The translations under genes were made by a program, and so were the position numbers. From contig NZ_CP120131.1 in assembly GCF_034039665.1 (NCBI RefSeq), forward strand, positions 1,846,446 to 1,910,445: a stretch of DNA of 64,000 nucleotides, written 5' to 3'. Below, in pieces: positions 1-64,000 of the stretch. This DNA comes from Mammaliicoccus sp. Dog046. GTDB taxonomy: Bacteria > Bacillota > Bacilli > Staphylococcales > Staphylococcaceae. The notes beneath the pieces were generated by a model. It saw only the letters and a list, made by a program, of their open reading frames with translations. It ran no database searches and was not told the DNA's origin. Within the stretch, counting starts at the first letter, position 1. Every line of letters starts with the position of its first letter.

Positions 1-475
1 TGAAGATGGCGATTACAATAAAGAACTAAGAAAATACTTTAGAAAAGATATACCAACATTAGATCGTATGTTTAAATATATGTCTTCTCATCCAGATGAA
101 GCAGCCAATCCTCAAGATACGATAGATGCATATAAACAATATGCGAAGGAAATTGACGATAATCTAAAAATTCATAAAGATAATCTAAAAAACTTTAAGG
201 CTAATGGTAAAGAAAAAATCGTGGGTGATTATTTTATTACTCTAAATGAAGTTTTCTCAACATACCTTAAAGGAATAATAAAAGACTTAGAAAAAATTCA
301 ATCTGGTCAAGATACTAACCCTGAAGTTTATAAACACATGGGCAAGTTATCCGATAAGTTTAATGAGGGTACGAACAAAGTAGATGAAGAAAGCGAAAAA
401 GTATCTGATTCTGAGTTGAAAAAAATCATTGGTAATGACTTATATAAAAAATACAACGATGCAATGAGTCAGTAA
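1..475 (+). CDS. Putative lipoprotein paralog, 5' end outside window
   Basis: The reading frame is open from base 2, so the gene starts before the window. The visible part aligns closely with the lipoprotein at 708-1298, including the shared entry EDGDYNKELR and the ending KKIIGNDLYKK. The ATG at base 68 aligns with an internal Met of that paralog and is not the start. The protein is Lys- and Asp/Glu-rich and predicted largely helical. By analogy with its neighbour it should be a small surface lipoprotein made with a signal peptide that lies outside the window. The function is unknown. It probably forms a tandem paralog cluster with the next gene, as is common for staphylococcal lipoproteins. 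Confidence 0.75.
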   Translation, partial: EDGDYNKELRKYFRKDIPTLDRMFKYMSSHPDEAANPQDTIDAYKQYAKEIDDNLKIHKDNLKNFKANGKEKIVGDYFITLNEVFSTYLKGIIKDLEKIQSGQDTNPEVYKHMGKLSDKFNEGTNKVDEESEKVSDSELKKIIGNDLYKKYNDAMSQ

Positions 476-540
476 ACATATGATCAAAGATCTATTCTCA
501 TTTTCTTAATAAACATAAAATAGAGTAAAGATACTAAAAG

Positions 541-579
541 CGGCTGAGACATTACATTATGTCCCAGTCACTTTTTTGA
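541..579 (+). terminator. Rho-independent terminator
   Basis: A stem CTGAGACAT / ATGTCCCAG with one A-C mismatch is followed by a six-T run. It lies 65 bases after the stop of the first lipoprotein gene. The ctgggacat stem resembles the terminator-like hairpin near 47600. Confidence 0.6.
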
Positions 580-707
580 CACTTTCAATAAAAAAGCTTC
601 TATCCTTTAAATTCTGCTACTACATTTTACAGACAATCTTTTAATGTCATCAGCACTATGGACGATAACATCTAAACAAATATAAATGATTATAAGGAGG
701 TTATTAA

Positions 708-1298
708 ATGAAAAAATTATTAGCTGTCACGTTAGTCGGAACTATATTGTTAGGTGCATGTGGACCTATCACTAAAGAAAACGATGAAAAGACACATAAA
801 AATGAAACAAAAAAGAGTAAAAATGAAGATGGTGATTACAATAAAGAACTAAGAGAATTCTTAAGCAAAGATATACCTACAACAGATCGTATGTTTAACT
901 ATATGCTTTCTAGTTCTGATGAAACAGCTAAACCTCAAGTTGCGATAAAAAAATATAAACAATATTCGAAGGAATTTGACGATAACCTAAAAATTCATAA
1001 AAAGAATCTTAAAAATTTTAAGGCTAATAAAAACGAAAAAATAGTGGGAGATTTTTTCATTACCTTTAATGAAGCTAGCTCAACCCACCTTAAAGGATTA
1101 ATAACAGACTTAGAAAAAATTCAATCTGGTCAAGCTACTGCATATGAACTTGTAGAACACATGTCAAACTTAGATAATAAGTTTACCGAAGATGTACTCA
1201 AAGCTAATAAAAAATTTAAAAAAATACCTAATTCTGAGCTTAAAAAAATCATTGGTAATGATTTATATAAAAAATTAGATCGTACATTAAATAAGTAA
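708..1298 (+). CDS. Putative lipoprotein (paralog of upstream gene)
   Basis: This 196-residue protein has a lipoprotein signal peptide: a KK start, a hydrophobic core and the lipobox LLGAC with the acylated Cys at residue 18. A charged Lys/Asn/Glu linker follows to about residue 45, then a helical domain shared with the truncated gene at the left edge. The start is fixed by a strong AAGGAGG eight bases upstream, and a strong terminator follows at 1321-1354. It should be anchored in the outer leaflet of the membrane. No catalytic motif is visible. It resembles the many small uncharacterised staphylococcal lipoproteins, and I cannot assign a named family with confidence. Confidence 0.8.
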   Translation: MKKLLAVTLVGTILLGACGPITKENDEKTHKNETKKSKNEDGDYNKELREFLSKDIPTTDRMFNYMLSSSDETAKPQVAIKKYKQYSKEFDDNLKIHKKNLKNFKANKNEKIVGDFFITFNEASSTHLKGLITDLEKIQSGQATAYELVEHMSNLDNKFTEDVLKANKKFKKIPNSELKKIIGNDLYKKLDRTLNK

Positions 1299-1320
1299 AC
1301 AAATAAACATAAAGTCGAAA

Positions 1321-1354
1321 AGTGTAAAGAGCATAATGCTCTTTACACTTTTTT
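1321..1354 (+). terminator. Rho-independent terminator
   Basis: A perfect 14-bp stem (AGTGTAAAGAGCAT and its complement) around a single unpaired A is followed by a run of T. It ends the lipoprotein transcript. Confidence 0.85.
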
Positions 1355-1419
1355 TGATAATTTCAATAAATAGGATTTCTACCATTTAAAGTCTGTCTGC
1401 TACCTTTATTTCCAGGTGT

Positions 1420-1614
1420 TTAATCTAGGATTTCAATAGATTTTATTTGGCTTTCATCAAAATCATATAATGATTTTCCGTCATCCAAGTTTATTGAATC
1501 CTCTCCAGATTCGTTTTCTACTTCATCATCGAAATTTGTAACTTTTCCAATAAATTCTCGTCCGTTAATTAACGTTACCAAAACATTTTTCCCAACGTAA
1601 GTCCATAGTTTCAT
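1420..1614 (-). CDS. Small Sm-like protein, copy 1 of 3
   Basis: This 64-residue acidic protein starts MKLWTY. The pattern of short beta strands, with VLVTLINGREFIGKVTNFDD in the middle and KSIEILD at the end, looks like an Sm/LSm-type barrel, but that is inference from the pattern alone. An in-frame upstream ATG at 1668 exists. The MKLWTY start is preferred because GGAG lies upstream of it and because the third copy has no upstream extension. It is the most diverged of three tandem copies and the last on the minus-strand run. No secretion signal is visible. RNA binding, or an immunity/antitoxin-like role, are possibilities that cannot be told apart here. Confidence 0.65.
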   Translation of the reverse strand: MKLWTYVGKNVLVTLINGREFIGKVTNFDDEVENESGEDSINLDDGKSLYDFDESQIKSIEILD

Positions 1615-1696
1615 CGCATATCTCCATCCCTTTTCTGAATAACGTGATTCCCTTAGAATAATTCCCACTCTTTATTAGATATTTTCATCTGATTGC

Positions 1697-1891
1697 TTAA
1701 TCTAAGATTTCTATATATTTAATTTCACTTTCATCGATATCATATAAAGATTTTCCAACTTCCAAAATTATTGAATCTTCACCAGTTTCGTTATCTACTG
1801 CATCATCATAATGTGTAACTATTCCATTTAATTCTTCGCCGTCTTTAAACGTTATCATTACTTTTTTACCAATATACGTCCATAATTTCAT
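1697..1891 (-). CDS. Small Sm-like protein, copy 2 of 3
   Basis: This second tandem copy has 64 residues from MKLWTYIGKK. It differs from copy 3 at only four positions (L/F, E/K, S/A, L/S around residues 44-50) and from copy 1 at many. The start has a good GGAAGGGG site. The longer reading frame upstream is the intergenic part of the 277-bp repeat and is not believed coding. The predicted fold is the same small beta barrel. The near-identity to copy 3 points to a recent duplication. Confidence 0.65.
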   Translation of the reverse strand: MKLWTYIGKKVMITFKDGEELNGIVTHYDDAVDNETGEDSIILEVGKSLYDIDESEIKYIEILD

Positions 1892-1973
1892 CGTATATCC
1901 CCTTCCCGTTTCTGAATAACGTGATTCCCTTAGAATAATTCCCACTCTTTATTAGATGTTTTCATCTGATTGC

Positions 1974-2168
1974 TTAATCTAGGATTTCTATATATTTAAT
2001 TTCGCTTTCATCGATATCATATGATGCTTTACCAACTTTAAAAATTATAGAATCTTCACCAGTTTCATTATCTACTGCATCATCATAATGTGTAACTATT
2101 CCATTTAATTCTTCTCCGTCTTTAAACGTTATCATTACTTTTTTACCAATATACGTCCATAATTTCAT
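1974..2168 (-). CDS. Small Sm-like protein, copy 3 of 3 (promoter-proximal)
   Basis: This is the first copy on the transcript, 64 residues, preceded by GGGAGGAAG at good spacing. Its upstream sequence differs from the other copies, which supports the MKLWTY start for all three. The sequence is rich in Asp and Glu with alternating hydrophobic residues (KVMITFKDGEELNGIVTHYD), as in Sm-like barrels. The function is unknown. Small tandem acidic proteins of this kind can be immunity proteins, but no toxin gene is visible next to them. Confidence 0.65.
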   Translation of the reverse strand: MKLWTYIGKKVMITFKDGEELNGIVTHYDDAVDNETGEDSIIFKVGKASYDIDESEIKYIEILD

Positions 2169-2516
2169 TGCATATCTTCCTCCCTTTTTTAAAAATGTGA
2201 GTACCGGTTTTTTACTATCAGTGAGTTTAATTAGCTATTTTTTAATAGTGTATAACTTTGTATTAATAACCCACTTAGTTTTTTCTATATTTTTCCAATA
2301 TCATTTTACTACTTTCGCTAAAATTCGTCATCTCTTTTTTAACTGCAAATCGGTCTTTTTATTCTTATAAAACTGTATATTTATCTTTCGTTTTTCAAAG
2401 AATCTGCCTTCAATTTTACATCGCAATTAATCCATCATTGTATTTTCACTTTAAAAGAACGAGCATATATGAAATCATAGTTATACTAAAATGGTCATAA
2501 AAAGGAGTGATTACAA
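2169..2516. other. Non-coding stretch, nothing recognised
   Basis: This is an AT-rich divergent region between the Sm-like genes and the small membrane protein gene. It must hold promoters for both sides. I see no convincing RNA, repeat or operator. Confidence 0.5.
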
Positions 2517-2726
2517 ATGAAAAATTCAATCAAACCTTTGCTTTTACTTTCTCCATTTTATCTTTACTTTTTTATACAAGCCTTTTATGTAGTCATTTAT
2601 AAAGAAAGCCCTATAGCTAGAGTAATGGCAGTCTTCAGTTTATTAATATTTACAGCTATGTTAACACTTTTCATACAAGCAATTTACTTTAAAAAGCATA
2701 ATAATGGAGATGAAGAGGACAAATAA
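2517..2726 (+). CDS. Small two-helix membrane protein
   Basis: This 69-residue protein has two predicted membrane helices (about residues 7-27 and 34-57) and a charged C-terminal tail ending GDEEDK. AAGGAG lies nine bases before the ATG, and a strong terminator follows. It is a single-gene unit. The family is not recognised and the function is unknown. It is typical of small staphylococcal membrane proteins of accessory regions. Confidence 0.65.
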   Translation: MKNSIKPLLLLSPFYLYFFIQAFYVVIYKESPIARVMAVFSLLIFTAMLTLFIQAIYFKKHNNGDEEDK

Positions 2727-2747
2727 AAATTTATTAAACCTAATAAA

Positions 2748-2790
2748 ACACCCCTAAAGTTGAACTTTTAGTTCGACTTTAGGGGTGTTC
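2748..2790. terminator. Bidirectional terminator
   Basis: A long stem, AACACCCCTAAAGT with the complementary ACTTTAGGGGTGTT, lies between the convergent genes ending at 2726 and 2807. Confidence 0.85.
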
Positions 2791-2806
2791 TTCAATCAAG
2801 ATAGTA

Positions 2807-3190
2807 TTAGTATATTCCTAATAATTTAGCACCTATACCAATGGCAGTTAAAATTAATCCTCCAGATGCAATGGCAGTACCTATGATCCACATAATCAAT
2901 TCAACTTTTGCTTTATTTACATGCTTATCAATCTTGTCTTCAAAGATAATAGGAAGACTATCAATTTTAGAGTTAAGATTTTTAAAGTTATCATCAATTC
3001 TTTTTTCAAACTGCTCAAATTCTTTTCTTTCAATAAAATCACTCATTATAGACACCTCTTCATAAGTAGAATTTGGATTGAATTCGTAACTTCCACTTGC
3101 CCTTTTTAATTGCTTTGAATCAAATGTTTTTCTATCTTCTTTATTTTGAATATTAAAATGTTCTAGTCTAGTAATTTTGTTGTTTTTCAT
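2807..3190 (-). CDS. Coiled-coil protein with C-terminal membrane helices
   Basis: The long form has 127 residues. The N-terminal 48 residues are charged, residues 50-90 look like a coiled coil (ERKEFEQFEKRIDDNFKNL), and residues 98-125 are hydrophobic and Gly-rich. The C-terminal 79 residues resemble small phage-type XhlA-like proteins. AGAGGTG sits just before an internal ATG at 3046, which would give a 79-residue product. The long form starts three bases after the upstream stop with only a weak ribosome site, so it may depend on translational coupling. Both products may be made. The function is not recognised. Confidence 0.6.
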   Translation of the reverse strand: MKNNKITRLEHFNIQNKEDRKTFDSKQLKRASGSYEFNPNSTYEEVSIMSDFIERKEFEQFEKRIDDNFKNLNSKIDSLPIIFEDKIDKHVNKAKVELIMWIIGTAIASGGLILTAIGIGAKLLGIY

Positions 3191-3193
3191 AAT

Positions 3194-3595
3194 TTACGAC
3201 ACCAAATTCACATTAAAATTAGATTGGGCTTCAGTATTATCTATAGATAATTTAATAGTGTAAAGTCCTTCTTTTTGAAATTTAAAATTGTTGAAATTTG
3301 CATTCGATTCAAACACATTTTTTAATTGCTTCTCTGGATTATCTTGAATTAATTTTTGATGATCTATTGCAACATTAATATCAAAAATTATTTGTTCCTC
3401 TGGGTCTATAATTTTAAAATTTAAGTCATATTGTCTAAAATCTTCCAAATTAATTATCCCAAAAGATACATTAAAAGAAAAATTGTTTGGTAAAGCTTCC
3501 AAATCAATAAAAGATAAAGGTTTTTCAATAACTAAATCTCCTTGTTGATTATTCAATACACTAAGTGATGGTACTACCCAAGCGATCTTAACCAT
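3194..3595 (-). CDS. Unrecognised beta-rich protein, possibly DUF6941-like
   Basis: This 133-residue protein has no signal peptide. It opens MVKIAWVVPSLSV and ends with alternating strands (GLYTIKLSIDNTEAQSNFNV) that suggest a beta sandwich. It is reminiscent of the DUF6941 family, but I cannot confirm this. GAGGGAAGAG provides a clear ribosome site. It is followed after three bases by the coiled-coil membrane protein gene, so the two form one operon. The arrangement (soluble beta-sandwich partner plus short membrane-tethered coiled coil) is characteristic of small accessory modules. No enzymatic motif is visible. Confidence 0.55.
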   Translation of the reverse strand: MVKIAWVVPSLSVLNNQQGDLVIEKPLSFIDLEALPNNFSFNVSFGIINLEDFRQYDLNFKIIDPEEQIIFDINVAIDHQKLIQDNPEKQLKNVFESNANFNNFKFQKEGLYTIKLSIDNTEAQSNFNVNLVS

Positions 3596-4006
3596 AACTC
3601 TTCCCTCTTTTCATTCTAATTAATTATATAATACATTAAAATTTAATTGTATAAAAGAAGAAAGTAGATACGAATTTATAAACGTCTTTAAAATACCAAA
3701 TCAACTTTATTGGGAATTTATTTAACATCTAAAAGCGTCTGCAGGAGCAACAAACTGTGTTCAATTTATGAAGCAAAGTCATTTGGAATAAAATCATCAA
3801 AACATAAAAGTACTAAATTTTGTGATTTAACGTCAATTATTATAACGAAGAGTGAGGAATATTAGAAACCTCTTAATACAAGTGTTTAAGCCATTTCGTT
3901 AGCGTTATGTTGGCAAAAAACCCACCTATTCATTTAGGTGGGGTTAAAGTGATATTTTTCTAACAGTAACGTTTATGAAAAGCACAAAATTCTTAATCGT
4001 TTTAAA
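3596..4006. other. Non-coding stretch with one terminator
   Basis: No gene is visible in this 411-base stretch. Near 3889-3903 there is a fragment (cattTCGTTAGCG) that resembles the outer arm of the CTAACG hairpins found at 32.6, 47 and 51 kb. The only clear element is the terminator at 3914-3946. Confidence 0.5.
3914..3946 (-). terminator. Terminator of the SDR gene
   Basis: A stem of CCCACCTA and its complement, with a T run on the minus strand, lies about 60 bases after the stop of the short-chain dehydrogenase gene. Confidence 0.8.
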
Positions 4007-4747
4007 TTACCAAGGTACAACTCCATCAATGTTTGTAAAAGTGATATTTTTATTTTTTCCATCTTGTTCTACTAATTCAACAACTCTTTTTATACCTACA
4101 TCAATTGAACGTGCTCCCATTTTTTTAGCTGTTTCTGGATCTAATCCTCCAAATTCAGTGGCTACCATTCCAGGATCAACTAAATCTACACTGATATCAT
4201 AGCCTTCTTTTTCTAATTCTTTTGATAACTGAATTGAATACATGTTTAATGCAGCTTTTGATGATTGATACCCAGCAACACTTGCATTATATACAATTGA
4301 ATCTTTATCTAAAGCTGAAGTAAGAGATCCCATCATACTAGACATATTAATAATTTTTGCTTCTTTCTCTTTTTGAAGTAATGGTAATAATGCTGAAGTT
4401 ACATTAATAACACCAAATACATTAACTTCAAATTCCTTTTTCACTTTAGTGACATCAAGTTTAGATGGACTAGAAGCTTCTAAAGCTATACCTGCATTAT
4501 TAATTAAAATATCTAAAGCGTTTATTTCTTGAGCTGCATTTTCCACAGAATTTATATCAGTAACGTCTAGTTGAACTGTATCAACAGACAAGCCTTTTGA
4601 CTCTAATTCTTTCACAATAGATTGACCATCTTGTAGATTTCTTGCACCTAATATTACATGATAGCCTTTCTCTGCTAATACTTTTGAAATTTCTTTTCCC
4701 ATTCCTCTAGTTGCACCTGTTACTAGCACTTTCTTTTGATTAGCCAT
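4007..4747 (-). CDS. Short-chain dehydrogenase/reductase
   Basis: This 246-residue protein is a classical SDR. It has the Rossmann glycine motif TGATRGMGKEI near residue 10, NNAG near residue 86 and the catalytic Tyr-x3-Lys in YQSSKAA near residue 160, preceded by a Ser-containing strand. It should be a cytoplasmic NAD(P)(H)-dependent oxidoreductase. The substrate cannot be deduced. AGAGGGG precedes the ATG. It is monocistronic with its own terminator, and it is the last protein gene before the two tRNA genes. The family as a whole is certain; the specific role is not. Confidence 0.88.
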   Translation of the reverse strand: MANQKKVLVTGATRGMGKEISKVLAEKGYHVILGARNLQDGQSIVKELESKGLSVDTVQLDVTDINSVENAAQEINALDILINNAGIALEASSPSKLDVTKVKKEFEVNVFGVINVTSALLPLLQKEKEAKIINMSSMMGSLTSALDKDSIVYNASVAGYQSSKAALNMYSIQLSKELEKEGYDISVDLVDPGMVATEFGGLDPETAKKMGARSIDVGIKRVVELVEQDGKNKNITFTNIDGVVPW

Positions 4748-4883
4748 ATTTTAAAAGCCCCTCTTCATATTAAAGTTACAAGCATTTAATAAATTCCCTT
4801 TTGAAATAAGTATAAACTTTCTCGATACATCGACTTTCCACCTAGAAATCTATTATGTAGCATTTGTGTATTCATTTGTTCAT

Positions 4884-4924
4884 AAAAAAACACCAAAACC
4901 TATAATATCAAGGTTTCGGTGTTT
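4884..4924 (-). terminator. Terminator of the tRNA pair
   Basis: A stem AAACACCAAAACCT paired with AGGTTTCGGTGTTT (one A-C mismatch) is followed by seven Ts on the minus strand, just after tRNA-Ser. Confidence 0.85.
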
Positions 4925-4947
4925 CAAAAATGCTTTAATTATTATAA

Positions 4948-5035
4948 CGGAGATGGAGGGATTCGAACCCTCGCGCCGCAGAACGACCTACACCCTTAGC
5001 AGGGGCGCCTCTTCAGCCAACTTGAGTACATCTCC
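4948..5035 (-). tRNA. tRNA-Ser (GCU)
   Basis: The acceptor arms GGAGATG and CATCTCC pair, with discriminator G at 4948. The anticodon arm is CGCCC-CTGCTAA-GGGTG, giving anticodon GCU. A long variable arm, typical of tRNA-Ser, precedes the T arm with GGTTCGAATCC. The CCA end is not encoded. It is transcribed after tRNA-Asn with one base between them. Confidence 0.96.
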
Positions 5036-5036
5036 A

Positions 5037-5111
5037 TGGCTCCACAGGTAGGACTCGAACCTACGACCGATCGGTTAACAGCCGATAGCTCTACCACTGA
5101 GCTACTGTGGA
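5037..5111 (-). tRNA. tRNA-Asn (GUU), CCA encoded
   Basis: The acceptor arms TCCACAG and CTGTGGA pair, the discriminator is G, and an encoded CCA occupies 5037-5039. The anticodon arm ATCGG-CTGTTAA-CCGAT gives anticodon GUU. The T loop GGTTCGAGTCC is canonical. It is the first gene of a two-tRNA transcript. Confidence 0.96.
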
Positions 5112-5179
5112 TTAATATGATTTATATCAAGCACAAATACTATTATATCAACCCTATTAATATTTTCAAGAGAAAACTC

Positions 5180-5228
5180 AAAAAAATTAACGGAACATTT
5201 ACACTTTACTTGCACTTGTTCCATTAAT
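5180..5228 (-). terminator. Terminator of comK
   Basis: A stem ATTAACGGAACA paired with TGTTCCATTAAT is followed by a T-rich run on the minus strand, between comK and the tRNA genes. Confidence 0.7.
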
Positions 5229-5249
5229 GTTCAATTTTCCTGATTATAT

Positions 5250-5798
5250 TTAATCGTTCGGATACATTTTCATTACATCCATTATATTATAACCTTCTTG
5301 TGAGTGATCTATATTAGGACCATTCAGTTTTTTAATGAATAAATTTTTTCTATGATTGGAAAAGAATAAGTCAGTGCATTTTAAATATTGTTGTCGCACG
5401 ATGTGATAAGAAATTGGAAATGTGAGAGTTTGGTCTTGCTCTAGTAGTATTTTTGTTTTGTTGCCTTTGAGTTTTTTGAGGTGTTGTACATAAAGAATAT
5501 TAATCCAAGTATTATCAGGTGTTCTTTCGGATTGTGTGCAGAAGAAATAAGTAGATGTAAATGGAGATACTAAAATGGGTTGTTTGCTTGTTGATCCTAT
5601 GAGTCGATTTGTAAATAATTTTCGTTCTTGAAAATGTTCTCCGTAAAATCGACACGATTGATTCATAATTTCTTGAGGTTTCTGTTCAATAATGTAGGGT
5701 TGTTTCCCCACTTCTAAAACTTCAGTGTGAACAAGATGATCATTCACTTTAATTCCTTTTAAATAGATTGTTGATTGCTTAATGATGAATTTGGTCAT
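5250..5798 (-). CDS. comK: Competence transcription factor ComK
   Basis: This 182-residue protein, the usual ComK length, acts as the master activator of late competence genes by binding pairs of AT boxes. It begins MTKFIIKQSTIYLKGIKVND and contains the conserved ComK stretches SCRFYGEHFQER and STSKQPILVSPFTSTYFFCT. A strong AAGGAGG precedes the ATG, and the gene has its own terminator. In Bacillus subtilis ComK is degraded through MecA-ClpC; a mecA gene is present at 44449-45135 in this window, and in staphylococci comK expression is known to be limited. The open reading frame is intact. Confidence 0.92.
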   Translation of the reverse strand: MTKFIIKQSTIYLKGIKVNDHLVHTEVLEVGKQPYIIEQKPQEIMNQSCRFYGEHFQERKLFTNRLIGSTSKQPILVSPFTSTYFFCTQSERTPDNTWINILYVQHLKKLKGNKTKILLEQDQTLTFPISYHIVRQQYLKCTDLFFSNHRKNLFIKKLNGPNIDHSQEGYNIMDVMKMYPND

Positions 5799-6101
5799 TC
5801 AACATGCCTCCTTTTTGATATTCTATTTTTCACTTTTTATATTTATCTACATATAATATAGTGCAATTCTATTTTTAAGTCAATGTTTTTTACAAGTATT
5901 TCTATTTGTTTTTTATAAAAATGGATCCCCTCTTTTTGGTCATTTTTCTTTCATAATTAATTTGATTTTTAACAATATCTCTGTAAAGTAAATTTTAAAT
6001 GTTCTGCTGAGCATTATTATTTGAAAATTATAAATACTAAATTATAATAGACTTATAAAGTTAGATTATTTTTAATATCTAAATAAGCATAACTTTTTTA
6101 A

Positions 6102-6147
6102 AATTTTCTGAATATTCATTGCATTTAGAAAATAAATACGCTATAAT
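6102..6147 (+). promoter_or_regulatory. Promoter with CodY-like box before the IDEAL gene
   Basis: A -35 TTGCAT at 6119-6124 and a -10 TATAAT at 6142-6147 are 17 bases apart. AATTTTCTGAATATT at 6102-6116 matches the CodY consensus AATTTTCWGAAAATT with one mismatch and abuts the -35 element. CodY control is inference. The rest of the 5799-6177 gap shows only the upstream region of comK. Confidence 0.6.
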
Positions 6148-6177
6148 TTTAACAAATAAATAAGGGGGTTGTTCAAA

Positions 6178-6393
6178 ATGAAACCATATTCACAAGTTAA
6201 ACATCAAAGCTTAGAAACGTTTGTTAATAACTTAAATGACTTATCTGTTGAACTTGTCATCGACTCTGCTTTACGAGAAAACCGTAAACGTGAATTATCC
6301 GTTCTAATAGATGAATCACTCGCAAATCGTAATCAAACTTTATTTGAACAATACAGTGAAGAATTAATACAGTTGGAGGATTTGCAATCGTGA
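6178..6393 (+). CDS. IDEAL-domain small protein
   Basis: This 71-residue protein ends with an IDEAL-type helix (LIDESLANRNQTLFEQYSEE), where ID-x-x-L spacing and the trailing F and EL match the family. IDEAL domains occur in Firmicute proteins such as YpiB and are thought to mediate protein contacts. The chosen start is the ATG at 6178, nine bases after AAGGGGG; a TTG at 6169 has no room for a ribosome site. It is monocistronic, divergent from comK, and has a CodY-like box at its promoter. Whether it acts in competence is unknown. Confidence 0.75.
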   Translation: MKPYSQVKHQSLETFVNNLNDLSVELVIDSALRENRKRELSVLIDESLANRNQTLFEQYSEELIQLEDLQS

Positions 6394-6419
6394 GTTGTCA
6401 TTTAAAATTTAACACATAG

Positions 6420-6466
6420 AAAGAGACTACTTTTGAAAACAATCAAAAATAGTCTCTTTTTTTATA
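6420..6466. terminator. Bidirectional terminator
   Basis: A stem AAAGAGACTA with flanking TTTTTGA pairs across an eight-base loop, between the convergent IDEAL gene and lplA. T runs flank both sides. Confidence 0.85.
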
Positions 6467-7457
6467 GCATTAATTTAATTAATTCTTCTTTATCAATATC
6501 ACCAAAGTAATGATACGTATCAATATCCGCTAATGCTTCAGTCAAATATTGTTTCTGATGTTGTACACCAACAATTGCTGATTCAATATCTTTAACGTCC
6601 CCTACACCAAAGAAGTCTCCAAATATTGCAGCGTGTTCTATAATTCCTTTTTTAACGTCTAATTTAATTTGTACTAACCCTTTTTCAAACTTGTGGCTTC
6701 TTTCAAAATTATATTTTGGATTTTTACCATAATTCCATTCCCACTTCTGATATTTATTTTTACTGAGTTCATTAATATTATCCCAGTCTTCTTGTGTAAG
6801 ATGGTATTCTTCTACTTCTTCACTACCCTCTTGTTTAAAAATAGAAGTAAGTATATGTTGTTTGAACGTTTCGATATCCATTGGTTCGTCTAAAAATTCT
6901 TGTATGTTCGCAACTCTAGATCGAATAGATTTAATACCTTTTGATTTAATTTTAGCTTCATTTACTCTCAAAGCATTTACTACTTCTTCAATTTCACTAT
7001 TCAACATCAATGTACCATGAGAGAACATTCTATCTTTTTGTTTCACCATTGCATTCCCAGAAATTTTTCTGTCCCCGACTTGTATATCATTACGTCCAGA
7101 AATTTGAGCATTTACACCCATTGCGTTAAGTGCATCTACAATTGGTTGTGTAAATTTCGCGAAATTATGAAAGCTATCTTCATCATCTTTCGTTACAAAA
7201 CTAAAATTCAAATTTCCTAAATCGTGATACACCGCACCTCCACCAGAAATTCTTCTGACGACTTTTATATTATGCTCTTCAACATAAGCTTGATTCACTT
7301 CTTCAATCGTATTTTGATTTTTACCAACGATGATTGAAGGTTGATTAATATAAAACAAGAAATAACTATCATCTTTCGGTAATGAAGTTAGTACATATTC
7401 TTCCATTGCTAAATTAATCATTGGATCATTTATCCCATTATTACTAACAAATTTCAT
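6462..7457 (-). CDS. lplA: Lipoate-protein ligase A
   Basis: This 331-residue enzyme activates lipoate with ATP and transfers it to lysines of lipoyl domains (pyruvate and oxoglutarate dehydrogenases, glycine cleavage H). The lipoate-binding motif RRISGGGAVYHDLGNLNFSF is near residue 70, and the catalytic Lys region GDRKISGNA near residue 130. The C-terminal accessory domain is present, as in bacterial LplA. AAGGAGG precedes the ATG. It is a single-gene unit. In S. aureus an lplA gene of this type lies close to comK, in agreement with this context. Confidence 0.92.
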   Translation of the reverse strand: MKFVSNNGINDPMINLAMEEYVLTSLPKDDSYFLFYINQPSIIVGKNQNTIEEVNQAYVEEHNIKVVRRISGGGAVYHDLGNLNFSFVTKDDEDSFHNFAKFTQPIVDALNAMGVNAQISGRNDIQVGDRKISGNAMVKQKDRMFSHGTLMLNSEIEEVVNALRVNEAKIKSKGIKSIRSRVANIQEFLDEPMDIETFKQHILTSIFKQEGSEEVEEYHLTQEDWDNINELSKNKYQKWEWNYGKNPKYNFERSHKFEKGLVQIKLDVKKGIIEHAAIFGDFFGVGDVKDIESAIVGVQHQKQYLTEALADIDTYHYFGDIDKEELIKLML

Positions 7458-7627
7458 TTTTTTATCCTCCTTATTTTCCCCTAAATGCCTTATTTTTATC
7501 TTACCATATGTTTAATTCATTATATGTAAGATATGTTTGTGCTAAAATAGAGACAACATGCATTTATACTTTAATAAGTTCCAGTAATTTAGTATAATGT
7601 TTCATAGTATTATTTAGGAGGAATAAC

Positions 7628-7813
7628 ATGACAGTTGCAGAAGTTGGAAATATTATTGAATTTCAAGATGGATTAAAAGGCCGCGTAGAAAAAATTAATG
7701 AAAATTCAGTTATCGTTGACCTAACAATTATGGATAACTTTGAAAGTTTAGAGTTACCTGAAAAAACGGTCGTGAATCATAAACGCTATACTATAATTTC
7801 TGAAGAGGGATAA
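7628..7813 (+). CDS. DUF2187 family protein (YkvS-like)
   Basis: This 61-residue protein begins MTVAEVGNIIEFQDGLKGRV and contains VEKINENSVIVDLT, the typical DUF2187 pattern: a small SH3-like KOW-type barrel. It is cytoplasmic and of unknown function. TAGGAGG lies eight bases before the ATG. The downstream membrane protein gene starts two bases after this stop, so the two are very likely co-translated. Confidence 0.82.
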   Translation: MTVAEVGNIIEFQDGLKGRVEKINENSVIVDLTIMDNFESLELPEKTVVNHKRYTIISEEG

Positions 7814-7815
7814 TA

Positions 7816-8421
7816 GTGAAAAATCAAATTAATGCTCAATTAATATGGTTCATTTCTAGTTTTGTATTTTTCCACCTTATATTATTTTTAATGCAAGGTG
7901 AAAAAGAAGTATTTTGGTATTTATATACAGGCATCATGTTGATTGCAGGTATAAGCTATATTTTTTATCAACGCGACATTAAATCTAAACGGTTACTACA
8001 ATCTATAGGTTATGGTTTAATTGGTGCAATCTTAATGGTTATTCTACAACTTTTGTTATCACAAGTTTATAGTGGGCTTTCTTATGCATCATTATTAAAA
8101 GAACTCATGTATGCTGGTGTGTTTTATAAATGGCAAATGCTTGTAACGATTGTAATCGCTATACCGTGTCATGAACTATATATTAGAACGATTCTACAAA
8201 ATCAACTACAAATGAAATTTTCACAACCGGTTATAGCAATTGTTGTTAGTGCATTAGCATCAAGTTCATTGTTTTTATATTTAGATAATATAGCTATTTT
8301 TATTTTTATATTTTTAGCACAATTAATATTATCTACTTTGTTCTACTATACAAAGAGAATAGTGACTTCTTATATTGCCCAAGTTGCAGCAATTATTATA
8401 CTTGTTATTATTTTTAGCTAA
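7816..8421 (+). CDS. CPBP-like polytopic membrane protein, motif degenerate
   Basis: This 201-residue membrane protein has about six or seven hydrophobic segments and starts at a GTG. The segment HELYIRTILQNQL looks like the EExxxR motif of CPBP (CAAX protease/bacteriocin-processing) intramembrane proteases, but the first of the two glutamates is replaced by His, and the later FxxxH motif is not visible. It may therefore be an inactive or diverged member. It follows the DUF2187 gene with a two-base gap and ends at a strong bidirectional terminator. In some CPBP relatives the role is bacteriocin immunity; here that is only a possibility. Confidence 0.65.
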   Translation: MKNQINAQLIWFISSFVFFHLILFLMQGEKEVFWYLYTGIMLIAGISYIFYQRDIKSKRLLQSIGYGLIGAILMVILQLLLSQVYSGLSYASLLKELMYAGVFYKWQMLVTIVIAIPCHELYIRTILQNQLQMKFSQPVIAIVVSALASSSLFLYLDNIAIFIFIFLAQLILSTLFYYTKRIVTSYIAQVAAIIILVIIFS

Positions 8422-8426
8422 ATTTA

Positions 8427-8472
8427 AAAACAGAAAGCATTCAATCATCTGATTGAATGCTTTCTGTTTTTT
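8427..8472. terminator. Bidirectional terminator
   Basis: A perfect stem of about 20 bp built on CAGAAAGCATTCAATCA and its complement, with A and T runs on either side, lies between the convergent membrane protein and flotillin genes. Confidence 0.95.
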
Positions 8473-8474
8473 TA

Positions 8475-10028
8475 TTATTTTTCTGTTTGATCGTTTACAT
8501 TAGTAGTTTCAGATACATCTTCTGTTTTTTCTTGTGCTACTACTTGTTCTGTCTCTTCTAATTCGTCTGTCTTTACTTCTGATTCTGCTTCATTTGCAAG
8601 TTCACTATCGTCATTAGCAGTCTCATTTTGTTCAAAAGCATATGTTTTCTTTTGATTAGAGACGTTTTCAAGCATCTTAGTTAAATTAAATCCTGTCATT
8701 TGATTTAATCCTTCTTCAGCATTTGCCATTTGAGAAATAATGCCGTTTGCTAATGAATTGATACCTTGTCCATTGCCACCGTCAAGAATACGGATATTCT
8801 CAACATTTGATAATGGTTCTGCAATTGCTTTCGCAAATTCTGGTAACGTTTGAATCATCATTTCAGCTAACATCACATCTTTATTTTCAGAAAGTGCTTT
8901 TGCTCTTTCTCTTAAACCATCTGCTTTAGCTTTTTCTTGTTCTCTAATAACTTCCGCTTCGGCTTTACCTTCTTTGATACGTGCTTCATAAGATGCTTCA
9001 GCTTGTTTAATTTTAATGGCTGCATCTGTTTCAGATTGTTGACGACGTACATCATCTTTCTGACGTTGAATGCGAACATCGTTTTCACGTTCCATTTGAA
9101 TTAAGTGTAATTCATTTTCTTTTTCAGTACGTTCTACACTCAATTGCTTTTCTTTAATTTCTAATGCTCTAGACTCACGCTCTAACTGACCAGAAGCTTC
9201 AGCTTGTGCTTTCGCTTTGTTTGTTTCACTTAAAATAGATTGCTCTTTTAAATCTTTTTCTCTACGAGAGTCAGCAACATTCATTTCACGAGAAATCTTT
9301 TCTTTCTCCGTTAATTCAGTGTTTTCTGCGATTTTCATCTCAGTTTCTCTTAAAGCATCACTTTCAGCAATATCTGCTTTTTTCTTAATTTTAGCGATCT
9401 CAGGTTTCCCTAGATTTTCTAAGTAACCTTCATTATCACTTATATCAGATAACCCTAGAGATGTAATCGTAAAGCCCATATTATTAAGTTGTTCTTGAGC
9501 AACTTCTGTTACTTTGTTATTAAACGCTTCTCTATCTGAGTTAATTTCTTCGACAGTCATTTTAGATAAGATTGCACGTAAGTTAGTATTTAATACTTGT
9601 GATATTTCATCAGACACTTCGTCTTTTGATTTACCTAAGAATTGTTCAGCATACTTCACGATGCCTTTTAACTGATCGGCAACTTTAACCGTTGCTACTG
9701 CTTCTGCCTCAATACCTACGCCTGCTTTAGTCCAGACAACAGGTGTTTTAATTTCTAATTGAAATGATTTTAAAGAAATACGTGTTGATGATTGGAACAT
9801 CTTCATTCTATAGCCGCCACCACGTACGACTCTCATATGACGTCCTTCATCATCTTGATACACATTGGATTCTGTTTTTGGGTCCCCAATATTTGGACCT
9901 GTAATAATTAAAGCTTCATTTGAAGGCACTGTTTTAAAACGCGCTTTCATGTAAAGGTACCATACTAATGATCCCAATAAGACTAGGCCTATTATGACCG
10001 CAATAATGATTAAAATTAATAAATTCAT
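8475..10028 (-). CDS. Flotillin (FloT/YuaG-like)
   Basis: This 517-residue protein has an N-terminal membrane segment (about residues 3-25), an SPFH/band-7 domain to about residue 210, and a long Ala/Glu-rich coiled coil (residues 215-390), followed by a Gly-containing segment and an acidic low-complexity tail. This is the architecture of YuaG/FloT, about 509 residues in Bacillus. FloA is shorter and has a different N-terminus. Flotillins scaffold functional membrane microdomains. S. aureus is known mainly for FloA, so a FloT type is a point of difference. It is monocistronic here, without the NfeD partner (yuaF) that often accompanies it. Confidence 0.88.
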   Translation of the reverse strand: MNLLILIIIAVIIGLVLLGSLVWYLYMKARFKTVPSNEALIITGPNIGDPKTESNVYQDDEGRHMRVVRGGGYRMKMFQSSTRISLKSFQLEIKTPVVWTKAGVGIEAEAVATVKVADQLKGIVKYAEQFLGKSKDEVSDEISQVLNTNLRAILSKMTVEEINSDREAFNNKVTEVAQEQLNNMGFTITSLGLSDISDNEGYLENLGKPEIAKIKKKADIAESDALRETEMKIAENTELTEKEKISREMNVADSRREKDLKEQSILSETNKAKAQAEASGQLERESRALEIKEKQLSVERTEKENELHLIQMERENDVRIQRQKDDVRRQQSETDAAIKIKQAEASYEARIKEGKAEAEVIREQEKAKADGLRERAKALSENKDVMLAEMMIQTLPEFAKAIAEPLSNVENIRILDGGNGQGINSLANGIISQMANAEEGLNQMTGFNLTKMLENVSNQKKTYAFEQNETANDDSELANEAESEVKTDELEETEQVVAQEKTEDVSETTNVNDQTEK

Positions 10029-10351
10029 CTTCGTTTCTCCTTACCTATGTATAATTAAATGAATATTTACTTAAATTATTTTATTATAAATTCAACATTA
10101 AGTATATAGCATAATACATTTATTTTAGTAAATGTATTAATTCTTTTTACCTATCATTAATTTTTACTATTATTTTAAAAACTATATATGCTACTAAGTG
10201 TAAATTTAAACTCTATAAGATATTTTGAATGTTTAATTTTATTCTTTTGTCTGATAACTAAAAATAGCTATAAAGAAATCTAATGTTCTAGATTTCTTTA
10301 TAGCTATTTTGTATCATTCATATAATTTTATATCTCATAAATACTTCAACA
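10029..10351. other. Non-coding stretch upstream of floT
   Basis: AT-rich sequence that must carry the flotillin promoter. No operator is recognised. The left end has the flotillin ribosome site AAGGAG, and the right end holds the terminator at 10257-10310. Confidence 0.5.
10257..10310 (-). terminator. Terminator of the SDR-Rrf2-permease operon
   Basis: A perfect 22-bp inverted repeat (10261-10282 with 10289-10310) with a six-base loop and a T-rich side on the minus strand. It lies downstream of the permease gene ending at 10352. Confidence 0.85.
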
Positions 10352-11578
10352 TTATTTAAATTCCATTGCAAATGGAAGTTTATCTTTACCGTTGAACCAT
10401 TTTAAAACTAGAAATTGTAACAGTGCCATCACTATAATAATTCCAATAACTACGGATATTGCTACTCCATAACTATAATGTCCTGCATTTGTAAACATTG
10501 CTTCTCTAAACCCTTGAATTACATATGACATTGGTGATAATGGATTAATTAATTGGAAGAACTTCGGTGAAAGTTCGATTGGAAACATTCCTTCACTTGA
10601 ACTCAATTGAAATACGAGTAAGATCATTGATAAAAATAGTCCTATTCTATCCAATAATAAGCCTAAGAACGATGTAATAGAAATAGCAGCAATCCCCCAT
10701 AATATACTCATTACAATAAATTGCGCTATATGATCAATATGTATTTGAAACACAAATATGACCAAAATATTCATTAAAATAGCAGCTAATGTACCTTCTA
10801 CTATATAAAACATAAATTTACCAAGCGTTTGCTTTATTACTGGTGTATCTCTATTAATTGTTTTTCTAAATGGATAAATTGCACAAATAGAAATTGCTAC
10901 AACAAAGAGGCTTACGCCAGCCATATAAGGAACGATACTCTCCCCATAATAATCAATATTCGTCGGGTTATTTTCAGTTACTTTAGTAGCATTATTCAGA
11001 ACCATTTCATTATTTTTATCAAAATTCATACCTTTTTGTTGAGTCGTTGTTTGACTCGATTTTGACTTATTAACATTATTAAATATTTCAGTTAAATATT
11101 TTGTACGTATATTTTGATTAATTGATTCTATTACAATATCAAGCGCCTTTTTAGAAGTTTGACTTCCAATATAACTAGCACCCGGATTAACTTGTGTTTC
11201 TATATTAATTTTTTTGGGATCCTTACTTAATATAGTTAATGCATTTTTCGAAGTATCTTCAGGAATAATAATCGTTCCTGATGATTCCCCAGATTTAAGT
11301 CGCTTTAATGCTTCTTTTTCATTTATACTTTGAAAATCAAAAGTATTTTTATCTTTTAATTTGTTAACTAAGTCATCACCTATAGAAATTGTTTTACCAT
11401 TGGTATCTATTGATTTATCGTGATTGACGACAGAAATTTTTAAATCTTTCGTTCTATCATATGGATTAAAAACCGATCCTACAAACATCGCGACGTATAT
11501 TGCTGAGACTAGTGATATTGATATCAATGAAATCATTAGCTTTCTATTTTTAAATATGAACTTAAATTCATTTAACAT
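10352..11578 (-). CDS. YhgE/Pip-type ABC-2 membrane protein
   Basis: This protein of about 408 residues has one N-terminal membrane helix (residues 12-35) and a large extracytoplasmic domain with the typical DLKISVVNHDKS strand and SGTIIIPEDTSKNAL. About five C-terminal helices follow, the last ending LVLKWF. This is the ABC-2/YhgE (phage infection protein-like) layout. The start at 11578 is chosen because AGGAGG lies eight bases upstream; an ATG at 11605 lacks one. No ATPase gene is adjacent. It is the last gene of an operon behind an Rrf2 regulator and an SDR. Export of a toxic or lipid compound is plausible but not shown. Confidence 0.8.
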   Translation of the reverse strand: MLNEFKFIFKNRKLMISLISISLVSAIYVAMFVGSVFNPYDRTKDLKISVVNHDKSIDTNGKTISIGDDLVNKLKDKNTFDFQSINEKEALKRLKSGESSGTIIIPEDTSKNALTILSKDPKKINIETQVNPGASYIGSQTSKKALDIVIESINQNIRTKYLTEIFNNVNKSKSSQTTTQQKGMNFDKNNEMVLNNATKVTENNPTNIDYYGESIVPYMAGVSLFVVAISICAIYPFRKTINRDTPVIKQTLGKFMFYIVEGTLAAILMNILVIFVFQIHIDHIAQFIVMSILWGIAAISITSFLGLLLDRIGLFLSMILLVFQLSSSEGMFPIELSPKFFQLINPLSPMSYVIQGFREAMFTNAGHYSYGVAISVVIGIIIVMALLQFLVLKWFNGKDKLPFAMEFK

Positions 11579-11625
11579 ATGAATAATTTCCTCCTGAATT
11601 TTCACATAACTATAGATCTCTCGAC

Positions 11626-12039
11626 CTATTTACATTTACTAATTTCATTTATAATATCTGCTAGTGTTTTATTTTTTAAATAAATATAAAACTGATCTTC
11701 TATATTATCAAAAGTAGGTATCAACACATTTTCAATATGTTTTCCTACAGGACAATTTTGATTCGCTTCAGTATGAACATCTAGTAATTTTTTATTTTTA
11801 TTGTTCACAGCTAAATAAATATCAAGTAAATTTAGTTCCTCTTTAGGTACATTTAAAATAATTCCACTTTTGCCTTGATAAGTCTTAATAATATCTGCTT
11901 TCTTTAACAGTGAGACTATTTTTCTTATATAACTTGAATTGGTTTTAACACTATTTGCAATATCTTCTGAATTGATATTTGGTGAGTACTTTGAAACCAT
12001 AACTAAAGTATGAATTGCGACAGAAAACTTTGAATCCAT
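11626..12039 (-). CDS. Rrf2 family transcriptional regulator
   Basis: This 137-residue protein has the Rrf2 winged helix: FSVAIHTLVMVSKY, then NSEDIANSVKTNSSYIRKIV as the recognition helix, then GKSGIILNVP as the wing. The three-cysteine Fe-S cluster of IscR/NsrR is not present; one Cys (NCPVGKHI) sits in the usual loop and one near the C-terminus. It therefore resembles YwnA-type members that sense reactive compounds. GGAG precedes the ATG. It lies inside the operon it probably represses, between the SDR and the permease. Repeated TACATGT boxes upstream of the SDR are candidate operators. Confidence 0.85.
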   Translation of the reverse strand: MDSKFSVAIHTLVMVSKYSPNINSEDIANSVKTNSSYIRKIVSLLKKADIIKTYQGKSGIILNVPKEELNLLDIYLAVNNKNKKLLDVHTEANQNCPVGKHIENVLIPTFDNIEDQFYIYLKNKTLADIINEISKCK

Positions 12040-12084
12040 GTAATTACTCCTTCATTTTTTATTAATCATATTTACTTAGTTAAA

Positions 12085-12888
12085 CTATATTTTTGAAATA
12101 ATTTTATCAAAAATACGTGTTGGTATAATTGTATTTAGGAAAATAAAAAATTTTGCTCCTCTTCCAACAACATATCTCACTTTAGGTTGCTTTTTATTAA
12201 CTACATTGGCAATCGCCTTTGATACGACTTGTGGTTTAGACAATAAGTTAGATGTATAAAGCTTTTTCATTCTATTTGACGATTTTAGTGCTTGTTTCTC
12301 ATATGCACTCCCTTGAGCAGAATCGGCTAATTTATTTGCAGCAATAATACCCCAGTCAGTTTTAATTGGTCCTGGTTCGATAACGGTTACTTCTATACCA
12401 TATTGTTTAGTTTCCAATCTCAATGTATCATTCAAAGCTTCAACTGCATATTTAGTCGCATGATACCAACCACCAAATGAAGCTGTAAACCTTCCATAAA
12501 TAGATGAAATATTAATAATATGTCCATCATTTTGTTTTCTCATAACTGGTATTATTTTTTGAGTTAAACTCGCTAATCCAAAAACATTTACGTCAAATTG
12601 ATTTCTGGCTTCTGTTAAAGACACATCTTCTATTGATCCATAAGATCCATAGCCCGCATTATTAATTAATACATCAATTCTATCTTGTTCACTTATAACC
12701 TTATTTACTGCAGATTCAATTGACTTTTCATCTGTAATATCTAAATATAATGATTTTATATTATTTAAGGACTCCAACTTTTCTAAATTTCTACCTGCTG
12801 CATACACAATATGACCTTGTGTAGCTAATAATTTAGCCGTTTCAAGTCCAATTCCATTTGTTGCACCAGTAATTAAAATAACTTTCAT
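12085..12888 (-). CDS. Short-chain dehydrogenase/reductase
   Basis: This 267-residue classical SDR has TGATNGIGLETAK at residues 7-19, NNAGYGSYGSIED near residue 83 and the catalytic YHATKYAVEALND near residue 147. The C-terminal hydrophobic tail (FIFLNTIIPTRIF) suggests membrane association, as in related retinol-dehydrogenase-like SDRs. AGGAGG precedes the ATG. It is the first gene of an operon with the Rrf2 regulator (45 bases downstream) and the YhgE-type protein. The substrate is unknown. The operon looks like a stress- or compound-inducible detoxification unit. Confidence 0.85.
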   Translation of the reverse strand: MKVILITGATNGIGLETAKLLATQGHIVYAAGRNLEKLESLNNIKSLYLDITDEKSIESAVNKVISEQDRIDVLINNAGYGSYGSIEDVSLTEARNQFDVNVFGLASLTQKIIPVMRKQNDGHIINISSIYGRFTASFGGWYHATKYAVEALNDTLRLETKQYGIEVTVIEPGPIKTDWGIIAANKLADSAQGSAYEKQALKSSNRMKKLYTSNLLSKPQVVSKAIANVVNKKQPKVRYVVGRGAKFFIFLNTIIPTRIFDKIISKI

Positions 12889-12907
12889 ACTTTCTTCCTC
12901 CTAGTTA

Positions 12908-12987
12908 ACATGTACATGTATTAAGCGCAAGTACATGTTGTCTAAAAAATATATTCAAATAACTTGTATTCACTTAAGATACATGTA
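12908..12987 (-). promoter_or_regulatory. Candidate operator boxes of the Rrf2 operon
   Basis: Three near-palindromic boxes occur: GTACATGT at 12912-12919, GTACATGT at 12931-12938 and TACATGTA at 12980-12987. The first two surround a possible promoter on the minus strand (-35 like TTAGAC at 12940-12945, -10 like TAATAC at 12918-12923). Binding by the Rrf2 protein of the operon is inference. Confidence 0.45.
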
Positions 12988-13015
12988 ATTCTAATACCGA
13001 TATATCAATATGTCA

Positions 13016-13050
13016 ATAAAAATATCGGCAAAGTCTAAGACTTTGCCGAT
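13016..13050 (-). terminator. Terminator of the nucleotidase-like gene
   Basis: A stem ATCGGCAAAGTCT with its complement and a T-rich tail on the minus strand. The same GCAAAG motif family recurs at 33250 and 51550. Confidence 0.85.
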
Positions 13051-13082
13051 TGGCTAAAGATTATCTATATAGAAAAGCACTT

Positions 13083-14594
13083 TTATTTAACTTCAAATTC
13101 ATAATCTAGGTCTATCTTCCCTTTTTTCTCTCCAATTTCATCAATCATATATTCAATTACAGTCTTCTTAGACATTTCATACGTAGATTCTTCGATAATT
13201 TTATTCACGTGTCTAAATATATAATCAGTCATAATGACATCATACTTCTGATCCATTTCTACTTGTTCTAGTTGCACTCTATTACCAACGGGTTTATTGA
13301 GATCAATGGTATATTTAAATCCTTTCCAAATAGTCATCAATGTTGGTTCTAATATATCTTCATTATAAATGATAGATTCATTTTCTTTCGACAAAGCTGT
13401 TGCTGTTCTCTCTATGATGCGCTTAATTTCTTTACCACTTAATTTAATGTGTATTGGTTTATCCGTATGGACATAAGCATTATAAACATCTTTCACATGC
13501 AACACGCCTCTCAATCCTTGACCAGTAGGATTCCCAATATGCGCACAAACAAAACTTTCTCCTGAAAATGCATGCGCCATACTATTTTGGATACACGCCA
13601 TAAATCGATGTGGTTTCGTAAATATATCTGTAAATTCTTTATAATTCAATACAACTGGACTATCTACGACACATTGCTCAGACCAATGTTGAACTGCCTT
13701 TTGATCAAAATGTGTAAGTTCTAATAAATCTCTATCTTCTGGATAACTTGAAATTTCAACATGTTTAATTGAAGTATCCACGATTTCGACAGAGTTTGTT
13801 CTTTTTCTAAATTGTATAGACATATCCACTATATTTGTAGCATCTTTACCAGGTTGTATAAATTGCGTTTCTGCGACTTTTAAATCTACATTATGCTCTT
13901 GATGCCCAGTAATAATCACATTAACGCCTTCTGTACTTTTAATCATATTTTCCGCGTTATTACTATAGTATGATCTGTAATTATTTTTATCTGTATATGT
14001 GTTTAAACCACCATGATACAACATAATTAAGAAGTCAGGACTTTCTTTCTCATGTAAATATCTTACCCAACGTTTAGCTGAGGTCATTGATTCACCAACG
14101 ACGACTTCATCTTCAAACTCGACGTTTTTATTTTCCATTAGTCCACTGGATGTAAATCCAATAATACCGATTTTAATACCATCTATATATTTCACAGTGT
14201 ATGGCGTTGTAAAATACGGTTCTCTCGTCTTACTATGTTCTATATTTGCTGCTAGCCATGGAAATCGACTTAATGCTATAGATTTATTTAAGAAGTCTAA
14301 GCCAAAATTAAATTCATCCGGGCTCACACCACTCGCATCGAATTGCATGTCATTCATTATTTTAATCATGGGATTTCTTTTATATGGCGCAATTTGTGCA
14401 TAATAAAATGCAAACATTGACCCAGACAACATCCCTCCATTATCTAATAAGAGTACATGATGATTTGCTTTACGTTTATGTTTAACATAAGTAGCCATCT
14501 TTAAGATGTTACCACTAATACCACTCTTACCTATCTGACCGTGTAAATCAGAAGTTGCTAATAAATCAATTGTCACGAGTTCATTTGTCTTCAA
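13083..14594 (-). CDS. 5'-nucleotidase/metallophosphatase-fold protein, metal site degenerate
   Basis: This 503-residue protein has an N-terminal calcineurin-like domain and a C-terminal 5'-nucleotidase domain (HIKLSGKEIKRIIERT). There is no signal peptide, so it should be cytoplasmic, unlike UshA. The DxH motif is kept (D16, H18). The GD motif reads DNGG (G54 in place of Asp), and the GNHE motif reads SPDE (P92 and D93 in place of Asn and His). The later motifs read YHGG and GHQEH. Several metal ligands are therefore missing, and nucleotidase activity is doubtful. It uses a TTG start behind GAGGGGG. It is divergent from the orphan sensor kinase gene. Confidence 0.82.
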   Translation of the reverse strand: MKTNELVTIDLLATSDLHGQIGKSGISGNILKMATYVKHKRKANHHVLLLDNGGMLSGSMFAFYYAQIAPYKRNPMIKIMNDMQFDASGVSPDEFNFGLDFLNKSIALSRFPWLAANIEHSKTREPYFTTPYTVKYIDGIKIGIIGFTSSGLMENKNVEFEDEVVVGESMTSAKRWVRYLHEKESPDFLIMLYHGGLNTYTDKNNYRSYYSNNAENMIKSTEGVNVIITGHQEHNVDLKVAETQFIQPGKDATNIVDMSIQFRKRTNSVEIVDTSIKHVEISSYPEDRDLLELTHFDQKAVQHWSEQCVVDSPVVLNYKEFTDIFTKPHRFMACIQNSMAHAFSGESFVCAHIGNPTGQGLRGVLHVKDVYNAYVHTDKPIHIKLSGKEIKRIIERTATALSKENESIIYNEDILEPTLMTIWKGFKYTIDLNKPVGNRVQLEQVEMDQKYDVIMTDYIFRHVNKIIEESTYEMSKKTVIEYMIDEIGEKKGKIDLDYEFEVK

Positions 14595-14748
14595 AGTTTA
14601 ACCCCCTCTTTTTATTTATTTTAACACTTTTAAATGATGAATGGTTCCATCTATATCATTACACATTCAATTGTTTTTGAGATTTATGTTGGCAATACAT
14701 ATTTAACATAATATACTCATTAAGTAGAATGTCACATAGGAGGACCCA

Positions 14749-16233
14749 ATGAAATCTTTTTCAAAAATTATTATACTCAATATTATTATTGCATTAATCA
14801 TATCAGTAACAGTCGGTGCATTAATAAATAGAAATTATACAAATAGAGTCAATCAACGATTAAACAATACTAAAGAAATCGTTAATCTAAAAATACAGTC
14901 TTTTATCAATGATACAACGAGTATTTCAGAATCATTAACAACCATATTATCAAATTCAGATAATGAGGCATTTGTTAATAAATTTTTGAAAGATAACCAT
15001 ATACGATACCAATGGATTGATCACATCTATGTAATAGATGAAAATAAGAAAGTGATTTATGATTCAAAAGGAAAAGGAAATATAAAGCAAGATGAGGAAC
15101 ATTTTAATAATTATAAATTTCACTTTCCTATTAATGAATCTTCAATTTTAAGTAGTAAATCAAATAATTTAAAACGTCCAGATACTTTATTGTTAACTAA
15201 CGATTTAAATATTAATCATAAAAGCTATACTGCAGCTACAGTAATCAATATGCGTGCGTTTAAGGATGAAATCAAATTGATTACAAAACGATTTAACATT
15301 GAAGTCAAAGGCATTGATGGCACTAAATTTTATGAAGTTGGTAAACAGCATCAACAATCTAAAGAAATCACTTATATGTATAAAGATCTTCCCGTCTTCA
15401 TCACGATTTCAGGACAATACAACTATATTACGCGAATCATATTACCAAGTATATTTATATTTTTAGTCATTTTCTTATTATTAACGATACTCGCGCTTTT
15501 ATATAAGAGCCGAACTGAACGAATGGAACATGAAAAGCTAATTGACCAAGCGAATAATGAGAAATTACGTCTAATCGGTACGCTTGCTGCTAATACAGCA
15601 CACGAAATTAAAAATCCACTTACAAGTATTAATGGATTTATTGAACTCACAAGAATGAAATACGATAAAGATTATAAAGATCGACACTTTAATATCATTA
15701 CTGAAGAACTTGATAGAATTAATAATATCGTGACGCAGTTTTTATATTTAGGAAAGCCAACCAATTTAACATATACAAACGTTAATATCGCACAAGTAAT
15801 TTCTGATGTACAAACATTTCTAGCATATGAACTAGAACAACATAATATCAATATACATTTAAAATTACCTGAAGAATCGATTTATGCATATATTTCAGAA
15901 GATCAACTCAAACAAATACTTATTAATTTAATACAAAACGCAAAAGATGCACTTGAACAAACAACAAATCCGGCAATTGAAATACAATTACAACAGCAAA
16001 GTCCGGGACAAGCATGCATCATATTTAAGGATAACGGCATGGGCATCTCTAAAGAAACACAAGAACAAATATTCGAACCATTCTTTACAACAAAAGAATC
16101 AGGAAGCGGCTTAGGTTTATACTTAAGTAAAAAATTAATCGAAGACTGGAAAGGACACATCGAAGTACAATCTCATAAAAACGAAGGAACAACCTTTATC
16201 ATTACGTTACCTTTAAATATAAGCAAAAAATAA
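14749..16233 (+). CDS. Orphan sensor histidine kinase (KinB-like)
   Basis: This 494-residue kinase has a membrane helix at residues 7-27, an extracytoplasmic domain to about residue 225, a second helix at 228-250 and no visible PAS domain. Next come a HisKA domain with the phosphoacceptor H285 in AHEIKNPLTSINGF and an ATPase domain with DNGMGIS near 428 and GSGLGLYLSKKL near 456. The NPLTSINGF signature is typical of Bacillus sporulation-type kinases. AGGAGG precedes the ATG, and a terminator follows directly. No response regulator gene is adjacent on either side, so it is an orphan within this window. The signal is unknown. Confidence 0.88.
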   Translation: MKSFSKIIILNIIIALIISVTVGALINRNYTNRVNQRLNNTKEIVNLKIQSFINDTTSISESLTTILSNSDNEAFVNKFLKDNHIRYQWIDHIYVIDENKKVIYDSKGKGNIKQDEEHFNNYKFHFPINESSILSSKSNNLKRPDTLLLTNDLNINHKSYTAATVINMRAFKDEIKLITKRFNIEVKGIDGTKFYEVGKQHQQSKEITYMYKDLPVFITISGQYNYITRIILPSIFIFLVIFLLLTILALLYKSRTERMEHEKLIDQANNEKLRLIGTLAANTAHEIKNPLTSINGFIELTRMKYDKDYKDRHFNIITEELDRINNIVTQFLYLGKPTNLTYTNVNIAQVISDVQTFLAYELEQHNINIHLKLPEESIYAYISEDQLKQILINLIQNAKDALEQTTNPAIEIQLQQQSPGQACIIFKDNGMGISKETQEQIFEPFFTTKESGSGLGLYLSKKLIEDWKGHIEVQSHKNEGTTFIITLPLNISKK

Positions 16234-16266
16234 AAAGAGAAGTCGAATATCGACTTCTCTTTTTTT
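16234..16266. terminator. Bidirectional terminator
   Basis: A stem AAAGAGAAGTCG with its complement and a T run of eight lies between the convergent kinase and ktrD genes. Confidence 0.9.
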
Positions 16267-17617
16267 ATCCAATTTGTATACGTTCTTTAGGGAAATGGAA
16301 TTTATCAGGTGTTGATTTCCCACCTAACATGACTACAAAGCATAATAATCCTACTCGCCCTATGAACATCAGCAGCATGATAACGATTTTAGAACCTAAT
16401 TGCAAATGATCGGTTATCCCCATGGATAATCCACACGTACCAAATGCTGACATGGTCTCGAAGAATATAGATAATAAATCATGCTTACCATCTTCAAATC
16501 GAACAACCATTAATACACCTACAAAAGTAATTGTTAATGCTAACGAAATAACAGCAAATGACCTTTGAATATCTAATGGATGTATTTCTCGATTAAAGGC
16601 TTTAATGGTCGTTCTACCGTTACTGAAGTTCACTAAGTATAAGATTAAAATTGTAAACGTTGTTGTTCTTATACCCCCACCTACTGAACTTGGAGATGAA
16701 CCAATAAACATTAATCCTCCTAAGAAGAAGTTCGTTGCTTCAGTGAAATGACCTAAGTCTATGGTTGATAATCCAGCACTTCGTGTAGATGATGATTGGA
16801 ACATAGCGTAAAACAAAGCTTTATGCCAAGTAACACCTTTAAATGCATTTGAAAATTCAAATAAGTAAATCACAATCGTACCTAGTAAGAACAAGAATAA
16901 ATATGTTGCACTAGCTATTTTAGTAAATAATGAAAATCTAAAATTAGGAATCGTATTACGCATATATGTTTTAACTTCTATAAGCACAGGAAAACCTATC
17001 GCCCCTAGCATAATCAACAACATGATAATGGTTTGTACAAAGTAGTCATTCGCATATGGTGCCAATGATTCACCTGTAATATCTAACCCACCATTTGTCG
17101 TTGCTGAAACAGATGCAAATATACCATAATGAATTGCTTCTTTAATAGATCCTATATCTTTATAGAAATAGAATGACAATAATATCGCACCGATAACTTC
17201 GATCATTAATATCGTTCTAACAATATCTAAGATTAATTTCACAACGCCGTTCATCGCGTTTGAATTACTATCTAACATGATTAATTGTCTTTCTCTTAAT
17301 CCTATATGCTTACCTAATATAACCCATAGCAATGTACCGATAGCCATAACACCGATACCACCGATATTTAAAATGAACAATATAATACCTTGTCCAAACA
17401 TCGTATACGTTTCACCTATCGTGACTGGTGTTAGCCCTGTAACACTCACTCCTGAGACCGCTACAAATAGTGTGTCGACTGGTGCAACTTTGACGCCTGG
17501 TTTTACCACATAAGGTAAATTTAATAATAAAAAGGCGACAATAATTGCGCCCAAATAATACAATACAATACCTTGTTGTGGAGTCATTTTTTGAAAAAAG
17601 TATTTAATAATGGACAC
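16265..17617 (-). CDS. ktrD: Ktr potassium uptake channel subunit (KtrB/KtrD type)
   Basis: This 450-residue membrane subunit belongs to the Trk/Ktr/HKT superfamily, with four membrane-pore-membrane repeats. The selectivity filter loops are visible: SGVSVTGLTPV, SATTNGGLDITG, SSSTRSAGLSTI and SAFGTCGLSMG. It imports K+ together with a cytosolic KtrA/KtrC gating subunit encoded elsewhere. The start is a GTG behind AGAGGTGA. I use the name ktrD because the neighbours (htrA-like, terC, prfC, murE) match the S. aureus ktrD locus as I remember it. The gene starts 16 bases after htrA-like, so the two are probably one transcript. Confidence 0.87.
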   Translation of the reverse strand: MSIIKYFFQKMTPQQGIVLYYLGAIIVAFLLLNLPYVVKPGVKVAPVDTLFVAVSGVSVTGLTPVTIGETYTMFGQGIILFILNIGGIGVMAIGTLLWVILGKHIGLRERQLIMLDSNSNAMNGVVKLILDIVRTILMIEVIGAILLSFYFYKDIGSIKEAIHYGIFASVSATTNGGLDITGESLAPYANDYFVQTIIMLLIMLGAIGFPVLIEVKTYMRNTIPNFRFSLFTKIASATYLFLFLLGTIVIYLFEFSNAFKGVTWHKALFYAMFQSSSTRSAGLSTIDLGHFTEATNFFLGGLMFIGSSPSSVGGGIRTTTFTILILYLVNFSNGRTTIKAFNREIHPLDIQRSFAVISLALTITFVGVLMVVRFEDGKHDLLSIFFETMSAFGTCGLSMGITDHLQLGSKIVIMLLMFIGRVGLLCFVVMLGGKSTPDKFHFPKERIQIG

Positions 17618-17633
17618 AAATTGTCACCTCTAT

Positions 17634-19340
17634 TTATTTCAATGTAAATGATTTAGTAATTTCTTTTCCATCACGAATGATTTGGAATGTTACTTCATCA
17701 CCTAGTTTATGATTATTGTATAATGCTTTACGAAACTCAAGATTGTTTTCTACTTTAGTATTGTTAATACCAACGATAATATCATTGAATTTAATACCTG
17801 CTTTATCGGCACTTCCACCTTTAGAAATAGCCATCACAGCCATACCTGACTTATATTTGTCTGGTAAATTAATCAATGACTTCTCACTATCACTTAATTT
17901 AGAGTAGTTTTGTGCCATTAAGCCTAACGAAGGACGTTTAATTTCGCCATCTTTTTCTAACTTATTAATATAATCTGATGCTTCATTAGATGGAATCGCA
18001 AAGGCCATACCTTCTACATTCGGCATATCTATCTTCAATGACACGATACCAATAAGATTACCTTGTGAATCTAATATTGGTCCTCCTGAGTTACCTGGAT
18101 TGACAGCAGCGTCAGTTTGAATCGCTTTAATCTCCCAATCATACTCGTCATCACCATCAAAATCAACAGGTACTTTTCTATTTAATCCTGATACAACACC
18201 AGTTGAAATACTGTTTTGGAATTCAGCACCTAATGGACTTCCGATTACGATTGCTGTTTCACCTAAAATCAAATTATCTGAGTCTTCAAATTTGATTGGT
18301 TTAAAATGATCATTTTTATTAAGTGGAATCGTTAATACAGCGATATCAGTCCACTTATCTGAACCAATGATTTTACCTTCAAATTTCTTTTTATTAGATG
18401 TCGTTATAATTGGTTTTTTATCATCAGAAACAACATGTGCATTTGTTACTATGTATGCTTTATTATCTTCAACTTTATAGACGACGCCAGAACCGACGCC
18501 GCTATTTTCTTCTTTTTCTTTTTGAGATGAAGCTTTTTTACTAGAGACATCAGAACCATCATGTGATACTCCTACTACTGAACGTTTAGATTTTTCAACA
18601 GCTTCCATTACATTCGTTATAGGCTTTTGGAAACCTTTTTGTGATTGCTGTTCTTCAATTGTCTTTCTACCTTCATTAGGAGGATTTACATTTTGAAAAA
18701 TACTCCAAACAAGTATAAATATCAATATAATCGCTAATATAATCGCAATTATTGGCCAATGCTTTTCAACTTTAGCTAACAATTTATTTAATATACTTTG
18801 GCTGTTTTGAGATTTTTGTTCAACATTTTCATCATGCTTAGCACCAAGTTGTTTATTTTTCTCAAATTCACTCTTCTTGTCCTGAGCATAAACTGTCTGA
18901 TTCTCTAGTTTAGGTTCTTCTTTTTGTTCTTGCTTTTGTTCTTTTTTAGCTTTTTTATATTTAATATCAGATGTTTCATCTTTAGATTGATTTTCTTGTT
19001 CAACCTTTTCATGAGGTGTATCTATATGCTCACTTTCGTTAGGCATATCAGATTGAGACGCAGATAAACTATCATCATCTAAGTCAATCGTTGGATGAGA
19101 TTGAGATGCTTCTTCTTGTTTCTTTATTTCTTCTTTAGTTAATTTTTCAATACGTGCCTTTTGCATATTTTCCTTAACACGTAATTCATTTTTCTTATGT
19201 AATTCCTGTTCATTTGCCTCTTTTATTTCATTTTCTTTTTGTTCTTGTTCAATCCTTCTTTCACGTTCTTCATTATGAAAGAATTCACGGCGTTGTCTCG
19301 CATATTCATTTCTAGGAATGACATGTTTTTTTCGTGACAT
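17634..19340 (-). CDS. HtrA-like membrane serine protease
   Basis: This 568-residue protein has a long Lys/Glu/Gln-rich cytoplasmic N-terminus (residues 1-190), a membrane helix (about 195-216), a trypsin-like protease domain and a C-terminal PDZ domain (about 465-565). The catalytic triad is H302 (TNAHVV), D332 (TDIAVL) and S418 (GNSGGP). It should face the outside and degrade or chaperone misfolded surface proteins. The S. aureus counterpart at the same locus, HtrA1, has a longer N-terminal region as I recall. GAGGAGG precedes the ATG. ktrD follows 16 bases downstream. Confidence 0.9.
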   Translation of the reverse strand: MSRKKHVIPRNEYARQRREFFHNEERERRIEQEQKENEIKEANEQELHKKNELRVKENMQKARIEKLTKEEIKKQEEASQSHPTIDLDDDSLSASQSDMPNESEHIDTPHEKVEQENQSKDETSDIKYKKAKKEQKQEQKEEPKLENQTVYAQDKKSEFEKNKQLGAKHDENVEQKSQNSQSILNKLLAKVEKHWPIIAIILAIILIFILVWSIFQNVNPPNEGRKTIEEQQSQKGFQKPITNVMEAVEKSKRSVVGVSHDGSDVSSKKASSQKEKEENSGVGSGVVYKVEDNKAYIVTNAHVVSDDKKPIITTSNKKKFEGKIIGSDKWTDIAVLTIPLNKNDHFKPIKFEDSDNLILGETAIVIGSPLGAEFQNSISTGVVSGLNRKVPVDFDGDDEYDWEIKAIQTDAAVNPGNSGGPILDSQGNLIGIVSLKIDMPNVEGMAFAIPSNEASDYINKLEKDGEIKRPSLGLMAQNYSKLSDSEKSLINLPDKYKSGMAVMAISKGGSADKAGIKFNDIIVGINNTKVENNLEFRKALYNNHKLGDEVTFQIIRDGKEITKSFTLK

Positions 19341-19540
19341 CTATTGTCCTCCTCAATCTATACACTTAATGTATCTATTATGCCATATTATATTAAAATT
19401 ATTAACCTATATCCACTGTGTCCTCCATATTATACACCTAATTTTGTTTCATTTATTGATAAAATTCATCAGTTTATTTTTAATTTATAATTAACGACTC
19501 ATTAACATTGTCTCAACAACATTTTACGGATATGAAAAAG

Positions 19541-19846
19541 ATATCGTGCGTTTCATACCTAATCGCACGATATCTCGGCACTACCCCTTAACTCTTCGTG
19601 CGATTCACACCCAATCGCACGATATCTCGATACTACCCCTTAACTCTTCGTGCGTTTCACACCTAATCGCACGATATCTCGATACTACCCCTTAACTCTT
19701 CGTGCGATTCATACCTAATCGCACGATATCTCGGTACTACCCCTTAACTCTTCGTGCGATTCATACCTAATCGCACGATATCTCGGTACTACCCCTTAAC
19801 TCTTCGTGCGATTCATACCCAATCGCACGATATCTCGGCACTACTT
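19541..19846. repeat. Tandem hairpin array, 52-bp period, six copies
   Basis: ATCGCACGA starts at 19562, 19614, 19666, 19718, 19770 and 19822, an exact 52-bp period. Each unit carries an inverted repeat of TCGTGCGATT and AATCGCACGA around a seven-base loop, then a 25-base spacer with ACTACCCCTTAACTC. Some units have one mismatch in the left arm. It lies between the 3' end of terC and the upstream side of htrA-like. A related array with another spacer is at 60019-60164. The rest of the 19341-19899 gap shows no gene. Confidence 0.95.
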
Positions 19847-19850
19847 CAAA

Positions 19851-19890
19851 TAAAAAAAGCTAGAACAACATTTTGTATGTGTTCCAGCTT
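19851..19890 (-). terminator. Terminator of terC
   Basis: A stem AAGCTGGAACACA paired with TGTTGTTCTAGCTT is followed by seven Ts on the minus strand. Confidence 0.75.
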
Positions 19891-19899
19891 AATAACTAT

Positions 19900-20709
19900 T
19901 TATTCATTTGCTTTTTTATTATTGCGAACAGAACTCAACCATCCGAACACAACAAGTATTAATAATACTGACCAGAATATTGACTGCCATAAAATGCCGT
20001 GTGGGAAGTCATGTGGTAAAACAGCAATTTCATCATGAGCAAGCACGATTACGACTAATTTAACACCAACCCAACCGACAATAGCAAAAGCTGCCGCTTC
20101 TAAGTTTGGATATTTGTTCAATAATTCTACAAAGTATGTTGCTGCGAATCTCATAATGATGACACCAATCATACCACCTACGAACATAACACCAAATTGA
20201 CCTGCATCCATTCCACCAAAATCAATTCCCATTGCTGGTAATGTTACTGCAATAGCAAAGGCAGCTAACATTGAATCGATTGCAAATGCAATATCAGCAA
20301 ATTCTACTTTCAATACTGTCATCCAGAAGCCTTTACCTTTTTTATGTTGACCTTTACGATTAAGTCCTTCATCTATTTGATCAACATCTTCATCATCTAC
20401 AACTTGATTCTCTTCATTTTTATGCTTCCTGAAGTCAATTAAGTTCTTCACAGACATGTAAATTAAGTACAATGCCCCTGCTGCTTGAATTGGCCAAAAG
20501 TTTGCTAAGAAACTGATTAAGAATAATGATAAGAAACGAAATACAAATGCACCTAACAAACCATAGAATAAAGCTTTTTTCCTTAAATCGGCAGGTAAAT
20601 GTTTTACCATAACAGCCATAACCACCGCATTATCTGCAGCTAATAAGCCTTCAAGAAAAATTAAAACAATTAATACCCAACCGTAACTCAGTAATAAACT
20701 CGGATCCAT
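19900..20709 (-). CDS. TerC family metal exporter
   Basis: This 269-residue polytopic membrane protein has the two TerC acidic motifs: FLEGLLAADNAVVMAV in helix 1 and EFADIAFAIDSMLAAF near residue 140. A charged cytoplasmic loop with RKGQHKKGKG lies between them. In Bacillus the relatives YkoY and YceF (MeeY and MeeF) export Mn2+, which supports metallation of secreted proteins. The start at 20709 is chosen for the GGAG nine bases upstream; an in-frame codon at 20778 lies within the riboswitch terminator. A yybP-ykoY riboswitch in the leader gives strong support for a manganese role. Confidence 0.9.
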   Translation of the reverse strand: MDPSLLLSYGWVLIVLIFLEGLLAADNAVVMAVMVKHLPADLRKKALFYGLLGAFVFRFLSLFLISFLANFWPIQAAGALYLIYMSVKNLIDFRKHKNEENQVVDDEDVDQIDEGLNRKGQHKKGKGFWMTVLKVEFADIAFAIDSMLAAFAIAVTLPAMGIDFGGMDAGQFGVMFVGGMIGVIIMRFAATYFVELLNKYPNLEAAAFAIVGWVGVKLVVIVLAHDEIAVLPHDFPHGILWQSIFWSVLLILVVFGWLSSVRNNKKANE

Positions 20710-20732
20710 AACGTCACACTCCATTTTAAATT

Positions 20733-20876
20733 TTAGAAAATAAAAGAGACCATGCCTAATAAAAGGCAAAGGTCTCACTTAACATTTATAGTATGTCCAT
20801 ATTACCGGAAACAAACGTTTCGTAATGACGATAATATGCTAGAATTTTGAGATTCTAAAGTTACTCCCCTTCGACA
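20733..20876 (-). promoter_or_regulatory. yybP-ykoY manganese riboswitch with terminator
   Basis: On the minus strand the leader has the hallmark 5' segment CGAAGGGGAGTA (20863-20874) and the 3' segment GAGACCTTTGCC (20765-20776), which can pair through CGAAGG and CCTTTG to close the P1 helix. The 3' segment can instead form a terminator, GAGACC-TTT-GCCT with AGGC-AT-GGTCTC, followed by TTTTATTTT. Mn2+ binding should favour P1 and read-through. This switch class senses Mn2+ and typically controls TerC/YkoY and P-type ATPase genes. TerC starts 24 bases after the T run. Confidence 0.88.
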
Positions 20877-20927
20877 AAGTCGTAGGTCTATTTAATTTTA
20901 CTTTGTCATTATACAATGTTTTCTTGA

Positions 20928-22490
20928 TTATAACAAACTAAATAATTTAATTTGTGGAAACTTATCTTCGAACCATCTTGTCGCAAATTCATTTTCGAAT
21001 AAGAATACGTATTGATCGTAACGATCTTTCACAAGGATAGATCGACTTGAATTCATATTATCTGTAATGTCTTTTTCATTTTCAATCCATCTCGCAATTT
21101 TCTTACCTACTTGTTCCATCACAATATCCACATTGTATTCATTCTTCATTCGGTGTTCGAACACTTCAAATTGTAATTGTCCTACCGCACCTAACAGTAT
21201 TTGGTTTGTATGCAATGTTTTATACAATTGAATTGCGCCTTCTTGAACCAGTTGCTCAATACCTTTATGGAAATGTTTTTGTTTCATAACATTTTTAGCA
21301 CTGACTTTCATGAAGATTTCAGGTGTAAACTGTGGCAATGTTTCAAAATGAAACTTCTGATTACCTCCAACAAGTGTATCACCTATTTGATAGTTTCCAG
21401 TATCATATAATCCAATGATATCTCCACTCACCGCATGATTCACAGTTTGTGTATCATCCGCCATAAATGATGTGGATCGTGTGATTTTTTGCTTTTTCTT
21501 ATTTCTTTGAAGTGTTACATCCATACCTCTTTCAAATGCACCACTTACGATTCTCATAAATGCAATTCTATCTCTATGACGTGGGTCCATATTCGCCTGA
21601 ATCTTAAAGATAAATCCAGAGAAGTCTTGATCGAATGGATCAACCGTTTCTCCTTCTTCTGTATTACGGCCACTTGGCATTGGCGCATAGTCTACATATG
21701 CATTTAAGAAATTTTGAACACCGAAGTTTGCTAATGCAGAACCAAAGAATACAGGTGTGAGTTCTCCAGCTAATAACATTTCTTCATCAAAAGTTTCTCC
21801 AACTTCATCAACTAACATTAATTCATCAATAGCTTGTTCAAATTGTGAATCATTTTTAATTGGATGATCTTCTTCTAATTCATAATCGTCATTTAAATGA
21901 AGTACATTTTCTTCATCTCTAAAAGGCTCAATGGTTTTATCTTTTCTATCTATAATACCAAAGAAGTTTTGACCCATACCTACTGGCCAGTTCATTGGAT
22001 ATGTTTCAATTTCTAACGTTTTCTCAATTTCTTCTAATAATTCGAATGGTTCTTTACCCATTCTGTCTAGTTTATTGATAAACGTAAAAATTGGAATACC
22101 ACGCATCTTACAAACTTTAAATAGTTTTAATGTTTGTGGCTCAATCCCTTTTGCACAGTCAATAACCATTACGGCACTATCAACGGCCATTAATGTTCTA
22201 TACGTATCTTCTGAGAAATCTTCATGTCCCGGTGTATCCAATATATTAATATTGTAGTGATCGTAATTAAATTGCATAACTGAACTTGTAACAGATATAC
22301 CACGTTCTTGTTCAACTTTCATCCAGTCACTCGTCGCAAATTTTCCTGTTTTCTTCCCTTTAACTGTACCAGCTTGTCGTATCGCACCACCAAATAGTAA
22401 TAACTTTTCAGTTAGTGTTGTTTTGCCGGCATCTGGATGGGATATTATCGCAAATGTCTTTCTACTTTCTACTTCTTGTTTAATCGTCAC
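20928..22490 (-). CDS. prfC: Peptide chain release factor 3
   Basis: This 520-residue GTPase recycles RF1/RF2 from the ribosome after peptide release. The G motifs are visible: [14 protein letters not shown] (G1, residues 16-29), [14 protein letters not shown] (G3) and NKLDRMG (G4). The domain set and length agree with RF3 and not with EF-G, which is longer. The start is a GTG behind AAGGAG. It is preceded by yueH with a 13-base gap and by murE, a conserved staphylococcal order, so murE-yueH-prfC is likely one operon. Confidence 0.95.
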
Positions 22491-22503
22491 GATTCATTTC
22501 TCC

Positions 22504-22743
22504 TTATAATTCAGATGTCCATTGGCTTATTCTATTCGCTAATTCATTAGCTTCATCTTCATCAAGTACATTAAATAAATGTAAGTAAAGATGTTCAATC
22601 AAAGATTCTCCATATAATTCATAATCTACTTCAATTGACCAAAATAAATCCGGAATAGATATCACAAAATATTCTTCTTTTTTATTTTCATATATATAAA
22701 CTTTACAATTTAAATTTTGAGAATGGCTTTCTCTAATCTTCAC
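22504..22743 (-). CDS. YueH-like family protein
   Basis: This protein of 79 residues has the conserved stretches [20 protein letters not shown] and [12 protein letters not shown] and the ending RISQWTSEL, the YueH family pattern. The function is unknown and it is cytoplasmic. A GTG start at 22743 is chosen because GGAGG lies eight bases upstream. The longer frame from 22767 would put this ribosome site inside the coding sequence. The gene overlaps the end of murE by 11 bases, which indicates translational coupling, and prfC follows 13 bases later. Confidence 0.8.
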
Positions 22744-24217
22744 TTGGCTTTCCTCCATATTTTTCATATGCTGCTTCTAAACCAATTAAATCATCTCTAT
22801 GCGGTACTTTTATGTGGCCAGGCATAATTTGATATGGTTCTCTGCCTTTTGACGCTAAAACAACCGTATCACCTGGCTCTGAAATGTCGATTGCATGTTT
22901 AATTCCTTCTGCTCTATCTTCAAATTCTACATAATTATTATGTGTCGCTCCTTTTGCTAATTCAGCAGTTAACATTTTAGGATCATCATTCGCAGGATTA
23001 TCTGGTGTGAATATCACATAATCTGCACGACAACTAATTTTACCCATTTCTGGTGTTTTCGTTAAATCTCTTTCACCAGCCATGCCAACTAAGAATATTA
23101 ATTTTTGTTTAACGAATGGCTTAACTGCATCAATAAGTTTATCCATTCCATCTGGCGTATGTGCATAGTCGATAATTAAATCTATTGGTAAATCTCTATC
23201 CAATACTTCTAATCGTCCTTCAACTGGAGGCATGTGATCAACCGCATGAATAATGCGTTCAATGTCATAACCTTGCACCCATAGACCAAGGATACTTGCT
23301 AATAAATTTAATACATTGAATTTTCCAAGGTATGGCGAGTTCACTTCATATTCACCAAAAGGCGTGTTAAGTGTAAATTGTACACCATTTATAGATTCGC
23401 GTATATTCGTCGCCATAAAATCAGCATCGTTGTCGATACCATATGTAAACACTTCAAATGGCGTTACAGGTATTAATGACGCTGTATAAGCATCGTCTGC
23501 ATTTAGAATGACATATTTATCTTTTCTGTAATCTTGCCCAAGTTGACTAAATAATAATGATTTAGCATGACCATAAGCATCCATCGTACCATGAAAATCT
23601 AAGTGATCTTGAGTTAAATTTGAAAAAATAGCAATATCAAATTCAACGCCTCTTAATCTACCTATCATTAAACCATGACTTGATACTTCAAATGTCATAC
23701 TCTTACAATCATTTTTTACAGCTTCAACGATATGTTTCGTTAGCGTAACTGTTTCTGGTGTTGTATTCACACCTTTAGTGACAGTCTCGTTGACTTGAAA
23801 ACCATTTGTCCCTAAGTATGCACTACCTTTATCAAGACCACGCGTTAAATGGTGAATCATTGTAGCAATTGTAGTCTTTCCGTTTGTTCCAGTTACACCA
23901 ATTGTTGTTAACTGTTGACTCGGAAAATCAAACAATACATGACTAAAAATACTTGCAACTTTCAAAGTATCTTTAACAACGATTAATAACACTTCTTCTG
24001 GAAGGTCGATATATTTTTCACTTACAATTACAGTACATTGTTGCTCTATAACATTAGGAATAAATTTATGACTATCTACTGTATATCCCTTAGACGCAAC
24101 AAAGATTGAACCTTGTTGAGCTGTTCTTGAATCTGTTGTAATATCAACAACATCTTGATTCACATTGCCGTATACTTGTTTAATTTTTATTTTACTTAAT
24201 AACGTATTAACATCCAT
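22733..24217 (-). CDS. murE: UDP-MurNAc-tripeptide synthetase, lysine-adding
   Basis: This 494-residue Mur ligase adds the third residue of the peptidoglycan stem peptide. The ATP-binding motif [10 protein letters not shown] is near residue 110. The specificity motif reads DNPA ([12 protein letters not shown]), as in L-lysine-type enzymes such as S. aureus MurE, and not DNPR as in diaminopimelate types. Lys-type peptidoglycan fits the staphylococcal assignment. The start at 24217 has AAGGAG at proper spacing; an upstream in-frame codon at 24241 does not. It is divergent from ugtP and heads a murE-yueH-prfC group. Confidence 0.95.
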
Positions 24218-24547
24218 CGTTATTTCTCCTTTATAATTCAATAGGTTTATTATACACGTAATTAATATGATTTTATAGCTTGGGATATATATTCAATTGC
24301 GTAACTCATTATATAACTAGTTATAAATAATTTTAGTTTCATTTATTGACATATTTGTAGATTATCACATAGAATTCATTAAGCATGCCGATTTTTTAAC
24401 ACTTGAATTAATGAAAGTGTTGAGATATTGTTGAGCAACTATAAATAATTTATGTGATTTTTGTAATTATATGCGATATCTTTTCACAAATTAAGGAAAA
24501 TGCGTTAAACTATCATAGATATTAAATACAAATACGGAGTGTGGCTA
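24218..24547. promoter_or_regulatory. Divergent promoter region murE / ugtP
   Basis: For ugtP-ltaA a -35 TTCACA at 24483-24488 and a -10 TAAACT at 24506-24511 are 17 bases apart. For murE a -10 TATAAT occurs at 24249-24254 on the minus strand, without a clear -35. No operator is recognised. Confidence 0.5.
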
Positions 24548-25723
24548 ATGGTTTCTCAAAACAAAAAATTATTGATTATTACTGGTTCTTTCGGTAACGG
24601 TCACTTACAAGTTACGAATAGTATTGTGAAACAATTTGGTGAAATGAATTTAAATCATTTAACTGTCATTGAGCATGATTTATTTTTAGAAGCGCACCCG
24701 ATTATGACTTCAATAGCGAAACAATGGTATATCAACAGTTTTAAATACTTTAGAAATATGTATAAATTTTTCTATTACAGTAGACCTGAACAAATAGATA
24801 AATGTTTCTATAAATACTATGGATTAAATAAATTATTAAACTTACTTATAAAGGAAAAGCCGGATTTAATTTTATTAACTTTCCCTACGCCTGTTGTTTC
24901 AGTACTTACTGAACAATTTAACTTAAATATACCTATTGCAACTGTCATGACCGATTATCGATTACACAAGAACTGGGTAACATCACACTCTAATAGATAT
25001 TATGTTGCAACGGAAGATTTAAAGAATGAAATCGAATCAATTGGTGTAGATAAACGTGACGTTAAAGTAACGGGTATTCCGATTTCTAAACAATTTGAAG
25101 CATCGATAGACCGTAATCAGTGGTTAATGAAGCACAAGCTAGATCCTGACAAGAAATTAATTCTTATGTCAGCTGGTGCGTTTGGTGTGTCTACTGGTTT
25201 CTCTTCAATGATAAGTCAAATCGATCAACACGCTAAACATTCACAAATTGTTATGATTTGCGGAAATAGTAAATCTTTAAAACAAGAATTACGACAACAC
25301 TTTAAAGATAATGATAATGTTCTCATTCTTGGTTATACAAAGCATATGAATGAATGGATGGCGTCAAGTCACCTAATGATTACTAAACCAGGTGGTATAA
25401 CAATATCAGAAGCCTTTTCAAGACATTTACCGCTGATATTCTTAAACCCAGCACCAGGTCAAGAATTAGAAAATGCTGTGTACTTCTCTGAAAAAGGTTA
25501 CGGAAGTATCGCGCATACACCAGAAGAAGCAACAAACAAAGTAATTTCACTTATAAACCAACCAGAAGAATTAAACGCAATGACACAACGATTAGAAGAA
25601 AACTATATTGAAAAATCAACCGAAACAATTTGTAACGACTTACTTTCATTATTAAGTGATTCACTCACTTATAATGAAGTTTACGGAAAGGTTCCAATGT
25701 ATGCCAAGTACTTCATCAGGTAA
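24548..25723 (+). CDS. ugtP: Diglucosyl diacylglycerol synthase
   Basis: This 391-residue glycosyltransferase (YpfP) adds two glucoses to diacylglycerol, making the glycolipid anchor of lipoteichoic acid. The N-terminal acceptor-side motif [15 protein letters not shown] and the C-terminal donor motif [16 protein letters not shown] with [11 protein letters not shown] mark the GT28/MurG-like fold. It is very close to S. aureus YpfP as I remember it, including [19 protein letters not shown]. The ATG at 24548 is chosen over a GTG at 24539 because GGAG lies eight bases before the ATG. It overlaps ltaA by 23 bases. Confidence 0.95.
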
Positions 25724-26891
25724 AACATTTTATAAAAAAGACTTTTGGATAATGCTCGTCATATTATTTATGATGGAATTTGCTAGAGGTATGTACATTT
25801 TAAGTTATTTACCTATACTACCTGCAACTACTGCAAAAGTAACTGTAGGTATTACTTCTTTAGCAATCACACTGCACTTTGTCAGTGATGCATTAACCAA
25901 TTTCGTTATCGGTTTTCTTCTAAAAAGGTTTGGTCCTACTATTATATTAACGTGTGGATTTGTGTTAGCTTTTTCTAGTTTAGCTTTAATCGTATTTTTC
26001 CCTACACCAGTCGTATTTATATTGAGCGCCATTTTACTTGGTATAGCAGTAAGCCCAATTTGGGTTATTATGCTATCAAGTGTTGATGAGGCATCCCGCG
26101 GTAAACAAATGGGATATGTATACTTCAGCTGGTTAGTCGGAATGTTATCAGGTATGATCTTCATGAATTTATTATTCAAGATACATCCTACCCGCTTCAC
26201 ATTTATGATGGCATTATGTGTACTCTTGGCATGGATACTGTTCTATTTCGTCAAAGTACAATTAACAAACTATGAGAGTAAATCTGCTAAGAAGCAACTC
26301 ACTGAAATTGTTCAAGTAACGAAAAGGCACTTACTCCTATTCCCAGGTATATTCTTACAAGGTTCGGCTATAGGTATGCTCGTGCCAATACTACCAACAT
26401 ATGCAACGAAACATATGGGCGTGTCTACATTAGAATATACGTTCATGCTGATTGTCGGTGGTATTGGATGTACAATATCCATGTTATTCTTCTCAAAATT
26501 AATGGATAAACATTCTAAAATATTTACACATTCAGTGATTTTCATTGGATTTTTAGCATATAGCTCATTTATATTTGGATTGACGTTATTAACACAATTA
26601 TTCATTGTACTTATTATTGCACTGTTCATCGGAACAATTTATGGCTTATTATTGCCAGCTTGGAATACTTTTATGGCGAGTCATATACACAATAAAGTGC
26701 AAGAAGAAACATGGGGCGTATTCAATAGTGTACAAGGATTCGGAACAATGATAGGTCCAGTATTAGGCGGACTCATTTCAGAAATATATAACGACGTGTA
26801 TTACACAATCTATGCATCAAGTATTATGTTCTTATTCTTAGCACTGTTTTACGGTTCATATTTTGTAATAAATCATAAAAAGAAAATATAA
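25701..26891 (+). CDS. ltaA: Glycolipid flippase LtaA
   Basis: This protein of about 396 residues is a twelve-helix major facilitator that moves diglucosyl diacylglycerol to the outer leaflet for LTA synthesis. Conserved segments include [13 protein letters not shown] in helix 1, [12 protein letters not shown] and the late [19 protein letters not shown]. The start at 25701 lies inside the end of ugtP behind GGAAAGG; an earlier in-frame codon has no ribosome site and would only extend into ugtP. Overlap with ugtP indicates translational coupling. A strong terminator follows. Confidence 0.94.
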
Positions 26892-26894
26892 AAG

Positions 26895-26930
26895 AAACAG
26901 GCAGGACGAATATGTCCCTGCCTGTTTTTT
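26895..26930 (+). terminator. Terminator of ugtP-ltaA
   Basis: A stem AAACAGGCAGGGACA-type arm with one mismatch near the loop is followed by a TTTTTT run, directly after the ltaA stop. Confidence 0.9.
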
Positions 26931-26947
26931 CGTTTCAAATGATCGGC

Positions 26948-27127
26948 CTTATTTGCACGTTTGCCTACTCTTGCTAATATAGCAGCTCTTATTTGCACCT
27001 TTGCCTACTCTTGCTAATATGACGCCCCTTATTTGCATGTTCGACTACTCTTGCTAATATGGCACCTCTTATTTGCATGTTCGACTACTCTTGCTAATAT
27101 GGCACCTCTTATTTGCATTTCTAACTC
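26948..27127. repeat. Tandem array, 40-bp period, five copies
   Basis: CTTATTTGCA starts at 26948, 26988, 27028, 27068 and 27108, an exact 40-bp period; the last copy is partial. Each unit has ATTTGCA and TGCTAAT separated by 14 bases, an imperfect inverted repeat, then a short variable piece (GGCACCT or similar). It lies between the convergent ltaA and yjcG genes, past both terminators. The remainder of the gap 26892-27228 holds only terminators. Confidence 0.93.
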
Positions 27128-27161
27128 AATATGCTAATAACCCAAGCTCAAATCAAACAAA

Positions 27162-27210
27162 AAAGCATCTATTACTAGGATATGCTTATCCTTAATAATA
27201 GACACTGTCG
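27162..27210 (-). terminator. Terminator of yjcG
   Basis: An imperfect stem TCTATTATTAAGGATA with TATCCTAGTAATAGA and a TTTTTT run on the minus strand. Confidence 0.8.
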
Positions 27211-27228
27211 TTTTTATTATATAAATGA

Positions 27229-27735
27229 CTAGCCTAAAGTAAATGAAGCTGCTTCTGACCATGTATTGTCGTCATTTTGTTTCATTAATTTAATTGTATC
27301 AATTGTCTCAGAATGATTGATACCTGCCATTTTAACTTGACCATAGATATCTTCAAATTCTTGACTAGTTAATCCTTGAGCAATTGTAAAGTGAGGTACA
27401 AATGGATGAATACTTGTTCCATAAAAATCTCCACTATTAAATTCGTTATACAATTGTTCTAATTGATCTGTCTTAGTTACTTTAAAATAAATAACATTTT
27501 TAGTTGGTGCAAAACTAGATGCTTTAGAAACTTGTACTTCAAGTGGTTCTGATTTTTTCGCTACTTCTTCAACTTTAGACTTAACCTCTTCTAAAGTACT
27601 TTCTTCAATTTCAAATTGCTCTTTAATTGTAATGTGAGGTGCAATTAATGCGTAGTGTTTGTCATATCTTTTACGATAAGCATTCACTGCTTCTTGGAAT
27701 GGTTTAGATGGAATAAGTACGATGCCTAATTTCAT
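27229..27735 (-). CDS. yjcG: YjcG family 2H phosphoesterase-like protein
   Basis: This 168-residue protein belongs to the 2'-5' RNA ligase/2H phosphoesterase group. Two HxT motifs are visible, APHITIKE near residue 34 and VPHFTIAQG near residue 115, which form the active site in this family. The substrate is unknown. AGGAGG precedes the ATG. It follows yjcH with a 34-base gap on the same strand, the pairing seen in Bacillus and staphylococci, so the two are likely co-transcribed. Confidence 0.88.
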   Translation of the reverse strand: MKLGIVLIPSKPFQEAVNAYRKRYDKHYALIAPHITIKEQFEIEESTLEEVKSKVEEVAKKSEPLEVQVSKASSFAPTKNVIYFKVTKTDQLEQLYNEFNSGDFYGTSIHPFVPHFTIAQGLTSQEFEDIYGQVKMAGINHSETIDTIKLMKQNDDNTWSEAASFTLG

Positions 27736-27769
27736 AATGACACTTCCTCCTTTGTTTTCTTCTCTTTTA

Positions 27770-28519
27770 TTATATCAAATTTTTCTGATTATGCTCACTT
27801 AAAAAGAAACTTAACATTTCTCCTAATTCTGGCTTCCATGTTTTCCATGTATGACCGCCATTTAATTCTTCATAATCATATGTGACATTAGATTGCTTAA
27901 CAAGTTCACTAAAGGCTCTATTTGGTGTTAAGAAATCAGCCATCTTACCACTGATTAATTTAAACTCAATTTCTTCTAAACCTATATAATGTTTAATTGT
28001 TAATAAATCTTTAGATATACAACTATTAAATGCATGTGTTACCGTTTCATTGATCATTGGACTGAACATACCTATTTGACTAAAATGATGTGGGTATTCC
28101 AAACCAGTTAATAAAGCGATACTTCCTGCAAGACTATCCCCTAATAATATCCTTGCATTTCCTACTTTTAAAGTTGAGAATGTTTTATCAATGTAAGGAC
28201 ATAACTCTTTCACAACAAATTGTGACATTTCTCGTCTATGTTCACCGTCTGGATGGAATTCAGTTCTTCTGCGTTCAACATCCTCATAATGTACACCAAC
28301 AATAATCGCTCTTTCGAGTTCGTGATTGGATCTTAACTTTTCATATGTACGATGAATTTGTCCAAATTGGAAGAAATCACGCCCATCGAATGTAATCACA
28401 ACATGATGCTTATATAGATCAGTATAATCTTTAGGTAAGTAAATTGAGATTGTCACTTCCCTTTCCAAAAATTTACTTTCAAGTTTAATTTGGTCAACTA
28501 GACCTATTTTTTTATCCAT
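27770..28519 (-). CDS. yjcH: Alpha/beta hydrolase, esterase D-like (YjcH)
   Basis: This protein of about 249 residues resembles the putative esterase family (esterase D/YjcH). The nucleophile elbow GDSLAGS is near residue 120, VITFDGRDFF is near residue 40, and a His in GGHTWKTW near residue 230 completes the likely triad. There is no signal peptide. The ATG at 28519 is chosen; its ribosome site GGGAG lies in the 3' arm of a strong hairpin followed by five Ts (28520-28569). It is upstream of yjcG. Confidence 0.85.
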   Translation of the reverse strand: MDKKIGLVDQIKLESKFLEREVTISIYLPKDYTDLYKHHVVITFDGRDFFQFGQIHRTYEKLRSNHELERAIIVGVHYEDVERRRTEFHPDGEHRREMSQFVVKELCPYIDKTFSTLKVGNARILLGDSLAGSIALLTGLEYPHHFSQIGMFSPMINETVTHAFNSCISKDLLTIKHYIGLEEIEFKLISGKMADFLTPNRAFSELVKQSNVTYDYEELNGGHTWKTWKPELGEMLSFFLSEHNQKNLI

Positions 28520-28569
28520 AAAAAACGCTCCCAACTATACATATAAATACATTGTACAGTAGAGAGCGT
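28520..28569 (-). terminator. alsT terminator overlapping the yjcH ribosome site
   Basis: On the minus strand, arms of 17 bases (28553-28569 and 28525-28541) pair with one T-T mismatch and two G-U pairs around an 11-base loop. Five Ts and then the yjcH ATG follow. The Shine-Dalgarno GGGAG is in the 3' arm, so transcripts reading through from alsT would have it paired. TACAAT at 28551-28556 might serve as the -10 of a yjcH promoter that would leave out the 5' arm. Confidence 0.7.
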
Positions 28570-28597
28570 ATATTTGAAAGCGTTTGATATTGTTTAA

Positions 28598-30160
28598 TTA
28601 TTTCTCTTCAATATCCATTTCTTTCAATCGTTTAGGATAATCTTCGTGCCAGAATTTAGCAGTTGGTACTTCTTCTGGACCTGGTTTATAAATGGCATAA
28701 TTACCAGAGCCTTTTGCTTTTTTCTGTTTCTCAAAGTCACGTAACGCACGTAGCGCCGGCTTATGCAGAATCCAGATTGCTATAATATTTAACCAAGCCA
28801 TCATACCAACACCTAAGTCACCCATCGCCCAAGCGACGTCTGCTGTTTTTACACAACCATAGATTGTCGCAGTAATGAGCACTATCCGTACGACGTTTAT
28901 CCATATCTTTTGCCTACTTGGATCAAATATATAACTTATATTTGTTTCTGCAATGTAGTAATATGCGAGAATTGTCGTAAATGCGAAGAAGAATAATGCA
29001 AGTGCAATAAAGTAAGATCCAAATCCAGAGAAGTCAGGACTAAATGTATAATCCCCTCCTGAGAATGCTTTATCTATACCTGCTTGTGCATACATGGCTG
29101 TACCACTAACATCTTTACTGCCATCTGCACTTTGCACATAAACACCACCATCATGCATTAAATGTGGCGATCCATCTTTATTTGTCGTTCCATCTGTCGT
29201 ATTAAACGTACCTGACATTAAAATCATTAATGCTGTCGCTGTACATACTAATAATGTATCTACATAAACAGAGAACGCTTGAACTAAACCTTGTTTAGCA
29301 GGATGTGATACTTCTGCAGCTGCTGCAGCATGTGGACCAGTACCTTGACCGGCTTCATTGGAATAAAGACCACGTTTAACACCAATCTCAATCATTGCAC
29401 CGAGAATACCACCGAATGCAGCTTCAACCCCAAATGCTGATTTAAAGATCAATGCAATAAGTCCTGGAACTGCATCAATATTCATAATAATGATAACAAC
29501 CGCTAAACCTATGTAAACAATTGCCATAAATGGTACAACAGCTGTTGCAACATTTGCTATGGATTTAATACCTCCAAAGATAATTAAAGCAAGTAATACT
29601 GCTAATACAATCGCGATAATCCATTGGTTTAAACCAAATGCATTTTTCATTGAAGAAGCAATCGCATTTGATTGAACACCTGGTAACAGTAACCCAACTG
29701 ATAATACAGTTACTACAGCAAAGATAATTGCGTAGATTTTACCTACTTTACCTTTAATACCTGATTCAATATAGTAAGCAGGTCCACCACGGTATTGTCC
29801 ATTAATCTCTTTCTTATAAATCTGACCAAGTGTAGATTCAATAAACGCAGAACTTGCACCTAAGAATGCTGTTGCCCACATCCAGAATACTGCACCGGGA
29901 CCACCAAGAAAGATTGCGGTAGATACACCAACAATGTTACCTGTTCCTACACGACCAGCTAATGACACTGCAATCGCTTGGAATGAAGATATACCTGTAG
30001 GTGATTTTTCCCCTTGAAACATCAACCGAATCATTTCTTTAAAATGCCGAACTTGGAAGAACCGCATCATAAATGAAAATAGTATACCGGTTAATAACAA
30101 ACCATATACAAGTACTTTACTCCAAACAATTTCATTCATAAAGCTAACAATAGACTCCAT
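28598..30160 (-). CDS. alsT: Sodium:amino acid symporter (AGCS family, AlsT)
   Basis: This 520-residue transporter has about ten or eleven membrane helices and the AGCS signatures SLAGRVGTGNIVGVSTA near residue 65 and SNEAGQGTGPHAAAAAE near residue 270. The family imports alanine, glycine or glutamine with Na+; the S. aureus protein at this locus (AlsT) has been reported as a glutamine transporter. An extracytoplasmic insert with Gly and Asp is present near residues 320-370. AAGGGGAG precedes the ATG. A perfect cre-like site lies about 130 bases upstream. It is monocistronic, with the terminator described at 28520-28569. Confidence 0.92.
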   Translation of the reverse strand: MESIVSFMNEIVWSKVLVYGLLLTGILFSFMMRFFQVRHFKEMIRLMFQGEKSPTGISSFQAIAVSLAGRVGTGNIVGVSTAIFLGGPGAVFWMWATAFLGASSAFIESTLGQIYKKEINGQYRGGPAYYIESGIKGKVGKIYAIIFAVVTVLSVGLLLPGVQSNAIASSMKNAFGLNQWIIAIVLAVLLALIIFGGIKSIANVATAVVPFMAIVYIGLAVVIIIMNIDAVPGLIALIFKSAFGVEAAFGGILGAMIEIGVKRGLYSNEAGQGTGPHAAAAAEVSHPAKQGLVQAFSVYVDTLLVCTATALMILMSGTFNTTDGTTNKDGSPHLMHDGGVYVQSADGSKDVSGTAMYAQAGIDKAFSGGDYTFSPDFSGFGSYFIALALFFFAFTTILAYYYIAETNISYIFDPSRQKIWINVVRIVLITATIYGCVKTADVAWAMGDLGVGMMAWLNIIAIWILHKPALRALRDFEKQKKAKGSGNYAIYKPGPEEVPTAKFWHEDYPKRLKEMDIEEK

Positions 30161-30288
30161 AATTAATCTCCCCTTTGTTGTAGCTTTTAAGGTAATTTAT
30201 AAATCAGAAAATTTCGAATTTACCTTGTTACGATTATACCATGTATAAATACACAATCAATCTTTTTTTGAAATTATACTCGCAAACA

Positions 30289-30304
30289 AAGTAAGCGCTT
30301 ACAT
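30289..30304 (-). promoter_or_regulatory. Candidate cre site (CcpA)
   Basis: The minus strand reads ATGTAAGCGCTTACTT, which fits the catabolite responsive element consensus WTGNAANCGNWNNCW at every fixed position and contains the perfect palindrome GTAAGCGCTTAC. It lies in the divergent gap between alsT and the AI-2E family gene. Catabolite control of alsT is inference. The gap 30161-30517 also has an inverted repeat of AAGGTAA near 30189-30226, with no assignment. Confidence 0.65.
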
Positions 30305-30517
30305 CATTGTTAAATAAGGTTTAGTATATTAATATATCAAAATTTATCCCTTACATTTTATTCACATTAACTTAATAATTATTCTAATCCGTACAATATA
30401 ATCGCTCTAGAAAATAAAGGATATTGTTAATTATTATTAATCACATTTTTCATTGTTAAATCTGAATTTTCGCTTATAATATATAAGTATGACAAAGTTC
30501 TTAAGGAGGTTATTCCA

Positions 30518-31630
30518 TTGTTAAATAAAGCTTGGTTTCGTACAGGAATTGCTATACTCCTAACGTTTCTAATTATTAAAGTATTTATGGAAATCAATCA
30601 TATTTTTTATCCAGTAATCGTTATTATACATTCTATTTTATTACCGTTATTACTTGGTGGATTTTTATTTTATATTTGCTTACCTTTTCAAAAATTGCTC
30701 GAAAAACGAAAAATTCCGCGCTGGGGTAGCATATCAATTATTCTTATTACTTTAATATTGGTCATTATGTTATTTATCTCAACTATTGCACCTGTGCTAA
30801 CAGATCAAATTAATAACTTAATTAAAAATATCCCATATATACAAAGGGAAGTACAAAATATTGTAGACTATGCCTTACAACAAAGAGATCGTTTACCAGA
30901 TAACATTTCTCAAAAAATCAACGACTCTATCGAAACTATAAGTGCCATAGTTACTAAGATGCTTTCGAATTCATTTAGTTATATTTCATCATTAGTATCT
31001 ACACTATTTTTACTAATTTTAGTACCATTTTTCTTAATCTATATGTTAAAGGATCACGAAAGATTTATTCCGTTTATCGCAAAACCATTTAAAGGACGTA
31101 CAAAATGGTTTGTCGTTAATTTAAGTAAAGATATTAACCAAACTTTACAATCATATATTCAAGGTCAAGTTACTGTCAGTGTTATTCTTGGCGTATTACT
31201 ATTTTTAGGCTATACATTTGTCGGTTTAGATTACGCACTATTATTAGCGCTACTTGCTTTAATCACAAATATGATACCTTTCTTAGGTCCATGGTTAGCA
31301 TTTATACCCGCTGCAATCATAGCGTTAATACAAGATCCAATGATGCTTGTATGGGTTAGTATTATCACATTAATATGTCAACAGCTTGAAGGTAATGTCA
31401 TTACGCCAAACATTATGGGTAAATCACTCAATATACATCCATTAACGATTATCACTGTTATATTAGCTGCCGGTAATTTAGGTGGATTTGTTGCCATTTT
31501 AATTGCAGTTCCAACATATGCTGTACTAAAAACAATTGTTAGAAATGTCTATACACATAGACAAACGATCAGTTCATCAGCAAATAGAACATTAGAAGAT
31601 GATCCTATCGATGAAAACAAACTAAAATAA
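30518..31630 (+). CDS. AI-2E family transporter-like membrane protein
   Basis: This 370-residue membrane protein has eight or so helices and the family pattern (TLQSYIQGQVTVSVILG, NMIPFLGPWLAFIPA, QQLEGNVITPNIMGKSLNIH, the last being the signature). The family includes TqsA and the Na+/H+ antiporter-like YtvI group; the substrate cannot be deduced, and quorum signal export should not be assumed. The start is a TTG behind AAGGAGG. The C-terminal 25 residues are hydrophilic. It is monocistronic, divergent from alsT and convergent with fabI. Confidence 0.85.
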   Translation: MLNKAWFRTGIAILLTFLIIKVFMEINHIFYPVIVIIHSILLPLLLGGFLFYICLPFQKLLEKRKIPRWGSISIILITLILVIMLFISTIAPVLTDQINNLIKNIPYIQREVQNIVDYALQQRDRLPDNISQKINDSIETISAIVTKMLSNSFSYISSLVSTLFLLILVPFFLIYMLKDHERFIPFIAKPFKGRTKWFVVNLSKDINQTLQSYIQGQVTVSVILGVLLFLGYTFVGLDYALLLALLALITNMIPFLGPWLAFIPAAIIALIQDPMMLVWVSIITLICQQLEGNVITPNIMGKSLNIHPLTIITVILAAGNLGGFVAILIAVPTYAVLKTIVRNVYTHRQTISSSANRTLEDDPIDENKLK

Positions 31631-31631
31631 T

Positions 31632-31676
31632 AAAAAGGAGCAAGACAATGAGATTACATTGTCTTGCTCCTTTTGT
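31632..31676. terminator. Bidirectional terminator
   Basis: A long stem AAAGGAGCAAGACAATG and its complement around a six-base loop lies between the convergent AI-2E and fabI genes. Confidence 0.93.
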
Positions 31677-31677
31677 A

Positions 31678-32451
31678 TTATCTTACTACGTGATAACCTG
31701 AGTCTACATGGATATTTTCACCAGTAACACCGCTTGAATAATCACTTAATAAATAAGCCGCTGTCTTACCTACTTCGATAATATCAACATTACGTTTCAA
31801 TGGTGAACGCTCTTCAATTTCTTTAAGAATTGAATTAAAACCGCCAACGCCTTTCGCACTTAATGTACGGATTGGTCCAGCAGATATTGCATTCACACGA
31901 ATATTATCTTCACCTAAGTCACGAGCTAAATATTTAACGTTTGCTTCAAGACTTGCTTTAGCAACACCCATCACGTTATAGTTTGGTACTGCAAATTCTC
32001 CGCCTAAGTATGTTGTCGCAACAATGCTTCCACCTTCAGGCATTAATTTTTTAGCTTCACGTGCAACTATCGTTAATGAGTAAGAACTAATATCTTGTGC
32101 TAATAAGAATCCTTCACGTGATGTATCTGTAAATCTTCCGCGTAAATCTTCCATGTTAGCAAAAGCAATTGAATGATAAACACCGTCAATTTGGCCGAAT
32201 TTCTCGCCAATTTGTTCAAATGCTTGAATGACTTGATCATCTTGTTGAACATCACATTCGTATATATGTTGTCCTTGTTGATTTTTTAATTCGTCGAATA
32301 ATTTTTCAAGTTGAATTTTACTACGTTCTTTTCTATAAGTGAATACTAAATTTGCACCTAATTCATCTAGTACTTTAGCTACGCCAAATCCTATACTTCT
32401 CTTATTCGCGATACCCATAATCACATATGTTTTACCTTCTAAATTGAACAT
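31678..32451 (-). CDS. fabI: Enoyl-[acyl-carrier-protein] reductase
   Basis: This 257-residue SDR-type reductase performs the last step of each fatty-acid elongation cycle and is the triclosan target. The cofactor motif GIANKRSIGFGVAKVL begins near residue 13. The active-site Tyr-x6-Lys is YNVMGVAK near residue 157, with a second Tyr ten residues earlier (SSYSLTIVA region). GGAG precedes the ATG. A promoter with -35 TTGTCA and -10 TATTAT is visible at 32499-32527. I find no clear FapR box here, unlike in front of fabH. It is monocistronic in this window. Confidence 0.96.
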   Translation of the reverse strand: MFNLEGKTYVIMGIANKRSIGFGVAKVLDELGANLVFTYRKERSKIQLEKLFDELKNQQGQHIYECDVQQDDQVIQAFEQIGEKFGQIDGVYHSIAFANMEDLRGRFTDTSREGFLLAQDISSYSLTIVAREAKKLMPEGGSIVATTYLGGEFAVPNYNVMGVAKASLEANVKYLARDLGEDNIRVNAISAGPIRTLSAKGVGGFNSILKEIEERSPLKRNVDIIEVGKTAAYLLSDYSSGVTGENIHVDSGYHVVR

Positions 32452-32498
32452 TCAGTATACTCCTTTAATATGTATATTATTCATTACATTCATATTAA

Positions 32499-32527
32499 AT
32501 AATAACACTGGTCATACCACCTGACAA
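32499..32527 (-). promoter_or_regulatory. fabI promoter
   Basis: On the minus strand a -35 TTGTCA (32522-32527) and a -10 TATTAT (32499-32504) are separated by 17 bases. No close match to the FapR operator is seen. Confidence 0.6.
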
Positions 32528-32575
32528 GCGTTATACATTTCAATCCTAAATTAAAAGCTTGAGTTTTTGATGTTG

Positions 32576-32598
32576 AAGTATGCTCATAAAAAAATGCC
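32576..32598. repeat. 23-bp direct repeat flanking hairpin array (left copy)
   Basis: Bases 32576-32598 are identical to 33234-33256 (AAGTATGCTCATA, seven As in total, then TGCC). The two copies bracket the 131-bp-period array. Confidence 0.9.
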
Positions 32599-32599
32599 A

Positions 32600-33199
32600 C
32601 GCTAACGTGATTGTTTTTACTTTCTATCTCGTTAGATTTTCTAACAGGATTGTTTTCAAGAACTATCTCGTTAGCACATTGTTTTCTCACTTTTTGTAGT
32701 AAATCCGGGCTTTTGTGTGCTCCATTTACTCGCTAACGAGATTGTTTTCATTTTCTATCTCGTTAGATTTTCTAACAGGATTGTTTCCCAGAACTATCTC
32801 GTTAGCGTCTTGTTTTCTCACTTTTTGTAGTAAATCCGGGCTTTTGTGTGCTCCATTTACTCGCTAACGTGATTGTTTTTACTTTCTATCTCGTTAGACT
32901 TTCTAACAAGATTGTTTCCCAGAACTATCTCGTTAGCGTCTTGTTTTCTCACTTTTTGTAGTAAATCTGGGCTTTTGTGTGCTCCATTTACCCGCTAACG
33001 AGATTGTTTTCATTTTCTATCTCGTTAGATTTTCTAACAGGATTGTTTCCCAGAACTATCTCGTTAGCGTCTTGTTTTCTCACTTTTTGTAGTAAATCCG
33101 GGCTTTTGTGTGCTCCATTTACTCGCTAACGTGATTGTTTTCATTTTCTATCTCGTTAGATTTTCTAAAGTGATTGTTTCCCAGAACTATCTCGTTAGC
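32600..33199. repeat. Tandem two-hairpin array, 131-bp period, five copies
   Basis: CGCTAACG starts at 32600, 32731, 32862, 32993 and 33124, an exact 131-bp period; the last copy lacks the spacer. Each unit has two 34-base hairpins separated by ATTTT. Both use arms of the type CTAACGAGAT / ATCTCGTTAG with a 14-base loop. The first loop is like TGTTTTCATTTTCT and the second like TGTTTCCCAGAACT. A 58-base spacer with AAATCCGGGCTTTTGTG follows. It lies between the upstream side of fabI and the 3' end of cpaA. Confidence 0.95.
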
Positions 33200-33233
33200 C
33201 ATAAACCCCAAGCATTTTTTAGCGTTATATTAA

Positions 33234-33256
33234 AAGTATGCTCATAAAAAAATGCC
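33234..33256. repeat. 23-bp direct repeat flanking hairpin array (right copy)
   Basis: This copy is identical to 32576-32598. It overlaps the T-run side of the cpaA terminator. Just to its left, ATTTTTTAGCG at 33214-33224 matches the boundary motif also seen at 47495, 51461 and 59999. Confidence 0.9.
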
Positions 33257-33286
33257 GACAAAGCTAAGACTTTGTCGACATACTTA
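33245..33286 (-). terminator. Terminator of cpaA
   Basis: The minus-strand stem TGTCGACAAAGTC with its GCTTTGTCGGCA partner is followed by seven Ts. A near-identical terminator stands at 51541-51577. Confidence 0.85.
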
Positions 33287-33295
33287 AAACATAAC

Positions 33296-35137
33296 TTAAA
33301 TAAATTCCATATCTTGTTTCAATTGTGAAACATATTCTTTTGAACCTGTAACGATTAATTTATCGCCATATTGTAGTTCTGTGTCACCATGCGGAACGAT
33401 TGAATCTTTCCCTCTAATAATACGAACGAAGATAACGTCTCCAGCAAATGGGAATGATCTTAATAACACATTATGATAACTGTGATTTTTCATTTCAATT
33501 TCATATAATGATGTTTCAACATTGCTTAATAAGTTCAGCATATTTGGTGATTCTATTAAACCTTTTAACAGTGTTTTATTACTTAAGAAACTACTAAAGA
33601 ATTCAATATTTTTACCTTCAAATGCTTCATCTTCAAAGCCATTTTCTTGTTTACAAATAATACGTTTAACACCATGGTCATGTGCCATTAATGCGACTTT
33701 CTTATTAATCAAGTCATCATTAGCAGAACATACAATAATATCAGAATTAAATAATCCGAGTTCTATCAATTCTTCTTCAATATAGTCATCTAATTCAAAC
33801 GTTCGAATACTTTGATCTAACTTTCTATTATCTGATAAATCTTTTCTAAAGAACATTGTCGTTTGATAAATATTTGAATGTATACTTTGTGCGACTGGTA
33901 TTGATAATTGGTTTTTCCCGATAAAGCTTACTTTCACGATTGTCTTCGTCTCTTCCGGCATTGGGAATAATTTCTTGAATACAACTGGAACAAATACACA
34001 TGTAATAACAGCACTTAAAATAAGTATGCCTGAAATTTCAGGTGAAATTGTGTCTAATTGTTCAGCTATTTTAGCAGCCGCAATAACGAGTGATAACGTT
34101 GACGTTAATAAAAATGCTGATGAAATCGTTGTATATTTATCGTACCATTTGCCAATATAAGCAACAGGTATAATTTTTGAAACTAGAAATGCGACAAACA
34201 ATAATGGAATGATGATAAGTAAACTTGGTTCTTTGATTAATGAAGGAATATCTAAATTCACACCTACCATTATGAAGAAGATAGGAATGAAAAATCCATA
34301 ACCAAATGAGTCTAATTTTTCTACCATATCTTGATCAGGGCCGAGTAAGGACACTATAACACCTGCTAAGAATGCACCAAGTATATTTTCAGCGCCTACA
34401 CCTTCAGCGAGCGCAACTAATAAAATAATTAATGCGAATACGGCACGTATACCAATTTGTGTAGTTCCAGACGTCAATTTCTTTAGGAATGATGATTTTT
34501 TAAATAAACCACCAACGATATAGAATACAAAACTAAATACAATTAATATACCTATTAACCACAATGGAGAATCTCCATGTGCATTGACTGTCCCGTAAAC
34601 TGTAAGCAATAACATTGTCGCTAAATCTGCAACAACGGCAACTAATAAGATAAATTGCCCAATATTCGTGTGCATAATGTTCATTTCTTTTAATGTAGGT
34701 ACGACGACACCTAGACTAATCGTAGAAATAATGATAATCATTAATAGAACATCATCAATTAATCCAGTCCATTTAAATACGAATGCTAAGAAGATGGAAA
34801 TAACCATGATCATACTAAATACAATCGTTGTTAAATATATATTGCTTGGTATTTCATTCTCATCTTCTTTATCTTCGTGTTTCTTCGTCTTAAATGCGTT
34901 GAAATCTATCTCTAAACCACTTAAAAACATCAAGAATATAAACCCTAATGTTGAAAGGATGGATAACCACGTATCTTCTTTTACTAATCCAAACAACGAA
35001 TCTCCTAATATAATCCCCATTAATATTTCAGCGACAACAACAGGTAAGAATGATATTTTAAGTCTATTTACTAGAACCGGTGTTAAAAATGCTGCTATAA
35101 CAACGATTACTAGTGATGTAAAACTTGAATGCTCCAT
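33296..35137 (-). CDS. cpaA: Cation:proton antiporter CpaA (CPA2 family)
   Basis: This 613-residue protein has about twelve membrane helices (residues 5-385) with the CPA2 pattern (FLSGLEIDFNAF near 70, GAFLAGVIVS near 255). A cytoplasmic RCK_N-like domain (about 400-500) and an RCK_C domain (about 525-610, VRIIRGKDSIVPHGDTELQYGDKLIVTG) follow. In S. aureus the CpaA RCK_C domain binds c-di-AMP, linking K+/Na+ export to osmotic signalling; the locus between fabI and mgtE is the same. No ribosome site is unusual. It follows mgtE by ten bases, so the two are probably one operon. Confidence 0.92.
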   Translation of the reverse strand: MEHSSFTSLVIVVIAAFLTPVLVNRLKISFLPVVVAEILMGIILGDSLFGLVKEDTWLSILSTLGFIFLMFLSGLEIDFNAFKTKKHEDKEDENEIPSNIYLTTIVFSMIMVISIFLAFVFKWTGLIDDVLLMIIIISTISLGVVVPTLKEMNIMHTNIGQFILLVAVVADLATMLLLTVYGTVNAHGDSPLWLIGILIVFSFVFYIVGGLFKKSSFLKKLTSGTTQIGIRAVFALIILLVALAEGVGAENILGAFLAGVIVSLLGPDQDMVEKLDSFGYGFFIPIFFIMVGVNLDIPSLIKEPSLLIIIPLLFVAFLVSKIIPVAYIGKWYDKYTTISSAFLLTSTLSLVIAAAKIAEQLDTISPEISGILILSAVITCVFVPVVFKKLFPMPEETKTIVKVSFIGKNQLSIPVAQSIHSNIYQTTMFFRKDLSDNRKLDQSIRTFELDDYIEEELIELGLFNSDIIVCSANDDLINKKVALMAHDHGVKRIICKQENGFEDEAFEGKNIEFFSSFLSNKTLLKGLIESPNMLNLLSNVETSLYEIEMKNHSYHNVLLRSFPFAGDVIFVRIIRGKDSIVPHGDTELQYGDKLIVTGSKEYVSQLKQDMEFI

Positions 35138-35147
35138 ATGATTCTCC

Positions 35148-36530
35148 TTAAATTAAATAAGACATAAATGCTGTTGCTAGTCCGAAATAAATTAACATAC
35201 TGACAATATCGTTAATAGTAGTAATAAATGGTCCACTAGCAACGGCAGGGTCAATGTTCATTTTATTCATAAACATTGGAATAACAGCGCCCATTAATGT
35301 TCCGACAGTCATAGCGATTGTTAAACTAATAGATACAATTAATGCTAAGACCGGTTCCCTATATAATAATACGATAATAATAAATAAGCTAATCGCACAG
35401 AATACGCCGGTCAATAATCCTGAACCTGATTCACGTAATGCAAGTTTAAATTTGCTTTGCTCATCTATTTCACCAGTTGATATATTACGAACTGATACGG
35501 CTAATGATTGAGTTCCAGAGTTCCCACTCATCCCACTAATAATCGGAATAAATGCCGCAAGTAAAGCAACCTGTGATAATGTTTCTTCAAACTGACCAAG
35601 TATAGATGCAGTGATCATACCAAGTACAGTTAAGATTAATAGCCATGGTAAACGTTTCATGGCAGTTTGAAATACTGAATCATTCGTTGAGTCAATATCA
35701 GAAACACCGGCTAATTTAGAGTAGTCTTCACTTGCTTCTTCATCCATTACATCTAGGATATCATCAATTGTGATAATACCTAATAAATGGTCTTGATAAT
35801 CAATAACTGGTAATGCGATTAAGTCATAATCACGCATCGTTTGTGCGACATCTTCTTGGTCATCAGCAACATTTGAACTAATGACACGTTCGCTCATAAT
35901 TTCTTCAATATAAGCATCATTTTCTGCAACGATAAGGTCACGTAAAGAAATAACACCCGCTAATTTTTTATTTTCATTAACTACGAATATGACATAAATC
36001 GTCTCAGCTTGAGGTGCTTGTTCTTTGACATAAAACATTGCTTCCTTTACTGACATCGTTGAATAGACAGATATAAATTCTGTCGTCATGATACCACCGG
36101 CAGTATCTTCTTCATAATGTAGTAATGCTTTAATTTCTTTAGCATCTTCCCTATTCATGAGTGTAAGTAAAGTGGCAACTTTATTCTTAGAAAGTACATT
36201 TAATATATCCACGGCATTATCGTAAGACATATCACTTAACATCTGACTTGCATAATTGGCATTCATATTTTGAAATATTTCTTCATATTCCTCATCATCT
36301 AATTCCGTTGTTTCAAAGAAATCTGCAACTTCTAAAGGTGAAAGGAATTGATAGATTTTTTGTTTCAGTTCGTTATCACATAGTTCAAAGTATTCACCTT
36401 GATCATATGTATGCATACTTAAAAATTCTTCTCGAAATTGGTCTATTTCATCGTTAAATAATAAAGCGTCCAATTTGTCTTTATCGAACGCTTCATCTTC
36501 AACGAATTGTTCATTGTTATCGTTAACCAA
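35148..36530 (-). CDS. mgtE: Magnesium transporter MgtE
   Basis: This 460-residue protein has an N-terminal helical MgtE_N domain, a CBS pair (about residues 140-265, with VISLRDLIVAENDAYIEEIM) and five membrane helices with the ion-path segment SGMSGNSGTQSLAVSVR near residue 345 and MNIDPAVASGPFITTINDI near 425. The N-terminal and CBS domains gate Mg2+ import. The start is a TTG at 36530, because GGAGGTG lies six bases upstream; the frame extends to 36605 but would read through the ribosome site. cpaA follows after ten bases. Confidence 0.92.
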   Translation of the reverse strand: MVNDNNEQFVEDEAFDKDKLDALLFNDEIDQFREEFLSMHTYDQGEYFELCDNELKQKIYQFLSPLEVADFFETTELDDEEYEEIFQNMNANYASQMLSDMSYDNAVDILNVLSKNKVATLLTLMNREDAKEIKALLHYEEDTAGGIMTTEFISVYSTMSVKEAMFYVKEQAPQAETIYVIFVVNENKKLAGVISLRDLIVAENDAYIEEIMSERVISSNVADDQEDVAQTMRDYDLIALPVIDYQDHLLGIITIDDILDVMDEEASEDYSKLAGVSDIDSTNDSVFQTAMKRLPWLLILTVLGMITASILGQFEETLSQVALLAAFIPIISGMSGNSGTQSLAVSVRNISTGEIDEQSKFKLALRESGSGLLTGVFCAISLFIIIVLLYREPVLALIVSISLTIAMTVGTLMGAVIPMFMNKMNIDPAVASGPFITTINDIVSMLIYFGLATAFMSYLI

Positions 36531-36561
36531 CTTTGCCACCTCCTCATAAAAATACAATTTA

Positions 36562-37422
36562 TTATAGCACACCTCTAAGCACAAAGTTTTCTGGCATTTC
36601 ATCAATTATATTAATTTTTTCATGTGTAATTGGATGAATAAAAATCACATTATTACAATGCAATAATTGATGGTTCACTTCTTCATCTTCAAAGCCATAT
36701 AAACTGTCTCCAACGATTGGATGACCAATGTGTGATAAGTGTACTCTAATTTGATGTGTTCTTCCCGTAAATAATTGTAATTTCAATAAACTATACTGTC
36801 CATCGTCATTTATTCGATTAAATGACGTATGTGCAAACTTTCCATTCTCAGATACTTCTCTTTCAATAATTGAATGAGGTGCTCTACCTATTGGCAAACG
36901 AATATCACCATTTGCTTCGCCCACAACACCATGAACGATAGCTAAATAATATTTGCTTATATCACTGTTTGAAATCATATGATGTAACAGCTGATGTTTT
37001 GCAAATATAACAATACCACTTGTACCTCTATCTAAACGTGTTACGATATGTGGAATTGTTTGCTCATTGTTTTGATGCATATAATAAAGTACGCCCTCTA
37101 CTAAACTGCCATGTCGATGATCTCTTGATGGAGATGTACTGACATTAGCAGGTTTCGAAATGATAATAAACCATTCATCTTCAAATAAAATCTGCAATTT
37201 CATTTGAAATGGCAGTAAATTATGACTCGGTTGTTCAATTGGTAAATGTACTTTTACTTGATCACCTGGATAAAGCATTTTACGTACAGTAACACTTTCT
37301 TCATTCACAAATAAAGCACCATTTTGCTTAATGGCGCTTAAACTACTTTTAGAAATGCCTTTTTCATATAATAATGCTTTTAAAGTCATTTCTATTTCTA
37401 CATGATAAAGTATGACTTTCAT
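36562..37422 (-). CDS. RluA/RluD family pseudouridine synthase
   Basis: This 286-residue protein has an N-terminal S4-like RNA-binding part and the catalytic motif TRLDRGTSGIVIFAK near residue 135, with the active Asp in RLDRGTSG. FTGRTHQIRVHLSHIGHPI near residue 215 is the usual second motif. It should isomerise uridines in 23S rRNA or tRNA; the exact target is not known. GAGG precedes the ATG, which starts three bases after the nadK stop. The order relQ-nadK-rluD is conserved in Bacillus (yjbM-yjbN-yjbO) and staphylococci. Confidence 0.92.
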   Translation of the reverse strand: MKVILYHVEIEMTLKALLYEKGISKSSLSAIKQNGALFVNEESVTVRKMLYPGDQVKVHLPIEQPSHNLLPFQMKLQILFEDEWFIIISKPANVSTSPSRDHRHGSLVEGVLYYMHQNNEQTIPHIVTRLDRGTSGIVIFAKHQLLHHMISNSDISKYYLAIVHGVVGEANGDIRLPIGRAPHSIIEREVSENGKFAHTSFNRINDDGQYSLLKLQLFTGRTHQIRVHLSHIGHPIVGDSLYGFEDEEVNHQLLHCNNVIFIHPITHEKINIIDEMPENFVLRGVL

Positions 37423-37425
37423 ATT

Positions 37426-38229
37426 TTAATCCTCATTCGAAATAAATGAATCATGGACTCTCTTCCAAAATGGAAATGGTCTAAATCTTGCAAAGCGTAC
37501 TTTCTCGTTTGCGACTCTATACTGAATCGATTCGATGTTTTTATGCTTAACATTGACATGATCGATTGTAACTTGCAACGTATCATTATTAACTGGATGA
37601 ATATGACATACATGATGTTTAGGTAAAACTAATGGTGACCCAACAGTTCTAAATACACGGTTGTTGATGGATGCTATTTCGGCAATTTGCATTGCTTCTA
37701 GAGAAGGATGAATTAATGCTCCTCCTAAAGCTTTGTTGTAAGCAGTTGAACCAGATGGCGTTGACACACATAAGCCATCTCCTCTAAACCTTTCAAACTG
37801 TTCACCTCTTAACACTAAATCTACAACTAACGTTGCACCATTATCTGTTTTGATTGTCGCTTCATTCAATGCTAAATATCGTGTTTCATATCCACCCTTT
37901 TTATAACGAATGATGACTTCTAGTAATGGATATTCAATCACTTGATATGTTGAATTATTGATTTCAATAATTAATTTCTCTACTTCATGTGGTAACCAAT
38001 CTGCATAAAATCCTAAATGCCCTGTATGTACACCGACAAAACTTACATCGCCTAACATATGACTATATTGGTGAAATGCCTGTAACAAAGTACCATCGCC
38101 ACCAACTGATATTACAATATCTGGAGACTCTTTATCTTCTATCATATTAAAGTCATTCATATGATTTTTCATCTTATACATTAATGCATTCGATTTAGAA
38201 TCTCCTTTAGACAAAATATTATACTTCAA
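37426..38229 (-). CDS. nadK: NAD kinase
   Basis: This 267-residue enzyme phosphorylates NAD to NADP. The [11 protein letters not shown] motif is near residue 44, and the NE/D loop region [13 protein letters not shown] and [20 protein letters not shown] are typical of the family. The TTG at 38229 is preferred over the ATG at 38238: GGGGTG lies at a better distance and the protein then begins like S. aureus NadK (MRYTIL in my memory, MKYNIL here). It sits 12 bases after relQ and three bases before the rluD-like gene, in one operon. Confidence 0.93.
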
Positions 38230-38241
38230 AGCATTCACCCC

Positions 38242-38877
38242 TTAATCATGATTATGTTTATTACTTTTCTGTCTCGAATAATACTTCTGTGCTTCTTGTA
38301 TCTCTTCACGTATTTCGGACATTTCTTCATCCAATAAAAATGCCGCTTCAGCAGCTCTTTCCAGTCGATTTCTGATTTCTGGAGGATAATCACCATCATA
38401 CTTATACCTTAAAGTATGTTCAATTGTCGCCCAAAAATTCATTGCTAAAGTTCTAATTTGTATTTCTGCCAAAATATTTGTTTGACCGTGTAATGTCTCA
38501 ATTGGGTAACTGATGATTACATGATAAGAACGATAACCACTTTCTTTCGTGTACTCAATGTAATTACGCTCTTCTATGACTTCAAAGTCTTGACGTTGTC
38601 TTAATAACTCAACAACAACATCTATATCATCAACAAATTGGCACATCATTCTTAAACCAGCAATGTCATACATTTCTTCTCTCAAACGATCAAATGGAAT
38701 ATCACGTTGATTTGCTTTATCTATAATGCTTGAAATTGGTTTCACACGGCCCGTTACAAATTCAATTGGCGAAGGTCTATCTAAAGATTCATATTGCTTG
38801 CGCAACCCCTTCAACTTAATCTTTAATTCATCAATTGCTTGTTTATATGGTGCCAAAAATTCTTCCCATTGATTCAT
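38242..38877 (-). CDS. relQ: Small alarmone synthetase RelQ
   Basis: This 211-residue protein has only the (p)ppGpp synthetase domain, with no hydrolase or TGS domain. Motifs include DIAGLRMMCQFVDDID near residue 70, ESGYRSYHVIISYP near 112 and AEIQIRTLAMNFWATIEH near 140. It makes ppGpp from GTP/GDP, typically on cell-wall stress in staphylococci. The C-terminal helix with Glu repeats fits the tetrameric RelQ. The ATG at 38877 has GGAG eight bases upstream; that site overlaps the end of the UPF0738 gene. It is co-transcribed with nadK. Confidence 0.93.
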   Translation of the reverse strand: MNQWEEFLAPYKQAIDELKIKLKGLRKQYESLDRPSPIEFVTGRVKPISSIIDKANQRDIPFDRLREEMYDIAGLRMMCQFVDDIDVVVELLRQRQDFEVIEERNYIEYTKESGYRSYHVIISYPIETLHGQTNILAEIQIRTLAMNFWATIEHTLRYKYDGDYPPEIRNRLERAAEAAFLLDEEMSEIREEIQEAQKYYSRQKSNKHNHD

Positions 38878-38882
38878 AACCA

Positions 38883-39239
38883 TCACTCCGCTTTGTTTAA
38901 TTCAAATGCTTCCTCGACAGTAGCCACAAAATCTTTGCCATAATTGTGATTATCTGCAATATTATCTAATAAAAATTCCATTTCTTCTTTAAATGAAGTC
39001 AATTTAATTTGATCATTCACAATAATCTCTTTATCTAAATGTTCATGTATCATAGACCAAGTTTCTTCTACAAATAATAAATATTGATATTGTTCACCAT
39101 TATCTAACATATATACAAACGCATGATTATCACTATCTACTATCATATGTTCTGCTGGTTCTAAACCTTCAGTAGATTTGTCAGTGTAACATTGAATTTG
39201 ATTATCTTTTATCTTAATTTCATTTACATAAATACGCAT
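38883..39239 (-). CDS. UPF0738 family protein (YjbL-like)
   Basis: This 118-residue acidic protein opens MRIYVNEIKIKDNQIQCYTD and contains QYQYLLFVEETWSMIHEHLD and LLDNIADNHNYGKDFV, the UPF0738 pattern. The function is unknown, and no membrane segments are visible. AAGGAGG precedes the ATG. It is the first gene of the relQ-nadK-rluD-mgtE-cpaA group and stands divergent from the CYTH gene. Its stop lies five bases upstream of the relQ start. Confidence 0.85.
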   Translation of the reverse strand: MRIYVNEIKIKDNQIQCYTDKSTEGLEPAEHMIVDSDNHAFVYMLDNGEQYQYLLFVEETWSMIHEHLDKEIIVNDQIKLTSFKEEMEFLLDNIADNHNYGKDFVATVEEAFELNKAE

Positions 39240-39372
39240 TGCTGTTCCTCCTTATTCCAATCTATTTTAACACATTTTAATTTAAACATTCATGCCATCA
39301 CTCTAAATTTATGTAATTACTTGTTTTCACGTAAATCTTCTATAATAATAGAAGGAAAGGAAGTGTTACATA

Positions 39373-39951
39373 ATGGCAGAAGAATTAGAAATTGAATTTA
39401 AAAATATACTCACACCTCTTCAATATAAAAAAATCAAACAGACCTATTTTAACGATAATCAACCATTTAAACAAACAAATTACTATATAGACACACCAAA
39501 CCATGATATCATTTCAAAAAAAATGGCACTAAGAATCAGAAAGAAAGCTGAACATTATGAAATGACATTAAAAGTACCTCAAACAGTTGGACTTTTAGAA
39601 TATAATGAAGTTGTCGATGAATTACCTAGTGAAGATCGTTTCCTTCATAGAAATGAATTACCTCCTCAAATTGTTCAAGTATTATCAGAACATCATATTG
39701 AAATAGAAAATTTACGATTACTCGGTGAACTGACAACATACCGATTAGAAAAACAATTAGATTCAGGATTGTTAGTACTTGATCACAGCTTATATTTAGG
39801 AATTGAAGATTATGAGTTAGAGTTTGAAGTTACCGATTATGAGCAAGGTGAAATTGCATTTGAACAATTATTAACTGATCTTCAAATTGATAAACAAACG
39901 CCTGACAATAAGGTTAAACGCTTCTTTGATGCAAATAGACGAACTACTTGA
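39373..39951 (+). CDS. CYTH domain protein (YjbK-like triphosphatase)
   Basis: This 192-residue protein has the CYTH signature ExExK at its start (EELEIEFKN), followed by TNYYIDTPNHDI, LRIRKKAEHYEMTLKVPQ and LEFEVTDYEQG near the end. The eight-stranded tunnel fold hydrolyses triphosphates such as inorganic tripolyphosphate or thiamine triphosphate with a divalent metal. The adjacency to relQ on the other strand is conserved in Bacillus (yjbK). GGAAG lies nine bases before the ATG. Confidence 0.9.
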   Translation: MAEELEIEFKNILTPLQYKKIKQTYFNDNQPFKQTNYYIDTPNHDIISKKMALRIRKKAEHYEMTLKVPQTVGLLEYNEVVDELPSEDRFLHRNELPPQIVQVLSEHHIEIENLRLLGELTTYRLEKQLDSGLLVLDHSLYLGIEDYELEFEVTDYEQGEIAFEQLLTDLQIDKQTPDNKVKRFFDANRRTT

Positions 39952-40046
39952 AACAACTTTCATTACAAGTCGAAATACTTTCAAAAATTTATGAACATGT
40001 TATATTAATATTATCAATATTGAAATAAGCAAGAAAAGGTGAAATT

Positions 40047-40406
40047 ATGACGCCATACGAAGTTATCGACCCCACAGATTTATACGACATGATTGATTAC
40101 TTTTATGAACGAGTAGCAGAAGACACGCGAATTAATCATCTTTTTCCAGGCGACTTTGCTGAAACAAGTCGCAAGCAGAAACAATTTTTAACACAATTTT
40201 TGGGTGGTCCTTCTTTATATACTGAAGAACACGGACATCCAATGTTACGACAACGTCACTTACCATTTACGATTACGCAATACGAAAGAGATGCTTGGTT
40301 AGAAAATATGCATATCGCGCTTACCTCATCTCGTCTTGATAAAGATGTCCAAGAATATTTATACGAAAGACTAAAGCTAACTGCAAATCACATGGTTAAC
40401 GCTTAA
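40047..40406 (+). CDS. Truncated hemoglobin (group II, YjbI-like)
   Basis: This 119-residue globin shows the group II pattern: YDMIDYFYERVAEDTRINHLFPGD at the start (the CD region), GGPSLYTEEHGHPMLRQRHLPF with the proximal His, and AWLENMHIAL with Trp G8. It binds heme and probably O2, and is thought to help in thiol or nitrosative stress. It lies 19 bases before yjbH, a conserved pairing also found in Bacillus and staphylococci, so the two are co-transcribed. An AAAGGTG ribosome site precedes the ATG. Confidence 0.92.
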   Translation: MTPYEVIDPTDLYDMIDYFYERVAEDTRINHLFPGDFAETSRKQKQFLTQFLGGPSLYTEEHGHPMLRQRHLPFTITQYERDAWLENMHIALTSSRLDKDVQEYLYERLKLTANHMVNA

Positions 40407-40425
40407 TATAGTGAAGGTGGATAAT

Positions 40426-41232
40426 ATGGCCGAAGAATTAAGATTAATCCATGCTAATGAACAAAATAATATAGATTTAACGCCAGTAAGCAAAATTGAA
40501 ATTTATTCATTTTTCGATCCATTTTGCGAGGATTGCTTCAATCTATCATCAACATTAGCAAAGTTAAAAATCGAATATCAAAAATATGTTAAAATCCGTC
40601 AGATTTTAAACCCGTCTCTTAAAGTTTTAACGAAATGCCAAGCGCAAAGTACATGTGAATTTGATAACGTTGCGTTAGCATTTAAAGCAGCCGAATTACA
40701 AGGGCATAACAGAGCGACAAGATTCTTAAATCTGATACAGAATGAGATCATTCCTCATGAAAAAATAATCACTTCTGAACTAATTAGAAAGTGCGCTTAT
40801 AAATCAGGAATTGATTTACCTGTATTCATCAAAGATTTAAAGGATCCAGCATTAAAAGAAAGTCTACAAACAGACTTACACATCGCAAGAGAGATGGATA
40901 TAAACATGACACCTTCCCTTGTGTTCTTTAATGAAGATGTTCATGCTGAAGGACTTAAAGTTGAAGGATTATACCCATATCATATTTATACGTATATCAT
41001 CCAAGAACTGATTGGTACAGAAGTAGAAAAACAACTTCCTCCAAAACTTCTTGAATATATACAGACGCAAAACATTATTACAGAACAAGAAATTGAAACA
41101 ATATATGAATGGCCAGAAAAGATTGTAAAAAGAGAATTGAGAAAACTACAATTACAAGGTTATATCGAACAACAAACATCCGTACATGGAGACTTCTGGC
41201 AATATAAGAAAATGAATGAAAAAGCAAAATAA
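40426..41232 (+). CDS. yjbH: ClpXP adaptor YjbH
   Basis: This 268-residue DsbA-like protein targets Spx for degradation by ClpXP. The thioredoxin-like motif reads FDPFCEDCFNLSS with C34 and C37, so the CxxC is intact. A later conserved stretch is SLVFFNEDVHAEGLKVEGLYPYHIY near residue 165, with a winged-helix-like C-terminus (ITEQEIETIYEWPEKIVKRE). The ATG at 40426 is chosen; AAGGTGG lies five bases upstream, and the protein then begins MAEELR as in S. aureus (MAGELR). The spx gene itself is at 45339-45734. Confidence 0.92.
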   Translation: MAEELRLIHANEQNNIDLTPVSKIEIYSFFDPFCEDCFNLSSTLAKLKIEYQKYVKIRQILNPSLKVLTKCQAQSTCEFDNVALAFKAAELQGHNRATRFLNLIQNEIIPHEKIITSELIRKCAYKSGIDLPVFIKDLKDPALKESLQTDLHIAREMDINMTPSLVFFNEDVHAEGLKVEGLYPYHIYTYIIQELIGTEVEKQLPPKLLEYIQTQNIITEQEIETIYEWPEKIVKRELRKLQLQGYIEQQTSVHGDFWQYKKMNEKAK

Positions 41233-41245
41233 TCTAATGCAATAA

Positions 41246-41296
41246 AAAAAGCACTTCTTACGAGGAAAATAAATTCCAAGTAAGAAGTGCTTTTTC
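41246..41296 (+). terminator. Terminator of the globin-yjbH unit
   Basis: A 16-bp stem AAAAAGCACTTCTTAC and its complement around an 18-base loop, followed by a T run. Confidence 0.88.
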
Positions 41297-41364
41297 ATTT
41301 GAGTGTGGTCTACTCACTACTCAAATCTTAATTAGATAACTTTTGGGATGTTAACTTTAGATAA

Positions 41365-41462
41365 AAAAAACACCGTGTCTGATTACACGGTGCTTAAACA
41401 AAGGGGATGGGAGAAATTTTTCACTTCAAACAAAGGGGTATGTTTGTTATGTGATTAATTTC
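41365..41462 (-). ncRNA. rsaE: Small regulatory RNA RsaE (RoxS)
   Basis: On the minus strand the segment begins GAAATTAATCACATAACAAA and contains the two C-rich seed loops ACCCCTTTGTTTG and CCCATCCCCTTTGTTTAA. It ends with a terminator stem CACCGTGT / ACACGGTG and a T run. This agrees with S. aureus RsaE as I know it, at the same site between pepF and yjbH. RsaE represses TCA-cycle, folate and amino-acid-catabolism mRNAs by pairing its UCCC motifs with ribosome sites. It is typically induced by the NO/oxygen sensing SrrAB or ResDE system. Confidence 0.93.
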
Positions 41463-41470
41463 ATGTATGT

Positions 41471-41500
41471 AATATAACATGGTATGTACACCGAATTCAA
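41471..41500 (-). promoter_or_regulatory. rsaE promoter
   Basis: A -35 TTGAAT (41495-41500) and a -10 TATATT (41471-41476) are 18 bases apart on the minus strand. The -10 ends eight bases before the predicted RsaE 5' end. No certain SrrA or Rex box is claimed. Confidence 0.6.
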
Positions 41501-41561
41501 CAAAAAACACCGTTTTTTTTGATTTGTCACATACTTGTCATATTGGAAACGCGTTCATGCC

Positions 41562-43367
41562 TTAAAGTTCTTTTACAAGCTTCTCAAAGGCATTTAATTT
41601 CTCTTCAAACACTTCCATCGCTTCTTCTATTGGCTGTTTAGATGTCATATCTACGCCTGCTTTTTTCAAAACTTCAATTGGATAATCTGAACTACCCGCT
41701 TTTAAGAATTCATTAATATATCTTGTAACTGCTGGTTCACCTTCATCTAATATTTGTTTACTCAATGCTTGTGCGGCACTATAGCCAGTCGCATATTGAT
41801 AAACGTAAAAATTATAATAGAAATGAGGAATTCTTGACCACTCTTTAGCAATATTTTCATCAGTCACAACTGAATCACCAAAGTACTTCTTATTTAATTC
41901 GGCATATTCCGTATTTAATCGATCAGCAGTTAAAGGTTCACCCTCTTCTACAATCTTATGAATTAAATATTCAAATTCCGCAAACATTGTTTGTCTGAAT
42001 AAAGTTGCTCTAAATCTCTCTAATTCTTGATTTAATAAATACTTACGTTTTTCAGGATCTTCTAAATTTTTATCCATGTATTCACTTAATAATGCTTCAT
42101 TTGTTGTTGAAGCTACTTCAGCTACAAAGATTGAATAATCACTTTCGTTAGACAATTGATGTTTACGACTAAAGTAACTATGTGCCGAATGTCCAAATTC
42201 ATGAATAAGTGTAAATAAATCAGAAATTGAATCTGACCAATTCAACAGTATAAATGGATTTGTTAAATGTGCACCTGAAGAATAACCACCTGAACGTTTA
42301 CCTTTATTTTCATAAACGTCTACCCATCTATTGTTCAATCCTTCTTCAACGACATCCATGTATTCTTTACCCATTGGTTGTAATGCTTTCAACATCCAAT
42401 CTTTCGCTTCTTCATATGGCATTTCAAATGATGAATTTTTAACTAATGGTGTGTACATGTCATACATATGCATTTCATCTAAGCCTAATAGCTCTTTACG
42501 CAATTCAGTATAACGATGTAACAATGGAAGATGTTTATGTACTGTTTCAATCAAATTGTCATATACGTCTTCAGGTATAAAGTTATTAGATAACGCTTGC
42601 TCTCTCGCTGATTGATATTGGCGCACTTTAGAGCTAAATATTGCAGTTTTGACTTTACCACTTAAAGTTGCAGTCAATGTATTATTGTGACTACCATATG
42701 CTTCATAGACGTTGTCATAAGCTGACTTTCTTAAGATTCTATCTTCAGATTCTAATAATTTGTTATAAGTACCTTGTGTTAATTCATGTTCATTACCGTC
42801 TTTATCAATCGCAGGTTTAAATGATAAATCTGCATTGTTAAACATACCAAAGACATTACTTGGCGTTTGTAATGCTTCACCCGCTTCAGCAAGTATCTTC
42901 TCTTCTTTATCACTTAAAATATGTGGTCTTTTTTTATTTAACTTTTCAATATCAAATTGATATCTCTTTAAGTCTTCATTAGATTCAACAAATTCGTTTA
43001 ATGTTGTTTCATCAATAGACATTAATTCAGGTAAGATAAAGCTCCATGCACTAGCAAATTTATTAGCCAATGTTGCTGCTTTTGCTTCATAACCAGCATA
43101 TTTATCATTTGCTGTATCTTGGTCATGTTTTAAGTGTGCATACACATAAACTTTACCTAACTTTTCATCAATCTCACTATCTAATAACAATGCTTGATAA
43201 AGTGTGTCAGAACTATCCTTTAAGTGCCCTTTGAATTGTTCTTCTTTACCAAGATATGTTTCTAATTCTTTGAATGCTTCTTCATAAGCTTCATCTGAAG
43301 GGAAAATTGTTGTTAAATCCCAAGTGTATTGCTCTTGTTGTTCTTCTCTCGTAATTAGATTTGCCAT
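41562..43367 (-). CDS. pepF: Oligoendopeptidase F
   Basis: This 601-residue M3 family metallopeptidase cleaves short peptides in the cytoplasm. The zinc motif HExxH is in LIHEFGHSAHSYFS near residue 390, and the third ligand Glu is expected in SNESDYSIFVAEVASTTNEA. The N-terminal helical lobe covers residues 1-190. It would process peptides imported by the Opp system encoded at 47.8-59.2 kb. AAGGAGG precedes the ATG. The rsaE gene lies directly downstream on the same strand with its own promoter. Confidence 0.95.
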   Translation of the reverse strand: MANLITREEQQEQYTWDLTTIFPSDEAYEEAFKELETYLGKEEQFKGHLKDSSDTLYQALLLDSEIDEKLGKVYVYAHLKHDQDTANDKYAGYEAKAATLANKFASAWSFILPELMSIDETTLNEFVESNEDLKRYQFDIEKLNKKRPHILSDKEEKILAEAGEALQTPSNVFGMFNNADLSFKPAIDKDGNEHELTQGTYNKLLESEDRILRKSAYDNVYEAYGSHNNTLTATLSGKVKTAIFSSKVRQYQSAREQALSNNFIPEDVYDNLIETVHKHLPLLHRYTELRKELLGLDEMHMYDMYTPLVKNSSFEMPYEEAKDWMLKALQPMGKEYMDVVEEGLNNRWVDVYENKGKRSGGYSSGAHLTNPFILLNWSDSISDLFTLIHEFGHSAHSYFSRKHQLSNESDYSIFVAEVASTTNEALLSEYMDKNLEDPEKRKYLLNQELERFRATLFRQTMFAEFEYLIHKIVEEGEPLTADRLNTEYAELNKKYFGDSVVTDENIAKEWSRIPHFYYNFYVYQYATGYSAAQALSKQILDEGEPAVTRYINEFLKAGSSDYPIEVLKKAGVDMTSKQPIEEAMEVFEEKLNAFEKLVKEL

Positions 43368-43408
43368 TTTAATAGCCTCCTTTGATTATCGTACTTATAA
43401 TTTTCTCA

Positions 43409-44395
43409 TTAAACGCTTGATTTTGCACGTGATATAGCCTTTTTCTGAATGATTGTAAAGTATGTATTTACTGCCCTTTTTAGTACGTCCATCTTTGAAT
43501 AATTAAAATGAAATGATCTGAACTTTATAAACCCATACAATTTTTTGAATGAAAATGTACCTTCTTTAATTTCCTTATAGATAAAAGCTTGCCAAGTAAT
43601 ACAATGCGTTAAGAAATAAATTTGTTCCGGTACAATAATCCCTATAATATCCAGTCGTTTCTCATTTAGTAGTCTCGCTTGATACAGCATCGAAAGTGTC
43701 GGTTCTAATACATTTCTCTGTTTCTTACATTTACTAATATATTCATCATATGCTTGATTGGTTAAATAAAATGTTGGAACCTCACATCTTTCACAGTGCG
43801 GTATTAAATCCATCCATTGAATAACCTTTCTATTAGCTATAAATAGATGCTTATCTATTGATTGGATATTCTCATACTTGATTAACGTTTGTGTAATTGG
43901 ATTATATGTTAATAATGTTCGCTCAGTACAATTAATTAATGCTGCTTCAAAATAATTCAAATGGAGCATACCGTCACTATACGTTACGTCCTTCCCAATC
44001 CATTTAACATCCATATTTAGTGCGTGATAACCTTCAGTTCGATTTAGCAGTAAAGTAAAACTAATCGGTGAATATTGAAATTCAACAATCAATCGCTTAT
44101 TAATAATAATATCCGGAATTTGATTAATTTCTGACAAATAGTATTCCATATCCACTTGTACTTTATTATTTAATTTGGCATAAATATGATGCTTAGATGA
44201 GATATGTTCTAAAGACTCTTTCTTCATTGCCGAATTGGAACAAGCACTATTAGATTTGTGTGCAAAATGGATAATCGTGTGTCGTCCTTTTCTTAAAATA
44301 AGTTCACATAAACATTCCGGACATCTATATTCTTCTCTTTCCTCTGCATATTGCGCATGCACTAATTCATTGTCTTGGTTCAAACCGATTAACAT
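43409..44395 (-). CDS. coiA: Competence protein CoiA-like
   Basis: This 328-residue protein has an N-terminal zinc-binding module (CPECLCELILRKG near residue 25, then HFAHKSNSAC). A PD-(D/E)xK nuclease-like core follows (IPDIIINKRLIVEFQYSPIS near residue 95) and a C-terminal helical region. CoiA helps process incoming DNA during transformation. The ribosome site GAGGTG lies inside the 3' arm of the mecA terminator hairpin, seven Ts before the ATG. It is 53 bases downstream of mecA on the same strand, so read-through would put its translation under control of that hairpin. Confidence 0.9.
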   Translation of the reverse strand: MLIGLNQDNELVHAQYAEEREEYRCPECLCELILRKGRHTIIHFAHKSNSACSNSAMKKESLEHISSKHHIYAKLNNKVQVDMEYYLSEINQIPDIIINKRLIVEFQYSPISFTLLLNRTEGYHALNMDVKWIGKDVTYSDGMLHLNYFEAALINCTERTLLTYNPITQTLIKYENIQSIDKHLFIANRKVIQWMDLIPHCERCEVPTFYLTNQAYDEYISKCKKQRNVLEPTLSMLYQARLLNEKRLDIIGIIVPEQIYFLTHCITWQAFIYKEIKEGTFSFKKLYGFIKFRSFHFNYSKMDVLKRAVNTYFTIIQKKAISRAKSSV

Positions 44396-44436
44396 AAAAA
44401 AACACCTCTTTACTTTATTAAACGTAAAGAGGTGTT
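44396..44436 (-). terminator. mecA terminator containing the coiA ribosome site
   Basis: A perfect 13-bp stem AACACCTCTTTAC / GTAAAGAGGTGTT with a ten-base loop is followed by further Ts and directly by the coiA ATG at 44395. GAGGTG, the only Shine-Dalgarno candidate for coiA, is in the 3' arm. Confidence 0.85.
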
Positions 44437-44448
44437 CAAATTACTTAT

Positions 44449-45135
44449 TTAGTTTTTTGGTTCAAAATATCTTGTAATTTGTCCTGTAACATTATAACTC
44501 ATGACAACTTTAGCGTAATCATCAAGGTATAATTTAGATATTTGTGTTGGATTTGCATATTCAAGCAATTGTCCATAGAAATCATTGATAATTTCTTCAC
44601 TATCAATTTGATCAAATTGTACATAGTAATAATATTTATTATCTAACATATATAGTAAGTCAGTAAATACAATGTCTTTGTGTTCGTTATAATGTGCGTA
44701 TTCAATAATATCTTCTAACTCTTCGAATCTAACAAGCAAACCAATATCTTTAGGGATGAATGGTTTATCATCATTATCTTCATTTAAAAGTTCTCCGATA
44801 TTTTGATCTGAATCGAGTGCTTGAGATAAGAAATCATTGACTTGATATTCTAATTGTTCATTAGATTCTTCATCAGTCATGTTCATCAGTTCATCACCTT
44901 TAGATTTTGAAACTGTTACTTCAACACCCTTTTCAAATGCATGTACTTGAATCCATAATGGGCCTTCAACTACAAATTCTTCTTCGTCATTAATTTCATC
45001 CATCATTGACCAGAAAAACTCTTCCCCACGTTTACGGTTTGTCCATAAGTCTTCCCTTTTAAAACCACGTGCTTCGATATCCTGATATGTGATAAATAAC
45101 TTTACAGTTGTTTCATCAATTCGTTCTATTCTCAT
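44449..45135 (-). CDS. mecA: Adaptor protein MecA
   Basis: This 228-residue protein is the adaptor of the ClpC-ClpP protease, not the methicillin-resistance penicillin-binding protein. The N-terminal substrate domain begins MRIERIDETTVKLFITYQDI, with KREDLWTNRKRGEEFFWSMM. An acidic linker precedes the C-terminal ClpC-binding domain (LGLLVRFEELEDIIEYA region). It targets ComK in Bacillus. GGGAG precedes the ATG. spx lies upstream and coiA downstream, the conserved spx-mecA-coiA-pepF order. Confidence 0.94.
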   Translation of the reverse strand: MRIERIDETTVKLFITYQDIEARGFKREDLWTNRKRGEEFFWSMMDEINDEEEFVVEGPLWIQVHAFEKGVEVTVSKSKGDELMNMTDEESNEQLEYQVNDFLSQALDSDQNIGELLNEDNDDKPFIPKDIGLLVRFEELEDIIEYAHYNEHKDIVFTDLLYMLDNKYYYYVQFDQIDSEEIINDFYGQLLEYANPTQISKLYLDDYAKVVMSYNVTGQITRYFEPKN

Positions 45136-45280
45136 AATGTCACACTCCCTTACTGTCGGAATAGTACATTCATTGTATTATAAACAAATACATTTTAACA
45201 GTAATTTGTTTAATCCATCAGCATTTAATTTTAAATACTCATACAGCACGTATTATCCCGTTTAAATTTGATAAAAAAAT

Positions 45281-45319
45281 AAAATAAGAGGCAGCGACAA
45301 AAAATGTCACAGCCTCTTA
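45281..45319 (-). terminator. Terminator of spx
   Basis: A stem TAAGAGGC-T-GTGACA paired with TGTCGCTGCCTCTTA with minor mismatches is followed by a T run on the minus strand. Confidence 0.8.
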
Positions 45320-45338
45320 AATTTAATATTAGATTAAA

Positions 45339-45734
45339 TTAGTCAACCATACGTTGCGCTTCCATTAGTTGGAACGTACGTACTTTTCTTGGTAAGAAAC
45401 GACGAATCTCATCTTCGTTATATCCAACTTGTAAACGTTTGTCATCTAAAATAATTGGACGACGAAGTAAACCTGGATTATCTTGTATAATTGTATATAA
45501 TTCTTGTAGAGGTAATGCATCGATATCTACATTTAATTTTTGATATGTTTTAGAACGAGTTGAAATGATTTCATCTGTTCCATCTTCTGTCATTTTTAAG
45601 ATTGCTTTAATTTCATCTAATGTTAAATGTTCTGAAAAAATATTTCGCTCCGTATACGGAATGTCATGTTCTTGTAACCATGCTTTCGCTTTACGGCAAG
45701 ATGTGCAACTTGGTGAAGTAAATAATGTTACCAT
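45339..45734 (-). CDS. spx: Redox regulator Spx
   Basis: This 131-residue ArsC-like protein has exactly the Spx length. It binds the RNA polymerase alpha C-terminal domain and reprograms transcription under thiol stress. The redox switch CTSC is at residues 10-13 ([17 protein letters not shown]), and the conserved [19 protein letters not shown] is near residue 90. The ATG at 45734 is chosen over 45743, because GGAGAG lies upstream and [10 protein letters not shown] is the universal start. The Spx adaptor YjbH is encoded at 40426-41232. Confidence 0.96.
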
Positions 45735-46005
45735 ACATCTCACTCTCCTAATCGAATATAATTTATGTTAAACGTCAGTGATTTTATAAGATACTTTACA
45801 CTTATAACATATATACCCATTATAGCTATAGGTTAAACAACATATGTTCACTTGGTTTACTCTTTATCTATTTGCTATAAATACATTGTATAACTCAAAG
45901 ATTAAAATTAAATGAGAAACTACTAATAATTCATTAAAAACCAAATAAATTATTGGTGAATTTTCTATTCACAACATATTTATCTATTAACTAGAATAAC
46001 ACAAC

Positions 46006-46033
46006 TTACAAATGATTAAAATACTGTTATAAT
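46006..46033 (+). promoter_or_regulatory. trpS promoter
   Basis: A -35 TTACAA (46006-46011) and a -10 TATAAT (46028-46033) are 16 bases apart. The leader to the ATG is only about 30 bases. No T-box signature is seen. The remainder of the gap 45735-46070 is AT-rich with nothing recognised. Confidence 0.65.
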
Positions 46034-46040
46034 GATATAA

Positions 46041-47066
<1,026 letters not shown>

Positions 47067-47074
47067 TAAATATT

Positions 47075-47113
47075 AAAACGACTTGGATGAAAAAATCCAA
47101 GTCGTTTTTTTGT
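47075..47113 (+). terminator. Terminator of trpS
   Basis: A 14-bp stem AAAACGACTTGGAT with its complement around a six-base loop, followed by seven Ts. Confidence 0.92.
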
Positions 47114-47156
47114 TGTCGACATCCCTATTTTATAATGAAAGATGTTCTAACGGGAT

Positions 47157-47480
47157 TGTTTCTCAGAACTATCTCGTTAGCGCTTTGAACACTAACTTTT
47201 TTCATGATTTTTCACCTAAAAGCAGGATTTTTCCCCGCTAACGGGATTGTTTTCACTTTCTATCTCGTTAGATTTTCTAACAGGATTGTTTCCTAAAACT
47301 ATCTCGTTAGCGCGTTGAACACTAACTTTTTTCATGATTTTTCACCTAAAAACAGGATTTTTCCCCGCTAACGGGATTGTTTTTACTTTCTATCTCGTTA
47401 GAATTTTTAACGGGATTGTTTTCACTTTCTATCTCGTTAGATTTTCTAACAGGATTGTTTCCTAAAACTATCTCGTTAGC
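47157..47480. repeat. Tandem two-hairpin array, 130-bp period
   Basis: The same two 34-base hairpin types as at 32.6 kb alternate here (arms CTAACGGGAT / ATCTCGTTAG). CGCTAACGG starts at 47236 and 47366, a 130-bp period. The spacer of about 57 bases (with CACTAACTTTTTTCATG) is different from that at 32.6 kb but repeated within this locus. Near the right end one hairpin of the first type is doubled. It lies between the convergent trpS and oppA genes. Confidence 0.93.
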
Positions 47481-47494
47481 GCGTTATACATAGT

Positions 47495-47574
47495 ATTTTT
47501 TAGCGCTGACTCCTGCGGGAACAGCATGATTCGAAGACTACAGGCTGAGAACATGCCCGCGGAAAGCATGCGCA
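47495..47574. mobile_element. 80-bp MITE-like element, copy 1
   Basis: These 80 bases are identical to 51461-51540. The ends, ATTTTTTAGCGC and GCGCAAAAAAT, form an imperfect terminal inverted repeat. The inside is GC-richer than its surroundings and has complementary GCGGG/CCCGC and GCATG/CATGC segments. It has no coding capacity. It stands at the right edge of the hairpin array. Similar tgcgggaa...cccgcggaaagc palindromes occur, as I recall, in other Bacillales; I cannot check this here. Confidence 0.75.
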
Positions 47575-47595
47575 AAAAATACTAATAAATATTAA

Positions 47596-47762
47596 AACGA
47601 GGCTGGGACATAATATATGTCTCAGCCTCGTTTGAGTTTCTTGGCAGTAGATGACTGAGTTAAAAATGCGCTTGTATCAAGCTTTTTTCAACTCTAGTCA
47701 TCCTTGCCGGGGCGAGATACGAAATCTTTTTTTGTAAATTAGATTTCTGTCCCGCTCCCGTT
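47596..47762. repeat. Composite hairpin region (terminator-like staphylococcal repeat)
   Basis: Three nested stems follow each other. The first is a stem on GAGGCTGGGACATA (47596-47632). The second is a dyad GATGACT / AGTCATC enclosing GCTTG-TAT-CAAGC (47646-47702). The third is GGGGCGAGATACGAAATCT with AGATTTCTGTCCCGCTCCC (47709-47760). The last recurs at 51580-51633. It is placed after the oppA stop on the minus strand and can act as its terminator. No gene is seen in the rest of 47067-47778. Confidence 0.7.
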
Positions 47763-47778
47763 TTTTTGTTCTCATATA

Positions 47779-49404
47779 TTATTTCTCAATATAGGCTTCT
47801 TTTAATGTTGTCACACCACCAAATTGATGATTCACGACATTTTTAACATTTGATTTCTGCATTTGTGCTACCCCAACTTGATAAAGTGGAACAATGCCCG
47901 CTTCATTTAACAACATACCTTCTGCACGCTGTAATTCAGATAATCGTTTATCAGGGTTACTCGCTAATGTTGAATCTGCTGCTTTTATAATACTGTCATA
48001 TGATTTATTAGACCATCCTGTATTATTGTGAGATCCATCAGTTACATATAATTCTAGGAATGTCATTGGATCTGGATAATCCGGAATCCAATTCTCTAGT
48101 GACATTTCATATTCCCCTTTTGAAACAACATCTAATTTTTGTTTAAATGGTTGTTGTTTGATTTTAATTGTAACGCCAGGTAGATTTTTTTCTAATTGCT
48201 CTTTAAAGTACTCTGCATCTCTTTTAGCTGTATCTTTATCATAAGTCATTAACTCTATTGTGAACTTATCTTTTCCTAATGCTTTTTTAGCTTTTTCAAA
48301 ATGCGCTTTCGCTTCTTTTACGTTGTATTGATTTTTATTTTTTACGCCATCTTGATATTCTTTGCCTTTACTATCTTTCACAAAACCTTTTGGTACAAAA
48401 TTATCTGCTGCTATTGAACCATTATTTAAATTATTTTTCACATATGCTTCTTTATCAATCGCTTTCGCAAATGCTAATCTAAAGTCTTTATTCTTAAATT
48501 CTGGAACGGTATCTTCATTTAATTTGAAGTAATATGTCACTGTTCCTAATTCTGTACTAAATTCTTTCTTATCTTTATATTTCTTAACTTGTTCTGCTGG
48601 GACATCTACAATATCCAATTTATTCGTTTCATATAAATTCATCGCTGTTGATGCTTCTTTGACGACTTGGTAGTTCACTTTATTTAATTTCACTTTACCT
48701 TTATCCCAATATTCATCATTTTTAGTTAAAGTTACTTTATCATCTGGTTTCCATTGTGACATTTTAAATGGTCCATTATAAAGTGTAGATTTTACAGTAG
48801 TTCCATACTTATCGCCTTGTTTTTCAACGAATTTTTTATTTTGAGGCATAAATGTTCCAAATGATAATAACTCTTTGTAATATGGTAGTGATTTTGTTAG
48901 CTCAAATTCTAAAGTATGATCGTCTATTGCTTTAACCCCTAAATCTTCCGGTTTTTTCTTACCCGTATTAATTGCTTCAGCATTTTTAATATCGAATAAA
49001 ATGTATGCATATTCAGATGCTGTATCTGGGTCTACAACTTTTCTCCAAGCATACACAAAATCATTTGCAGTAACTGGATCACCATTTGACCATTTCGCAT
49101 CATCTCTTAATTTAACTGTCCATTTTTTACCGTCATTTGTAATTTTCGGTTCGCCTTTAGCAACTGCCGGAATGGCCTTATCATCTTTATCTAATGTATA
49201 TAACCCTTCCATCGTTTGGAAGAACATATCAAATGATAATCCATCTGTAGCCATTGCCGAATCCATAGTAGGAACATCCCCATTGATTTGTAAATCAAGC
49301 GTTTCATCGCTCTTACTGTCTTTCTTTCCTCCACCTGAAGAACACGCACTTAGTACTAATACCGCCGTTAACATGATTGCCATGAACTTTAAAAATTTAG
49401 ACAT
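47779..49404 (-). CDS. OppA-like peptide-binding lipoprotein (fourth of four)
   Basis: This 541-residue family 5 solute-binding protein has a signal peptide ending in the lipobox VLSAC with the lipidated Cys at residue 21. The body has the family core (WTVKLRDDAKWSNGDPVTAND near residue 90, GPFKMSQWKPDDKVTL near 205, and DYPDPMTFLELYVTDGSHNN near 425). It delivers oligopeptides to OppBCDF. The ATG at 49404 has AAGGGGG nine bases upstream; the ATG at 49413 has no space. It is closest to the next copy (49439-51076), from which it is separated by 34 bases. Confidence 0.9.
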   Translation of the reverse strand: MSKFLKFMAIMLTAVLVLSACSSGGGKKDSKSDETLDLQINGDVPTMDSAMATDGLSFDMFFQTMEGLYTLDKDDKAIPAVAKGEPKITNDGKKWTVKLRDDAKWSNGDPVTANDFVYAWRKVVDPDTASEYAYILFDIKNAEAINTGKKKPEDLGVKAIDDHTLEFELTKSLPYYKELLSFGTFMPQNKKFVEKQGDKYGTTVKSTLYNGPFKMSQWKPDDKVTLTKNDEYWDKGKVKLNKVNYQVVKEASTAMNLYETNKLDIVDVPAEQVKKYKDKKEFSTELGTVTYYFKLNEDTVPEFKNKDFRLAFAKAIDKEAYVKNNLNNGSIAADNFVPKGFVKDSKGKEYQDGVKNKNQYNVKEAKAHFEKAKKALGKDKFTIELMTYDKDTAKRDAEYFKEQLEKNLPGVTIKIKQQPFKQKLDVVSKGEYEMSLENWIPDYPDPMTFLELYVTDGSHNNTGWSNKSYDSIIKAADSTLASNPDKRLSELQRAEGMLLNEAGIVPLYQVGVAQMQKSNVKNVVNHQFGGVTTLKEAYIEK

Positions 49405-49438
49405 ATGACTCATCCCCCTTATATTTTAAATACTGAAA

Positions 49439-51076
49439 TTACTTTTGAACTGAAGCATGTTTCAAATCAGTATCTCCACCAAATTGGTGTCTTTCAATGC
49501 CTTTAACATAGTCTTGAGTCAGTCTTGCATTACCTTGTTGATAGATCGGCACAACTACCGCTTCATCTAGCAATAATGATTCTGCATCTTGCATTGTACT
49601 AATACGTTCTTGCTCTTTATTTAATAGTGCATGTCCTGCTTCATTGATTTTCTTATCATATTCTTTATTTTTCCAACCTGTTTCATTCATTACATTGTCA
49701 CTCGTAAATAATTCTAAGAATGTCATCGCATCTGGGTAATCAGGGCCCCATCTACCAAATGAAATTTGATAATCCATCTTTTCTTCTAGTTTTAATTTTT
49801 GTTTGTAAGGTTGTTGTTTCACTTTAATTGTTACGCCCGGTAAATTCTGTTCAATTTGTTCTTTGAAGTATTCTGCATCTTTTTTCGCATTATCTTGATC
49901 GTAAGTTAATAATTCAAAAGTGAATTTATCTTTGCCAAGTGATTTTTTAGCTGCTTCTAAATGTTTCTTAGCTGCTTTTTTATCGAATTTATTTTCAGAT
50001 TTCACGCCTTTAACGTAATCTTCACCTTTCGTATCTTTAACAAATTCTGTTGGCACTAGTGTATTCGCTGCTTTTGAACCATTATTTAAATTACTCTTAA
50101 CGTATTGGTCTTTATCAATCGATTGTGCGATTGCCATTCTTAAATCTTTATTTTTAAATTCAGGTACATCTTTTTGATTCAATCTCATGAAGTACACTCT
50201 TGCTTCAAGCTCCGTATTATAAGCTTTATCTTTTTTATATTTATTAACGTTTTCAGCTGGGATTAAAGTTTCATCCACATCGTCTGCGTTATACATATTT
50301 AATGCAGTTTGAGGCTCTTTCACTACTTTATAATTTACTGCGTCTAATTTCACATTACCTTTATCCCAGTAATGTTTATTCTTTATTAATGTGTAACGAT
50401 CTTCCGTTTTCCAACTTGATAAAGTAAATGGTCCATTGTATAGCGTGTCTTTTGCTGTTGTACCGTATTTCTCACCTTTATCTTTGGCAAACTTCTCGTT
50501 TTGAGGTAAGAATGAACCAAATGTTAATAACTCTTGATAATATGGTAACTCACGATTCAATTTGATTTCTAAAGTATGATCATCAATTGCTTTCACACCT
50601 AATTCACTAGGCTTTTTCTTTCCATTATTAATGTCTTCTGCGTTCTTAATATCAAACATAATAAATGCATATTCAGAAGCTGTCTTTGGATCTACAAGTT
50701 TACGCCAAGCATATACAAAATCTTGTGCTGTCACATCATCACCATTAGACCACTTTGCATCTCGTAGTTTAATAGTCCAAGTCAGCCCATCATCTGACTT
50801 TTCAGGATCAGACTTCGCAATGCCAGGTATCGCCTTATCATTCTTATCTAACTTGTACAAACCCTCCATCGTATTATTTAATGTATCAAAAGAAACTGCA
50901 TCTGTTGCTAATGTCGAATCCATGGATGGTATATCAGATATAGAAATTAAACGTAACTTTTTGCCATCCCCTGCAGAAGAGCTACTGTTATCCTTTCCAC
51001 CACCACTACATGCTGATAAAACCAACACTAATGATAACAATACGAGTACTTGCCACCTCAAATATTTCTTGTTCAT
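49439..51076 (-). CDS. OppA-like peptide-binding lipoprotein (third of four)
   Basis: This 545-residue lipoprotein has the lipobox VLSAC followed by SGGGKDNSSSS. The family core is present (WTIKLRDAKWSNGDDVTAQD, with one residue missing relative to the paralogs, and DYPDAMTFLELFTSDNVMNE). AAGGGG lies eight bases before the ATG at 51076. Weak CodY-like sequences (three mismatches) lie at 51100-51125. It is separated from the upstream oppA copy by 568 bases with a hairpin array and a MITE-like element, so it probably has its own promoter and forms a unit with the fourth copy. Confidence 0.9.
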   Translation of the reverse strand: MNKKYLRWQVLVLLSLVLVLSACSGGGKDNSSSSAGDGKKLRLISISDIPSMDSTLATDAVSFDTLNNTMEGLYKLDKNDKAIPGIAKSDPEKSDDGLTWTIKLRDAKWSNGDDVTAQDFVYAWRKLVDPKTASEYAFIMFDIKNAEDINNGKKKPSELGVKAIDDHTLEIKLNRELPYYQELLTFGSFLPQNEKFAKDKGEKYGTTAKDTLYNGPFTLSSWKTEDRYTLIKNKHYWDKGNVKLDAVNYKVVKEPQTALNMYNADDVDETLIPAENVNKYKKDKAYNTELEARVYFMRLNQKDVPEFKNKDLRMAIAQSIDKDQYVKSNLNNGSKAANTLVPTEFVKDTKGEDYVKGVKSENKFDKKAAKKHLEAAKKSLGKDKFTFELLTYDQDNAKKDAEYFKEQIEQNLPGVTIKVKQQPYKQKLKLEEKMDYQISFGRWGPDYPDAMTFLELFTSDNVMNETGWKNKEYDKKINEAGHALLNKEQERISTMQDAESLLLDEAVVVPIYQQGNARLTQDYVKGIERHQFGGDTDLKHASVQK

Positions 51077-51252
51077 ACACATTTCCCCTTATTCGATTTT
51101 TGAAAATTCAGTCATTTTCTGAACTTTCTTTAATTATAAAGATAATTTCAATTTGACGCAACATAACTTTAAATTATATGAATAGAATATATTTTTTGTT
51201 TATTACATTAACTTTTGTAATTAATCAAGATTTTTAGTAGGCTATGTTCGCT

Positions 51253-51417
51253 CTAACGAGATTGTTTCCTAAAACTATCTCGTTAGTGAGTTATTTTCTC
51301 ATTTTTTGTAATTAATCAGGATTTTTCGTGGGCTTTGTTCGCTCTAACGAGATTGTTTTTACTTTCTATCTCGTTAGATTTTCTAACAGGATTGTTTCCC
51401 ATAACTATCTCGTTAGC
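51253..51417. repeat. Short hairpin array, CTAACG family
   Basis: Three 34-base hairpins with arms CTAACGAGAT / ATCTCGTTAG are present: one of the second loop type, a spacer of about 57 bases, then first and second types joined by ATTTT. The spacer (with AATCAGGATTTTTCGTGGGC) is specific to this locus. It is upstream of the third oppA gene. Confidence 0.92.
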
Positions 51418-51460
51418 CATGCTCAATGTTGCTTGTCAGCCTTCACTTGCAATGTTCAGC

Positions 51461-51540
51461 ATTTTTTAGCGCTGACTCCTGCGGGAACAGCATGATTCGA
51501 AGACTACAGGCTGAGAACATGCCCGCGGAAAGCATGCGCA
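51461..51540. mobile_element. 80-bp MITE-like element, copy 2
   Basis: This copy is identical over 80 bases to 47495-47574 and again lies on the right side of a CTAACG hairpin array. It is followed by TAAAAAATGCCGACAAAG, the same type of sequence that borders the array at 33.2 kb. No open reading frame inside is believed coding. Confidence 0.75.
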
Positions 51541-51577
51541 TAAAAAATGCCGACAAAGTGATAACTTTGTCGACACT
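51541..51577 (-). terminator. Terminator after the second oppA gene
   Basis: The minus-strand stem TGTCGACAAAGT with ACTTTGTCGGCA is followed by six Ts. It is nearly the same as the cpaA terminator at 33245-33286. Confidence 0.85.
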
Positions 51578-51579
51578 CT

Positions 51580-51633
51580 GGGAGGATGGGATTACGAAAT
51601 CTTTTTTATAAATTAGATTTCTGTCCCACTCCC
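51580..51633. repeat. Hairpin repeat related to 47709-47760
   Basis: GGGAGGATGGGATTACGAAATCT pairs imperfectly with AGATTTCTGTCCCACTCCC. The same motif pair is found at 47709-47760, in both cases just downstream of an oppA gene on the minus strand. GGGAGTGGGACAGAAAT-type repeats are familiar in staphylococcal intergenic DNA. Confidence 0.7.
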
Positions 51634-51644
51634 TTTAACTTAAA

Positions 51645-53306
51645 TTATTTAGCTCCAGCGATTTCTACTTCTTTAAGTGAATAATCGCCACCATATTTAT
51701 GATTTTGCCAATTTTTAATATAAGGCTGTCTCAAACGAGCTGCACCAGTTTGGTATAACGGTGTAATAGACGCAGATTCTAAGAATTGAGATTCTGCATT
51801 TTGTAGCTCCTTAATTCTTTCATCACTTTTATCAGATTTTAGCATTTCATCTGAATTAGCTTTTTCAAGTGCTTTATCATATTCTTTATTAGCATAACCT
51901 GTTTGGTTATGTGGTGAATCTGATGTAAATAAATCTAAAAATGTTGTTGGATCTGGATAGTCAGGGAACCAACCTGCAAATGAAATATCGAAATCTTTTT
52001 TAGCTTCTAAAGATAATTTTTGTTTAAATGGTTGTTGTTTAATTTTTAATGTGACACCTGGTAAATTCTTCTCAATTTGCTCCTTAACGAACTCACCTGC
52101 TTTTTTAGATTCGTCTTCATCATAAGTGAGTAATTCAATCGTAATTTTATCTTTACCTAACGCCTTTTTAGCTTTTTCTAAATGTTTTTTAGCTTCTTTC
52201 TTATCATAACTTAATGGAGATTTAACGCCTTTTGTATAATCATTTCCTTTACTATCTTTAACAAAATCTTTAATCATAAGTGTGTCTAATGGTTTAGAAC
52301 CATTATTAAGTAATGAATTGACATACGATTTCTTATCTATTGATTTTGAAATTGCTAATCTAAGGTCTTTATTTTTCAGGTTTTTATTTTTTTCTTTGTT
52401 AATTCTAAAGAAATAACTACCTGACGTAGCTTCTGTTGAGAAATCTTCTCTACCTTTGTATTTCTTAATATTTTGAGCATCTAATCCAACAGTATCAAGT
52501 TTACCTGTTTGATACATATTAATTGCCGTTTGTGTGTCTTTAATAATTTTCACATTAACTGCATCTAATTTCACTTTCTTTTTATCCCAATAATTTTCAT
52601 TCCGTTCAAGTTTCCACTTATCTTCTGTTTTCCATTCAGTTAATTTGAAAGGACCATTTGATAACGTTGACTTAGCAGTAGTACCATATTTTTCACCTTG
52701 TGATTTCACAAATTTTTCATTTTGAGGCATATATGATGCAAATGCCAATAAACTTTCCATCCATGGAACGTCTTTAACTAATTTAATTTCTAGCGTATGA
52801 TCATCAACTGCTTTAACACCAAGGTCTTCTACTTTTTTCTTACCTGCTGTAATATCTTTGGCATTCTGAATATTTTCAAACATATACGAGAATTCAGCAG
52901 CAGTATCTGGATCTACAGAACGTCTCCATGCAAACACAAAATCATTTGCAGTAACAGGATCTCCGTTTGACCACTTTGCGTTATCTCTTAATTTTATCGT
53001 CCAAGTTTTACCGTCACTTGATTTTTCAGGTTTTCCTTTAGCCACACCAGGAACTGGTTTATCATCCTTATCAAGCACATATAAGCCTTCTAATGTTTGT
53101 GTGAACGTCGTAAATGAAACTTGATCAGACGCTAATGATGAATCCATTGTAGGGATATCATCACCTGAAGATAAATTTAATTCATTCTTTTCTTTTGTTT
53201 TTTTAATATTATCTTCATTAGATTTCTTATTACCTCCACTACATGCCGATAATATTAATACCATTGATGCGATAACTGCTATGAATACAAAAAAATTTTT
53301 ATTCAT
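51645..53306 (-). CDS. OppA-like peptide-binding lipoprotein (second of four)
   Basis: This 553-residue lipoprotein begins MNKNFFVFIAVIASMVLILS with the lipobox ILSAC, then SGGNKKSNED. The core shows WTIKLRDNAKWSNGDPVTAND and DYPDPTTFLDLFTSDSPHNQ, and the ending GGDYSLKEVEIAGAK is shared with the first copy. The ATG at 53306 has AAGGAGG at ideal spacing; the frame upstream to 53348 runs through the terminator of the previous gene and is not coding. It follows the first oppA by 70 bases with a terminator between, so its expression may be lower or separate. Confidence 0.9.
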   Translation of the reverse strand: MNKNFFVFIAVIASMVLILSACSGGNKKSNEDNIKKTKEKNELNLSSGDDIPTMDSSLASDQVSFTTFTQTLEGLYVLDKDDKPVPGVAKGKPEKSSDGKTWTIKLRDNAKWSNGDPVTANDFVFAWRRSVDPDTAAEFSYMFENIQNAKDITAGKKKVEDLGVKAVDDHTLEIKLVKDVPWMESLLAFASYMPQNEKFVKSQGEKYGTTAKSTLSNGPFKLTEWKTEDKWKLERNENYWDKKKVKLDAVNVKIIKDTQTAINMYQTGKLDTVGLDAQNIKKYKGREDFSTEATSGSYFFRINKEKNKNLKNKDLRLAISKSIDKKSYVNSLLNNGSKPLDTLMIKDFVKDSKGNDYTKGVKSPLSYDKKEAKKHLEKAKKALGKDKITIELLTYDEDESKKAGEFVKEQIEKNLPGVTLKIKQQPFKQKLSLEAKKDFDISFAGWFPDYPDPTTFLDLFTSDSPHNQTGYANKEYDKALEKANSDEMLKSDKSDERIKELQNAESQFLESASITPLYQTGAARLRQPYIKNWQNHKYGGDYSLKEVEIAGAK

Positions 53307-53332
53307 TTTTAGCCTCCTTTTAGTATGTATAT

Positions 53333-53367
53333 AAAGAAAAGCAATCAATGTTTACATTGATTGCTTT
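53333..53367 (-). terminator. Terminator between first and second oppA
   Basis: A perfect 13-bp stem AAAGCAATCAATG / CATTGATTGCTTT with a four-base loop and a T-rich tail follows the first oppA gene. Confidence 0.88.
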
Positions 53368-53376
53368 CATTTAATT

Positions 53377-55056
53377 TTATTTAGATTTTGCTCCAGCGAT
53401 TTCTACTTCTTTAAGTGAGTAGTCTCCACCGAATTTATGTTGTTGCCAATTTTTAACATAAGGTTGACGTAAACGTGCTACACCATCTTGATACACAGGT
53501 GCAATTGCTGCATCATCTAATAACATACCTTCTGCTTTTTGTAATAATTTCAAACGTTTTTCAGCATTTTCATCTTTAAGCATTTCATCTGAATTTGCTT
53601 CATCTAAAGCTTTGTCATATTCAGGATTACTATATCCACTTTGGTTATGTGGACTATCTTTCTTGAATAAATCTAGGTAAGTTGTTGGATCTGGATAGTC
53701 AGGACCCCAACCACCGTATGCTACATCATAATCTTTGTTACTTTCTAATTTAAGTTTTTGCTTAAATGGTTGTTGTTTAATTTTAATCGTAACACCTGGA
53801 AGATTAGATTCAATTTGTTCTTTCATAAATTGACCTGCTTTTTTACTTTCTTCCGCATCATAAGTTAAATATTCAATAGTAAACTTATCTTTACCTAATT
53901 CTTTTTTAGCTTTGTCATAAAGTTTTTTAGCTTCTTTTTTATCATAATTTAATGGTGATTTAACGCCATCTTTGTAGTCTTTACCATCTGGCATTTTAAC
54001 GAAATCTTTAATCATTAAAGTATCACTTGGTAATGAACCATTTTTCAATAATGAATCAGTATACGCATTTTTATCATATGATTTTGCTAATGCTTTACGA
54101 AGATTTTCATTTGCTAAATCTTTATTTTTCGTTTGATTCAATCTGATAAATCTACTTGTTGCAACTAGTTCAGTTGTGAAGTCTTTTCTTTTTTTGTACT
54201 TCGCAACGTTTTGAGATTCAATAACTACTGAATCTGCTTTACCTGTTTCATATAAGTTCAATGCAGTTTGTAAATCTTTAATAACTTTATAATTTACTTC
54301 ACCTAATTTAACTTTATCTTTATCCCAATATTCTTTATTAGGTTTTAAAGTCCACTTATCTTCAGTTTTCCATTGTGATAATACGAATGGTCCATTTGAA
54401 AGTGTTGTTTCAACAGTTGTACCGTATTTGTCCCCTTGTTTCTTAACAAATTTCTCATTTTGTGGATTGAATGAACCAAATGCTAATAATGCTTGCATCC
54501 AAGGTACATCTTTCACTAATTTAATTTGTAATGTATGATCGTCTACTGCTTTTACACCTAATTCTTCAGGTTTTTTCTTACCAGCAGTGATTTCTTTTGC
54601 GTTTTCGATATTTTCAAACATATATGCATACTCAGCTGCTGTTTTTGGATCAACTGTTCTTTGCCAAGCGAATACAAAGTCCTTAGCCGTTACAGGGTCA
54701 CCATTTTGCCATTTAGCGTTATCTTTTAATTTGATCGTCCAAGTTTTCCCGTCAGCTGATTTTTCTGGTTCTCCTTTTGCTACACCTGGAATTGGTTTAT
54801 CATTTTTATCTAAAACATATAAACCTTCCATTGTTTGTGCAAATGTAAAGAATGCTACTTGGTCAGTTGCTAAAGATGGATCTAAAGTTGGAATATCAGA
54901 TGTTGAAACTAAGTTTAAAACATTTTCTTTTTTCTCAGTTTTAACGCCACCTTTACTGCCACCCTCTTCATTTTTCGATCCTCCACCACTACATGCCGCT
55001 AACGTTAAAACAGCTGCAACTAATAAAGATACTAATACCGAAAGTCTTTTCCTCAT
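53377..55056 (-). CDS. oppA: OppA-like peptide-binding lipoprotein (first of four, opp-proximal)
   Basis: This 559-residue lipoprotein begins MRKRLSVLVSLLVAAVLTLA with the lipobox LAAC at Cys 22. The core motifs are WTIKLKDNAKWQNGDPVTAKD, GPFVLSQWKTEDKWTL and DYPDPTTYLDLFKKDSPHNQ. It lies directly after oppF with a 151-base gap that carries a CodY-like box (one mismatch). It is the most likely dedicated receptor of this OppBCDF system. It pairs by sequence with the second copy. AAGGGGG precedes the ATG. Confidence 0.92.
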   Translation of the reverse strand: MRKRLSVLVSLLVAAVLTLAACSGGGSKNEEGGSKGGVKTEKKENVLNLVSTSDIPTLDPSLATDQVAFFTFAQTMEGLYVLDKNDKPIPGVAKGEPEKSADGKTWTIKLKDNAKWQNGDPVTAKDFVFAWQRTVDPKTAAEYAYMFENIENAKEITAGKKKPEELGVKAVDDHTLQIKLVKDVPWMQALLAFGSFNPQNEKFVKKQGDKYGTTVETTLSNGPFVLSQWKTEDKWTLKPNKEYWDKDKVKLGEVNYKVIKDLQTALNLYETGKADSVVIESQNVAKYKKRKDFTTELVATSRFIRLNQTKNKDLANENLRKALAKSYDKNAYTDSLLKNGSLPSDTLMIKDFVKMPDGKDYKDGVKSPLNYDKKEAKKLYDKAKKELGKDKFTIEYLTYDAEESKKAGQFMKEQIESNLPGVTIKIKQQPFKQKLKLESNKDYDVAYGGWGPDYPDPTTYLDLFKKDSPHNQSGYSNPEYDKALDEANSDEMLKDENAEKRLKLLQKAEGMLLDDAAIAPVYQDGVARLRQPYVKNWQQHKFGGDYSLKEVEIAGAKSK

Positions 55057-55087
55057 ATAGTATTTCCCCCTTGTTCTCCTTCTTCTG

Positions 55088-55102
55088 AATTTTCAGAAGA
55101 TT
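55088..55102 (-). promoter_or_regulatory. CodY-like box before oppA
   Basis: AATTTTCAGAAGATT matches the CodY consensus AATTTTCWGAAAATT with one mismatch and is also part of the 20-base palindrome TCTTCTGAA-TT-TTCAGAAGA at 55081-55100. It stands 31 bases upstream of the oppA start. Site function is inference. Confidence 0.55.
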
Positions 55103-55207
55103 TATAATTTTATTATATTTTAAAATTGTACGAAATACAATAGGCTTTCATACAATATTTAAACCTTTGTTATATTGCTAAAATTTAATTGATTATTCCC
55201 TTGTCAA

Positions 55208-56173
55208 TTAAGCCTCTGTTAAATCAAATGTTTTATTATAGTTTTCTTTTTTCTCAGCAAATTCTTTCTCTGAACAATATACAAAGTGGTCTGGACCAAC
55301 TTCTCTCAGTTCCAGCTGATCATCATCTGTATACTTATGAATTTCTGGGTTGTAGGATGATCTCGTTCTTGTACGTTCAGAATCTGGGTCAGGTAAAGGA
55401 ATCGCTGATAACAATGATTTCGTATATTCATGTTGAGGGTGTTTATAGATTTGATCAGATGGTCCAAGTTCAACCAATTTACCAAAGTACATAACACCAA
55501 TTCTATCTGAGATATATTTAACCATTGATAAATCATGAGCAATGAATAAGAATGTAATTCCTTTTTCATCTTGTAATTTCTGCATTAAGTTCACAACTTG
55601 CGCTTGAATAGAAACATCTAATGCTGAAATAGGTTCATCGGCAATAATAAATTCTGGTTCTACTGCCAATGCCCTAGCAATCCCTAGCCTTTGACGTTGC
55701 CCTCCAGAGAATTCATGAGGATATCTATTCGCATGCTCTTTAGATAAACCTACTGTTTCTAACAATTCATAAACACGTTTTTTTCTTTCTTCTTTGCTTG
55801 AAACTAATTTATGAACATCTAATCCTTCAGCTACAATATCCATTACTTTTAATCTAGGATTTAAAGAAGCATAAGGATCTTGGAATATCATTTGCATACG
55901 TCTATTAAATCTAAGTAAATCTTTTCTCTTTTTAATATTTTGAATATCAACTTGATCAAAGATTACCTTTCCATCCGTAGCATCATATAATTTAATAAGT
56001 GTGCGGCCAGTTGTGGATTTCCCACAACCAGATTCACCTACTAGCCCCAATGTTTCGCCTCTATAAATTTTAAATGAAATATCATCAACTGCACGTACTT
56101 CATTTTTCTTACCAACGTTAAAATATTGTTTTAAATTTTGAACATCAATTAGCACGTCTTTTTTTTCAGCCAT
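55208..56173 (-). CDS. oppF: Oligopeptide ABC transporter ATPase OppF
   Basis: This 321-residue ATPase powers peptide import together with OppD. Walker A is GESGCGKSTTGRT near residue 47, the signature motif is SGGQRQRLGIARAL, and Walker B is EFIIADEPISALD. The C-terminal oligopeptide/dipeptide extension (PLPDPDSERTRTR) is typical. The start overlaps the oppD stop by one base (TAATG), indicating coupling. The ribosome site is GAGGGTGA. Confidence 0.94.
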   Translation of the reverse strand: MAEKKDVLIDVQNLKQYFNVGKKNEVRAVDDISFKIYRGETLGLVGESGCGKSTTGRTLIKLYDATDGKVIFDQVDIQNIKKRKDLLRFNRRMQMIFQDPYASLNPRLKVMDIVAEGLDVHKLVSSKEERKKRVYELLETVGLSKEHANRYPHEFSGGQRQRLGIARALAVEPEFIIADEPISALDVSIQAQVVNLMQKLQDEKGITFLFIAHDLSMVKYISDRIGVMYFGKLVELGPSDQIYKHPQHEYTKSLLSAIPLPDPDSERTRTRSSYNPEIHKYTDDDQLELREVGPDHFVYCSEKEFAEKKENYNKTFDLTEA

Positions 56174-57246
56174 TAGAACGTCACCCTCTCTACACGTTTT
56201 GGCTTATCAAATTGTTCTGGAGTTTCTCTTTGCTTTAATTTAACTGCTTCTGGTAATTCAACCTTTGGCGCTCTCTCGTCTAATAACCAAGATTTCACGA
56301 AATGCGTTGGTGAAACTTGGAACCAAGGTGGCTCTTCCTGATAGTCAATATCTAAAGCATATTCACTACGTCTAGCAAAAGCATCGCCAATTGGTGGCTT
56401 AATTAAGTCTGGTGGTGTTCCCGGTATTGCGAGTAACTCTGTATCATGTGCTGTTTCTAAACTAGGCATTGATGATAACAGTCCCCAAGTATAAGGATGT
56501 TTAGGGTTATAGAATATTTCATCTACTGAACCTGTCTCAACAATTTGCCCACCATACATTACTGCTACTCTATCTGCTACGTTTGCTACAACTCCTAAAT
56601 CATGTGTAATAAATATAATAGATGTATCTATTTTATGTTGTAGTTCTTTCATTAATTCCAAGATTTGCGCTTGAATCGTAACATCTAGCGCTGTAGTTGG
56701 TTCGTCAGCGATTAATACTTTAGGATCACATGCCAAAGCTGTAGCTATGACAATACGTTGTCTTTGCCCACCAGAGAATTGGTGAGGATAGTTATTAAAT
56801 CTTTCTTTCGCTTTCGGTAAACCAACTAAATTCAAAATATCTAAAGCTCTACTTTTAGCATCATGTTTTGATAATTTCTGATGCTTAATAAGTGGTTCCA
56901 TAACTTGTTTACCAATTTTCATCGTTGGATTTAATGATGTCATTGGATCTTGGAATATCATCCCAATTTCTTTCCCGCGTATCTTTTGCATTTCTTTTTC
57001 ACTTAACTTGGCTAGGTCTTTACCATCGAATAAGATAGAACCTTCTTTGATTCTTCCTACTTTTCTAGGTAACAATTGCATGAGCGCTTTCGTTGTAACT
57101 GATTTCCCTGAACCTGATTCACCAACGATTGCTAATGTTTCCCCTTTATCTAAGTAAAAATCTACACCTCTTACAGCTTGTACTTCCCCCGCGTCAATAT
57201 CGAAGGAAACTTTTAAATTATTAACTTCAAGTATTCTTTTGGCCAT
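56173..57246 (-). CDS. oppD: Oligopeptide ABC transporter ATPase OppD
   Basis: This 357-residue ATPase has Walker A GESGSGKSVTTKAL near residue 42, signature SGGQRQRIVIATAL and Walker B KVLIADEPTTALD. The C-terminal region with PGTPPDLIKPPIGDAFARR is the oligopeptide-transporter extension, although the usual Cys cluster of Fe-S-containing members is not seen (ARRSEYALDI). AAGGAGG precedes the ATG. It lies between oppC (17 bases) and oppF (one-base overlap). Confidence 0.94.
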   Translation of the reverse strand: MAKRILEVNNLKVSFDIDAGEVQAVRGVDFYLDKGETLAIVGESGSGKSVTTKALMQLLPRKVGRIKEGSILFDGKDLAKLSEKEMQKIRGKEIGMIFQDPMTSLNPTMKIGKQVMEPLIKHQKLSKHDAKSRALDILNLVGLPKAKERFNNYPHQFSGGQRQRIVIATALACDPKVLIADEPTTALDVTIQAQILELMKELQHKIDTSIIFITHDLGVVANVADRVAVMYGGQIVETGSVDEIFYNPKHPYTWGLLSSMPSLETAHDTELLAIPGTPPDLIKPPIGDAFARRSEYALDIDYQEEPPWFQVSPTHFVKSWLLDERAPKVELPEAVKLKQRETPEQFDKPKRVERVTF

Positions 57247-57263
57247 TATTCATTTCCTCCTTA

Positions 57264-58322
57264 TTATTTACGCATTTTAGGGTCAAAAGCATCTCTTAAT
57301 CCATCACTAAACAAGTAGAAGAATAAGATTAATAAACTTAATATCACAGCTGGTACGAATAATTCATGTGGATATTGTAATAACATTTTTCTACCGCTAT
57401 CTACTAATGAACCTAATGAAGCTTGTGGTGCTGGAATTCCTAATCCAATAAAGCTTAAGAATGCTTCAAAGAAGATTGCACTTGGTACTGTAAACATTGA
57501 AGTTACAATAATTGGTCCAAGCGTATTCGGTAAAATATGTTTAAAAATTAATTTAGAATTTGAAACACCTAAAGTTCTTGAAGCCATTACAAATTCTTGT
57601 TCTTTAAGTTTTAAGAATTGTCCACGTACGATACGACTCATACCTAACCAACCTGTTACAGTCATTGCTAGAATAATTGTCCACATCGATGGATCAAATA
57701 GTAATACGAATAAAATAACTACAATTAAGTTTGGAATTGAAGATAATATCTCTACAATACGTTGCATAATATCATCAAGTCTTCCGCCATAATATCCAGA
57801 TATAGCACCGTAGATGACACCAATTAAAATATCAAGTGCTGCTGCAACTACACCTATAAATAATGATACTTGTGCACCTTTCCAAGTTCGCGTCCATTGG
57901 TCACGACCAAGTTCGTCTGTACCAAACCAATAATATTCTTTTACTCCTGCACCTTCATATGCATCGTAACCGTCTTTATCTAAACCGTTAAATGGTAAAA
58001 ATGGCACTTTATCAAGTACAGGTACTTTTGGCGGTAAATGTTGTTGTGCTACATTTTGATCACTAAATTTATGATCGTTCATATGTGGTCCAACTAATGC
58101 CATTATTGTAAGTAAAATTAAACCAATTAATCCGATAACAGCTGGTCTATTTCTTTTTAATTGAACCCAAGCATCTTGCCAAAAAGTACGACTCTTTCTT
58201 TCGAATTTCTCTTCAACAACACTTTCTCTACCTTGTAAAACAAAATTTTCTGAAGGTATTCCTTCCGATGTATGCGTAACTGCCGCATTATCATTTATAT
58301 TATTTGTATCATTCTTAGTCAT
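57264..58322 (-). CDS. oppC: Oligopeptide ABC transporter permease OppC
   Basis: This 352-residue permease has a hydrophilic N-terminus (Asn/Asp-rich, residues 1-55), a first membrane helix near 60-80, an extracytoplasmic loop, and five further helices. The EAA-type loop SRTLGVSNSKLIFKHILPN near residue 245 contacts the ATPases. It starts one base inside the oppB stop (TAATG) behind GGAGG, so both are coupled. Confidence 0.93.
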   Translation of the reverse strand: MTKNDTNNINDNAAVTHTSEGIPSENFVLQGRESVVEEKFERKSRTFWQDAWVQLKRNRPAVIGLIGLILLTIMALVGPHMNDHKFSDQNVAQQHLPPKVPVLDKVPFLPFNGLDKDGYDAYEGAGVKEYYWFGTDELGRDQWTRTWKGAQVSLFIGVVAAALDILIGVIYGAISGYYGGRLDDIMQRIVEILSSIPNLIVVILFVLLFDPSMWTIILAMTVTGWLGMSRIVRGQFLKLKEQEFVMASRTLGVSNSKLIFKHILPNTLGPIIVTSMFTVPSAIFFEAFLSFIGLGIPAPQASLGSLVDSGRKMLLQYPHELFVPAVILSLLILFFYLFSDGLRDAFDPKMRK

Positions 58323-59248
58323 TATTTTTTACCTCCTTGCACACGTATTCTTGGATCAATCAATCCATAAAGAACGTCTACGATAAAGATTGAAATAATA
58401 AACAAGAAACTAAATAGTAAAGTTAAAGCCATAATAACTGGATAGTCATTTGTTTGAATTGAACGAACGAATTGGTCACCTAATCCTGGTACACCAAATA
58501 TATTCTCGATTGTAAGTGTACCTGTTAAAATCCCCGCTAACATAGGTACAATAACAGTTACAATTGGAATTAATCCATTTCTTACTGCATGTATGAAAAT
58601 TACTCGTCCACTCGACATCCCTTTGGCTCTCGCAAGTTCTATGTAATCAGAACCTAAGACCTCTATCATCTCTGAACGAATGTAACGTGCAATTGTTGCT
58701 GTTACACTAGCCGCTAGAGCAATCGATGGTAATACAGCTGTCATAAATCCATCCCAACCTGCTACAGGGAAGATTTGCCATTCTACTGCAAATACATATT
58801 GTAGCAATACTGCCAGAACAAATGATGGTACGGATATAAATATTACCGATAAGAAGGTGGCCCCGTAATCTATAAATGTGTTTTGCCTGATTGCAGCAAC
58901 GATACCGAGTAATAGCCCCGTTATTGTTCCTAAAATCATTGCATATGTTCCCATCTCAACTGATGGTCCTAATCTTGGTTTAATAAGTCCCCATACTTCT
59001 CTGTTATCGTATTGGAATGAAATCCCAAAATCACCTTGTGCAACGCTCTTCAAATAATTTGCGTACTGTACTGGTACAGGATCATTCAAACCATACTTTT
59101 CATTGATGATCACCTTTTGTTCCTCTGATAATTTTTCATCATTGTAAGGTGAACCTGGTAACAATTTCATTAAGAAAAATGTTATCGTCATAATTAAAAA
59201 CAATGATATGAACATATAAATAATACGTTTCAAAGTATACCTAACCAT
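58322..59248 (-). CDS. oppB: Oligopeptide ABC transporter permease OppB
   Basis: This 308-residue permease has six membrane helices, the first at residues 9-30. The EAA loop reads ELARAKGMSSGRVIFIHAVRNG near residue 205. It is the first gene of the opp operon. AGGAGG precedes the ATG. A promoter with a CodY-like box just upstream is at 59313-59361, in line with CodY repression of opp genes known in staphylococci. Confidence 0.94.
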   Translation of the reverse strand: MVRYTLKRIIYMFISLFLIMTITFFLMKLLPGSPYNDEKLSEEQKVIINEKYGLNDPVPVQYANYLKSVAQGDFGISFQYDNREVWGLIKPRLGPSVEMGTYAMILGTITGLLLGIVAAIRQNTFIDYGATFLSVIFISVPSFVLAVLLQYVFAVEWQIFPVAGWDGFMTAVLPSIALAASVTATIARYIRSEMIEVLGSDYIELARAKGMSSGRVIFIHAVRNGLIPIVTVIVPMLAGILTGTLTIENIFGVPGLGDQFVRSIQTNDYPVIMALTLLFSFLFIISIFIVDVLYGLIDPRIRVQGGKK

Positions 59249-59312
59249 TGTTTTGCCTCCTATCCCCTCTTCGAAATGATATTTCTTTTAATATTCAGAA
59301 ATATTTAAATAC

Positions 59313-59361
59313 ATTATACATAATTTATACAATATAAATCAATATGAATTTTCTGAATTTT
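59313..59361 (-). promoter_or_regulatory. opp operon promoter with CodY-like box
   Basis: On the minus strand a -35 TTGATT (59337-59342) and a -10 TATAAT (59313-59318) are 18 bases apart. AATTTTCTGAATTTT at 59347-59361, two mismatches from the CodY consensus, lies just upstream; a weaker box (three mismatches) lies at 59290-59304, past the -10. The rest of 59249-59625 is AT-rich. Confidence 0.6.
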
Positions 59362-59625
59362 AGAATATGAAAACCTTTAATACCCTAATTTGTTTACTGC
59401 AATAAAGCGACAACGCGACGATGTTATACATATTAATAGCATAAATATACATTATCAATATAGTAATTACTTATTTTTTCTAATTTTCAGTTAGTTTTCA
59501 TGTACTTGCATACAAAAAATATACATGAGTAAATTTACAAGAATAATTTTATTAAGTTCCGCAAAACATAATATTTTTTTATCTGTTATAATACAAATAC
59601 AAGAAAAAATAAGAGGTTGATCATT

Positions 59626-59997
59626 ATGAAATATTGGTATATTATATCTTTGGTGTATATTGTTATCTTTTTACTACTAAGCGTTGTCTTCATGAATCAT
59701 TTAGATCAAGCGAGTAATATTTACTTCTATATTATGACGGTATTGTTTGCGGTAAGTTGGTTTATGGCAATGAGGCAAGATGGCGTTGGAGATGTTTCTA
59801 AACAAGCGATTAGAAAATTTAATTTCCACATGAAATCCAAAGCATCACAAGAGTATTTAAAAAATGATGACATGTTGAATCCAAATATGAAAGACATACA
59901 TATTAAAGAGAGAAAGAGAATCAATTGGTTACTACCGTTTGTAGTACTTAGCACTATTTTCTTTATCATTTCTATTTTATTAGGATTTGTTGTTTAA
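59626..59997 (+). CDS. DUF3899-like membrane protein
   Basis: This 123-residue protein has two N-terminal helices (about residues 3-25 and 30-48), a charged middle with MRQDGVGDVSKQAIRKFN and one C-terminal helix (100-122). It fits DUF3899 as I remember it, a family found at this spot between opp and fabF in staphylococci. The function is unknown. The ATG at 59626 is used, with AGAGG nine or so bases before it; an in-frame TTG at 59617 is too close to that site. Confidence 0.72.
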   Translation: MKYWYIISLVYIVIFLLLSVVFMNHLDQASNIYFYIMTVLFAVSWFMAMRQDGVGDVSKQAIRKFNFHMKSKASQEYLKNDDMLNPNMKDIHIKERKRINWLLPFVVLSTIFFIISILLGFVV

Positions 59998-60018
59998 TAT
60001 TTTTTAGCGGTGAGTTCT

Positions 60019-60164
60019 AATCGCACGATGCCTCCAAGGTTTTCCCGAGATATCGTGCGTTTCAGTACCAATCGCACGAAGTCTTCAGGATTTTGCCGAG
60101 ATATCGTGCGTTTCAGTACCAATCGCACGAAGTCTTCAGGTTTTTGCCGAGACATCGTGCGATT
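60019..60164. repeat. Tandem hairpin array, 51-bp period, three copies
   Basis: ATCGCACGA starts at 60020, 60071 and 60122, an exact 51-bp period. The hairpin TCGTGCG-TTTCAGTACCAAT-CGCACGA matches the family at 19.5 kb, but the spacer (AGTCTTCAGGATTTTGCCGAGA) is of a different sequence. It lies between the convergent DUF3899 and fabF genes. ATTTTTTAGCG at 59999-60009 marks its left side. Confidence 0.93.
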
Positions 60165-60180
60165 TTTCATTTCAACATAC

Positions 60181-60223
60181 AAAAAAGAACCCGGGATATA
60201 AAATCCTGGGTTCTTTTTTTATT
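60181..60223. terminator. Bidirectional terminator
   Basis: A stem AAAAAAGAACCC-G-GGAT with ATCC-T-GGGTTCTTTTTT around a five-base loop lies between the DUF3899 and fabF genes. Confidence 0.9.
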
Positions 60224-60231
60224 ATGTTGTA

Positions 60232-61476
60232 TTATTTTTGATATTTTTTAAATACTAATACTGCGTTATGTCCACCGAATCCTAAGCTGTTACTCATTGC
60301 ATACTCAATATCTAATTGAGCTGATTTGTTAGGCGTATAATCTAAATCGATTTCTGGATCTGGTGTATTAGCATTGATTGTTGGTGCTACAACGCTATTT
60401 TGTATTGATAATGCTGTTAAAATAGACTCTACAGCACCTGTTGCGCCAAGTAAATGTCCCATCATTGACTTAGTTGAACTTACTTTTAAGTTCTTCGCTG
60501 CTTCTCCAAAAGTAGATTTAATCGCTAATACTTCATATAAATCTCCAATTGGTGTACTTGTTCCATGTGCATTTAAATATTGAATGTCAGATGGTTGAAT
60601 ACCAGCATCTTTAATTGCTGCTTGCATTGCACGAGCGCCACCTTCACCATTTTCTGCTGGTGCAGTAATATGGTAAGCATCTCCTGTTGAACCATATCCT
60701 ACTACTTCTGCGTAGATATGCGCGCCACGTGCTTCAGCTGATTCTAAAGATTCTAATATAACTACGCCTGCACCTTCACCCATGATGAAACCATCTCTAC
60801 CTTCTTGGAAAGGACGGCATGCAGTATTTTTATCAGGATTCGTTGATAATGCTTTGTTAGCACTAAATCCAGCCATTGCCATTTCAGTAATTGGAGCTTC
60901 TGCGCCACCTGCGATCATTAAGTCAGCATCTCCACGTTGGATGACTTTAAATGCATCACCGATTGAGTTTGTACCTGTAGCACAAGCAGTTACTGAACAA
61001 CCACTTGGACCTTTCGCACCTAAATCGATAGATACTTGACCAGTTGCCATATCAGGAATCATCATTGGTACGAAGAATGGACTTACTCTTTTAGGACCAC
61101 GTTTTAATAACATGTTATGAGAAACTTCAAATGTTTCCATACCACCGATACCTGATCCAATCCAAACACCAATACGATGACTGTTCTCATCTGTTATTTC
61201 ATATTTTGAATCTTTTAACGCTTCACGAGCAGCTACAATAGCGTATTGCGTGAATCTGTCCATTTTTCTAGCATCTTTTTTAGAAATATGATCTTCAACG
61301 TTAAAATCTTTTAATTCTCCCGCTAATTTTGCTGGGAATTCAGAAACATCTATTCTTGTTACTGCATCAATACCATTCACACCATTGATGGCATTTTCCC
61401 ATGTAGTCGGTACATCATTTCCTATAGGGTTTAACGTCCCTAAACCCGTCATTACAACACGTTTTTTCTCTGTCAT
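60232..61476 (-). CDS. fabF: Beta-ketoacyl-ACP synthase II
   Basis: This 414-residue condensing enzyme elongates acyl-ACP with malonyl-ACP. The Cys-His-His triad is visible: Cys in [10 protein letters not shown] near residue 165, His in [11 protein letters not shown] near 304 and His in [11 protein letters not shown] near 341. TAGGAGG precedes the ATG. fabH stands 14 bases upstream, so the two form the fabHF operon behind the FapR-type operator. Confidence 0.97.
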
Positions 61477-61490
61477 TTTCTAAGTTCCTC

Positions 61491-62432
61491 CTATTTACCC
61501 CAGCGTAATGTTATGGCACCCCAAGTCAAGCCGCCACCAAATCCAACTAGGACTAATGTATCGTTATCTTTTATTTTACCTTGTTCTAATTCATATGCAA
61601 TACTTAAGGGTATTGATGCCGCAGATGTATTCCCAAATCTATCCACAGTCACACTCATTTTTTCTTTTTCAATCCCTAAACGTTCTCTTGCAGATTCCAT
61701 AATTCTAATATTTGCTTGGTGAGGTACAAACATATCGATATCTTCAGATTGTAGACCTGCTTTTTCAACTACTTTAGTTGATGCTTCACCCATAATTCTT
61801 ACAGCAAATTTAAATACTTCTCTACCGTTCATTTTAATTGTATGTTCATCCATGTCTTGATATAAGTATGGACCACCATTCCCGTCAGAGCCTAATTCAA
61901 CACCTAAGATACCTTTACCTTCAGAAACTTCGCCAATAACTGCAGCGCCAGCACCGTCACCAAATAGTATCGCTGTACTTCTATCATGCATATCCGTTAT
62001 TTTAGATAATTTATCTGCACCTACAACAAGTACATTTTTATAAAGACCAGAATTGACGAAAGCTTGAGCTGTAGCAATACCGTAAATAAATCCAGTACAA
62101 GCTGCAAGTTGGTCCATTGAAGGTACTTTATTTAAACCAAGACGCTTTTGAAGTGTTGTTGCAACTGTTGGAAATGGTTTATCCCCTGTAGATGTTGCTA
62201 CAATGATCATTTCAATTTCATCATTATCTAATCCTGAATCTTCAATAGCACGTTTAGCCGCTTCGTAAGCTAAATCACTTGTATCTTGGTCTTCGTTTGC
62301 AAATCTTCTTTCTTTTATACCAGTCATTTTAGTAATCCATTCATCGGATGTTTCTAAATAACTTTCAAAATGTTCATTTTTTACCACTCGATCCGGTGCA
62401 TATGCACCAAAACCTTTTATACCAATATCCAT
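61491..62432 (-). CDS. fabH: Beta-ketoacyl-ACP synthase III
   Basis: This 313-residue enzyme starts fatty-acid synthesis by joining an acyl-CoA primer (branched in staphylococci) to malonyl-ACP. The Cys-His-Asn triad is visible in [10 protein letters not shown] near residue 112, [10 protein letters not shown] near 238 and [10 protein letters not shown] near 268. AGAAGGTG precedes the ATG. It is the first gene of fabHF and has a FapR-type operator at 62461-62477. Confidence 0.97.
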
Positions 62433-62460
62433 TATATTGACACCTTCTTATAATCTGTTG

Positions 62461-62505
62461 TTATTATCAGGTACTAATTTAACATATTTATACTACTCTA
62501 CACAA
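62461..62505 (-). promoter_or_regulatory. FapR operator and fabHF promoter
   Basis: The minus strand reads TTAGTACCTGATAATAA at 62461-62477, one mismatch from the FapR consensus core TTAGTACCTGATACTAA. A -35 TTGTGT (62500-62505) and a -10 TTAAAT (62477-62482) are 17 bases apart, with the -10 touching the box. FapR represses fab genes until malonyl-CoA relieves it. Confidence 0.8.
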
Positions 62506-62618
62506 GCTTCGCACATTGATTACAAAAATTTTAAATCGTTTTCATCTGAATAGGTATACTTTTAAAAGAAAGTTAATTATAATGAAATGTATGATATTAA
62601 TGTTACGGAGGAATAGAA

Positions 62619-62822
62619 ATGCATTATATTCTTACATTTATATGGGCATTCGCTTTATCACAAATGTTAAACTTTGTACTCCACAGTTTAGGTGGTAGCG
62701 AAGAGGCACTTAACTTTGTTAGTCCTACGATTTATGCAATTGTGTTTTTAGTTATAATTATTATTTTAGACTTATTAATTGGTAAATCTACTTCTAACGT
62801 ACAAGATTCAAAACATTCATAA
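62619..62822 (+). CDS. DUF2929 family membrane protein (YjzD-like)
   Basis: This 67-residue protein has two membrane helices, MHYILTFIWAFALSQMLNFV and a second at about residues 35-55, joined by LHSLGGSEEALNF. This is the DUF2929/YjzD pattern. CGGAGG lies eight bases before the ATG. It is divergent from fabHF and convergent with clpB. The function is unknown. Confidence 0.8.
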   Translation: MHYILTFIWAFALSQMLNFVLHSLGGSEEALNFVSPTIYAIVFLVIIIILDLLIGKSTSNVQDSKHS

Positions 62823-62823
62823 A

Positions 62824-62864
62824 AAATAAGGCTTTGGCATCTTTTGCCAAAGCCTTATTTTTAT
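62824..62864. terminator. Bidirectional terminator
   Basis: A stem AATAAGGCTTTGGCA with its complement TGCCAAAGCCTTATT and flanking A/T runs lies between the DUF2929 gene and clpB. Confidence 0.93.
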
Positions 62865-64000
62865 TTATTTACTTCAAATTTAACTTCATCGTTTTCAAGA
62901 TACACATTTATTTCTGTACCTTCTTTTAATTCTTCACCTATCATTAATCTAGCTAATGGTGTTTCAATTTGTCTTTGTACAAATCGTTTCAATGGTCGTG
63001 CACCAAATTGAGGTTCATATGCTTCTTGTGCAATCCATTCTTTAACACTTTGATTTACATTAATTTTAATATGTTGATCAACTAATCTCATATTAAGGTG
63101 ATTAATGATGTGGTCTACAATATAACTCATATCTTTAACAGATAATGGTTTAAATAATACAATATCATCCATTCTGTTTAGAATTTCTGGTTTGAAGTAA
63201 GCATGTAAGCTTTCATCAACTTTCTTTTTAGCTGATGCTTCAATCTCTCCATCTTCTGTCACACCATCTAACAGATATTGAGACCCTATATTACTTGTCA
63301 TAATGATGATTGTATTTTTAAAGTCTACACTTCTACCTTTTGCGTCAGTTAATCTACCTTCATCTAATAACTGAAGTAATACATTAAATACATCATTATG
63401 CGCCTTCTCTATTTCATCAAGTAAGATTACTGAATATGGCTGTCTTCTAACAGCTTCAGTTAATTGTCCACCTTCTTCATATCCTACATATCCTGGAGGT
63501 GCACCAATTAGTCGTGCCACTGAATGTTTCTCCATGTATTCGCTCATATCAATGCGAATCATATGTTTCTCAGAATCAAACAATGTAGATGCTAATGTTT
63601 TAGCTAATTCTGTTTTACCTACACCTGTAGGACCTAAGAATAAGAAACTTCCGATTGGTCTGTTTGGATCTTTAATGCCTGCTCTTGCTCTTACAACTGC
63701 ATCAGAAACAAGATCTACCGCTTCATTTTGACCAACAACTCTTTCATGTAGAATATCTGAAAGTTTAAGTAGTTTCTCTCTTTCTGTTTCTACTAATCTC
63801 GATACTGGTATTCCTGTCCACTGACTCACAATGTATCCAATTTCCTCATCCGTCACAATTTCTCGAATTAATCGATCATGATCGTGACCTGTTTCTTCTG
63901 CAAATGATTCTTCTAAGTCTTTTAATTCAGCTTCAAGTTGAGGAATTTTACCATGCTTTAATTCTGCTGCTTTTGCTAAGTCATATTGATTTTCAGCATT
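62861..64000 (-). CDS. clpB: Chaperone ClpB, C-terminal part (5' end outside window)
   Basis: The frame is open to base 64000, so the gene begins outside the window and only the last 379 residues are seen. They include the end of the ClpB middle coiled-coil domain ([17 protein letters not shown]). The second AAA+ module follows, with [18 protein letters not shown], Walker [14 protein letters not shown], the pore loop GYVGYEEGG, Walker [12 protein letters not shown] and the D2-small domain. The ATG at 63856 is internal. ClpB disaggregates heat-damaged proteins with DnaK. No ClpP-binding IGF loop is seen in the visible part. Confidence 0.95.

Follow-up and report, generated by a model that had tools for sequence, protein, structure and literature searches.

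A tandem hairpin array between fabI and cpaA in Mammaliicoccus is probably part of a miniature IS1182-derived element

What kind of DNA is the pair of hairpins that is repeated every 131 bp between fabI and cpaA in Mammaliicoccus sp. Dog046? Our window (the whole stretch of DNA that was analysed, 64,000 nucleotides) contains five copies of this two-hairpin repeat, as originally predicted from the sequence. Tandem Repeats Finder (TRF) confirmed the array (period 131, 4.6 copies, 94% matches, score 1079), as did the spacing of its direct repeats (131, 131, and 131) and direct reading, and the period is exact. Each block (H1-H2) is 73 bases long and holds two 34-base hairpins joined by the linker ATTTT (ACTTT once). 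Four spacers of 58 bases part the five blocks, and there is a hairpin at both ends of the array. H1 and H2 together also form a quasi-palindrome of about 75 bp: the inverted repeats pair, and the minimum-energy fold nests both. When folded as RNA, the 600 bases gave z scores of -11.6 and -11.4 for the two strands, and none of 100 dinucleotide shuffles folded as well. The left neighbour is a FabI-type reductase (PF13561), and the right neighbour is a CpaA-like Na/H exchanger with a TrkA_C domain. A scan of the window against Rfam gave nothing at the gathering score. (A CRISPR array does not fit, as it requires unique spacers, and the spacers here are nearly identical.)

Our best explanation is that the array probably arose by tandem amplification of DNA inside a miniature element, derived from IS1182 and lacking a transposase, that inserts at terminators and duplicates them. 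The element would comprise a hairpin array (A), an optional second array (B), and a right-hand module that ends in CTTTGTCGACAYTCTGA. Its target would be the stem-loop of an intrinsic terminator, which would place the elements in intergenic gaps, mostly beyond the 3' ends of genes. Joining at both ends of the stem-loop would leave the element flanked by two complete terminators. The hairpin units would then expand, contract, and homogenise in each species independently, through slippage or recombination, and the copy between fabI and cpaA would be an old element that has lost its core. We infer the mobilisation in trans, the role of slippage as the amplifier, and the former completeness of the window copy.

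The array belongs to a family that is spread over the genome (2,567,439 bases in one contig). The exact hairpin pattern GATTGTTTN{4,16}CTATCTCGTTAG occurs 204 times (106 forward and 98 reverse). With looser matches included, there are 49 arrays with about 265 hairpins, and our hairpin statistics are based on these 265. (The 49 arrays are those in the stretches around exact hairpins and BLAST matches, and arrays with neither would be missed.) In a gene call based on codon usage, no gene overlaps any of the 49 arrays. A length-based call placed frames over 12 of them; we take these frames to be spurious, given that the codon-usage call lacks them. In the latter call, the neighbouring genes are convergent for 25 of the arrays, codirectional for 22, and divergent for 2. 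The other gaps of at least 60 bases in the examined stretches served as the comparison (35 convergent, 100 codirectional, and 69 divergent; n=204). Relative to these gaps, the arrays are enriched between convergent genes (Fisher p 2.9e-6) and depleted between divergent genes (5.5e-6). Among the matches listed (100 of the 106 forward), no array lies between 1.036 and 1.488 Mb, a 450-kb region around the presumed terminus of replication. (In the relative G004, arrays are present at 1.20 and 1.39 Mb.) The window itself contains two more members of the family (Table 1).

Table 1. Features of the three hairpin-array loci in the window and the genes beside the first
Feature	Position	Strand	Remark
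131-bp tandem array, five two-hairpin blocks and four 58-base spacers	32600..33199	+	
Block 1 (H1+H2)	32602..32674	+	
Blocks 2-5	32733-32805, 32864-32936, 32995-33067, 33126-33198		
58-base spacer 1	32675..32732	+	
Spacers 2-4	32806-32863, 32937-32994, 33068-33125		
23-bp direct repeat AAGTATGCTCATAAAAAAATGCC, left copy	32576..32598	+	resembles element end AAAGCATGCGCATAAAAAAATGCC
Remnant of right-hand (IS1182-end) module	33212..33286	+	GCATTTTTTAGCG, 23-bp repeat (33234-33256), terminator hairpin; without central core
Terminus-like 17-mer	33270..33286	-	14/17 to TCAGAGTGTCGACAAAG
fabI (enoyl-ACP reductase)	31678..32451	-	
cpaA-like Na/H exchanger with TrkA_C	33296..35137	-	
Second family array, six hairpins	47146..47479	+	
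Right-hand module of second array	47493..47579	+	intact core GAAGACTACAGGCTGAGA (47533-47550); no recognisable terminus
15-bp direct repeat TAAATATTAAAACGA flanking second element	47067-47081, 47586-47600		
Third family array, three hairpins	51252..51416	+	
Companion 41-bp family B, one unit	51424..51456	+	
Right-hand module of third array	51459..51581	+	core 51499-51516; terminus 51565-51581 (16/17)

We then examined related genomes. An exact pattern nearly identical to that of our hairpins has no match in the 107 other genomes of the family. A looser two-hairpin pattern was matched (forward/reverse) 83/82 times in G000, 67/69 in G005, 17/16 in G004, 12/9 in G002, and 8/7 in G003. (This pattern is nearly self-complementary, so both strands report many of the same places.) The control was the reversed pattern, which gave 0-2 matches per strand in Mammaliicoccus. 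G001 (2/3), G006 (2/0), and G007 (1/0) were near this level, and other genera were at it. The stems of the hairpins differ from species to species. Proteins similar to CpaA were found in M. lentus, M. stepanovicii, M. fleurettii, and M. sciuri, and in all four of these relatives the gap between fabI and cpaA is free of arrays and is 153-164 bases long, versus 844 bases here. A plasmid or a phage does not seem to be the carrier, as the window array has no match in collections of plasmids and phages. (Among viral contigs, there were four single matches, L144-L147.)

Many of the arrays are part of a larger composite. In the orientation of the window, the 131-bp array A comes first, then optionally the 41-bp family B (172 units with at most 3 mismatches), and then the right-hand module. 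The module follows many of the arrays; it contains GAAGACTACAGGCTGAGA and a terminator hairpin and ends in CTTTGTCGACAYTCTGA. The exact 18-mer core is present in just 12 copies in this genome, so the module of most arrays must be partial or decayed. The same core was found in 18 of the 108 genomes of the family. The 17-bp terminus TCAGAGTGTCGACAAAG is present, with at least 13 of 17 positions matching, in 19 of the 49 right flanks; shuffled flanks gave 0 of 49 and never reached 12. In G005, the left end is (C)AGACTGTCGACAAAG and the right one is TTTATCTACAAACTGA, and by eye these look alike as inverted repeats. In most copies from our genome, the left terminus was not recognised. Between the left repeat and the array, most of these copies have unassigned sequence, of 3-92 bases. 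In some G005 elements, the slot of the array is filled by tandem repeats of other families (TTCTAACGACCATTATTCGGAATTCTGACCGTTAG and GTAAGGAGCAGAATTCCGAATAATGCTCGTTAGAAC, in L187, L188, L191, and L193), and it seems to accept different arrays.

The link to IS1182 comes from the genes beside the module. First, at a locus in G004 (L201), the module starts with TCAGAGTGTCGACAAAG right after a terminator hairpin and leads to a reading frame of 459 amino acids. The encoded protein is an IS1182-family transposase (NF033551, 450.6 bits versus a cut-off of 270) with the Pfam domains DUF772 and DDE_Tnp_1_6. Second, another G004 locus (L200) has the same module along with the first 97 residues of the L201 transposase. 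Third, a Staphylococcus locus (L163) has a related core followed by a different transposase of the IS1182 family (420 bits). Because the module and its terminus adjoin IS1182 transposase genes, the module is an IS1182-type end. By this arrangement, the arrays sit where the transposase gene would be. A tblastn search with the two IS1182 transposases against 552 kb (21.5%) of our own genome, which included the array loci, found no transposase.

If the elements insert at terminators and duplicate them, then copies of the terminator should be seen around the arrays. In G005, the locus's own terminator is copied on both sides of the element at 14 of 27 arrays when wider flanks are considered (for instance, AAAACACGATTAAGCCCATAGCTTAATCGTGTTTT); this count leaves out two repeats at L120 that are array sequence. 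Twelve of the 14 repeats fold as a hairpin, and the other two are one arm of a hairpin. With narrower flanks, 16 of 38 arrays from the sister genomes have exact flanking repeats of at least 19 bp, versus 2 of 300 mismatched pairs. After three cases of array sequence are dropped (two at L120 and one at L140), 13 remain, all from G005. We saw no terminator copies around the arrays from G001-G004. In our own genome, 11 of the 49 arrays are flanked by exact direct repeats of at least 15 bp, versus 1 of 182 mismatched pairs. Without two cases in which the repeat is from the element's end (1713591 and the window locus), there are 9 of 49 (p 3.9e-6). By this sequence comparison, the insertion signature is weaker in our genome than in G005. 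Local alignment of the own flanks gave a best score of 70, and the controls had a 95th percentile of 35, a 99th percentile of 103, and a maximum of 142. The flanks are lost in the tail of the controls because unrelated loci share modules of the element, and the signal in our genome therefore rests on the exact-match count. (Around the tsr24-type copies in Staphylococcus, discussed below, duplication is not supported: a repeat of at least 15 bp was found at 1 of 24 core loci, L175, and controls had repeats of at least 16 bp in 5 of 300.)

At the window locus, the module has lost its core but retains its two sides and a terminus that matches at 14/17. As a measure of chance, the best match reached at least 14/17 in 5 of 200 random 1.1-kb stretches of the window. 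We considered the 23-bp repeat at this locus as a target duplication and withdrew this, because the repeat resembles the element end AAAGCATGCGCATAAAAAAATGCC and is thus element-end sequence.

Similar behaviour has been described for IS1272, which is a member of the IS1182 family and targets terminators and stem-loops (PMC4923244, PMC5678879). According to Wan et al., IS1272 replaces stem-loops without duplication, and duplication of the whole stem-loop is drawn as an alternative, "pathway b" (PMC5678879). Furi et al. likewise give terminators as the targets, with no duplication (PMC4923244). The elements described here resemble IS1272/IS1182 in the transposase family beside the shared module and in their insertion at stem-loops or terminators (PMC5678879, PMC4923244). 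The 16-bp terminal inverted repeats of variable sequence that these sources give for IS1272/IS1182 (PMC5678879, PMC4923244) may be a further likeness, and IS1272L has tandem copies of its own left end (PMC5678879). Unlike IS1272, the elements here have tandem arrays of hairpins and no transposase. Also, the terminators in G005 are duplicated, not replaced, as in the "pathway b" that the published model draws as a possibility (PMC5678879). Thus, genome data show the duplication of whole terminators that the model drew merely as an alternative. More broadly, our explanation suggests where a class of intergenic tandem repeats in relatives of the staphylococci may come from. Among the top-ranked open-licence literature in PubMed Central, we found no description of the hairpin-array family.

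The STAR elements of S. aureus and S. lugdunensis are also short intergenic repeats, with species-specific places and locus-specific spacers (PMC3532100). They vary in copy number, and no function is known for them (PMC3532100). The STAR tandem unit is about 50 nt, as compared to 131 and 41 here (PMC3532100). The STAR motif TNTGTTGNGGCCC is absent from the window and from the examined loci of our genome; among 201 loci, it was found only at L155 and L156, neither of which is from our genome. At these two loci, which are from Staphylococcus genomes, motifs of the S. aureus type lie beside or inside the core of the IS1182 end (L155, about 1618-1730; L156, 516-528 and 708-720), and in L155 the loop of the core holds a STAR unit. 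Relaxing the motif brings in L153 and L154, for 4 of 25 loci. STAR elements may share an origin from IS1182 ends.

The module is also related to an annotated RNA family. In G005, an element (L114:4890-5102) matches the whole model of Rfam's tsr24 (RF02577) at 59.7 bits (gathering cut-off 50). Scoring no more than 17 candidates in each genome, we found tsr24 in 66 of the 108 genomes of the family at E 0.001, and in 41 above the cut-off. It is multicopy in many staphylococcal genomes (RF02577 matches L152-L176, for example), and in the copies that were read it lies within the end of an IS1182-type element (tested for L163, and by eye for L152, L160, L162, and L165). Rfam catalogues tsr24 as an sRNA, whereas in our data it is a marker of IS1182-type ends. 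This ties an Rfam "sRNA" family to the ends of insertion sequences.

The orientation of the arrays is another feature of the family. In the examined stretches, GC skew is positive before the middle of the contig and negative after it, and by this measure 45 of the 49 arrays follow the direction of replication (p 8e-10). This holds in each setting. Between convergent genes, 23 of 25 arrays follow replication, and between genes on the leading strand, 16 of 18 do. The lagging-strand gaps (4 of 4) and the divergent gaps (2 of 2) show no exception. (For the 12 proteins flanking these lagging-strand and divergent arrays, nine have a Pfam match above the cut-off, one has a weak match, and two have none.) Even arrays of one or two hairpins usually follow replication (8 of 9). 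By hand count, so do 21 of 22 B arrays in the examined stretches and all 12 exact cores in our genome. Also by hand count, five 51/52-bp arrays of the TCGTGCGATT type and two small families show no such bias, although these numbers are small. We can rule out that transcription sets the orientation, as the arrays still follow replication where the flanking genes are on the lagging strand. The orientation ignores gene direction, so the transcribed strand differs between loci.

Other genomes give a mixed picture. In G004, 7 of 7 arrays and 1 of 4 cores follow replication (one of the four is at near-zero skew), and in G007, 4 of 5 cores do. In G005, the counts are 18 of 28 arrays and 19 of 38 cores; two of the arrays are at near-zero local skew, and assigning them according to their neighbours raises the array count to 20. 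The remaining counts are 1 of 1 array in G001, 1 of 1 in G003, and 1 of 2 in G002. (On contig C3 of G005, from 0 to 290 kb, the cores that were read are plus-strand, which runs counter to the GC skew there; the neighbouring stretch is different.) The replication orientation is striking in our own genome and mixed elsewhere, and it is not yet a rule. The signal is strong in one genome and is directly testable.

Our best explanation leaves this orientation, which is weak or absent in G005, unexplained. The stability of the A hairpins favours the forward strand for 215 of 265 hairpins as RNA and for 180 of 265 as DNA (21 favour the opposite strand), as would be expected if stability set the orientation. 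We rejected strand-specific stability as the cause, as two family B units have about equal DNA energy on both strands. We can offer a tentative extension, which we consider possible but doubtful. If the machinery of the IS1182 type seeks stem-loops, then the replication fork could fix the orientation of the element because terminator hairpins would be exposed on one strand of the fork. The whole hairpin would be duplicated, and the tandem arrays would be a by-product or further landing sites.

The leading alternative, which we consider unlikely, is that the array binds a protein. The constant right arm of the hairpin would be the site for a chromosomal or regulatory protein, and its repetition would give cooperativity. 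This is close to the original prediction, which saw a constant right arm and variable left arms and suggested that the right arm is constrained, for example as a protein binding site. The right arm is indeed constant in the window, where 10 of 10 hairpins read ATCTCGTTAG. The variation in the left arms is real too: the prediction listed three variants and there are five, namely CTAACGTGAT (three times), CTAACGAGAT (twice), CTAACAGGAT (three times), CTAACAAGAT (once), and CTAAAGTGAT (once). Equal variation of the two arms over the genomic copies would have spoken against the idea, and the asymmetry survived this check. Across 257 copies, which were anchored solely on GATTGTTT, the entropy at left positions 5-7 is 0.90, 0.93, and 1.31 bits, versus 0.40, 0.12, and 0.27 bits at right positions 28-30. 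Of the two hairpins, the second contributes most of the asymmetry, through its left arm (62 distinct pairs). This much lower variability of the right arm is what a binding array would predict. In G003 and G004, however, the asymmetry is reversed (in 37 copies, it is the right arm that varies, and the left does not), and the main G005 family (101 copies) shows variation in both arms. Because of this reversal, the pattern of variation argues against a conserved right-arm site as the meaning of the asymmetry, and we do not favour it. Also, the stems depend on the species, and the locus is empty in relatives.

A further point for the binding array is that the period is kept at 130/131 despite the varying sequence of the spacers. 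The spacers stay at 56-59 bases, with spacings of 90-93, and their sequence changes from locus to locus. Simple ageing of the arrays does not explain this constant length with changing sequence, which counts against our best explanation. (We dropped helical phasing of the periods of 109, 120, and 131, which were read by eye, since there are too few independent values.)

It is still less likely that the hairpins work at the RNA level, as terminators, stabilisers, or sponges within transcripts. The strong folding on both strands, the placement of the arrays mostly beyond gene ends, and the match of the neighbouring G005 module to a staphylococcal sRNA family (tsr24) are consistent with such a device. 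But all four lagging-strand arrays and both divergent arrays keep the orientation of replication and not that of the genes. We also considered whether compensatory pairing proves a conserved fold, and there is none in our own genome (z -1.1 to 0.3). In G005, pairing covaries with z of 3.2-5.0, in both registers. We put this signal down to subfamilies, as the main G005 family shows no covariation (pairing at the variable positions is 1.92, versus 1.98 when shuffled), and the two folds are not told apart.

Least probable is that these are REP-like elements that a Y1 (RAYT/IS200) transposase moves on the lagging-strand template: they are palindromic, intergenic, species-specific, and strongly replication-oriented in our own genome, but Y1_Tnp had no match in this genome or in 6 of 7 relatives, which weakens the idea, and we would not expect long terminator duplications from single-strand insertion. 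The resemblance to REP/BIME/REPIN sequences lies in the palindromic pairs, the convergent and codirectional gaps, and the tandem clusters (PMC3733652). The differences are the IS1182-type ends and the lack of a RAYT gene. We also rejected a reverse transcriptase as the mover, as PF00078 was sought and not found.

The window contains other tandem repeats besides those of this family. Arrays of 51/52 bp with hairpins of the type TCGTGCGATT...AATCGCACGA are at 19544-19844 and 60019-60161, and there are five in the examined stretches. A 40-bp array of a separate family (CTTATTTGCATGTTCGACTACTCTTGCTAATATGGCACCT) is at 26947-27139, and it likely has a second member at genome position 968500. Finally, a 277-bp tandem repeat (2.7 copies) at 1420-2176 overlaps two reading frames of 82 amino acids.
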